Source: Sulfurimonas sp. (GTDB taxonomy: Bacteria > Campylobacterota > Campylobacteria > Campylobacterales > Sulfurimonadaceae). From it: 35,791 bases of DNA. The translations under genes were made by a program, and so were the position numbers. Positions 1-35,791 of the stretch are shown piece by piece. The DNA lies in assembly GCA_028689055.1 (NCBI GenBank), contig JAQTWZ010000017.1:1-35791 (forward strand). Direction: 5' to 3'. The notes beneath the pieces are model-generated. The model saw only the letters and a program-made list of their open reading frames with translations. It ran no database searches and was not told the DNA's origin. Positions within the stretch are counted from its first letter, which is position 1. Each line of letters starts with the position of its first letter.

Positions 1-896
1 ATAGCAGGGCTCATGACACGTGAAACAAAGAGTTCAGTAATAGTTGAATACTCGATACAGTCGATGTTTTCACCGATAAGTTCTTGGCTTACTGCGTTTA
101 TACGAACACCTCTGACCCCAACCGTAGCACCTACGGCATCAACTTGAGGATGCGTGCTTATGAGTGCCACTTTGGCGCGCTCACCGGGGATACGAGCACA
201 TTTTTCTATGATTACCGCACCGTCTGCTATTTCAGGGACTTCAAGAGCCAAAAGCTCTTCTAAAAACTTAGGAGAAGTGCGTGAGAGTTCTATTTGGATA
301 CCATTTTCCTTATCCATACCGACGCGGCGTACAACTGCTTTGATATGATCACCTACTTTAAATGTCTCACCTTTAATACGGTTTTTCATAGGCAGAACAG
401 CACGCACTTCATCTACTTCGATGTAGGTTGCGTTTTGGTTGTCCACACGTGTTACTCGGCCAGAAACGAGTGCACCGATTTTGGATTTGTATTTGTTGAA
501 AAGTTCATCTTCTACAAGTCTTTGGATGTGGTACTCTATCTCACGGTGGAGTTGTGAAGCGGCTGTTCTTCCATAGTCTTCTATATTGTGGTCAATCTGC
601 AGCTGATCGCCGAGATCTACTTGATCATCATACTCTCTAGCTTCCGTGATTGACATATATGCAGGCGCTGTTTCTTCATCTTGAAGTCTTGCATCATTAT
701 CTTCAACAACAGTGATTATTTGAACAATTTTTACTTTTTTACTCTGTTTGTCTATCTGTGCTTCAAAAGCAAATCTATGATTGATAACCCTTTTGGCTGT
801 CTGTACAAAAGCAGTCTTGAGTGCGACTAAAACGCTCTCTTGACTAAGCCCTTTTTCATGTGCGATTGCTTCTGCAATATCTAAAATTTTTTCCAT
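1..896 (-). CDS. nusA: Transcription termination/antitermination factor NusA (partial, C-terminus beyond window)
   Basis: NusA binds RNA polymerase and nascent RNA and modulates pausing, termination and antitermination in the cytoplasm. Reading the minus strand from an ATG at 896-894 gives 298 codons without a stop, starting MEKILDIAEAIAHEKGLS. The order is typical of the family: an N-terminal polymerase-binding domain (about residues 1-125), an S1 domain (about 135-200, with GALVSGRVTRVD), then SRTSPKFLEELLALEVPEI and KH1 with GERAKVA and GATVGVRGVRI. The remaining KH2 region lies left of position 1. A good Shine-Dalgarno sequence (GAGGAAAT) precedes the ATG. It is divergent from the HP0268-like/miaB genes, an arrangement I recall from Campylobacter. 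Identification is secure; only the C-terminus is missing. Confidence 0.96.
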   Translation of the reverse strand, partial: MEKILDIAEAIAHEKGLSQESVLVALKTAFVQTAKRVINHRFAFEAQIDKQSKKVKIVQIITVVEDNDARLQDEETAPAYMSITEAREYDDQVDLGDQLQIDHNIEDYGRTAASQLHREIEYHIQRLVEDELFNKYKSKIGALVSGRVTRVDNQNATYIEVDEVRAVLPMKNRIKGETFKVGDHIKAVVRRVGMDKENGIQIELSRTSPKFLEELLALEVPEIADGAVIIEKCARIPGERAKVALISTHPQVDAVGATVGVRGVRINAVSQELIGENIDCIEYSTITELFVSRVMSPA

Positions 897-1065
897 TATT
901 ATTTCCTCTATAAAGGTCGTTTCACAAAAAATAAAATCTGTTGTTTGGGGATTTCTTATGAAGTTGCAAATTATACGCAAAAAGTGCTAAAAACATCTTT
1001 AATGCACCTTTTAGTACATTTTTACTATAATGCAAAACTTTTTATATTAGAGATAAGGATCGAAA
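897..1065. promoter_or_regulatory. Divergent intergenic region nusA / HP0268-like, with a plus-strand -10 box
   Basis: This 169-bp AT-rich region separates nusA (minus) from the plus-strand operon. TATAAT at 1026-1031 would start transcription near 1038 and give a leader of about 28 nt before the ATG at 1066, which has AAGGAT upstream. No clear -35 box is visible, as is usual for Campylobacterota sigma-70 promoters. The short plus-strand reading frame running from 945 crosses this promoter and resembles no protein, so I do not call it. Confidence 0.55.
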
Positions 1066-1311
1066 ATGGATTTAAAATTTGCAAGAACAGAGATAAACGC
1101 AAAGCCAAAAAAGGCAGAACTCGCAAAAATTGAGGCAAGTGTCGCAAAAGAAAACAGTGTTATTTTTTATTTTGACAGAGAAAACTCTCACAAAGATTTA
1201 CTAGAACTTCAAGATTATTTTGAAGCAAAAGGTAAAAGTTTTTATATGAATGAAGTGAAATACGGTCTTTCAGACAATGAGTATATGTACCAAGTTCATA
1301 TCGTAAGCTAA
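1066..1311 (+). CDS. HP0268-like small protein
   Basis: An 81-residue protein, [20 protein letters not shown]..., with a mixed charged N-terminus and an aromatic C-terminus ([15 protein letters not shown]). Length, sequence pattern and position between nusA and miaB match the Campylobacterota-specific HP0268 family. The Helicobacter pylori member has been reported as a small nuclease (nicking endonuclease/RNase activity); that function is family knowledge and nothing in this sequence proves it. The start has a good ribosome binding site (AAGGAT, 7 nt before ATG) and a TATAAT box 35 nt upstream. It ends 10 bp before miaB and is probably co-transcribed with it. Confidence 0.85.
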
Positions 1312-1321
1312 AGAGAGTCTT

Positions 1322-2623
1322 ATGAGTAAAAAGTTATTTATAGAGACTTTAGGGTGTGCGATGAATTCACGGGATTCGGAGCACATGATAGCGGAGCTAA
1401 AAGAAAAAGAAGGTTATGAAACAACCGATGATTTCAAAGAAGCCGACCTGATTCTTATAAATACCTGTTCGGTAAGAGAAAAACCGGTTCAAAAACTTTT
1501 TTCAGAACTGGGCGTCTTTTACAAAAAGAAAAAAGAAGGTGCAAAAATAGGTGTCTGCGGTTGTACCGCTTCACATCTAGGAGACGAAATCATCAAACGC
1601 GCACCGTATGTAAGTTTTGTTTTAGGCGCTAGAAACGTCTCCAAGATTACAGAAGTCTTACACAAAGAGAGAGCTGTAGAGATAGATATCAACTATGATG
1701 AGAGTGAGTTTGCGTTTAAAGACTTCCGCACATCTCCTTATAAAGGTTTTATCAATATCTCTATCGGATGTGACAAAACCTGTACCTTCTGTATCGTCCC
1801 AAAAACGCGTGGTGAAGAGATATCTATCCCTGATGCGCTTATCATCCAAGAAGCACAAAAGATTGTAAACGCAGGGGCAAAAGAGATTTTTCTTTTGGGG
1901 CAAAACGTCAACAATTACGGTCGCCGTTTTTCAGGTGAACATGAAAAAGTAAACTTCACAGAGTTGCTGCGTCGCCTGAGCAAGATAGAAAAACTTGAGC
2001 GTATCCGATTTACCTCTCCACACCCTTTTCATATGGACGATGAGTTTATAGAAGAGTTCGCATCCAATCCAAAAATCTGTAAATCTATGCATATGCCGCT
2101 TCAAAGCGGTTCTTCCAAAGTACTCAAAGATATGAAACGCGGCTACACTAAAGAGTGGTTTTTAAACCGTGTCGCCAAGCTCAGACAAGAGTGTCCAGAA
2201 GCAACCATCAGTACCGATATCATCGTTGCGTTTCCGGGTGAAAGTGATGAAGACTTTGCCCAGAGTGTCGATGTGGTAAAACAAGTGAAGTTTGATCAGA
2301 TATTTTCTTTTAAATATTCCCCACGTCCCGAAACAGAAGCTGAGCATTTTACAAATATTGTCGATGAAGAAGTGGCTTCGGATAGACTCAGCTATTTGCA
2401 GGCTCTGCACAACGAAATACTGGACGAAAAAAATGCCCAACAACTTGGAAAAACTTTCAAAGTCTATTTTGAAGCACTCAACCAAGGCGGTTTTGTCGCA
2501 GGAAGAAGTGACAACAATCTTCTCATCAAAGTCAAAGGTTCGGATGAGCTTTTGGGTCAGTTTAGAGAGGTCAAAATCACATCTATCGGTCGTACTATCT
2601 TAACGGGTGAGATTCTTGCTTAA
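1322..2623 (+). CDS. miaB: tRNA-2-methylthio-N6-dimethylallyladenosine synthase MiaB
   Basis: MiaB is a radical-SAM methylthiotransferase that adds a methylthio group to i6A37 of tRNAs reading UNN codons. The 433-residue protein has the expected order: an N-terminal methylthiotransferase domain starting [16 protein letters not shown] (first cluster cysteine at residue 12, further cysteines in NTCSVREKP and GVCGCTASH), the radical-SAM signature CDKTCTFC (Cys150, 154, 157), SIGCDK and MPLQSGSS motifs, and a C-terminal TRAM domain from about residue 370. Length is normal. The NTCSVREK motif is that of MiaB rather than RimO; a separate rimO is present at 7616-8929. The next gene begins inside its last 17 bp, pointing to translational coupling. 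Confidence 0.97.
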
Positions 2624-3239
2624 AAATCTTTCCCGCTCACTTGCGCTGTTTTTTCTACCCCTCATTGGGGCACTTCTTATCCGCTTTTTGTATCTTAGCA
2701 ACAAAAAAGAGTTCCATGCTCCAAAAGAGATAGCTGATGAGCCTATCATCTTTGCCTGTTGGCATGGAGAGCTGCTTATGCTTCCTTATCTCTATGCGCA
2801 CTATCGCAAAACAGCTCATGCAAAAGTTCTTATTTCAAGCCATTTTGATGGAGCGCTTATTTCCAAAACGATACAATATTTCGGATTAGGCACGATAGCA
2901 GGTTCTACAAACAGAAACGCAGTGCGTGTTTTGATAGAAGCCATCAAGACGATAAAAGAGGGTTATGATATAGGTATAACACCCGATGGACCAAAAGGTC
3001 CGCGTCATGAAGTTGCAGATGGTATAATAGTTATGGCACAAAAAACGGGGGCGAAGATTGTTCTCGTGGAGATCAAACCGACAAAATTTTGGCGTTTGAG
3101 AAGTTGGGATAAATTTACTATACCCAAGCCTTTTGGAACACTGCATTATTATGCATCTACCATGTTGGATGTAAGTGAAATGGGTTTAGAAGAGGCGAGG
3201 ATAGTTATCAAAGAGGGGTTATTGCGACATGAGCACTAA
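2607..3239 (+). CDS. DUF374 lysophospholipid acyltransferase family protein
   Basis: A 210-residue protein with an N-terminal hydrophobic segment (residues 1-30, [22 protein letters not shown]), [13 protein letters not shown] (the His-based acyltransferase motif), [15 protein letters not shown] and [13 protein letters not shown]. These are hallmarks of the DUF374 branch of lysophospholipid acyltransferase-like proteins, often placed near lipid A or envelope genes. It probably acts at the inner membrane; the substrate is unknown. It starts at GTG 2607 within the end of miaB and overlaps the next gene by 11 bp, so the four genes from miaB on are tightly coupled. The same miaB-DUF374 adjacency is, as I recall, seen in Campylobacter and Helicobacter. 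Confidence 0.88.
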
Positions 3240-3684
3240 AACACTGTTTCTTCTTTTAGCACCTGCTTTACTCCTTGTGATGGGCATTTATGTCCTCGTA
3301 AACCCTTCTTACCAAAAGTCTTTCCAAGCAAAGTATTTTTTTGAGACGGGTGATTATAAAGAAGCACTTATTTTGGCAAAAGAAGCGTTTAGCATGGATG
3401 TTTACAATAGAATGGCATCTACAATCATGGCGCAAACGATAACAGCACTCAAATATGCTTCTTATATCGAGATGGGCAAAAAATATATGGCTGCTATCAA
3501 TGCCATAGCGACTCATGAAAATATTTCGGATGCGGATAAAGCAAAAATAAGAACTATGTGTGAAATTATGGTGACAGAATATGTCAAGCTTGCTCCAAGC
3601 GTGATAACAGATGAGAGCTTGGTGAAAGAAGCTTCTGAGTATCATCAAAAGTTTGAGAAACTTCTTGAAAAAGTTACTCGATAG
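3229..3684 (+). CDS. Small membrane-anchored TPR-like protein, function unknown
   Basis: A 151-residue protein with one N-terminal membrane segment (about residues 4-25, TLFLLLAPALLLVMGIYVLV) followed by helical sequence. FFETGDYKEALILAKEAFSMD resembles half of a tetratricopeptide repeat, and the rest is predicted helical by eye. The soluble part is expected to face the periplasm, by the usual topology of an uncleaved signal anchor. I do not recognise a named family. It lies in a conserved run (DUF374, this gene, recombinase, PilM/N/O-like genes), so a role in assembling that envelope platform is possible but only inferred from context. It overlaps the recombinase by 32 bp. Confidence 0.75.
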   Translation: MSTKTLFLLLAPALLLVMGIYVLVNPSYQKSFQAKYFFETGDYKEALILAKEAFSMDVYNRMASTIMAQTITALKYASYIEMGKKYMAAINAIATHENISDADKAKIRTMCEIMVTEYVKLAPSVITDESLVKEASEYHQKFEKLLEKVTR

Positions 3685-4501
3685 GCAAAGAATAGCTTTC
3701 CTGGAGTTCCTTGAAAGCTTCAAGGGTTATTCAGATCTCACTCTTGAGAGTTATGATGCTTCTATAAAAGAGGCACTTGCTTGTATAGAAATAGTTCAAG
3801 AAGAAGAGCACCTCCTCCTCAACCTTATGCCATATCGGATCAAAATAGCGCATTTAAACGCAAAAACGATTTCCAAAAAACTTAGTGCCATCAGAAGTTT
3901 TGTAGAGTATCTTAATGATAATGGTTTTTTTGTTGTTCTCAAAGCAGACTCAAGTGTCAAAATAGCCAAAACATTACCAAAACCTATCTCACATGAGCAC
4001 ATTATGCAAGCATTAGAACATACGCAAATAGAGGAGCGTTTGGTAGTGCTGATGCTTTATACTTTGGGTTTGCGTATCTCAGAACTTGCCAATATCAAGA
4101 TAAGCGATATATCCGCCGAGTGGGTTCGCGTCATAGGGAAGGGAAACAAACAAAGAGATATTCCTCTTCTTGCAAGTACTAAAGCTTTGATAGAGAGTTA
4201 TCTGCAAAGCAGCACGGCAAAAAAATTTCTTTTTGAAAAAAATAGAGGAAAATTAAGCGAAAATAGTCTAAGATATATCGTTACTAAAGTCTTTGAGAGG
4301 GTTGCCCTTAAAGTTACTCCCCACCAACTGCGCCATTCGTATGCTACTGCACTTCTCAACAGCGGAGCGCCTATAGTGGATGTAAGCGAGTTGCTAGGTC
4401 ACTCATCCATGGCTACGACGCAAATATATACAAAATTAGGCAGTGCATTGAAACAACAAAATTACAATAAAGCACATCCTCTTTGTGGAGCGGGTGAGTA
4501 G
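3653..4501 (+). CDS. Tyrosine recombinase of the XerC/XerD/XerH type
   Basis: A site-specific recombinase of 282 residues, close to the roughly 300 of XerC/XerD and shorter than the about 350-residue XerH of Campylobacter and Helicobacter. The N-terminal SAM-like core-binding domain spans about residues 10-105. All catalytic residues are visible: Arg141 (GLRISEL), Lys163 (GKGNKQR), His224 and Arg227 (HQLRHSYAT), His250 (GHSSM) and the nucleophile Tyr259 (TQIYTKL). Chromosome dimer resolution is the most likely job, since no integron, phage or transposon features surround it. The start is a TTG that overlaps the preceding gene by 32 bp; no in-frame ATG lies near. It abuts the GTG of the next gene (TAGTG). 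I give no symbol because XerC, XerD and XerH cannot be separated by eye. Confidence 0.9.
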   Translation: MRNFLKKLLDRQRIAFLEFLESFKGYSDLTLESYDASIKEALACIEIVQEEEHLLLNLMPYRIKIAHLNAKTISKKLSAIRSFVEYLNDNGFFVVLKADSSVKIAKTLPKPISHEHIMQALEHTQIEERLVVLMLYTLGLRISELANIKISDISAEWVRVIGKGNKQRDIPLLASTKALIESYLQSSTAKKFLFEKNRGKLSENSLRYIVTKVFERVALKVTPHQLRHSYATALLNSGAPIVDVSELLGHSSMATTQIYTKLGSALKQQNYNKAHPLCGAGE

Positions 4502-5511
4502 TGTTTGGCTCTTTATATCTTAAAGTATTTATAAATATTATCCTCAAGCGCTCAGAGACTACCGTTTATATTGAGCTTCTTTCAAACAAAAATATTATAA
4601 AAAATATCGAAGAAACTTTTACTACAAAATCTATCAACGAAAAAATGCTTGATTTTATTTTGGAATATACCAATGAGTCTCCATTTTATTACGTTGCGAT
4701 TCTCGATACATCTTCTGCACAGGGCGCGATACCAACCTGCTCAAAAAATCAAATCGGCATTTTTCATGATGTCACTTCTTCGGAACACCGATGTTTTAAG
4801 GAAAGATGGAGCTATTTTACATCACGGGAAGATTTGTATGCACTTGAAAAACTCTATAAGCCTATAGGGATAGATTTTGTATTTTCTCCTTTTGTTATGT
4901 TGGCTGAATTTTTTAAAGATAAAATAGATTCGCATTTGGCGATGTTTATTCTTGTAGAGGAAAAATATCTCTCTTTGGCTGTTTTTGATAATTCTCAATT
5001 GCTTTTTGCAAGACATTTGGATGTACAAAAACGCAGAGATGAAGAGGCGCTTTTAGTGTATGATGAAAAAGCAGAAGAGCTCCATTCCTATCTTGATGAA
5101 GGGATTGATTTAGAGGAAATAAATCCTATTGATGAACTGGAGTTTCTAGATGATTTCGCAGATATTGCAGACCTTGACGCACTTGAAGAGATAGATGAGT
5201 TTGCTGATTCACAAGACTTAGAAGAAGAGTTCTATCAAGACCAAATTCAAGAGTCAAAAGGTACTCTAAGTGAAGGTTTTAATGAAGATTTTCAACGATT
5301 CTTATTGATACAGAGTTCTGTAAAACGCTTTTATTCAGAGGAAAAATATAAAAGTACTTTTGTGGAAAGTGTCTATATCGCCGATGGTTGTGGCGTCAGT
5401 CAAGATCTCAAACGCTATCTTGAAGAAGAGATGTTTCTGAGTGTTTATGTAAGAAAAATCGACTTGGCCAAGCAGGTTTGTGAACTGGCGAAAGCGGAGT
5501 TAAACTCATGA
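4501..5511 (+). CDS. PilM/GspL-like cytoplasmic protein with acidic linker (tentative)
   Basis: A 336-residue protein with no membrane segment. The first 170 residues alternate strands and helices (TVYIELLSNKN, FYYVAILDTSS, IDFVFSPFVMLAEFF, HLAMFILVEEKYLSLAVFDNSQLLFARHL), reminiscent of the actin-like fold of PilM/GspL. Residues about 178-255 are extremely acidic (LEFLDDFADIADLDALEEID) and probably disordered. A structured C-terminal part follows (FLLIQSSVKRFYSEEKY, ESVYIADGCGVSQDLKRYL), which resembles the late subdomain of PilM, where orthologous proteins list an element and then a ring partner. It starts with GTG sharing a base with the recombinase stop and overlaps the next gene by 4 bp. 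The identification rests mainly on the two following genes, which look like PilN and PilO. Confidence 0.6.
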   Translation: MFGSLYLKVFINIILKRSETTVYIELLSNKNIIKNIEETFTTKSINEKMLDFILEYTNESPFYYVAILDTSSAQGAIPTCSKNQIGIFHDVTSSEHRCFKERWSYFTSREDLYALEKLYKPIGIDFVFSPFVMLAEFFKDKIDSHLAMFILVEEKYLSLAVFDNSQLLFARHLDVQKRRDEEALLVYDEKAEELHSYLDEGIDLEEINPIDELEFLDDFADIADLDALEEIDEFADSQDLEEEFYQDQIQESKGTLSEGFNEDFQRFLLIQSSVKRFYSEEKYKSTFVESVYIADGCGVSQDLKRYLEEEMFLSVYVRKIDLAKQVCELAKAELNS

Positions 5512-6080
5512 GATATAGCTATACAAAACCAAGAAAAAAGTCCATTTTCACACCGGAACTCAAACTTGCAATAACTTTTTTTATGATAACTCTGGGGATG
5601 CTCTTTTTAACTTATGGATTTTTATCTTTTAAAGATTTTAGTTTCCAAAGTCAAAAAGCTGAGATGATACAAAAAAGGTTTGATTTAGGTGAAGCTATTG
5701 AAGCTATGAAAGCAGAGGTCGCGCTTATCAACAAAGAGTCACTTTTGGGAGAGAGAATCACGACGCAAAATAGCGTGCTTAAAGATTCTATAACAAACCT
5801 TTTTGACCTGATTCCCCAAAGAATCACCCTCTCAGAAGCATCTTTACTTGAGAACGGCCTTATACTCCACGGGATTACCCCAAATAAAGATATCTACAAT
5901 TTTATGCTTCAAGCTCCCTTACGTTCTATTTTTCATAAGACTTACAGCAGTTTTTATCCGCTTTCCAATGGATGGCTGCGTTTTGTCTCTACAAACTACA
6001 TCGAAGATGACAGTTTTGAAAACAATATGACAGGTACAACAAAAGAAAAAACAGCAGAAGAGGGTGAAGATGAAAATTAA
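5508..6080 (+). CDS. PilN-like inner membrane protein (tentative)
   Basis: A 190-residue bitopic protein: a short basic cytoplasmic N-terminus (RYSYTKPRKKS), one membrane helix (about residues 20-42, AITFFMITLGMLFLTYGFL), a coiled-coil-like stretch (about 50-85), then a small periplasmic domain. The pattern LFDLIPQRITLSEASL..., LILHGITPNKDIYNFML and PLRSIFH strongly resembles the PilN/GspL periplasmic domain, where a conserved IP motif precedes a ferredoxin-like fold. The first gene of the trio lacks a membrane helix, so the set looks like PilM-PilN-PilO rather than a single GspL. It overlaps both neighbours (4 bp and 17 bp). No secretin, pilin or ATPase gene lies nearby. Confidence 0.62.
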   Translation: MRYSYTKPRKKSIFTPELKLAITFFMITLGMLFLTYGFLSFKDFSFQSQKAEMIQKRFDLGEAIEAMKAEVALINKESLLGERITTQNSVLKDSITNLFDLIPQRITLSEASLLENGLILHGITPNKDIYNFMLQAPLRSIFHKTYSSFYPLSNGWLRFVSTNYIEDDSFENNMTGTTKEKTAEEGEDEN

Positions 6081-6639
6081 AATCTCACGCCAAAGTATCT
6101 ATCTTATCACACTCTCAACGATTCTTTTGCTTTTTGTTGTACTTTTCTCTTTTTTGGTTTTGATTCCTGAGGGGAAAAAATACAGAGAGCACAGAGTCGA
6201 ATTGCAAAAAGAGAATAAAGAGCTCACAAAGTACCAAAATTTTCATGATGAAACACTTGAAGTATATAAACAACTCCAAGCTGATAACCGTCATGTGATT
6301 GAAGCGCTCAAGAGTCCATTTAACATAGAACGTTTTGAAAAACTGCATAAAGAGCATTTTCAAACTTTGATAATCTCTCAAAAAGAAAAAATGGCGGATG
6401 AAGAGGCATTTAGTGTGTATGAGGTCAAAACAACATCACATATACATTCACCGAAAAGTTTTTATGACTTTTTGGATGCTATCAATAAAAGTGAGTGGAT
6501 TATCGGGATCAATTTCCCTATACATTTCGTGCGTGATGGAGATTTGATAAAATCTTCTTTTACGATGCGTGTTTATGCCTCAGAGAAAAAACCACAGAAA
6601 GAAGATCTCAATGTAAGCGAATTAGAGGGTGAAGAGTAA
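6064..6639 (+). CDS. PilO/GspM-like inner membrane protein (tentative)
   Basis: A 191-residue bitopic protein: basic N-terminus, one membrane helix (about residues 12-34, LITLSTILLLFVVLFSFLVL), a coiled coil (about 38-80, HRVELQKENKELTKYQNF), then a periplasmic domain with YEVKTTSHIHSPKSFYDFL and SEWIIGINFPIHF. That order, and the phrase of type short strand / helix with F..FLD.I / strand, fits PilO-like proteins. It begins 17 bp inside the PilN-like gene. Its last 18 bp overlap the end of tilS on the opposite strand (stops at 6637-6639 and 6622-6624), with no room for a terminator between them. Confidence 0.6.
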   Translation: MKMKIKISRQSIYLITLSTILLLFVVLFSFLVLIPEGKKYREHRVELQKENKELTKYQNFHDETLEVYKQLQADNRHVIEALKSPFNIERFEKLHKEHFQTLIISQKEKMADEEAFSVYEVKTTSHIHSPKSFYDFLDAINKSEWIIGINFPIHFVRDGDLIKSSFTMRVYASEKKPQKEDLNVSELEGEE

Positions 6640-7623
6640 CTCTTTTATACGCTCAAAAACTGCTGCGTTTTCATAAAGAAAAGGGCGTAGTTTTGGCTCT
6701 AGTTTGAGTTTTCTGCAAGACTCTTTGAACTCTTTTGGCAAAACAATTTGAGTGTGTTGGAACAGAGTGATAAAAATAAACTTTTGACATCTACTCACAA
6801 GAAATTTTCTGCCTAGAACAAGCGTTTCTTTTTCTCTGAGCAAACTTCTTTCGTTTGCACTTGCCATATAACCCTGCGTTTTGAGATATTTGTCGATGGC
6901 ATAGATATCACTGCGTTTATCACCGTTTGTTTCAAAATATACAAGTGCGCCAAGTTGTTTTATCTTTGTTGTTTTTATAAGCGCATTGAAGTCTGCATCA
7001 AGATAGACAAAACTTTTTTTGATGCCTTCGAGATGTTCCTGCATGAGCGGGTTTGTGTAGTTGTGTCTAAAATAGTTGCGTTTAATGGTTTCGTCACCGT
7101 TGCTAGCATCGAGAAAATATTTTCGCTTTTGAGTCTCAAGATAGGCAAAAAACTCTTGTTTGTCACGATGTAAAAGCGGTCGCACAAGGGTGTAATGGGT
7201 ACGCTCTTCAAACTCTTGCATTCCCGCCAGCTCAGCACAACCCGCACCTTTGCAAAACTGCATGAGCATCCACTCAAACCTATCACCAAGATGATGCGCT
7301 GTGAGAAGGTTTTGATAGTGGTGTTTTTGTATGAGTGTATCAAAAAAGTTATAGCGAATTTCGCGTGCATGAGCTTCAAAGTTTTTTTGGATTTTTTGGG
7401 CTTGAAAAGTGTGGCAGGTGAAGCTGTATTTTTCTGCCAGTTCATGAGCATACGCGACTTCTTCTTTGCTTTGTTCACGCACACCATAATCTATGATGGC
7501 AATATCAAAGCTGATGCCGTTTTCTAAAAGTAAAAAAAGAAGAGTTGTAGAATCTACCCCCGCAGAAAATGCGAGGAGATTTTTTTTATTTTGTAGTTTT
7601 TCGAGTGTTACGGGTTTAAGCAT
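6622..7623 (-). CDS. tilS: tRNA(Ile)-lysidine synthase TilS
   Basis: TilS attaches lysine to C34 of tRNA-Ile(CAU), changing its reading from AUG to AUA; it is essential. The 333-residue protein has the PP-loop ATP site as SAGVDST (residues 20-26), a form of the usual SGG-x-DS in which Ala replaces the first Gly. Further family motifs follow: ARE at HAREIRYNFF, LLTAHHLGDRFEWMLMQF, and NYFRHNYTNPLM. Campylobacterota TilS proteins are short like this one. Its ATG at 7621-7623 overlaps the rimO stop by 8 bp, so it is translated from the rimO transcript. Confidence 0.95.
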   Translation of the reverse strand: MLKPVTLEKLQNKKNLLAFSAGVDSTTLLFLLLENGISFDIAIIDYGVREQSKEEVAYAHELAEKYSFTCHTFQAQKIQKNFEAHAREIRYNFFDTLIQKHHYQNLLTAHHLGDRFEWMLMQFCKGAGCAELAGMQEFEERTHYTLVRPLLHRDKQEFFAYLETQKRKYFLDASNGDETIKRNYFRHNYTNPLMQEHLEGIKKSFVYLDADFNALIKTTKIKQLGALVYFETNGDKRSDIYAIDKYLKTQGYMASANERSLLREKETLVLGRKFLVSRCQKFIFITLFQHTQIVLPKEFKESCRKLKLEPKLRPFLYENAAVFERIKELLFTL

Positions 7624-8929
7624 TATCCACGGTTGCCGTCAAAATATTGCCGATAAGTTCGGTGACTTTTGCTTTGTAGATAAGACCAAAACGCAGCTCT
7701 TCTTCGCCTGTGTGGTCATTGACATAAATCTCACCGTCAATGTCCGGAGCCCAGAGAAGTTTGCGTGCGCTCAGGAGATATTCGTGTTCATCACTTTCAC
7801 CGTCTATGACAAGTTCTATCGTTTTGCCCACTTCAGCCTCAAGAGACTTTTGCGCACATTCAGCAGCGATAGCACCCAAAATCTTTGCGCGTTTTTCGAT
7901 AAGTTTTGCAGATATCTTGTCGCTCATGTCATAAGCAGGTGTCGTCTCTTCATCCGAATATGAGAAGACATTGATGCGGTCAAAACCAAAAGATGCGGCA
8001 AACTCACACATCTCCTCAAACATCTCCTGCGTTTCTTGAGGGTGACCTACGATGAAACTTGTTCGTACAAAAGAGTTTGGAAGTGAACGCATAAAGTTGA
8101 GAAGTTCGAGTGTTTTTTCTTTGCCAAAACCACGTTTCATCAAACGCAGCATATCATCATTGATGTGTTGGATAGGCATGTCAAAATAGTTGTGAAAGAT
8201 GGTGCTTTTGGCGATGTTTTTGAGCAGAGCCATAGTCGTCGTCGATGGATAGAGATAGAGGATTCTAGCAGATTTTACCCCTTCTATGAGTTCGATACGC
8301 TGCATGAGCAGGCTTAATCCGTCTTTGATATTTTGGTCGCGAAGATAGGATGAACTGTCTTGAGAGACAAAACTAAAGTCATAATAGCCTTTTTTTACAA
8401 GACCTTCGACCTCTTTGGCGATAGAATCAAGCGTTCTGGAGTTGAGCTTGCCTTTAAAAGAAGGAATAGCGCAAAAGCTACAAGTCTGGTTACATCCTTC
8501 TGAGAGTTTGATATAGGCGTGATAGGTAGAACCGGTCACAACGCGCTCCGCTCCATCGATGAGATAGACCTGCTCAGAAAAGCGGCTTTTTTTCTCCGCA
8601 AGCAGTTCGTCGATGTGGTCATAATCACCCACGCCCGTAAAGATATCCACTTCAGGCATATCAGCGGCGAGTTCTTCTTTGTAGCGTTCGCTCAAACAAC
8701 CTGCCATCACCAAAAGAGAGTCCTCTTTTCTTGCGTCATGAAGATTTAAGATAGTGTTGATGGACTCTTGTTTTGCCGCGTCGATAAAACCACACGTGTT
8801 GACGATGATAACATCTGCATTTTGACTGTCGTCAGTGAGTTCAAAATTTTTGAGTTTTCCCATCATGACTTCGGTATCGACGAGATTTTTCGTACATCCG
8901 AGTGATACTATGTGGAGTTTATTGTTCAT
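7616..8929 (-). CDS. rimO: Ribosomal protein uS12 methylthiotransferase RimO
   Basis: RimO is a radical-SAM enzyme that methylthiolates a conserved aspartate of ribosomal protein uS12. From the ATG at 8929 it has 437 residues, the normal length, starting MNNKLHIVSLGCTKNLVDTE with the N-terminal cluster cysteine at residue 12. The SLGCTKN...DTE form separates RimO from MiaB. The radical-SAM signature is CNQTCSFC, followed by AIPSFKGKLNSR; a TRAM domain ends the protein. A reading frame extends 15 codons further to a TTG at 8974, but that extension runs through a TATAAT box (8969-8964), so I prefer 8929. The leader would be about 28 nt. tilS follows with an 8-bp overlap. Confidence 0.96.
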   Translation of the reverse strand: MNNKLHIVSLGCTKNLVDTEVMMGKLKNFELTDDSQNADVIIVNTCGFIDAAKQESINTILNLHDARKEDSLLVMAGCLSERYKEELAADMPEVDIFTGVGDYDHIDELLAEKKSRFSEQVYLIDGAERVVTGSTYHAYIKLSEGCNQTCSFCAIPSFKGKLNSRTLDSIAKEVEGLVKKGYYDFSFVSQDSSSYLRDQNIKDGLSLLMQRIELIEGVKSARILYLYPSTTTMALLKNIAKSTIFHNYFDMPIQHINDDMLRLMKRGFGKEKTLELLNFMRSLPNSFVRTSFIVGHPQETQEMFEEMCEFAASFGFDRINVFSYSDEETTPAYDMSDKISAKLIEKRAKILGAIAAECAQKSLEAEVGKTIELVIDGESDEHEYLLSARKLLWAPDIDGEIYVNDHTGEEELRFGLIYKAKVTELIGNILTATVDNA

Positions 8930-8963
8930 ATGTGCTACTTTGTAAAGGTGAAATTGAAATGGC

Positions 8964-8969
8964 ATTATA
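8964..8969 (-). promoter_or_regulatory. -10 box for rimO-tilS
   Basis: A perfect TATAAT on the minus strand, with a predicted transcription start near 8957, about 28 nt before the rimO ATG. It lies inside the reading frame that would extend rimO upstream, which argues against that longer start. No -35 element is obvious. Confidence 0.55.
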
Positions 8970-9026
8970 TCCAATTCTATACTGAAGGGCTCAGCTTTTA
9001 TCTTTAGGTATCAGGGAATTATAAGC

Positions 9027-9038
9027 TATAATTGCACC
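9027..9038 (+). promoter_or_regulatory. -10 box directly upstream of the baiN-like start (leaderless-type)
   Basis: TATAAT occupies 9027-9032 and the ATG is at 9039, leaving TGCACC between them. Transcription would start at or within a base or two of the ATG, and no Shine-Dalgarno sequence is present. The transcript is therefore probably leaderless. The same geometry appears at uvrB and at the hemD-like gene. Confidence 0.5.
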
Positions 9039-10193
9039 ATGAAAATATATGATGTTTTAATACTTGGAGCAGGTGCGAGCGGGCTTATGTGCGCGGCGCA
9101 TCTGGATAAAAAATTGCGTGTTGCCATAGTGGAAGGCAATGAAAAAGTTGCCAAAAAACTTAAAATATCCGGTGGCGGCAAATGTAATATAACAAATGTG
9201 CAGGTAAGTGAAGCAAATTTTGATGGCGATAGTGAGCTAGTCGGATACGCCTTGAGTGTTTTTTCCAAAGAAGATTTGCTTCTATTTTTGGAGCAAAACG
9301 CAGTCGAACCTGAAATACGAAAAGAGCGCTATTACTTTTGTAAACGCAGTGCAGATGAGATTATCGATCTGCTCAAGGCCAAAACGCAGCACTGCGAACT
9401 TCTCCTCAACACAGAGATAAAAAGTATCAAAAAAAGAGATGAACTCTTTGAACTTCAAAGCGCTCATGGAGTGCTCAGAGCAAAAAAAGTAGTCGTCGCA
9501 ACGGGCGGTAAAAGTTATGTAAGTATAGGTGCAAGCGAAATAGGTCTAGATATCGCAAAGAGTTTCGGGGTAAAAGTCAAAGAGTTTACTCCCGCGCTTG
9601 TAGGGCTGACTCTGCAAAAAGAGCAGTTTTGGATGAAAGAGCTCAGCGGACTTAGCTGCTATGTACATATCACGGTAGGTGAAAAGATACTCAAAGAAGA
9701 GATGCTTTTTGCTCATAAAGGTATCAGTGGACCGGCTGTTTTGTCTGCTTCGCTCTATTGGCAAAAAGGCAACATGAGCATAGATTTTTTGCCTGATATG
9801 AATATAGTGAAACTCGTCGAAGGAAATAAAAAACTTCTCTCTTCAGCAATACCGTTGCCAAAACGCCTCTCAAAAGAGCTACTCAAAGCCTTGGATGTCG
9901 AAGATATCGAATGTAGAAAACTTGGTAAAACAGCCTTAGAAAAACTTGTAAAGATTCATGATTATAGTTTTTCTCCGGCTGGAAATTTTGGCTTCACAAA
10001 AGCAGAAGCAAGCCGTGGAGGCGTGCTCTCTCATGAGCTCAACCGATATACGCTTGAAGCACTTGATGTTTCAAATCTCTATTTTATAGGGGAAGTCGTC
10101 GATGTGACAGGAGAACTCGGCGGATACAACTTCCAATGGGCCTTTAGCAGCGCAGTAGTGTGTGCAAACGCACTTTCTTTGGAACAATTTTGA
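9039..10193 (+). CDS. BaiN/HI0933-family FAD-dependent flavoprotein
   Basis: A 384-residue cytoplasmic flavoprotein of the BaiN/RdsA (HI0933-like, YhiN) family. The N-terminal dinucleotide-binding motif is DVLILGAGASGLMCA (residues 5-19), followed by the family signature KKLKISGGGKCNITN. KKVVVATGGKSYVSIGASE is the second FAD-contact motif, and the C-terminus carries EVVDVTGELGGYNFQWAFSSA, where the flavin is enclosed. Length is typical. The physiological substrate of most members is unknown; bile-acid activity applies only to some gut species, so I give no symbol. It stands alone with its own promoter and a terminator-like hairpin. Three AAACGCAG copies occur within 94 bp (9296-9389), each in a different reading frame. 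Confidence 0.9.
   Translation: MKIYDVLILGAGASGLMCAAHLDKKLRVAIVEGNEKVAKKLKISGGGKCNITNVQVSEANFDGDSELVGYALSVFSKEDLLLFLEQNAVEPEIRKERYYFCKRSADEIIDLLKAKTQHCELLLNTEIKSIKKRDELFELQSAHGVLRAKKVVVATGGKSYVSIGASEIGLDIAKSFGVKVKEFTPALVGLTLQKEQFWMKELSGLSCYVHITVGEKILKEEMLFAHKGISGPAVLSASLYWQKGNMSIDFLPDMNIVKLVEGNKKLLSSAIPLPKRLSKELLKALDVEDIECRKLGKTALEKLVKIHDYSFSPAGNFGFTKAEASRGGVLSHELNRYTLEALDVSNLYFIGEVVDVTGELGGYNFQWAFSSAVVCANALSLEQF
9296..9389. repeat. Three AAACGCAG copies in three reading frames (part of a window-wide repeated word)
   Basis: AAACGCAG occurs at 9296-9303, 9342-9349 and 9382-9389. In the flavoprotein gene these read as Q-N-A-V, K-R-S and K-T-Q, so each sits in a different codon phase. The heptamer AAACGCA occurs about 69 times in the window by my count (35 on plus, 34 on minus), far above the number expected from base composition. 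Other close sets are 15225-15232, 15262-15269 and 15418-15425 in uvrB, a direct pair at 15914-15920/15923-15929, and an inverted pair at 27914-27922/27932-27940 in crcB. Confidence 0.8.
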
Positions 10194-10201
10194 TTAAAGC
10201 A

Positions 10202-10231
10202 AAGAGTGCTTCAACTAGTACTCTTCCTTTT
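10202..10231 (+). terminator. Hairpin terminator after the flavoprotein gene
   Basis: AAGAGTGCT (10202-10210) pairs with AGTACTCTT (10217-10225) across a 6-nt loop; all nine positions pair, one as G-U. CCTTTT follows. It starts 8 bp after the stop codon. The stem is AT-rich and the T-tract short, so it is probably a modest intrinsic terminator. Confidence 0.5.
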
Positions 10232-10479
10232 GAGAGTCTTGTGTTATCTTTAGATTGTTTGCCTCTGAATGTTTACTCTCTATTGAATAGGTTTCCTTTT
10301 TGGTTTACGAGAATGAATCAAAGCAACATCCACTATACAAACGCATTTCCAAATTTACAGATAATTATTTACCCTTAAAGCACAATGTTATCAGGGAATA
10401 TATCTTCTTCTTTGATGACAAGAAATTCTTATAAAAGACATATGACCATATTTGACAATTATATGTTATTATACAAGTT
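10232..10479. other. Non-coding gap before the hemD-like gene
   Basis: No convincing gene. The plus-strand frame running through to 10378 begins inside the flavoprotein gene and has no family resemblance. On the minus strand, 10200-10270 reads openly (FRGKQSKDNTRLSKGRVLVE), but it is interrupted by stops on its N-terminal side and has no start, so it could be a decayed gene or chance. TATTAT at 10467-10472 lies 7 bp before the ATG at 10480 with no Shine-Dalgarno sequence, another leaderless-type promoter. TTGACA at 10452 is only 9 bp from that box and cannot be its -35 element. Confidence 0.4.
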
Positions 10480-11382
10480 ATGAAAAATTACACAGATTTA
10501 TTTGAACCGTTAAACTTGATTTATTATGAATATGATGCTAGTGTAAATACGCTTTATATTGATTTGGAACAGCCCAATACATACCATAGCATGGAGCTTG
10601 TCAGTATTACAAATCTTTTACAAAACAAGGGTATAAAATATCTTATAGATACGAAAAAAAATGTTCTTCTCACCTCTGATGCTTCTTTGCTTTCAAGCAT
10701 CAAACGCCTTTTGCACTCAATCTACAGCGATATAAAGTATAAAAATAAAAACATCTATATTTTGAGTGATAAAAAAGTCAAGTATGCAAAAAATCTGCCA
10801 ATGTTTGAGATAAAACCTCTGCAAAAAAAGATAGATTTTTCATCCTATGACGCACTTATCTTTACATCAAAAAATGCACTCTATGCTATCGATGCACTCG
10901 ATACGGAGTGGAAAAACAAACCTGCTTATGCTATCTCTAGTCAAACAGCAAAAGTGCTCAAGACACTCAAGGGAAATCTTCGTTTTGTAGGCAAAAGTAA
11001 CCACGGCAATAGTTTTGCACATGAGCTTATTCCTTTGTTGCAAGGGAAAAAAGTACTCTATCTTGGAGCTAAGGAAATTGTGTCGGATTTGGTAAAAATA
11101 CTCAATGAAAACGCAGTAATATGTGATGATGAAGCAATCTACGAGACAGTTTGTAAAAATTATAGAGAAAAAATAGTGCTGCCAAAAAATGCAACCATCA
11201 TATTTTCTTCTCCTTCTACAATCAAATGTTTTTTGCAAAATTCGCAGTGGGATGAGAGTTATAAAGCTGTTGCTATCGGAGAAACGACTGCCAAAAGGTT
11301 TCCCTCTTACATTGGCGCTCATGTAGCACAAACAACATCGCTTGAGTCATGTGTCCGTAAAGCATTGGAGATAAATAAGTGA
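10480..11382 (+). CDS. hemD: Uroporphyrinogen-III synthase (HemD) with an N-terminal extension
   Basis: HemD cyclises and inverts ring D of hydroxymethylbilane to make uroporphyrinogen III, the precursor of haem and sirohaem. Residues about 93-300 fit the family: KNIYILSDKKVKYAKNLP at the start, FSSYDALIFTSKNALYAIDAL, AYAISSQTAKVLK, GNSFAHELIPLLQGKKVLYL, TIIFSSPSTIKCFLQ and KAVAIGETTAKRF. HemD is usually about 200-250 residues; this one has 300. The first 92 residues (YYEYDASVNTLYIDLEQPN, ITNLLQNKGIKYLIDTKKN) do not match HemD and I do not recognise them. No in-frame ATG lies near the expected HemD start, so the extension appears to be translated as a fusion. There is no Shine-Dalgarno sequence at 10480; a -10 box sits 7 bp upstream. 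Confidence 0.8.
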   Translation: MKNYTDLFEPLNLIYYEYDASVNTLYIDLEQPNTYHSMELVSITNLLQNKGIKYLIDTKKNVLLTSDASLLSSIKRLLHSIYSDIKYKNKNIYILSDKKVKYAKNLPMFEIKPLQKKIDFSSYDALIFTSKNALYAIDALDTEWKNKPAYAISSQTAKVLKTLKGNLRFVGKSNHGNSFAHELIPLLQGKKVLYLGAKEIVSDLVKILNENAVICDDEAIYETVCKNYREKIVLPKNATIIFSSPSTIKCFLQNSQWDESYKAVAIGETTAKRFPSYIGAHVAQTTSLESCVRKALEINK

Positions 11383-11401
11383 AATTTTGATGTTTGAGTA
11401 G

Positions 11402-11476
11402 TGGTGGTCACGAACAGATTCGAACTGTTGACCACTTCCTTGTCGAGGAAGCACTCTACCACTGAGTTACGCGACC
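11402..11476 (-). tRNA. tRNA-Val (anticodon GAC)
   Basis: The minus strand folds as a complete 75-nt tRNA with encoded CCA: acceptor GGTCGCG / CGTGACC (one G-U pair), D stem ACTC/GAGT, anticodon stem CTTCC/GGAAG, variable loop TGGTC, T stem AACAG/CTGTT with loop TTCGAAT, discriminator A, then CCA. The anticodon loop is TCGACAA, giving GAC at 34-36 for valine codons GUC and GUU. Position 33, normally U in nearly all tRNAs, is C here. A candidate -10 box, TAGAAT, lies at 11499-11494. Confidence 0.93.
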
Positions 11477-11560
11477 GATAAAATAAGAAAAGAATTCTAC
11501 CAAAAAAAACTTAAACGAATTTTTGTTTCTTTATTTGAGAAATAGCTCCATATTTTTATA

Positions 11561-11588
11561 TATAATTAAGGTGTACTAAGTGTATAAT
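11561..11588 (+). promoter_or_regulatory. Tandem -10 boxes upstream of pckA
   Basis: Two perfect TATAAT hexamers lie at 11561-11566 and 11583-11588. They predict starts near 11573 and 11595 and leaders of about 68 and 46 nt. AAGGCG at 11631-11636 is the ribosome binding site for the ATG at 11641. Two promoters could allow separate controls of gluconeogenesis, but no operator is recognisable. Confidence 0.5.
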
Positions 11589-11640
11589 TCCAGCATTAAA
11601 TACTTTATTTAAGCATTTAAAAAGCACCACAAGGCGAACT

Positions 11641-13227
11641 ATGAATTTAACTGATTTTGAAGAGTTAGGGTTAAAAAATGTTGGAAAGGTTTATTATAAT
11701 CTTGATTATGATGCGTTAATTCAGCATGAGCTTGATAATGGTGAATGTACCCTTACAAACAAGGGCGCAACAACTGTTGACACGGGTATTTTTACGGGGC
11801 GTAGCCCAAAAGACAAGTATTTTGTTGATCGCGATCCATCAAACAAATACATAGCTTGGGGTGATGTAAATCAGAAAGTAGATGCAAAAATCTTTCAAGA
11901 ACTTTTAGTTGTAGCGCAGGAACAACTTTCTAACAAAGATCTCTACATCACAGACGTTTTTTGTGGTTCAAGTGCAGCTTCAAAAAAATCTGTACGTTTT
12001 GTGTCAGAAATAGCATGGCAGTCACACTTTGTCAAAAATATGTTTATCCGTCCTACAGAAACGGAACTAGAAGTATTTAAATCTGATTTTACAGTGCTAA
12101 ACGCATGTAAAGCAGTCAATACAAAATGGAAGGAACACGGACTTCATTCTGAAGTTTTTGTACTTTTTGATATTGAAAATAACCTGGCTATCATTGGCGG
12201 TACATGGTACGGTGGTGAGATGAAAAAAGGGATTTTTTCGATGATGAATTACTGGTTGCCGCTTGAAGGTAAACTGCCTATGCATTGTTCTGCAAATGTT
12301 GGCAAAGAAGGTGACACAGCACTTTTCTTTGGTCTGAGCGGAACAGGCAAAACTACACTCTCTACAGACCCACACCGTGCACTTATCGGTGATGATGAAC
12401 ATGGTTGGGATGAGCATGGCGTTTTCAATTTTGAAGGGGGATGTTATGCGAAGGTTATCAATCTCGATGCAAGCAGTGAACCTGAGATTTATGGTGCTAT
12501 CAGAAAAGGTGCACTTCTTGAAAATGTAGTCATCTCAGAAGATGGAGAAGTAGCGTACGAAGATGCTTCAAAAACGGAAAATACTCGCGTTTCTTATCCG
12601 ATAGAACACATAGAAAATCACCAGCCAAGCCTGATGGCAGGTCATCCTGAAAACATTATTTTCCTTACAGCAGATGCTTTTGGTGTATTGCCTCCGGTTT
12701 CAAAGCTCTCCAAAGAACAAGCAATGTATTACTTCTTAAGTGGTTATACTGCAAAAGTTGCTGGAACAGAGCGTGGTATTACTGAGCCTGTTGCTACATT
12801 TAGCTCATGTTTTGGAGAGGCTTTTTTACCTCTTCATCCTACTGTTTATGCAAAACTTCTAGGCGAAAAAATCGATGAGCATAAAGTGAATGTTTATCTT
12901 GTAAACACTGGTTGGAGTGGTGGTGTTTACGGTGTTGGAAAACGTATGAGCATCAAGAATACACGTGCTTGTATCAACTCTATTTTAGATGGAAGTATCA
13001 ACGAGTGTGAATTTAACACGACTAAAACATTTAGACTTCAGGTGCCAAAATCTCTTGGTGAGATAAGCCCATCTGTTCTAAACCCGCGTGACGCGTGGGA
13101 AGATAAAGACCTCTTTGATAAGACGAGAGATAAATTAGCGGCTATGTTTATAGAAAACTTTAAAAAGTACGAGAGCGAAAGTAGTGAGTTTAATTACTCA
13201 GCAGCAGGACCAAAAGTAGAAAATTAA
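11641..13227 (+). CDS. pckA: Phosphoenolpyruvate carboxykinase (ATP)
   Basis: PckA converts oxaloacetate and ATP to phosphoenolpyruvate, CO2 and ADP, the entry step of gluconeogenesis; in autotrophs with a reductive TCA cycle it also feeds biosynthesis. The 528-residue protein is close to the usual 520-540. Motifs: [12 protein letters not shown] (about residues 52-63), the metal- and substrate-binding [12 protein letters not shown], the kinase-1a P-loop [14 protein letters not shown] (from residue 231), [22 protein letters not shown] (kinase-2 region) and NTGWSGG near the C-terminus. Its stop codon lies inside a perfect palindrome shared with the convergent dedA gene. Confidence 0.97.
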
Positions 13228-13238
13228 TTTTCTACTTT
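13213..13238. terminator. Perfect 26-bp palindrome shared by pckA and dedA-like gene ends
   Basis: Positions 13213-13225 (AAAGTAGAAAATT) are exactly complementary to 13226-13238. Both stops lie inside it: pckA TAA at 13225-13227 and the minus-strand TAG at 13234-13232. A run of A on one side and T on the other lets it act as an intrinsic terminator in both directions, though the stem is AT-rich. Confidence 0.7.
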
Positions 13239-13804
13239 ACCTTCTTCTTTTTTTTCGTTGCTTGTGTCATATAAGTCCATAGCAACGTCCCAAATACTAA
13301 AAGTATTATCGGGGCAATCCAAGGTTTTTCTCCTATAAATTCAGCAACTTTTACAAGAGCACTTCCAGAATAATAACTTCCCAAACCGATAGATAAAGCC
13401 CAAACGCCAGCACTAAGAGCATTGTAAATGGCAAATTTTTTAAAGTCATATTTTGTGAGCCCTATTGCGATAGGCACAAGTGTTTTGATGCCGTAGATAA
13501 ACTTTTGGAAAAGAATAATCCATGAGCCGTATTTTTTCATCATAACATGCGAAAGAGCTAGTTTTCTTCTATGTTTTCGCAGTCCTTCCATCATCACGCC
13601 CTTTTGATAACGTGCCATATAAAAAAGTAAAACATCTCCAAGTGCATTTGCAACAAACGCAACAAGAAGCACTAAAGTCAAATCCATTTTTCCCATATAA
13701 GAGAGTACCCCAGCCGCGATAAGAGCCACAAATCCTCCCCCAAGCGAGTAGAGAAAAAGTCCTATGTAGCCGTATGTCGCTAAATTACTAAATGTATCTT
13801 CCAT
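13232..13804 (-). CDS. DedA/VTT-family membrane protein
   Basis: A 190-residue inner membrane protein with about five hydrophobic stretches. It shows the DedA (SNARE-associated, VTT) pattern: YGYIGLFLYSLGGGFVALIAAGVLSYMGKMDL near the start (in place of the usual E-x-x-x-P-PGE motif), NALGDVLLFYMARYQKG, and the hallmark F-x-R-like region FQKFIYGIKTLVPIAIGLTKYDFKKFAIYN. The classical F/Y-x-R-x-x-P arginine appears as Tyr-Gly-Ile-Lys, so Lys replaces Arg. Members are linked to lipid-carrier flipping and membrane homeostasis. It follows uvrB by 7 bp and is probably co-transcribed with it. Tail is strongly basic (KKKKKVK). Confidence 0.83.
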   Translation of the reverse strand: MEDTFSNLATYGYIGLFLYSLGGGFVALIAAGVLSYMGKMDLTLVLLVAFVANALGDVLLFYMARYQKGVMMEGLRKHRRKLALSHVMMKKYGSWIILFQKFIYGIKTLVPIAIGLTKYDFKKFAIYNALSAGVWALSIGLGSYYSGSALVKVAEFIGEKPWIAPIILLVFGTLLWTYMTQATKKKKKVK

Positions 13805-13811
13805 GTTATTC

Positions 13812-15794
13812 CTATAGTTGTTTTATTTTTGCGATCTCATCGCGTAGTCGTGCAGCTTCTTCAAAATTGAGCTCTTTTGCAGCTTGCTTCATTTTTAGCA
13901 TGAGCTCTGTTGTGAGTGCTTTACGCTCAGACGCCGGCATTTTATCCATTTTTTTGTGTTTTTGGTATATCCCGCCGTAATCTTCAACTTTGAGATTTTC
14001 ATCTAGGCTGCGTTTTGTAGTCGTCGGGGTGATGCCATGCTCTTTGTTAAAGTTGTCTTGGATTTCGCGTCTTGCGTTTGTCTTGTCTATGGCTCTTTGC
14101 ATTGAGCCTGTCATCTTGTTTGCATAGAGGATAACGCGGCCATTTTCGTTTCTTGCCCCGCGTCCTATCGTCTGGATAAGAGCCGTTTCACTTCGTAAAA
14201 AGCCCTCTTTATCTGCATCCAAAATGGCGACAAGACTTACCTCAGGCAAGTCGAGACCTTCACGAAGCAGGTTGATGCCGATAAGTACATCAAACTCCCC
14301 TAAACGCAGTGAGCGAATGATTTGGTTGCGTTCTATCGTATCGATATCGGAGTGCATATACTGCACTTTGATCCCTAGATCTGCAAGATATTTTGTCAGT
14401 GCTTCAGCCATTTTTTTTGTTAAAACTGTAATAAGAACTCTTTCATCTTTTACTGTGATTTTCTTGATCTCATCAAAGATATCTTCGACCTGATTGTCTG
14501 ATGGTTTTATTTCGATGATAGGATCAAGCAAACCTGTTGGACGGATAATCTGGTGTGCGGTGACACTAGAGAGCTCAAGCTCGTATGCAGATGGTGTTGC
14601 CGAGACAAAAAGATAATGGGGTGCTTTGTTGATGTATTCATCTATCATGAGCGGGCGATTGTCAAGTGCGCTTGGAAGACGAAAACCGTATTCGACCAAA
14701 ACCTCTTTTCTGGCTCTATCACCTGCGTACATTCCGCGATACTGAGGGAGTGAAACATGCGACTCATCCACGATGACGAGATACTCTTTGTGGTGGAGTT
14801 CAAAATAGTCCAAAAGCGTATAAGGTGCTTCTCCGGGTTTTTTGTTTGTGAGCAGACGTGAATAGTTCTCTACGCCTTTGCACATTCCCGTCGTTTGAAG
14901 CATTTCAAGGTCGAACTCGACTCTTTGTTTGAGTCTTTGATACTCTAGGAGTTTGTCATTTTCTTGAAAGTAAGCAAGTCTCTCATCAAGCTCTTCTTCG
15001 ATGCGTTTGATAGCAACGGCCATTTTTTCTTGACTCACGCTAAACTGCGAAGTCGCATAAATTGTAAATTGTTTATGATCTTCAAGACGTTTGTTGTCGA
15101 TGATGTCAAAAGTATAGATTGACTCTATTTCATCTCCAAAAAACTCTATGCGGATGGCTTCTTGTTCAAAATAGGGCGGATAAATGTCCATTGTTTCGCC
15201 ATTGACGCGGATATGACCACTGTCAAACGCAGTGTCATTTCTGCTATATCCCATCTCCACTAAACGCAGCAGAAGTTTTTTTTGAGGTATTTCATCTCCT
15301 ATGGCTACTGACTGCACCATATTTTCATACTCTTCAGGGTCTCCAAGTCCGTAGTTTGCGGAGACTGATGCGACAACTATGACGTCATCATAAGAGAGAA
15401 GATTGGCGGTAGATGACAAACGCAGCCTCTCAAGTTCGTCGTTGATGGCGCTGTCTTTTTCTATGAAAAGATCCTGACGCGGGATGTAAGCTTCGGGCTG
15501 ATAATAATCATAATACGACACAAAATACTCGACATGATTGTTGGGAAAAAACTGACGAAACTCTGAGTACAATTGTGCCGCAAGAGTCTTGTTATGCGTC
15601 ATGATGATAGTCGGCATTTTCACATTCTCTATTACACGCGCCATAGTGTGCGTTTTACCGCTTCCAGTGACACCTTCAAGCGCTTGATAACGATTGCCTT
15701 TGAGGATAGAGTCTGTGAGTTCTTTGATAGCTGTAGGCTGATCTCCGGCCGGTTGATACGGTGATACGACTTTAAAATTTGGCTGATTTTTCAT
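13812..15794 (-). CDS. uvrB: Excinuclease ABC subunit UvrB
   Basis: UvrB is the damage-verification helicase of nucleotide excision repair; it is loaded by UvrA and recruits UvrC. The 660-residue protein is full length. Motifs: [17 protein letters not shown], the Walker A site [12 protein letters not shown] (about residues 41-52), the beta-hairpin region [23 protein letters not shown] (motif II), [11 protein letters not shown] (motif III), the helicase motifs [22 protein letters not shown] and QTIGRGARN, and a C-terminal UVR domain ([16 protein letters not shown]) for UvrC contact. A perfect TATAAT (15807-15802) lies 7 bp before the ATG with no Shine-Dalgarno sequence, so the mRNA is probably leaderless. 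Confidence 0.98.
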
Positions 15795-15807
15795 TGGTGG
15801 AATTATA
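15795..15807 (-). promoter_or_regulatory. -10 box directly upstream of uvrB (leaderless-type)
   Basis: TATAAT at 15807-15802 on the minus strand, then TCCACCA, then the uvrB ATG at 15794. The expected transcription start coincides with the ATG. No ribosome binding site is visible. Confidence 0.55.
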
Positions 15808-15868
15808 GCTAAATGGGGATAATGATACAGAATTTATAAGCATGGTTACCTATAGGCTGCTGAGAATG

Positions 15869-16564
15869 CTATTTCTTACAGCTCTCTTTGAGTTCTTTTG
15901 CTTTGTCATATCCTGCGTTTAGTGCGTTTTGTATCCATGGAGCGGCTTTGTCGTATTCATTTTTGGAGCAGTAGAGTTCGGCTAAAAGATAAGCGGCTTC
16001 TGTATCTGCATTGTTTGCGTTTATCTCCAGCCAGTATGCGGCACGCTCAAAATCGAGTATTTGCAAGAGGATACGCCCGAGTAGTTTTTGCGCTTTTTCA
16101 TTACCGCCTTTTGCGCTGGATTCGAGATATTCCGCTGTTTGCGTTATATTTTGATCCACTCCGTCACCGCGATAATACATAAACGCAAGGTTATATTGCG
16201 CTGTACTCTCTCCTGCATGAGCAGCTTTTTGCAGCCAAAGTAGAGCTTGTCCATAATCCTGAAGCGTATTTTCTCCTATAAGATACATCATACCCAGATC
16301 GAGTTGGGCTCTTGTATCGTTTTGTGTGGCTGCGTTTGTCAGCCAGAAGAGACCCTGCTGTTTATCTGTTTTGGTTCCAAGCCCTTCAAAGTAGAGATAA
16401 CTGAGTGCGTTTTGTGCTTTGAGATTGCCCTGTTTTGCTTCTTGTTCATAGAGATTAAATGCTTTTGAATACTCTTTTGCCTCAAACGCAAGGAGTGCGT
16501 CATCTATCGGTGCGCCAAAAAGAAGTCCATAAAAAAGTGGTAAAAGAGGTAAAAAACGCATCAT
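15869..16564 (-). CDS. Secreted Sel1-repeat protein
   Basis: A 231-residue protein with a signal peptide (residues 1-18, MMRFLPLLPLFYGLLFGA) followed by Sel1-like TPR repeats. Repeat units are visible at AKQGNLKAQNALSYLYFEGLG, AATQNDTRAQLDLGMMYLIG, AAHAGESTAQYNLAFMYYRGDG and SAKGGNEKAQKLLGRIL, about 36 residues apart, with further helices to the end. It is expected to be periplasmic. It resembles Hcp-type Sel1 proteins of Campylobacterota but lacks their regularly spaced paired cysteines (only two Cys are seen, near the end). It is the third gene after nnrS (6 bp after the small membrane protein), so it may belong to the same FNR-box-controlled transcript; its function is unknown. Confidence 0.85.
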   Translation of the reverse strand: MMRFLPLLPLFYGLLFGAPIDDALLAFEAKEYSKAFNLYEQEAKQGNLKAQNALSYLYFEGLGTKTDKQQGLFWLTNAATQNDTRAQLDLGMMYLIGENTLQDYGQALLWLQKAAHAGESTAQYNLAFMYYRGDGVDQNITQTAEYLESSAKGGNEKAQKLLGRILLQILDFERAAYWLEINANNADTEAAYLLAELYCSKNEYDKAAPWIQNALNAGYDKAKELKESCKK

Positions 16565-16570
16565 TTGCTC

Positions 16571-16765
16571 CTAATAAAGTTGTAAAAACGCAGCCAGAAC
16601 AAGAGAGACACCAAAAGTGCCTCCGACCATAACTATGCGTTTTTGTGTTTCAGAAATAGCATATTTTTCTTCTAAATAGTCGGCGATTTTTAAAGCCGGC
16701 GCAATAGCGAAAATAAACATAGGGAAGGTCATAACGAGTATCATTACAATATCATGTGCGGTCAA
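16571..16765 (-). CDS. Small two-helix membrane protein downstream of nnrS
   Basis: A 64-residue protein with two hydrophobic segments (about residues 5-26, DIVMILVMTFPMFIFAIAPAL, and 43-62, RIVMVGGTFGVSLVLAAFLQ) separated by a charged loop (DYLEEKYAISETQKR). No family is recognised. It starts 3 bp after the nnrS stop and ends 6 bp before the Sel1 gene, and the middle of a tight operon is a good argument that it is real. Co-transcription with nnrS suggests a role in the same nitrosative or respiratory response. Confidence 0.7.
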   Translation of the reverse strand: MTAHDIVMILVMTFPMFIFAIAPALKIADYLEEKYAISETQKRIVMVGGTFGVSLVLAAFLQLY

Positions 16766-16768
16766 TTT

Positions 16769-17953
16769 TTACCCTTTTTTTGAGATGTGATGTCCAAAAA
16801 CAAGGACTTTGCCGTATCTGGCACTCCAAATGATAAAGAGAAGTAGCCACGCACTCAAAGAGATATCAAATAAAAAATCAGCTCCCCATGCAAACGCAAC
16901 ATTGAGACTCAAAAGCATCCTCAAAAGTACGACTACCTGAACAAACCAAAAGATTTTTGTAGCGATAGTATCTGCATGAGGCGTTTGTCCGGAGTGTCCC
17001 AATATAACTCTCGTCCCAAATCCTACAAGGATAGTTGTCACAAATCCTATGGCAAGAAGATGTATGCCTATAAAATAAAAATCCAGAGCGAACAAAAGCT
17101 CTAAAGTATGGGTAAACGCAGAGATGAAAAATGCTACAGGAAGCCAAAAGAGTCCTAAATGAAGCACCCAAAGAATAGCAGGAGAGCTAAAAAGAGGCAG
17201 TTTCCAGCTGATAAACTCCCGAAGCAGATAAAGCGCCAAAACCAAATTAATAAGAATCTCTATGATAGAAAAATCCAAAGAATTAACAATTGTTTTGAGA
17301 AGGAGCAGGGTAAAAACTATGGCTATAAGATTTGTACTTTTTGGCTCGTAAGAGTGAGAAAAGAAAGGAATCATTCTCTGTGCAACGCTGAAAGTCAAAA
17401 AGATGATGTAGAGGTAAAAACCTGTATTGATGGCGAGTGTTTGCACTTCAAAGCCGAGTTCAAGCAGGATAAAAAGCAAAGAAGCGATCAAACCGTAATA
17501 CTGGGCAACTAAAATCCAAAAAGAGTCCACCTTATCCTGTGCGTGCCCTGTTTTGTATATATGAGTGAGTTGTCGGACGATAAAGATATGTGAGACAAAA
17601 AGAGCTGCCATGGCAAAGAGTACAATTATATGACTGGTAAATGAACCAATAAAAAAAAGAAAAGAACCCAGAGTCTGTGCGTAAAATATATTTGTATAGA
17701 AGGTTTTGTCTATGACCTGCGTTTGGCAAAATCGTGGGAAAGTCGTAAATAAAAATCCAATAAAAAGATTTGTAAAAACACTAAAAAGAAGCGAATAAAC
17801 ATGAAAGTTCAAAGTATTTATCGTAAGTGTGACAACACCTTTATAACTCAGAGCAAAAAGAAACATCATAAACACTGCGTTTGCAAGTCCTAAAATAAAA
17901 AACGGTTGATGCGGTTGGGATAAAAAATAACTTTGTTTTTTTGTAAAATGCAT
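16769..17953 (-). CDS. nnrS: NnrS family membrane protein
   Basis: A 394-residue polytopic inner membrane protein with about twelve hydrophobic helices. Family features are visible: HQPFFILGLANAVFMMFLFAL at the start, FLFTTFPRFCQ, FSVAQRMIPFFSHS and FGTRVILGHSGQTP near the end, with several conserved His residues. NnrS proteins bind haem and copper in studied species and protect against nitric oxide and nitrosative stress. The gene is usually under NO-responsive Crp/Fnr regulators. Here a perfect FNR-type palindrome (18009-18022) lies upstream and a Crp/Fnr regulator gene is the next gene up. Two small genes follow in the operon. Confidence 0.9.
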   Translation of the reverse strand: MHFTKKQSYFLSQPHQPFFILGLANAVFMMFLFALSYKGVVTLTINTLNFHVYSLLFSVFTNLFIGFLFTTFPRFCQTQVIDKTFYTNIFYAQTLGSFLFFIGSFTSHIIVLFAMAALFVSHIFIVRQLTHIYKTGHAQDKVDSFWILVAQYYGLIASLLFILLELGFEVQTLAINTGFYLYIIFLTFSVAQRMIPFFSHSYEPKSTNLIAIVFTLLLLKTIVNSLDFSIIEILINLVLALYLLREFISWKLPLFSSPAILWVLHLGLFWLPVAFFISAFTHTLELLFALDFYFIGIHLLAIGFVTTILVGFGTRVILGHSGQTPHADTIATKIFWFVQVVVLLRMLLSLNVAFAWGADFLFDISLSAWLLLFIIWSARYGKVLVFGHHISKKG

Positions 17954-17980
17954 TGTATTTCCGTAAAGTTGAGATCTTAT

Positions 17981-18022
17981 ATCTTAGTAAAATTCTTCAG
18001 AAAAAATGTTGATTTCTATCAA
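17981..18022 (-). promoter_or_regulatory. FNR/Dnr-type box and -10 element for nnrS
   Basis: TTGATTTCTATCAA at 18009-18022 is a perfect match to TTGAT-N4-ATCAA. Twenty-two bp downstream on the minus strand is TAAGAT (17986-17981), a 4-of-6 match to the -10 box. This predicts a start near 17974, placing the box at -41.5, the class II activation position of Crp/Fnr proteins. nnrS begins at 17953. The box lies between the regulator's stop and nnrS. Confidence 0.72.
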
Positions 18023-18036
18023 GAGAAGGGCATCTC

Positions 18037-18681
18037 TTAATCAGTAAGGGCATGGAGTCCTTCTTTGTTTTTGATTTTATAGTTGTTGTTGAGGTCTTTT
18101 TCCAAAAGATCGAGTTTGAGGAGTTTTTGAAAGACTCTTGAGAGTGTCTCGGGTGTCATGTGGAGATGTTCTGCGAGTTGATAGTTTTTATAATCAACAA
18201 GTGCGGCACCGTTCGTATCATGAATAAACTTCGCAAGACGCGCGGTAGAGTCAAGGACAACATTGAGTGCGATGACGGATTCGAGATAACGTATCTTTTT
18301 TGAAAGGGATTTGAAAAAGACAAAAGCAACATCAGGATCACTTAAAAATTCATGTTTAAAACGCTCAAAATCTATCTGAATCACTTCCCCGTCTGTTTCA
18401 AAAACAGCAGAAGCAGGATAAGGCAGACCTTCAAGAACAGCCATCTCTGCGATGAGTGACATAGGTCGAAAGCGGTGCATAACGACTTCATTGTTTTTTG
18501 GGTCTGTTTTGTAAACTTTTAAGATTCCTTCTATAAGGAGCGTCAACGCTTTTGGCTGCTCTTTTTCATAAAAAAGAATAGTACCTTTTGACATTTTTCG
18601 GTGCGTTGCAAAAGAGTGTATTCTTGCTAGTCGCTCCTCGGAAAGATTGTCAAAAAAATAAAAATGTCTTAAATCATGCAC
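18037..18681 (-). CDS. Crp/Fnr-family transcriptional regulator, cysteine-free (Dnr/NnrR-like?)
   Basis: From a GTG at 18681 the protein has 215 residues: a cyclic-nucleotide-type beta-roll (about residues 10-110, GTILFYEKEQPKALTLLIEGILKVYK), a dimerisation helix, and a C-terminal HTH (about 160-205). The recognition helix TPETLSRVFQKL holds E-x-x-S-R, the residues that read TTGA half-sites in Fnr, and two such sites flank the gene. It has no cysteine, so it cannot hold an Fnr-type Fe-S cluster; an NO- or haem-sensing Dnr/NnrR role is likelier, given nnrS next door. The frame stays open to a TTG at 18789, but AAAGG lies 7 nt before the GTG and nothing comparable precedes the TTG. It is probably autoregulated. 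Confidence 0.88.
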   Translation of the reverse strand: MHDLRHFYFFDNLSEERLARIHSFATHRKMSKGTILFYEKEQPKALTLLIEGILKVYKTDPKNNEVVMHRFRPMSLIAEMAVLEGLPYPASAVFETDGEVIQIDFERFKHEFLSDPDVAFVFFKSLSKKIRYLESVIALNVVLDSTARLAKFIHDTNGAALVDYKNYQLAEHLHMTPETLSRVFQKLLKLDLLEKDLNNNYKIKNKEGLHALTD

Positions 18682-18840
18682 ACAATAACCTTTGAGTAAA
18701 ATTTTTCTTGACCAAACAGCAGAACAATGCTTTGAATCAACAAGTAAAAAGCTTAAGGAGGCTGTTACTTTATACTGCTGCTTGGGCAAAATGCCTACGA
18801 ATTAGGCAGAGTTGCATTTTATTTTGAGTTGTTGATTATA
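18682..18840 (-). promoter_or_regulatory. -10 box and long structured leader of the Crp/Fnr gene
   Basis: A perfect TATAAT at 18840-18835 on the minus strand predicts a start near 18828, leaving a leader of about 147 nt before the GTG at 18681. The leader holds a 6-bp inverted repeat, TGCCTA (18792-18797) and TAGGCA (18803-18808), with a 5-nt loop. The FNR-type box at 18863-18876 would be at -41.5 of this promoter. Confidence 0.55.
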
Positions 18841-18862
18841 TAGGATAAGCATCTGAGTCTCC

Positions 18863-18904
18863 TTGATTTATGTCAAATGCAGAGAGAAGCGTTTGAGATA
18901 GTAT
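18863..18904. promoter_or_regulatory. FNR/Dnr-type box centred between two divergent promoters
   Basis: TTGATTTATGTCAA at 18863-18876 matches TTGA-N6-TCAA perfectly and TTGAT-N4-ATCAA with one mismatch. The plus-strand -10 candidate TAGTAT (18899-18904) is 22 bp to the right; the minus-strand -10 TATAAT (18840-18835) is 22 bp to the left. The site is thus at -41.5 for both the trpD2/nrdD operon and the Crp/Fnr gene itself. Confidence 0.72.
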
Positions 18905-18925
18905 AAGAAAAAAAAGGCTCATGAG

Positions 18926-19825
18926 ATGGATTTTCATAAATATATACATGCTGTAGGTACGGGAGTCAAGGGAAATAGGGATTTGAGTTTTGAAGAAGCT
19001 AAAGATGCGATGCAGCAGATTTTAGATCAAACTGTTTATCCTGAACAGATTGCTGCGTTTTTGCTCGGTTGGAGGCTCAAGCCTGAAACGACGGAAGAGT
19101 TTCGCGGAGCGCTGAGTGCGTGTGACGCTTCTATCACACCTCACAAGATTGAAAATTCTATCGAACTTGGATATCCCTTTGATGGCAAAGCGAACAATCC
19201 TTATATCTTTCCTCTTGTCGCACAGGTGCTCAAAGATTTTTCTCTGGATTTGGTGCTCATGGGAGATGACCTGTAGCCTGCAAAAGGCGGTATCACAACA
19301 AAAGATATTTGTACAAATATGGCTCTGAGTGAAAATTGTCATTTTTTTGACCGTAAGGATTATTCTCAAAAGCTGCATAATCTCACTGAAATACGAATGC
19401 GTTTGGGACTTCGTACAGGTTTCAATACCATCGAAAAGCTACCGCATTTAGCAGGCAGTGAATATGCGATTACGGGAGTATTTCACAAGCCTTATGTCAA
19501 AAAATATATCGAAACTTTTGCCCATAGGTATAAAAGATTTGCGCTGCTTCAAGGCAACGAAGGAACACCGGAGCTTTTTAGCAAAGGAAGAGTTTGGATT
19601 ACCGATGGAGAAAATACACAAGAGTATATCATCGATCCACAATACTATGGTATCGACTACCAAAAATCTTGGGAGAGTATCACAAGAGAAGAATCACTCC
19701 AACAGTTGCAAAACCCTTCAAGTGAGTATCTCAAACTTGCAAAACTCAATGCCGCTATCTATCTTTTTGTCGCACAAAAAGCGCAAAGTATTGATACTGC
19801 GTTTGAGATGATAAGTAGCTCATGA
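18926..19825 (+). pseudogene. TrpD2-like glycosyltransferase-family gene interrupted by one in-frame TAG
   Basis: Two consecutive segments in the same frame (18926-19276 and 19277-19825) form one 299-codon gene apart from a TAG at 19274-19276. The join reads GDDL-stop-PAKGGITTKDI; the family normally has Q-P-A-x-x-G-x-TTKDI here, so a CAG-to-TAG change explains the break. The product resembles TrpD2/YbiB, a relative of anthranilate phosphoribosyltransferase that binds nucleic acid: EEAKDAMQQILDQTVYPEQIAAFLLGWRLKPET, FDGKANNPYIFPLVAQVL, LRTGFNTIEKLPHL, GNEGTPEL. No other damage is seen, so the lesion is recent, polymorphic, a sequencing error or suppressed. It is the first gene after the FNR-box promoter, with AAGG before the ATG; the second half has no ribosome binding site of its own. 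Confidence 0.85.
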
Positions 19826-19883
19826 AGAAGATTTCGTGACACAACTGTGACATCAATCATTAGTGCTCTTTAACGCTCATTGC

Positions 19884-19907
19884 TATAAACTACCCAAATA
19901 TTTGGAG
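19884..19907 (+). promoter_or_regulatory. Possible internal -10 box and ribosome binding site deciding the nrdD start
   Basis: TATAAA at 19884-19889 could serve as a -10 box with a start near 19896. GGAG at 19904-19907 lies 6 nt before the ATG at 19914, which makes that codon preferable to the adjacent ATG at 19908 and to the longer frame from 19863. Two GTGACA direct repeats lie just after the trpD2 stop codon; their role is unknown. Confidence 0.4.
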
Positions 19908-19913
19908 ATGACT

Positions 19914-22022
19914 ATGATAGAAAATGTTTTAAAACGCGACGGCAGACACACAGAGTTTATGGCTTTTAAAATCGAAGATGCGATCAAAAAAGCATTTGCA
20001 AGTGAACATATTACTTATGAGAGTTCGGTGTTTTTTAATGTGCTTCAAATCCTGCGTACCAAAAGGGTTGTAGCTGTTGAAGATATTCAAGATTTGATAG
20101 AAAAAGAACTCTATAAAGCAAGATATTTTGAAGTGATGCGCTCTTTTATGCTCTATCGCCATATGCACAAGATGCAGCGCGACAATCTGCTTGATGAAGA
20201 TACTACTTATATAAACTCAACGCAGACTATAGAAGAGTATATCAGCGGAAGTGACTGGAGAATCAAAGCAAACTCCAACACAGGCTACTCAAACGTAGGT
20301 CTTGTCAACAATACCGCAGGCAAAGTTATCGCAAACTACTGGCTTGATAAGATTTACTCCAAAGAAGAGGGTTATGCCCATAGAAACGGGGATTATCATA
20401 TTCATGATTTGGATTGTCTCACGGGATATTGCGCCGGATGGAGTCTTCGTGTCCTTTTGGATGAGGGTTTCAACGGAGCGCGTGGCAGAGTCGAGAGTGA
20501 TGCACCGAAACATTTTCGTGAAGCGCTTGGACAGATGGCAAACTTTTTGGGAATACTGCAGAGTGAGTGGGCGGGAGCGCAGGCTTTTTCCTCTTTTGAC
20601 ACCTATCTTGCACCCTATGTTTTTGCCGATAGACTCTCTTATAAAGAGATAAAAAAAGCTATCAGAAGTTTTATCTACAATCTCAATGTACCTGCACGCT
20701 GGGGGCAGTCTCCTTTTACCAATATCACGATTGACTGGAGTGTACCAAGCGATTTGAAGGATCAGATTCCTACAAGAAAACAGCGACATCTTTTGTCAGA
20801 GAGATTTGATGGAGAACTTGTAGCACTTGCACATGAGCGGGGTTGTGCGCGACTTGAAGATATGACTTATAAACATTTTCAGCCGGAGATGAACCAGATA
20901 AATAGGGCTTATTATGAGATTATGACGCAGGGAGATAAGACGGGACAGCCTTTTACTTTTCCTATTCCTACGGTCAATATCACGGAGGATTTTGATTGGT
21001 ATGGAGAAAATACGGATGTTTTGTTTGAAAACACGGCAAAAGTCGGCTCTTCTTATTTTCAAAACTTTATTGGCAGTCAGTATAAACGCGATACAAATGG
21101 AGAGCTAATCGCCAACGATGAAGCCTATAAACCCGGTCATGTAAGAAGTATGTGCTGTAGGTTGCAGCTAGATCTTCGTGAACTGCTCAAACGCGGCGGC
21201 GGACTTTTTGGAAGTGCGGAGATGACGGGAAGTATAGGGGTTGTCACACTCAATATGGCAAGAATAGGTTTCTTGCACAAAGCAGACAAAGCCGCGCTCA
21301 TGGAGAAAATCGATCAGCTCATGGACTTTGCAAAATCTACTCTGGAGAAAAAAAGAGTTTTTATCCAAGAGATGTACGACAGAGGACTTTTTCCTTATAC
21401 CAAAAGATATCTGCCGGGATTTAGAAACCACTTCTCAACTATCGGTGTCAACGGTATCAACGAGATGATACGCAATTTTAGCGGTGATACTTATGATATC
21501 AGTACGCCTGAGGGGATTGCGTTTGCCATGGAGATACTTGATTATATGAGAGAGAGGATGATTGCCTATCAAGAAGAGACCGGAAACCTCTATAATCTTG
21601 AAGCAACACCGGCAGAGGGCACGACATACAGATTCGCAAAAGAGGACAAAAAAAGATATGGAAGCTCTATCATACAAGCAGGTATGGAGGCAAATATCTA
21701 CTATACAAACTCTTCTCAGATTCCCGTCGGTTTGACTGATGATCCTTTTGAAGCGCTCGGACTTCAAGATGAGCTCCAGTGTAAATATACGGGAGGAACA
21801 GTTTTGCACCTTTATATGCAAGAGAAAGTGAGCTCAGTAGAAGCGTGTAGAAAACTTGTCAAAAATGTGATTTCCAACTATAAGCTTCCCTATATCACAG
21901 TCACACCTCTCTTTAGTGTATGCCCAAAACACGGCTATATATCGGGAGAACATGAGTTTTGTCCACGCTGTGATGAAGAGTTGGTGATGGAATATGAGAG
22001 TCTCAAGCAAGAAGTTTCATAG
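19914..22022 (+). CDS. nrdD: Anaerobic ribonucleoside-triphosphate reductase NrdD, lacking its glycyl-radical C-terminus
   Basis: Class III reductase catalytic chain, making dNTPs without oxygen. From ATG 19914 it has 702 residues: an N-terminal ATP-cone (MIENVLKRDGRHTEF, KIEDAIKKAF), then the 10-stranded barrel with YHIHDLDCLTGYCAGWSLR, FTNITIDW, MCCRLQLDLRELLKRGGGLFGSAEMTGSIGVVTLNM and GTTYRFAKEDKKRYG. It ends with the zinc motif FSVCPKHGYISGEHEFCPRC followed by about 16 acidic/helical residues and TAG. The glycyl-radical segment (RV-x-GY-x-RPV), which normally follows in the same chain, is absent here and is encoded by the next gene at 22058-22210. The sets of barrel motifs are intact, so activity would need the two parts to associate. 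Confidence 0.95.
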   Translation: MIENVLKRDGRHTEFMAFKIEDAIKKAFASEHITYESSVFFNVLQILRTKRVVAVEDIQDLIEKELYKARYFEVMRSFMLYRHMHKMQRDNLLDEDTTYINSTQTIEEYISGSDWRIKANSNTGYSNVGLVNNTAGKVIANYWLDKIYSKEEGYAHRNGDYHIHDLDCLTGYCAGWSLRVLLDEGFNGARGRVESDAPKHFREALGQMANFLGILQSEWAGAQAFSSFDTYLAPYVFADRLSYKEIKKAIRSFIYNLNVPARWGQSPFTNITIDWSVPSDLKDQIPTRKQRHLLSERFDGELVALAHERGCARLEDMTYKHFQPEMNQINRAYYEIMTQGDKTGQPFTFPIPTVNITEDFDWYGENTDVLFENTAKVGSSYFQNFIGSQYKRDTNGELIANDEAYKPGHVRSMCCRLQLDLRELLKRGGGLFGSAEMTGSIGVVTLNMARIGFLHKADKAALMEKIDQLMDFAKSTLEKKRVFIQEMYDRGLFPYTKRYLPGFRNHFSTIGVNGINEMIRNFSGDTYDISTPEGIAFAMEILDYMRERMIAYQEETGNLYNLEATPAEGTTYRFAKEDKKRYGSSIIQAGMEANIYYTNSSQIPVGLTDDPFEALGLQDELQCKYTGGTVLHLYMQEKVSSVEACRKLVKNVISNYKLPYITVTPLFSVCPKHGYISGEHEFCPRCDEELVMEYESLKQEVS

Positions 22023-22057
22023 TAAAAATGTGTCACAAATATAACAAAGGAGAGAAA

Positions 22058-22210
22058 ATGTGCAAAGAAGAGATATTGGAAATAATGCAGGCAAAAAGAA
22101 AAAGATGTACTGTATATACACGAGTAATGGGTTATCACAGACCCGTAGAGAGTTTTAATCTAGGTAAAGTCGGTGAGCATAAAGAAAGAAAGCAGTTTGT
22201 CCAACGCTAA
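22058..22210 (+). CDS. Separate 50-residue glycyl-radical peptide of the split NrdD
   Basis: A 50-residue protein: MCKEEILEIMQAKRKRC, then TVYTRVMGYHRPVESFNLGK and VGEHKERKQFVQR. RVMGYHRPV with the following NLGK-x-x-E-x-KERK is the C-terminal glycyl-radical motif of NrdD; Gly25 is the expected radical site. A strong AGGAG (22048-22052) lies 5 nt before the ATG, so it is translated on its own. The frame is -1 to nrdD and open from 21998, but no slippery heptamer is seen near the nrdD stop. The first 16 residues, like the last 16 of the large chain, look like added helical linker and could dock the parts. It overlaps nrdG by 38 bp. Function is inferred from the motif and operon position. Confidence 0.88.
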   Translation: MCKEEILEIMQAKRKRCTVYTRVMGYHRPVESFNLGKVGEHKERKQFVQR

Positions 22211-22874
22211 AATCGTTTATGATATAACGAAGTTTACGCATCTTGATTATCCAAATCATCTTGCGTGTATCGTTTGGTTCGCGGGGTGTAATATGCGTTG
22301 CGGGTATTGTTACAATGCAGATATAGTGCTTGCAATAAATGGACATTACACACTTTTTGATGTACTCGTATATCTCAAAACGCGGGTCGGTTTACTTGAT
22401 GCTGTTGTGCTTTCAGGCGGAGAAGCCTGCGCACATGAGCTGCTTGCGTTTTGTAGAGAGATACGAGCTTTGGGATTTAAAATCAAGCTTGATACAAACG
22501 GTACTTACTTTGAAAATCTCTACGTTTTGTGCGAAGCAAAACTGCTAGACTATGTCGCTCTTGACTATAAAGCACCCAAAAACAAGTTCAAAGCGATAAC
22601 ACATTCAGGCAGATTTGAAGCGTTTTCAAAGAGTTTGGACTATCTTCTACAAAGTGGGATGGCGTTTGAAGTACGAACGACTGTACATGGTGATTTGTTG
22701 GATGAAAATGACATCAATCTTATCGTTGATGACTTGATTTTGCGAGGTTATGACAAAACATATTATCTACAGCCTTTTCTTGATACGGATACTACTCTGG
22801 GTGATATGAAACGCAACACAAAAAAACTCGAAAGAGCTTTGTTATCGGAAAAACTGGAGATAGTTATACGATAG
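22173..22874 (+). CDS. nrdG: NrdG-like radical-SAM activase of the anaerobic ribonucleotide reductase
   Basis: NrdG uses SAM and a 4Fe-4S cluster to make the glycyl radical on NrdD. The 233-residue protein has YDITKFTHLDYPNHLACIVW followed by the cluster motif FAGCNMRCGYC (Cys39, 43, 46), the SAM-binding LSGGEA, and LDTNGTYF. Its length agrees with the longer NrdG group rather than the 154-residue E. coli type. The first in-frame start is GTG 22173 (AGGT upstream), inside the glycyl-radical peptide gene; a TTG at 22197 is an alternative. Here it would have to act on a peptide made separately from the reductase. Confidence 0.9.
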   Translation: MSIKKESSLSNAKIVYDITKFTHLDYPNHLACIVWFAGCNMRCGYCYNADIVLAINGHYTLFDVLVYLKTRVGLLDAVVLSGGEACAHELLAFCREIRALGFKIKLDTNGTYFENLYVLCEAKLLDYVALDYKAPKNKFKAITHSGRFEAFSKSLDYLLQSGMAFEVRTTVHGDLLDENDINLIVDDLILRGYDKTYYLQPFLDTDTTLGDMKRNTKKLERALLSEKLEIVIR

Positions 22875-22892
22875 TACTTTTAAGGAGAAGAT

Positions 22893-24554
22893 ATGGAGCA
22901 AGAGAATACAAAAGTAAATAAATACGAGCGCTATAAGCTTCGTTTGTCTCCGTATGAATTTTTTCCACAGATAGCAACGCTTGATTTTGAGAATCTAGGC
23001 GACGGCGACAGATACTATTTACAGGATTTTGGTATCTTTAGTGCTGATTTTTTGGAAGATGCTTTTACCCTGCGTGTGCGTGTTGCAGCAGGCAGACTCA
23101 CTTCGCAAGAGTTTGCACACTTGGCAGAGATAGTGAGTACGTACGATTTGCATATTATCCTCACGGCAAGAGCGGGCTTGCAACTTCACGGACTCGATGC
23201 AACAAATATCTTAGAAGTTTTTTATCAAGTCAACGCTCTTGGACTCACCACTTGGCAAAGTTTTGGCGACAATGTACGCAATATAGTGTGTGATGTCTAT
23301 GATGGAGTCGGCGAATTTTGTGAGATAGAAGTCTATCCTATCCTTATGCAGATGCAAGAGAGAATCTTGAAAAACCCACGATATGTCGGGATGCTACCGC
23401 GACGGATCTCTGTCGGTATCTCTGGAAACAGAGCCAATGTCCTCTCTCTTTTTGCCAATGATCTCTATTTTGCTTTGGCACAAAAAGGGGATATTTTTGG
23501 TTTTAATGTCTATTTAGGAGGCAAAAACTCTGAAATGGCTCAAAGCGCAGATATCTTTTTGCAAACAAGTGAAGTGAGCGATTTTTTTGTTGCGTTTATC
23601 GAAGCGTTTTTTCAGCACGGCTCGCGAGGATCGCGTTTAAAGGCGCGACTCTTTTATCTGCTAGAAGAGATAGGAATCGAAAAATTTAAAGCATATATCC
23701 AAATTGAGTATAAAAAACCCTTCCAAAACGCAGGGCAAACTATCTTGGAAAAAGCACAATTCAGCGAATGTCAAAGACTCAAAGACGGAAGTTATGCTCT
23801 CTGTTATCAGAGTGATTTTGCCCGCCTAAACGCAGCGCAGATGCTTGGTATCGCACAATATGCAAGTGAACATCATGCACATATCCGTTTGGGCATAGAT
23901 CATAATATCTATCTTTTGGGTTTAAAAGAGGCAAATACAGATTTTGCTCCAACACACAAAAACGCAACGATATTAGCGTGTGCAGGGAGTGAATATTGTC
24001 CCTATTCTTATTGGAATATCAAAGATGAAACATCGTATCTACCGCTTGAGAAGATTTTGGAACATCGCATTTTAGTCGGGTTTTCCGGCTGTGCAAAAGG
24101 GTGCGCAAGACACCAGCACTCGGATATCGGGCTGATAGGACTCCGAACAAGCAACTTCGGCAACGCCGAAGGAGGTGCAAGAGTATTTCTAGGAGCACAA
24201 CATACAAAAGGAAAATCCGTAGGCAGAATGATCTTTTCTATGGTTCCTCTGGAGCATCTTCATGCTCTATTACTTCTGATTATAGAAATGTATGAAGAGA
24301 GTGGATATGAGGATTTTGAACTTTATGCGTGTGAAGTTCTCAACACATTTTCAGAAGATTTTCTCGCTTTATGGTTTTTGGCAAATCTTCAAAGCGGAAA
24401 AAAAGTCAAACTTGTGCCAAATGAAAACAGCACATTCGCTCATGAAAAAAGTTTGCTAGAGAAATATTTCGCAGATTTAGAAATGCTCAACCTCATAGAC
24501 GAAGCGTTTAAAACAGCTATATCGGCGGAGTGTAAACGACTCTGGACTATTTGA
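22893..24554 (+). CDS. Siroheme nitrite/sulfite reductase (NirA/CysI-like)
   Basis: A 553-residue enzyme of the ferredoxin-dependent nitrite/sulfite reductase family, reducing nitrite to ammonia or sulfite to sulfide by six electrons in the cytoplasm. Two ferrodoxin-like half-domains are visible: LRVRVAAGRLTSQEFAHLAEI, IILTARAGLQLHGL and TWQSFGDNVRNIVCD in the first half, and a matching second half (ALCYQSDFARLNAAQMLGIA). The siroheme/4Fe-4S cysteines are CAGSEYC and, about 60 residues later, SGCAKGCARHQHSDIGLIG. Substrate cannot be told by eye. It starts 18 bp after nrdG with GGAG upstream, so it belongs to the FNR-box operon, favouring nitrite. Its last 8 bp overlap the convergent response regulator gene. 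Confidence 0.88.
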   Translation: MEQENTKVNKYERYKLRLSPYEFFPQIATLDFENLGDGDRYYLQDFGIFSADFLEDAFTLRVRVAAGRLTSQEFAHLAEIVSTYDLHIILTARAGLQLHGLDATNILEVFYQVNALGLTTWQSFGDNVRNIVCDVYDGVGEFCEIEVYPILMQMQERILKNPRYVGMLPRRISVGISGNRANVLSLFANDLYFALAQKGDIFGFNVYLGGKNSEMAQSADIFLQTSEVSDFFVAFIEAFFQHGSRGSRLKARLFYLLEEIGIEKFKAYIQIEYKKPFQNAGQTILEKAQFSECQRLKDGSYALCYQSDFARLNAAQMLGIAQYASEHHAHIRLGIDHNIYLLGLKEANTDFAPTHKNATILACAGSEYCPYSYWNIKDETSYLPLEKILEHRILVGFSGCAKGCARHQHSDIGLIGLRTSNFGNAEGGARVFLGAQHTKGKSVGRMIFSMVPLEHLHALLLLIIEMYEESGYEDFELYACEVLNTFSEDFLALWFLANLQSGKKVKLVPNENSTFAHEKSLLEKYFADLEMLNLIDEAFKTAISAECKRLWTI

Positions 24555-25257
24555 TACCAAGTGCGTATCCTTGTCCTCGGATGTTTTTTAGCAAGTCTTT
24601 GGATGTTTTTTCTCTAAGGCGGCGTATAAAGGTTCTGACTTTTTCATCACTTACATCTTCTTTTGGCCAGAGTGCGGTTTTGATTGCATCGGCATCAATG
24701 AGCGGGGTGTTTTCTTTGTGTTCTTGGAGCATAAATTGGATAAAATTTTTTTGCGTTTTTGTGAGGGCTATGTAGCGTCCCTCTTTGTAGAGTGCTTTTT
24801 TTGTTTTGTCAAATAAAAAACCGCCTGCAAGTTCTACGCTTGTCGTCTCAAATCCTTGCGATATTTGTATGATATAGGTCAAAAGTTCTTCAGGGTCAAA
24901 GGGCTTGATAAAGTATTTATTGACTCCGATATCGATAGCACCCAAAAATTTCTCCGTCTCGCTAAAGGCGCTAAGAACGATGATGGGGATATGCGGATGT
25001 GTTTTTTTTATCTCTTTTGCCATCTCAAGACCTGTGCGTTTTGGCATCATGATATCTGTGATGAGGATGTCCGGTGCTATTCTTTGGAACATCTCTATGC
25101 CTTGTTCTCCATCTTTTGCGATGTGAAAGCTATAAAAATACTCACCGATTGCGTTTTTCAAAAGAGAAGAGAGTTTTTCTTCATCTTCGACAAGCAAGAC
25201 TTTGAGTTTTTTCAAAACTCTGTTTCGTATCCAATAGACGTTTGTATGGTTAAGCAT
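24547..25257 (-). CDS. OmpR-type response regulator
   Basis: A 236-residue DNA-binding response regulator. The receiver domain (about residues 18-130) has VLLVEDEE, the phosphorylation site in DILITDIMMPKRTG, LSAFSE and the conserved Lys in YFIKPFDPEEL. The C-terminal winged-helix domain (about 150-235) carries ALTKTQKNFIQFMLQEHKENTPL and EKVRTFIRRLREKTSKDLLKNIRGQGYAL. The ATG at 25257 overlaps the kinase gene by 8 bp and has GGAGAG upstream at good spacing, so it is translated after the kinase from one mRNA. Target genes are unknown; it is convergent with the nitrite/sulfite reductase operon. Confidence 0.95.
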   Translation of the reverse strand: MLNHTNVYWIRNRVLKKLKVLLVEDEEKLSSLLKNAIGEYFYSFHIAKDGEQGIEMFQRIAPDILITDIMMPKRTGLEMAKEIKKTHPHIPIIVLSAFSETEKFLGAIDIGVNKYFIKPFDPEELLTYIIQISQGFETTSVELAGGFLFDKTKKALYKEGRYIALTKTQKNFIQFMLQEHKENTPLIDADAIKTALWPKEDVSDEKVRTFIRRLREKTSKDLLKNIRGQGYALGIK

Positions 25258-26464
25258 TTTTACTCTCCAAGGGGATTTTGATACAAAATGTCGTTGCGTT
25301 TTGTTTGGATGTCACATCCAAAGAGCCGTTAAATCCTTGCTCACAAATCATCTTGGACATAAAAAGACCAAGCCCTGTTCCTTGAGAAGCGTGTTTTGTC
25401 GTAAAGTAAGGTTCAAAGATTTTATAGATATCTTTTTCTTTTATACCGCCCGCATTGTCCTTTATCTCGATGCGTGCAAAGGTTTTTTCATTTGTGACGC
25501 GGATATCTATCTCTCGGAGTAAAATAGTGTTGGAGACGAAGGCATCTTTTGCGTTTTTTAAAAGATTGATAAAGACCTGTGAGAGTTCATTGGATATGCC
25601 AAGCAACATGAGCTCTTTTGGTCCAGCGACATAAACGCTAATGAGTTCTTTTTGCAGAAGCGTGTCAAGTATATGTAAAGATTCGTTTATACAGCGCATC
25701 AGATCAAAAACCTCTTTTTCTTTATTGGGCTTAAAAAAATTTGTAAAATCTTCGATGGTGTTTGACATATTTTTGATGAGGAGTTTGCTCTGCTCATGAT
25801 AGATGCAAACATTCATATAGTCATCGCACAGAGCCGCTTTTTTGATATTAAAAAGGATGAGGTTCAGCTCAGTAAGCGGCTGTCTCCACTGATGCGCGAT
25901 GTTCGCTAGCATCTGCCCCAGACTTGCAAATCTTGATTGCCAAAACATCACTTGTTGTTTGACTTCATTTTTTTTGATCTCATCTTCTACCCGGGCTTCA
26001 AGGGTGAGATTGAGTTCTTGAAGTTCTTTTGTTTTTTCTTCTATCTTTTTTTCAAGATTTTTGTTCAGTTCTTTTAGCTCTGTATCTTTTTTTTGCAGCT
26101 CATATTTATAGAGGACCTCTTGCGTCACATCGTATCGGATCGCTATATATTCTACTATCTCTGCATTTGCATCGAGGATAGGGATAACAGTTGTGTTTAC
26201 ATAAAAAGATGCACCGTTTTTGGCACGATTTTTGACTGTACCTTTGTAGATATTTTTCTTTTTTATCGTTTCCCAAAGCAGTTTGAATTTGCGTGCATCG
26301 ACATCCGGATGTCGGATAATATTATGATTTTTGCCAAGCAATTCGGCTCTTGTATATCCTGAAATCGCACAAAACTCATCATTGACAAAAGTGATGATAC
26401 CCTCAGTATCGGTTTTGGAGATGATGTTTGTTTTTTCTATGGCGTCTTTGTATTGTTGTAACAT
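25250..26464 (-). CDS. Cytoplasmic PAS-domain sensor histidine kinase
   Basis: A 404-residue kinase without membrane segments. The N-terminal PAS domain (about residues 10-115: ISKTDTEGIITFVNDEFCAISGYTRAELLGKNHNIIRHPDVD) is close to the Aer-type PAS that binds FAD, so redox or energy sensing is likely. A long coiled coil (about 118-170) leads to the phosphoacceptor region SLGQMLANIAHQWRQPL, with His in the HQWRQPL form common in Campylobacterota. The ATPase domain shows the N box (VFINLLKNAKDAF), G1 (IKDNAGGI), F box (FEPYFTTK) and G2 (GTGLGLFMSK). It forms a two-gene operon with the overlapping regulator. Confidence 0.94.
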   Translation of the reverse strand: MLQQYKDAIEKTNIISKTDTEGIITFVNDEFCAISGYTRAELLGKNHNIIRHPDVDARKFKLLWETIKKKNIYKGTVKNRAKNGASFYVNTTVIPILDANAEIVEYIAIRYDVTQEVLYKYELQKKDTELKELNKNLEKKIEEKTKELQELNLTLEARVEDEIKKNEVKQQVMFWQSRFASLGQMLANIAHQWRQPLTELNLILFNIKKAALCDDYMNVCIYHEQSKLLIKNMSNTIEDFTNFFKPNKEKEVFDLMRCINESLHILDTLLQKELISVYVAGPKELMLLGISNELSQVFINLLKNAKDAFVSNTILLREIDIRVTNEKTFARIEIKDNAGGIKEKDIYKIFEPYFTTKHASQGTGLGLFMSKMICEQGFNGSLDVTSKQNATTFCIKIPLESKNA

Positions 26465-26567
26465 ACAGAGATTTTAGCGGATAATCTCAGAAGAAAATAT
26501 CGAATAGGTCAAGATAGCACTACCATTTAAGTGGAGTATTTTATCATATTCGCTAAAATGGGTGAAT

Positions 26568-26573
26568 TATTAT
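26568..26573 (+). promoter_or_regulatory. -10 box for dut
   Basis: TATTAT at 26568-26573 with a predicted start near 26580 gives a leader of about 7 nt before the ATG at 26587. The short leader is purine-rich (AGAGAGAAA) but leaves little room for a ribosome binding site. Divergent from the kinase operon. Confidence 0.4.
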
Positions 26574-26586
26574 AAAGAGAGAGAAA

Positions 26587-27279
26587 ATGGATAAATTATT
26601 GCTCATGTTGCAACTTCAAGCACAACTCAATGAAGCCACAAACGGCGCAGAGTGGACAAGCGGAATCACAAAAAATAAAAAAATCATCAACTGGCGTAGA
26701 TGTATCTATATGGAATGTGCGGAGATGATTGATAGTTTTTCGTGGAAACATTGGAAAAATATAAATCAAGAGCCGGATTGGGCAAATCTTCAGATAGAAG
26801 TTATTGATGTTTGGCACTTTATTATCTCTTTGGCGATAGAAAATTATACAAATACATCACGCGGCACGCTGGAGACACTTGCGCTCAATGTATCAAAACT
26901 TGCCGGACTTGAAAGAATTTCTCATAAAAACACAAACTTTGCAGATCAAGAACGTGTCATTGCTAAGGTTGAAAATCTGATGTTTCTTACACTTGAAAAA
27001 GGGGAACTAGAACTCGAAGCACTATTTGAAAACTTTTTTGATTTAGTGCTTTTGAGTGGTTTGAATCTTGAGACACTTTATAGACTGTATGTAGGTAAAA
27101 ATATTCTTAATCAATTTCGTCAAGACAATGGATACAAAGAGGGAAGTTATATCAAAGTCTGGAATGGCGAAGAAGATAATGTTGTTATGAAAAAAATCTG
27201 GGAAGAAAACGCAGATATAAAACCTGATATGCTTTATAGAGAACTCACAAAAAACTATCAAACACTGACAAAGAACTAG
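26587..27279 (+). CDS. dut: Dimeric dUTP diphosphatase
   Basis: All-alpha dUTPase of the dimeric (MazG-related) family used by Campylobacter and Helicobacter; hydrolyses dUTP to dUMP and pyrophosphate, keeping uracil out of DNA and supplying dTMP synthesis. The 230-residue protein matches the family length. Motifs: LLLMLQLQAQLNEATNGAEW, then the metal-binding helices WRRCIYMECAEMIDSF (E-x-x-E/D) and IEVIDVWHFIISLAIE (E-x-x-D), and a distal pair around FDLVLLSGL and NFRQDNGYKEGSY-like FRQDNGYKEG. The ABC ATPase gene begins 3 bp after its stop. Confidence 0.92.
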   Translation: MDKLLLMLQLQAQLNEATNGAEWTSGITKNKKIINWRRCIYMECAEMIDSFSWKHWKNINQEPDWANLQIEVIDVWHFIISLAIENYTNTSRGTLETLALNVSKLAGLERISHKNTNFADQERVIAKVENLMFLTLEKGELELEALFENFFDLVLLSGLNLETLYRLYVGKNILNQFRQDNGYKEGSYIKVWNGEEDNVVMKKIWEENADIKPDMLYRELTKNYQTLTKN

Positions 27280-27282
27280 ACT

Positions 27283-27855
27283 TTGCAAGAGAGCCTGCTT
27301 GAGATAAAAGATCTCTCCTTTGGATATACAAAAGATATACTTCTCTTTGAGAGACTCTCTTTGTCACTCAAACGAGGAGAGATAAAAGCTATAGTCGGGG
27401 CAAGCGGAGCGGGAAAAAGTACACTTTTTGAGCTAATCGTCGGAAATCTAAAACCTCTTAGCGGAACAATACGCAGTTCAAAATATTCTGAAGTCTTTCA
27501 GGACCCTTACAGCTCTTTCCATCCAAGCTACACGCTTCTGAATCAGATAAAAGATGTAGCAAAAATAGACGAACTTGCGTTTTATCTGGAAAAGCTAAAT
27601 ATGGAAGAAGAACTTTTGTATAAACTCTCACATGAGCTCTCAGGAGGACAACTTCAGCGCGCTTCTATCTTGCGAGCTATGCTTATGAAACCCTCTCTTT
27701 TACTGCTTGATGAACCGACATCCGCACTTGACAATGTTATACAACTCGAAGTTATGCGTATGCTTGTAGAAAATCTAGGAGAAATGGGAATGTTACTCAT
27801 TACGCATGATATGGAGCTTGCAAAGTGGTGTGCAGACGAGATTATCACACTCTAA
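27283..27855 (+). CDS. Short ABC transporter ATP-binding protein (orphan)
   Basis: A 190-residue ABC ATPase with every core motif: Walker A GASGAGKST (about residues 39-47), Q-loop at EVFQDPYSSF, signature LSGGQLQRASI, Walker B LLLLDEPTSALD and the switch His in LLITHDMELA. The QDPYSSFHP stretch and signature resemble the dipeptide/nickel (Opp/Nik) ATPases, but at 190 residues it lacks their C-terminal extension. No permease or binding protein lies nearby, so its partner must be elsewhere. The start is a TTG 3 bp after dut with no clear Shine-Dalgarno sequence, suggesting translational coupling. Its stop overlaps that of crcB on the other strand. Confidence 0.88.
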   Translation: MQESLLEIKDLSFGYTKDILLFERLSLSLKRGEIKAIVGASGAGKSTLFELIVGNLKPLSGTIRSSKYSEVFQDPYSSFHPSYTLLNQIKDVAKIDELAFYLEKLNMEEELLYKLSHELSGGQLQRASILRAMLMKPSLLLLDEPTSALDNVIQLEVMRMLVENLGEMGMLLITHDMELAKWCADEIITL

Positions 27856-27862
27856 GAGTGTG
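27846..27862. terminator. Small inverted repeat at the convergent ABC/crcB stops
   Basis: CACACTCT and AGAGTGTG flank a single A, forming a near-palindrome over both stops (TAA 27853-27855; minus-strand TAG 27854-27852). As RNA it would form a 6-bp stem with a 5-nt loop. There is no T-tract, so termination would be weak. Confidence 0.35.
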
Positions 27863-28247
27863 TTAAATACTTGCCTGCATAAAATCCAGCACCTGCCATC
27901 AAAATAGTTCCTACTGCGTTTAGAGTGATGTTAAACGCAGCTAAAAGCAGATGACCGCCTTGTAGAAGCAAAAGCGATTCAAACGCAAAGGTTGAGTAGG
28001 TTGTCAGTGCTCCTAAAATTCCGGTTGATAAAAAAGATTTTGCGTGGAGTGAAAAAAAGCTTGTGTACATGAAATATGCCATGAGCAGACCCATCAAAAA
28101 ACTTCCCAAAAGATTGACTCCGAGTGTGCCATAAGGCAAATCATGAGGAATTTTGTGTGATATTAGACCGTTGAGATATGCGCGAAGCACTGCACCGATA
28201 AAACCGCCGCTACCTATGGCGAGGATTGTTTGCCAGCTCATCATCAT
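27852..28247 (-). CDS. crcB: Fluoride channel CrcB/Fluc
   Basis: CrcB exports fluoride as a dual-topology dimer in the inner membrane. The 131-residue protein has four membrane helices and family motifs: GSGGFIGAVLRAYL (G-x-x-G-x-x-x-R), YGTLGVNLLGSFLMG with the pore Asn, and GALTTYSTFAFES with the T-x-S-T-F-x-x-E fluoride-track residues. The gene starts with three consecutive ATGs (28247, 28244, 28241); AAAGG upstream is best spaced for the second or third. It overlaps plsC by 38 bp and is the last gene of the ctpA operon, so no fluoride riboswitch is expected or seen. Confidence 0.95.
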   Translation of the reverse strand: MMMSWQTILAIGSGGFIGAVLRAYLNGLISHKIPHDLPYGTLGVNLLGSFLMGLLMAYFMYTSFFSLHAKSFLSTGILGALTTYSTFAFESLLLLQGGHLLLAAFNITLNAVGTILMAGAGFYAGKYLTHS

Positions 28248-28908
28248 AAACCTTTTGCATTTTTATTCTTAGCTCACCCAGCCAATTTGGATCTTCTTTA
28301 TCTGCACTAAAGGCATCCATATAGATGACTTTTATACGACCCGGCATATAGAAAAACTCTTTGATATTATAATATTTCGCAGATTGCATGAGCACAACGG
28401 GTTGTACACGAAGATGATATTTATCGGCTATCACTTTTGCTCCTGCTTTAAATGGAAGCATTCTTCCATTTGTGGAGCGTGTTCCTTCTGGAAAAATCGT
28501 GATAACTCTTCCCTTGTCAAGTCTATCTTTTGCTGCACGCAAAAGTGTGATAAGTGATGTTTTGCTTTCTCTTTCTATCGCGATGTCTTGTGGAAGTTTG
28601 AGTGCCAGCCCAAAGAAAGGGACATCAAAAAGTGCTTTTTTTGCTACCCATGCCAAATCTTTGCTTGAAGATGTTTCCATGATGCCGATATCGAGATCAC
28701 TTTGATGGTTGAGCATAAACATTTGCGCATCAGGATCTTCTTTACCTTCTATGGTAACAGAATAAAAGGTCGTGATACGAATCAGCCAAGAAGATATTTT
28801 TCTTGCATAAGGTCTAGGCAAAATAGGGTAGAGCAGGATAGAGAGCGTAAGTGCTGCAAAGATGATTAGTGTGGCATAGAGCCAACTAACGTGTGCAAGT
28901 ATCTTCAT
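28210..28908 (-). CDS. plsC: 1-acyl-sn-glycerol-3-phosphate acyltransferase PlsC
   Basis: PlsC acylates lysophosphatidic acid to phosphatidic acid at the inner membrane. The 232-residue protein has an N-terminal membrane segment (about residues 10-28, ATLIIFAALTLSILLYPIL) and the four acyltransferase blocks: MLNHQSDLDIGIM (H-x4-D), VPFFGLALKLPQDIAIER, ITIFPEGTRSTNG and VQPVVLMQSA. Length is normal. It overlaps the preceding gene by 23 bp and crcB by 38 bp, showing tight coupling within the operon. Confidence 0.94.
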   Translation of the reverse strand: MKILAHVSWLYATLIIFAALTLSILLYPILPRPYARKISSWLIRITTFYSVTIEGKEDPDAQMFMLNHQSDLDIGIMETSSSKDLAWVAKKALFDVPFFGLALKLPQDIAIERESKTSLITLLRAAKDRLDKGRVITIFPEGTRSTNGRMLPFKAGAKVIADKYHLRVQPVVLMQSAKYYNIKEFFYMPGRIKVIYMDAFSADKEDPNWLGELRIKMQKVYDDELANNPRHR

Positions 28909-29932
28909 TTTTCACCCAGCCAATTTGTTCATTTGGAAGTTCTATTTTTATAAAGTCACCAACAGTTCCATCTTGGACAAAATCGCTCTCTTTACTGGTT
29001 GTCTCAAAAATAGTTCCGTTATAAACAGGAAGTAAACGTATCTTAGCCCCTGTTTTGATGCAGATTTTTTCAGAAGGTTTGTTCATATAAACAATATATG
29101 CTACAGGCACAAGCAGCAAAATGAGATAAGAGTATTTTTTTCTCCATAGAATCAAAATGGTAAAAACTCCCGTGGCAGCCATTGCTAAAATGATTTTGAT
29201 CTCATCATGTGACTGATCTTGCGGTTTTAGGTCCGTTTGCGTCGTCACCCGATCTTCATCTACAATCACTGGGATACTAACAGTTAAAAATTTGTTTTTT
29301 TGCAGGTTGAAGTAAGAAAATGAAAAGTTTTCTATTTTTTTATCTACAACAATAAAGTAGGTGATTTTTGAATGTGTATAGGACTTTTTGACAGATTCTA
29401 TCCCTTGTTTGAAAACCTCTTTAAAGTGCATTTTCTCTATAGCACTGTTATCTGCTTGTGCTACGAAGACGATAATATTATGCTCATGATCGTAAGCGGT
29501 TGTTTTGTATTCTATAAGTTCAAAGTTGTCGGCGATAATATTTGAGAAGTTTTTAGGAGGATTGAGCGAAAAAATATCCAAACTCATTCCAGATAAAAAC
29601 GAAGGTTCATACTCTTCATCTGCGACTAATGTAGCTTGAATGTCAGGTGTTTTTGCTGTTTCTGTAGTTGCAATGAGATAAAAAGTATCATAAAAATACT
29701 TACCTTTTTTCTCTCTGTGCGGTGTATCATTTAAAACTTCTACACCACTTTGTTGCGAAAAGTCATATTGAATCTCTTCAAGGTCTTCTATGGTTGAGAG
29801 TGATTTGATGGTTATTGTAAAAACTTCACCTTTGATAACTCTTTTTGGGACATCACTATAACTCAAATAAAGAACTTTTTGTGCTACAAGTGATGTAAAA
29901 AAGAAAAGAAGTAAAAGAAGTATTTTGCTCAC
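28886..29932 (-). CDS. Periplasmic/inner membrane protein with BatD-like N-part and C-terminal SH3-like domain
   Basis: A 348-residue protein with a signal peptide (residues 1-17, [16 protein letters not shown]), a long extracytoplasmic region rich in beta strands ([14 protein letters not shown]... resembles the start of BatD/oxygen-tolerance proteins), two adjacent membrane helices (about 247-265 and 270-286), and a C-terminal 60 residues that look like a bacterial SH3 domain ([38 protein letters not shown]). With the two helices, both soluble parts would be periplasmic. Position between purQ and plsC matches an uncharacterised Campylobacter gene (Cj0515 by my recollection). GTG start shares one base with the purQ TAG. 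Function unknown. Confidence 0.8.
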
Positions 29933-30603
29933 TATTTTAAAAATCCTAGCAGCATTTTGACTCCATCGTTGGAGCCGAGTATTGTTTCCATCGCACGTTC
30001 AGGGTGTGGCATAAGTCCAAAAACATTTTTTTCTTTGTTGCAGATACCTGCGATAGAATCAACGCTTCCGTTTGGATTTTTGTCATTTCCCTGTGCATCA
30101 GAATATTTTAAAAGAACTTGATTATTGGCATACAAATCTTTTAGACCTTCTTGATCGATGTAAAAATTACCGTCATGGTGTGCGATAGGAATGTTGACAA
30201 CATCACCTTCGTTAAGGTTTTCTAAAAAAACATTGTCATTGTTCACTACTTTGAGTGTGTGGTGTTTGGAGATAAAGTGCAGGCTTTCGTTGCGTTTTAA
30301 TGCACCCGGAAGAAGTCCTGATTCTGTTAAAACTTGAAAACCGTTACAAATACCGAGTACTTTACCGCCCTTGGACACATACTCTTTTACAGCTTTCATA
30401 ACAGGACTAAATTTAGCGATGGCGCCACTTCTGAGATAATCTCCATAACTAAAACCACCTGCAACAACCAAAAGGTTCGTATCTGCAGGGATAGTCTCAG
30501 ACTTGTGCCAAACTATTTCTGTTGTAGCACCGAGTTGCTCAAATGCATTTTGTGTGTCATACTCGCAGTTTGTGCCAGGAAATTGAAGTATGCTCACTTT
30601 CAT
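29932..30603 (-). CDS. purQ: Phosphoribosylformylglycinamidine synthase subunit PurQ
   Basis: PurQ is the glutaminase of the FGAM synthase complex (PurL-PurS-PurQ) in purine synthesis. The 223-residue class I amidotransferase has [32 protein letters not shown], the nucleophile Cys in [10 protein letters not shown], and the His/Glu of the triad in [11 protein letters not shown]. It overlaps purS by 4 bp (ATGA). The purL subunit is not in the window. Confidence 0.97.
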
Positions 30604-30842
30604 TTGATAAGCTCTATTTCATAATCTTCGATAACTGTATTTGCCAAAAGGTCTTCACACATTTGTGTAACATCTTTTCTTGCTTTTACTTCATCTTGCG
30701 TGTCAAGTTTGAATATTATTTGTTTTCCAACACGAACATCACTGACGCCCTCAAAGTGTAGAGAGTCAAGTGCGTGATGCACCGCTTTTCCTTGAGAGTC
30801 CAAAACACCTGCTTTTAGAGATACATTTACGATTACTTTCAT
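30600..30842 (-). CDS. purS: Phosphoribosylformylglycinamidine synthase subunit PurS
   Basis: PurS is the small scaffold that carries ammonia between PurQ and PurL. The 80-residue protein shows the family pattern VNVSLKAGVLDSQGKAVHHALDSL followed by FEGVSDVRVGKQIIF and ends in IEDYEIELI. Length is typical. It lies 3 bp after purC and overlaps purQ by 4 bp; the purC-purS-purQ order is shared with Campylobacter. Confidence 0.96.
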   Translation of the reverse strand: MKVIVNVSLKAGVLDSQGKAVHHALDSLHFEGVSDVRVGKQIIFKLDTQDEVKARKDVTQMCEDLLANTVIEDYEIELIK

Positions 30843-30845
30843 TGA

Positions 30846-31559
30846 TTATTTTCCTAAAATTCTATTTAATACTTGCTCATACGCTACAGTTAAGCCACCA
30901 AGACCTTGACGAAATCTGTCTTTGTCCATTTTTTCGCCAGTTTCCATATCCCAAAAGCGGCAGTTATCAGGAGAAATTTCATCAATAAGGATGATATTTC
31001 CACTTGCATCTTTTCCAAATTCCAGTTTAAAATCTACAAGTTTGAGACCTTTATCTGCGAAGTATGGTTTGAGTATATCATTGATTTGTCTTGCCATACG
31101 GCGAAGTTTGTCTAGTTCATCTTGATAATCCACCAAACCTAAGATAAGCGCATGCTGATCGTTGAGTTTTGGATCACCTAGTGCATCATTTTTGAAGTCA
31201 AATTCTACAAGAGTAAAAGGAAGGACTTTTCCATCTTCTATACCCAAGTTACGAGAAAGGCTTCCTGTAGCGATGTTACGAACAATAACTTCAATAAGGA
31301 TAACATCCACTTTTTTATGCAACATATGGTTCGCATCAAGCATTTTCACAAAGTGAGTCTGAATACCTTTAGATTCTAAAAGTTTAAAAAGTTCGGTAGA
31401 AATTTTGTTGTTGAGTGCGCCTTTGCCAGCTTCACTTGACTTTTTCTCACCGTTAAACGCAGTTAAATCATCTTTAAACTCTGAAATAACCAAATTTGCA
31501 TCATCAGTTAAATATAACTTTTTTGCTTTTCCTTCGTAAAGTAACTCTCTTTTTTCCAT
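30846..31559 (-). CDS. purC: Phosphoribosylaminoimidazole-succinocarboxamide synthase PurC (SAICAR synthetase)
   Basis: PurC joins aspartate to CAIR using ATP in purine synthesis. The 237-residue protein has [15 protein letters not shown] at the start, [13 protein letters not shown], the signature [15 protein letters not shown] (as [14 protein letters not shown]), [11 protein letters not shown] and [14 protein letters not shown]. All expected blocks are intact. It starts 6 bp after ctpA. Confidence 0.97.
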
Positions 31560-31565
31560 ATCGAT

Positions 31566-32891
31566 TTATCCTTTCATGATTACTAAAGCTTTGATGATAC
31601 CAACAGCTTCTTTGAGTTGAACGTCTTTGTTGAGCATTTCTGGCGTGATTATATCTTTATTATCTTTTTTATCTTCTTTATTTGTATGTGAAACGCCGTT
31701 GTTTTCATCAATTTTGTCAAGTTCTTCTTCAAGATGTTTTTTCAAATCAGCCTCTTTGATAGAAAAATCATTGCCATTTGTTTTGACTTCGCCCGGTAAA
31801 ACTTCGATGTCAGGTTTGACACCTACAGCCTGAATAGTACGTCCGCTTGGAAGGTAATATCTTGCTATAGTGAGTTTGATTGCTTCTGTCTCAGTAACAG
31901 GGAGAACAACCTGCACACTTCCTTTTCCAAAGGTGTTTTCACCGACTAAAACGCCGCGTTTATGATCTTGAAGTGCACCACTTACGATCTCCGATGCACT
32001 TGCACTTCCACCGTTGATAAGAATGACCATAGGTACTTTTGTGATTGTTTTTTGTTTGGAAGCTTTATAGGTTTTTTGGTCAACTGCACTTTTGCCTTTT
32101 TGTGAGACGATATCTCCTTCATCTACGAAAAGATCTACCAAGTCAACAGCTTGGTCCAAAAGCCCACCAGGGTTGTTTCTTAAGTCAAGAACAATACCCT
32201 TTGTAGTTGCTTTTCTTTTGTTTATCTCTTTTGTCACATCTTCTGCTACTTTCTTGTCAAAACTTGTAACGCGAATATAAAGAAGTTCATCTCCTATAGT
32301 TTTTGCATAAACGGATTCGATTGTGATTATGGCACGTACTATATGTACATTTAAAGGTTTGCTCTCTCCTTGACGCACTATAGTTAGGTCGATAGCTTCT
32401 CCTACTTTTCCTCTCATTTTGGAAACAGCATCATCAATGGTCATGCTTATTGTAGATTGATTATCTATTTTGAGAATAATATCCCCTGATTTGAGTCCTG
32501 CTTTGTCTGCAGGAGTCCCTTCAATCGGGGCTATAACCGTAAGTGCACCATCGCGAATACCTACTGTTATGCCAAGTCCGCCAAATTCACCTTCGGTTTG
32601 AACTTTGAGTGTTTTGTAATCCTCATGAGAGAGATAGTTGGAGTGTGCATCAAGGTTCGTAAGCATCCCTTTGAGTGCTTTATCCATAAGTTCTTCTATC
32701 GTCACATCATCTACATTGTACTGTTCAACGATGCTGATAACCTTTGTAAATTTTGCTAAAGATTCAAGTCTAGAAGCCTCGGTACTTTGTTTTGCGGCTT
32801 CTTCTTTTGCAAATAAAGTGCTAGAAAAAAAGAGTGTAACTGCAAGTCCGATACTTGCGAAACCAAGAGTTATATATTTTTGTTGTTTCAT
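31566..32891 (-). CDS. ctpA: C-terminal processing peptidase, S41 family (CtpA)
   Basis: A periplasmic serine protease of 441 residues that trims proteins at their C-termini. The signal peptide covers residues 1-28 (ending SSTLFA). Residues about 40-95 hold the N-terminal helical part with DAHSNYLSHEDYK, a PDZ domain follows (GEFGGLGITVGIRDGAL, SGDIILKIDNQS), then the core with LDLRNNPGGLLDQAV, the nucleophile Ser in GGSASASEIVSGAL and the general-base Lys in GENTFGKGSVQ. It heads the seven-gene operon through purC-purS-purQ to crcB. A TATAAT box at 32924-32919 gives a leader of about 21 nt. Confidence 0.95.
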   Translation of the reverse strand: MKQQKYITLGFASIGLAVTLFFSSTLFAKEEAAKQSTEASRLESLAKFTKVISIVEQYNVDDVTIEELMDKALKGMLTNLDAHSNYLSHEDYKTLKVQTEGEFGGLGITVGIRDGALTVIAPIEGTPADKAGLKSGDIILKIDNQSTISMTIDDAVSKMRGKVGEAIDLTIVRQGESKPLNVHIVRAIITIESVYAKTIGDELLYIRVTSFDKKVAEDVTKEINKRKATTKGIVLDLRNNPGGLLDQAVDLVDLFVDEGDIVSQKGKSAVDQKTYKASKQKTITKVPMVILINGGSASASEIVSGALQDHKRGVLVGENTFGKGSVQVVLPVTETEAIKLTIARYYLPSGRTIQAVGVKPDIEVLPGEVKTNGNDFSIKEADLKKHLEEELDKIDENNGVSHTNKEDKKDNKDIITPEMLNKDVQLKEAVGIIKALVIMKG

Positions 32892-32918
32892 AATCTATCC
32901 AGTCATATAAGTTAAGAA

Positions 32919-32969
32919 ATTATAGTTAAAAGCTGTTTAAATAACAAATTTATATTATTTCTATATAAT
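32919..32969. promoter_or_regulatory. Divergent -10 boxes for ctpA and aroK
   Basis: Minus-strand TATAAT at 32924-32919 would start ctpA near 32912. Plus-strand TATAAT at 32964-32969 would start aroK near 32976, about 22 nt before its ATG. The 106-bp region between the genes is highly AT-rich with no visible operator. Confidence 0.55.
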
Positions 32970-32997
32970 AACAAGGAAATTTAGAGATAGGTCAAAT

Positions 32998-33513
32998 ATG
33001 AAAAACATTGTTTTAATCGGGTTTATGGGCGTTGGCAAAGGAAGCGTAGCGAGAGAAATTTTGAAAAAAACTCGTTATATTGCCATTGATACAGATGATT
33101 TGATTGAGAGTATGGAAAACAGAAAAATCAAAAAGATTTTTGAGAAAGAGGGTGAGGCATATTTTAGAGAACTTGAAAAAAATATTGCTCTTTGGCTTGA
33201 AAAAAGTGTTAAAAACAGTCTTATATCTACCGGCGGCGGCTTTTATAAAGTCAAAAATCTTAAAAAAATAGGTACAGTAGTTTTATTGGACTCTCCTTTT
33301 GAAGAGATTCTCAAACGCATAGAAGAGCATCCAAATGCGCAAAGCAAACTCAAAAAAAGACCTTTGCTTGATGACTTGGAAGCAGCAAAAAAACTCTACG
33401 AACTTCGCAGACCAGAGTACCTTGCTGTCGCAGACATCATCATAGATGTAACCAATAAGAGCCTTGAAGAGTGCTCTAAAGAAATTTTAAAGAAGGTAAA
33501 AAAAGATGGTTAA
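32998..33513 (+). CDS. aroK: Shikimate kinase AroK with a variant P-loop
   Basis: AroK phosphorylates shikimate in chorismate synthesis. The 171-residue protein is normal in length. Substrate-site motifs are intact: DTDDLIE (shikimate aspartate), EAYFRELEK, STGGGFYK, KKRPLLDD (lid arginine) and ELRRPEYLAVAD (shikimate arginine). The P-loop is GFMGVGKGSV: the residue after the catalytic Lys is Gly where most kinases have Ser or Thr to bind magnesium, with Ser only one position later. Either the neighbouring Ser takes over or metal binding is altered. It overlaps the thioredoxin-like gene by 8 bp. Confidence 0.94.
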   Translation: MKNIVLIGFMGVGKGSVAREILKKTRYIAIDTDDLIESMENRKIKKIFEKEGEAYFRELEKNIALWLEKSVKNSLISTGGGFYKVKNLKKIGTVVLLDSPFEEILKRIEEHPNAQSKLKKRPLLDDLEAAKKLYELRRPEYLAVADIIIDVTNKSLEECSKEILKKVKKDG

Positions 33514-33928
33514 AATATTTGTATTTTTAGTAATAACACTCGCTACTTCGCTCATGGGAGCAGAAATTCACTGGGCAAAAGATTTTAAAAGCGGAATCGA
33601 AACAGCAAAGAAAGCCAATAAGCCTGTCTTATTTGTGTTTTCTCGTCATACATGTAAATACTGTGTTATTCTTGAAGAAACAACCTTTAAGGATGCAAAA
33701 GTTATTGAGGCACTTAATAGAGATTTTGTCTCAATAGTCTCCTATACAGATGAAAATGATTTTACACCTCAAGAACTTTGGAGACCGGGCACACCGACAC
33801 TTTGGTTTTTGCTTCCAAGCGGTGAACCGATGTTTCAGCCGCTCATGGGTGCAGTAGATGCGGATAACTTCCTCAAGGCAATTGCTATTGTCAAAGAAGA
33901 ATTTGATACTATGAAAGCGGAAAAATAA
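33506..33928 (+). CDS. Secreted thioredoxin-fold protein (CKYC)
   Basis: A 140-residue protein with a signal peptide (residues 1-19, KIFVFLVITLATSLMGAE) and a thioredoxin-like domain. The active site is CKYC in VFSRHTCKYCVILEE, and the cis-proline loop is PGTPTLWFL. It is thus probably a periplasmic thiol-disulfide protein of the SoxW/DsbD-C-like type; no fixed partner is seen. It is coupled to aroK by overlap and ends 2 bp before hisD, a position unrelated to its function. Confidence 0.88.
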   Translation: MVKIFVFLVITLATSLMGAEIHWAKDFKSGIETAKKANKPVLFVFSRHTCKYCVILEETTFKDAKVIEALNRDFVSIVSYTDENDFTPQELWRPGTPTLWFLLPSGEPMFQPLMGAVDADNFLKAIAIVKEEFDTMKAEK

Positions 33929-33930
33929 TT

Positions 33931-35223
33931 ATGATATTTGTAAAAACAACAGATGAGAGTTTTGGAGTTGATTTTGACGAACTTCTCGGACGCGGTAAAA
34001 TGGATATGGAACATGTAAGTTCTATCGTTGGAAATATAATCTCTGAGATAAAGAATGAAAAAAACGCAGCGCTTAAGCGTCATATAGAGAAGTTTGACAA
34101 ATGGACACCAAAAAGTGATGATGACTTGAAAATCTCTACGGACTCTATGCAAAAAGCCTACGAAGAGCTTGAGCCGAAGCTCAAAAGTGCTCTGCACCTT
34201 GCATATGATAGAATCAAAGTCTATCATGAAAAGCAAAAACCAAAATCTTGGTTTGATGATGAAGCAAACGGCACGATTTTGGGACAAAGAGTCACGGCGG
34301 TTGATAGCGCAGGGCTTTATATCCCTGGAGGAAAAGCAGCCTATCCTTCTTCGCTTTTGATGAATGTAATCCCGGCTCAGGTTGCCGGAGTGGAGAAGAT
34401 AGTCGTTTGTACACCGACTCCGGACAATGAACCTAACGAACTTTTACTTGCAGCTTGTCACTTGTGTGGGGTGAGTGAAGTTTATAAAGTAGGCGGAGCG
34501 AGTGCTATCGCTGCTATGGCGTATGGAACTGAAAATATTCCAAAAGTAGATGTGATTACGGGACCGGGAAATATCTTTGTAGCAACTGCAAAGAAGATGG
34601 TTTTCGGTGATGTAAATATTGACATGATTGCGGGTCCTAGCGAGATAGGCATCTTAGCAGACGAGAGTGCGAATCCAAATCACCTGGCGATAGATATGCT
34701 CTCTCAAGCGGAACATGACGAGATGGCGAGTTCTATTTTGATTACTCCATCACTAGAGCTTGCAGAAGAGGTTCGCATAGAACTTGAAAACTGGCTTCAA
34801 AAACTTCCTCGTGAAGAGATCGCTAGAAAATCTATAACAGAGCGCGGAGCAATTATTATCACCAAAGATATGGATGAAGCAATCAAACTGATGAACGATA
34901 TAGCGCCTGAACATTTAGAAGTATGTACAAATTCACCATTTGAACTTTTACCGGCTATCAAACACGCAGGAGCAATCTTTTTGGGGCACAATACTCCTGA
35001 AGCAATCGGGGATTATGTGGCAGGTCCAAATCATACACTTCCAACGGGTGGAACAGCGAAGTTTTATTCTCCTCTTGGAGTCGAGAATTTTATGAAAAAA
35101 ACTTCTATCATTGCGTTTTCAAAAAAGGCGATAGATGAGATAGGCGAAGCCTGCGCTCTTATCGCAAACACAGAAGGTCTTACAGCTCATGAACAGTCTG
35201 TTAGAGTAAGAATGAGTAAGTAA
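33931..35223 (+). CDS. hisD: Histidinol dehydrogenase HisD
   Basis: HisD oxidises L-histidinol to histidine with two NAD, the last step of histidine synthesis; it is a zinc enzyme. The 430-residue protein has VDSAGLYIPGGKAAYPSSLLMN, VVCTPTPDNE, KVDVITGPGNIFVATAKKMV, IDMIAGPSEIGILAD, AQAEHD-like SQAEHDEMASS (zinc and catalytic His/Glu), DIAPEHLEVC and GDYVAGPNHTLPTGGTAKF. All are normal. It is the last gene of the aroK transcript; other his genes are not nearby. Confidence 0.97.
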   Translation: MIFVKTTDESFGVDFDELLGRGKMDMEHVSSIVGNIISEIKNEKNAALKRHIEKFDKWTPKSDDDLKISTDSMQKAYEELEPKLKSALHLAYDRIKVYHEKQKPKSWFDDEANGTILGQRVTAVDSAGLYIPGGKAAYPSSLLMNVIPAQVAGVEKIVVCTPTPDNEPNELLLAACHLCGVSEVYKVGGASAIAAMAYGTENIPKVDVITGPGNIFVATAKKMVFGDVNIDMIAGPSEIGILADESANPNHLAIDMLSQAEHDEMASSILITPSLELAEEVRIELENWLQKLPREEIARKSITERGAIIITKDMDEAIKLMNDIAPEHLEVCTNSPFELLPAIKHAGAIFLGHNTPEAIGDYVAGPNHTLPTGGTAKFYSPLGVENFMKKTSIIAFSKKAIDEIGEACALIANTEGLTAHEQSVRVRMSK

Positions 35224-35269
35224 TATTTTTTTATAAGAAATAACTCTATTTTTATGTGTAGAATACTTT

Positions 35270-35299
35270 TATAATATTTCAATATAAAGGTAGGTACAC
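35270..35299 (+). promoter_or_regulatory. -10 box and ribosome binding site of the DUF2231-like gene
   Basis: TATAAT at 35270-35275 predicts a start near 35282 and an 18-nt leader. AAAGGTAGG just before the ATG at 35300 serves as the ribosome binding site. No hairpin is seen after hisD. Confidence 0.5.
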
Positions 35300-35779
35300 A
35301 TGTTACATCCAGCGGTCGCCCATTTTGCAGTGGCACTTCCAATCATTTCTTTAGTTTTAGGTCTTGCGTATCTTGTTAAGCCTAGCGAGTTGATGTCTAA
35401 AATCTCGACACGTTTTATGGTATTTGCAGCACTTTTTATGATTGCAGCATTTTTTACCGGCAAAGAAGATGGAGGAGAAGCGTATATACTTCTTTCAGAA
35501 GCAGGGCAGGCGCTCTTGAGAGATCATAAAGAGTTTGGTTTATTTTTGACTATTACTATGGTTGTTGCAGCACTTGCGAAATTTTTTGGCTGTTTCACAA
35601 AAAGAATCAAGGTAGAAATTTTTGCTATTGTTCTTCTTGCAGTTATCGCAGGCGGAGTCCTGTATCAAGGCAAAATGGGAGGAGAACTTACATTTACTTA
35701 TGGAGCAAATGTAGAAAAATACTCAGACGGCATGGACTGTTTGGCAGACCCATCCGAATTTATAGAAGAGAAGGAGTAA
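35300..35779 (+). CDS. DUF2231-like four-helix membrane protein
   Basis: A 159-residue inner membrane protein beginning MLHPAVAHFAVALPIISLVL, the typical HP-x-x-x-H-FP/A start of the DUF2231 family, with conserved His residues near the first helix. About four hydrophobic segments follow (to about residue 120), then a soluble tail with GMDCLADPSEF. Family members are often near respiratory or haem-related genes and some may bind haem through these His residues, but function is not established. It has its own promoter and a strong hairpin overlapping its stop. Confidence 0.8.
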   Translation: MLHPAVAHFAVALPIISLVLGLAYLVKPSELMSKISTRFMVFAALFMIAAFFTGKEDGGEAYILLSEAGQALLRDHKEFGLFLTITMVVAALAKFFGCFTKRIKVEIFAIVLLAVIAGGVLYQGKMGGELTFTYGANVEKYSDGMDCLADPSEFIEEKE

Positions 35780-35791
35780 GCTCCTCTCTTC
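35765..35791 (+). terminator. Hairpin terminator at window end (right flank cut)
   Basis: GAAGAGA (35765-35771) plus GGAG (35773-35776) pairs with CTCC (35781-35784) plus TCTCTTC (35785-35791), with one bulged A and the loop TAAG, over the stop codon. A T-tract would lie beyond the window, so terminator function is likely but not fully visible. Confidence 0.6.

Follow-up and report, generated by a model that had tools for sequence, protein, structure and literature searches.

El-Robh and Busby (2002) reportedly provided the model study of a single CRP site controlling divergent promoters in Escherichia coli. Eleven cases of one CRP site serving divergent promoters are documented in that species (PMC3105977), where FNR sites cluster at -41.5 and 19 of the 23 activated FNR promoters have class II spacing (PMC3688515). 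In the related campylobacterote Nitrosophilus labii, exact TTGA-N6-TCAA boxes start 48-49 nt upstream of predicted starts (PMC11539149). How free-living Campylobacterota regulate their respiration is little understood, and according to a review they encode no FNR orthologue (PMC6682613). FNR-controlled small RNAs include FnrS and NarS, the latter from the narK 3' end (PMC8139620), and NmsR RNAs carry anti-Shine-Dalgarno loops (PMC5362039).

The locus described here lies in a window (the whole stretch of DNA analysed, 35,791 nucleotides), which is contig 23 of a Sulfurimonas-like genome (G000). It resembles the E. coli single CRP site in having one Crp/Fnr-family site between divergent promoters, but differs in its symmetric class II spacing, its Dnr/Nss-type system, its host phylum (Campylobacterota) and its apparent origin by fusion of two boxes. 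With the class II FNR/Nss promoters of E. coli and N. labii it shares TTGA-N6-TCAA at -41.5 and denitrification-type targets, whereas the regulon here also has trpD2-nrdD and a structured RNA. The shared site alone is a further case of known single-site divergent control; what would be new is the RNA and the probable two-box origin. The spot ties a denitrification-type regulator and the synthesis of DNA building blocks to a probable small regulatory RNA.

Geometry of the shared box

The sequence-only reading had placed one FNR-type box between two divergent promoters, with a -10 candidate 22 bp away on each side. The coordinates of the three elements and both distances proved exact, and the features of the region are as follows (plus and minus denote strands):

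18863..18876, no strand assigned: FNR/Dnr-type box TTGATTTATGTCAA, common to the two divergent promoters and homologous to box 1 of the relative L046
18835..18840, minus: TATAAT (ATTATA on the plus strand), the -10 of the promoter for RNA-crp (leftward), at 22 bp from the box; predicted start near 18828
18899..18904, plus: TAGTAT, the -10 of the promoter for trpD2-nrdD (rightward), likewise at 22 bp from the box; predicted start near 18911
18037..18681, minus: Crp/Fnr-family regulator gene (crp), start GTG 18681, the start codon position being conserved in relatives
16769..17953, minus: nnrS (PF05940), beyond crp
18009..18022, no strand assigned: second box TTGATTTCTATCAA, a perfect box, for nnrS
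17981..17986, minus: -10 TAAGAT of nnrS, 22 bp from its own box
18926..19825, plus: trpD2-like gene, with an in-frame TAG at 19274-19276
19863..22022 (ORF limits), plus: nrdD, anaerobic ribonucleoside-triphosphate reductase
22173..22874, plus: nrdG-type (NrdG2-type) activating enzyme gene (TIGR02495 above cut-off)

To the right of the nrdG-type gene lies a nitrite/sulfite-reductase-like gene. The motif TTGA-N6-TCAA occurs seven times in the window against 2.1 expected, and only the copies at 18863-18876 and 18009-18022 are intergenic. The shared box has the palindrome of class II FNR/Dnr-type sites and, on both sides, their 22 bp to the -10 (centre -41.5); as in single-site divergent control, one site occupies the activating position for both promoters. 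A sigma-70 scan found no -35/-10 pair at the leftward or the rightward promoter of this box, which is uninformative because class II sites are expected to lack one. TAGTAT agrees with TATAAT at four of six positions and is a weak -10.

The 22-bp spacing is a genome-wide rule. TTGAT-N4-ATCAA occurs at 19 sites in the source genome, against one for the reversed control. Genome-wide, 38 TTGAY-N4-RTCAA boxes were examined, 15 of them intergenic (30 flanks) and the remainder inside ORFs (46 flanks). TANNNT stands at exactly 22 bp in 13 of the 30 intergenic flanks (background 4%, P ~5e-11), at any other distance in at most 3 of these 30, and at 22 bp in 1 of the 46 flanks of boxes within ORFs. The genes adjoining intergenic boxes include napA and nnrS and, judged by eye from sequence, nosZ, heme d1/siroheme and cytochrome genes. 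The rule makes the Crp/Fnr regulon readable from sequence and places anaerobic dNTP synthesis within it.

Among the 15 intergenic boxes of the genome, only the window box has TANNNT at 22 bp on both sides, and chance alone would give about 0.5 two-sided boxes (12 one-sided x 0.04). Taken alone, the second side could therefore be a coincidence and needs independent support, the conservation of both spacings in relatives being decisive. This expectation, together with the poor quality of TAGTAT as a -10, would fit a box that serves one direction only, either RNA-crp or trpD2, the other -10 being a chance TANNNT. Such an arrangement is quite improbable in our judgement, given that relatives retain, for either side, a box of its own at precisely 22 bp, as described below.

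The box is probably a class II activator site for a Crp/Fnr activator of the Dnr/Nss kind, serving two divergent promoters, with trpD2-nrdD-nrdG to the right and the RNA followed by crp to the left. Most likely, a Dnr/Nss-type activator lacking Fe-S cysteines would bind the box and touch RNA polymerase at either promoter. Rightward it would drive trpD2-nrdD-nrdG and hence anaerobic dNTP synthesis; leftward, the transcript would start with a two-hairpin RNA and continue into crp, with positive autoregulation if the crp product binds. We infer the identity of the activator, activation rather than repression and the transcription starts from sequence. The explanation draws on the 22-bp rule, the two boxes of L046 and their 28-bp gap, the boxes of L093-L096, the nearest crp orthologues (5/5), the promoters of the RNA copies (26/27), the stem covariation and the N. 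labii boxes (PMC11539149). Our confidence is lowered by the weak TAGTAT, the few two-sided cases, the boxless state of most relatives with divergent crp and trpD2, and the three possible binders. The earlier placing of the box at -41.5 on both sides is borne out by the 22-bp geometry, the genome-wide rule and the relatives, and class II control in both directions appears well supported.

The same geometry bears on a second alternative, in which the box is a repressor site or a competitive switch, polymerase at one promoter excluding the other so that one direction is transcribed at a time. The predicted starts are ~83 bp apart, and either polymerase would need DNA covered by the other. However, class II spacing on both sides is an activating geometry (19/23 activated E. 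coli FNR promoters, PMC3688515), and CRP is known to control divergent promoters from one site (PMC3105977). Repression or competition is unlikely, if less so than service of one direction only, and activation at either promoter is preferred, both perhaps firing together.

As to the protein that would act at the box, the crp product has Crp/Fnr domains and an FNR-type recognition helix (E..SR), as expected of the DNR/Nss type, and no cysteine is encoded from GTG 18681 onward, that is, no 4Fe-4S ligands as in oxygen-sensing FNR proper. It resembles DNR of Pseudomonas aeruginosa (PDB 3dkw) in its Crp/Fnr fold (E = 8.5e-7), box type and nnrS neighbourhood; sequence identity is low, and the nnrS neighbourhood hints at a response to NO, nitrate or N2O. 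The direct autoregulation that had been proposed did not find support in that form. Three paralogues in the window genome have the same recognition-helix sequence, PETLSR, and could bind the box, so positive autoregulation by the crp product is likely rather than certain.

On the right side, the proposed control of the trpD2/nrdD operon gains support from the box at 22 bp in relatives, with the qualification that trpD2 has an in-frame TAG in the assembly; the nrdD frame downstream is open. At this TAG (19274-19276) the translation reads GDDL*PAKGG; the aligned codon of L046 is CAA, and almost every homologue has an open frame. Either a mutation has recently created the stop or the assembly is wrong at this place.

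Boxes in relatives and the origin of the shared site

The nearest named relative of the window genome, Sulfurimonas sp. GWF2_37_8 (L046), has an identical gene order and two boxes, 28 bp apart. On the crp side, TTGACATATGTCAA lies 22 bp from TATAAT; on the trpD2 side, TTAATCTATATCAA lies 22 bp from TAACAT. The intergenic distance in L046 is 35 bp longer than in the window, and between the crp-side box and the trpD2 -10 the two sequences differ in length by exactly 28 bp. In four near relatives whose trpD2 does not adjoin crp (L093-L096), TTAACAAATGTCAA is found 22 bp from TAGTAT, TAGTAT, TATCAT or TATTAT. Upstream of the nearest crp orthologues, a box 22 bp from TATAAT is present in five of five, with its start at -195, -196, -258, -503 and -514 relative to the crp start codon. 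A cytochrome c553 gene lies between box and crp in the two orthologues with the most distant boxes.

Conservation of the 22-bp spacing in related genomes had been proposed as a check, and both spacings are kept, in L046, in L093-L096 and in the five nearest crp orthologues. What the relatives keep is not a single shared box, however: the nearest one has two. Box loss in relatives with the same gene order had been named as evidence against the model, and most relatives of the wider family with divergent crp and trpD2 do lack such a box upstream of crp; nor do crp orthologues of at most 72% identity have a box at the 22-bp spacing. The exact gene order with boxes occurs in only two genomes, and the two-sided arrangement thus rests on few cases.

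The trpD2-side box of L046 (TTAAT...) is similar to the trpD2 boxes of other relatives (TTAAC...), so the single box of the window is best read as a derived, recent state, with polarity taken from few genomes. Most likely, a deletion of 28 bp between two ancestral boxes gave rise to the shared site and kept the register to both -10s. Such a change from two boxes to one would be a clear example of a shared divergent control site arising in one step.

Other arrangements occur elsewhere among the relatives. In L037, L041, L043, L044 and L045, crp is divergent from another gene and one box is shared, 22 bp from the -10 of the partner and 29 bp (28 in L045) from the TATAAT of crp. This asymmetric form of the shared site is consistent across the five. 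In the boxless relatives L020-L030, the stretch immediately before crp retains a TTAA-N7-TTAAGC-N10-TATATT-like motif, which may be an older promoter carrying the palindrome of another regulator.

The conserved hairpin RNA in the crp leader

The leftward promoter had been assigned to the Crp/Fnr gene. Judged from sequence, it would indeed control the crp transcript, but it sits ~147 nt above the crp start and an RNA element would be transcribed first. This leader of ~147 nt folds as a small hairpin and a long hairpin:

18706-18808, minus: RNA element of two hairpins, in the crp leader
18792..18808, minus: P0, small GC hairpin, first on the 5' side of the element, with a comparable hairpin directly before P1 in most other copies
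18706..18791, minus: P1, long conserved hairpin, with covariance model matches and covariation
18753..18761, minus: anti-Shine-Dalgarno loop of P1, CCUCCUUAA (CCUCCUU), with C(U/C)CCU in 20/20 aligned copies
18729..18738, minus: GAUUCAAAGC, second loop, with complementarity to the leader of ccoN

The leader in the window also contains a short ORF (ATG CAA CTC ...), which was rejected because it is not conserved, L046 reading ACG.

Covariance model searches, the first with a model of four sequences and thin covariation, found the element in ~25 Sulfurimonadaceae genomes of five genera and in none of the other families sampled from the order. The weak matches L160, L163, L181 and L188, without element or box, were left out. 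Rfam gave no match at gathering scores, only sub-threshold ones, and the element is apparently an unlisted family. Pairing in the 16-bp stem reaches 93.8% in an alignment of 20 sequences, and at nine pairs both partners vary. The covariation score is 0.538; shuffles give 0.218 and slid versions no more than 0.169. These counts lean towards the structure, since the alignment was hand-padded to keep the arms opposite each other and the structure was drawn from the same sequences. Five copies folded singly gave z from -4.3 to -8.1. Long inverted repeats covary in DNA too and the opposite strand also scores, as would be expected of a DNA element, either a repeat or a protein-binding palindrome. 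The opposite-strand scores are much lower, however; where pairs 9 and 11 are G-U on the transcribed strand, the opposite one would have mismatches; and each genome has one or two copies, downstream of the same kind of promoter; a DNA element is accordingly very unlikely in our estimation, and the hairpins are better taken as RNA.

A box with TANNNT exactly 22 bp away lies upstream on the same strand in 26 of the 27 credible RNA copies. These 26 boxes are TTGA-N6-TCAA, one with a single mismatch, and the 27th copy has CACAAT at the -10 position. Among the six matches not used for the last covariance model, five have a promoter of this kind, and the sixth, the boxless L188, was set aside. In most genomes the RNA lies downstream of box promoters without crp, so the "crp promoter" is to be read as the promoter of a conserved RNA, which crp follows only in the nearest clade.

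The element is probably a Crp/Fnr-activated small RNA, having the FNR-type promoter and the conserved structure of FNR-controlled small RNAs; no T-run, as in an intrinsic terminator, follows P1 in the copies inspected. Its FNR-type promoter, its stand-alone or 3'-end position and its anti-Shine-Dalgarno sequence recall FnrS, NarS and NmsR. It differs from them in sequence, structure, phylum and the lack of an Rfam match, its transcript and targets being predictions.

Most copies come directly after a cytochrome c553 gene, and the others stand alone; the distance from box to RNA is ~384-406 nt with this gene between and 76-149 nt without it. The RNA could be a cis element, either a stabiliser or processing site at the 3' end of the cytochrome c553 mRNA or a leader holding down translation of the next gene. 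The prevailing position 3' of the cytochrome gene, the AGGAG-type ribosome-binding site of a gene close behind some copies, and the missing T-run, which leaves no clear terminator, would all suit this alternative. Yet copies in L161, L162, L165, L173 and L187 stand alone 76 nt from their own box without a cytochrome gene, the genes 3' of the RNA vary (by eye crp, napA-like, TonB-receptor-like or moaA-like, or none on that strand), and the CCUCCUU loop is retained. A cis element is a serious possibility, falling somewhat short of an even chance. P0 as the terminator of the cytochrome gene was rejected as a general reading, as stand-alone copies have P0 too and most are without a T-run.

Candidate targets and copy number of the RNA

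If the element acts as a small RNA, a regulatory role can be predicted from complementarity to its loops. The window genome contains TTAAGGAGG-N3-10-ATG twice, and at one of these places it forms the ribosome-binding site of a gene identified as ccoN (TIGR00780 above cut-off). In the ccoN leader GCTTTGAATCTTTAAGGAGGCT (G000:C60:24947-24964, L190), the ribosome-binding site and the adjoining ten bases together complement the two RNA loops in tandem. The duplex energy is reached by 29 of 2,000 leader shuffles in which the Shine-Dalgarno part was kept and by 3 of 2,000 shuffles of the RNA flanks, and a second complement of at least 10 nt arises in 9 of 5,000 shuffles. In another genome (G051), the leader of ccoG (TIGR02745 above cut-off) comes second among 3,726 candidates and no ccoN was found, both in the 2.0 of 2.36 Mb covered. 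The ccoN and ccoG matches were found post hoc, in one genome each, and are leads only; the tandem match weakly suggests the ccoN leader as a candidate target.

A wider proposal, which we regard as tentative and rather doubtful, is that during denitrification class II Crp/Fnr sites would switch on an undescribed small-RNA family of Sulfurimonadaceae, which would use CCUCCUU and the second loop to block translation of oxygen-respiration genes (ccoN/ccoG). In the window lineage the RNA would have become joined to the mRNA of the regulator, back to back with the anaerobic ribonucleotide reductase through a single site. The RNA family is directly testable. Two genomes have two RNA copies each, G108 (L165, L182) and G120 (L172, L187); in each, one copy immediately follows a promoter of its own and the other follows the cytochrome c553 gene.
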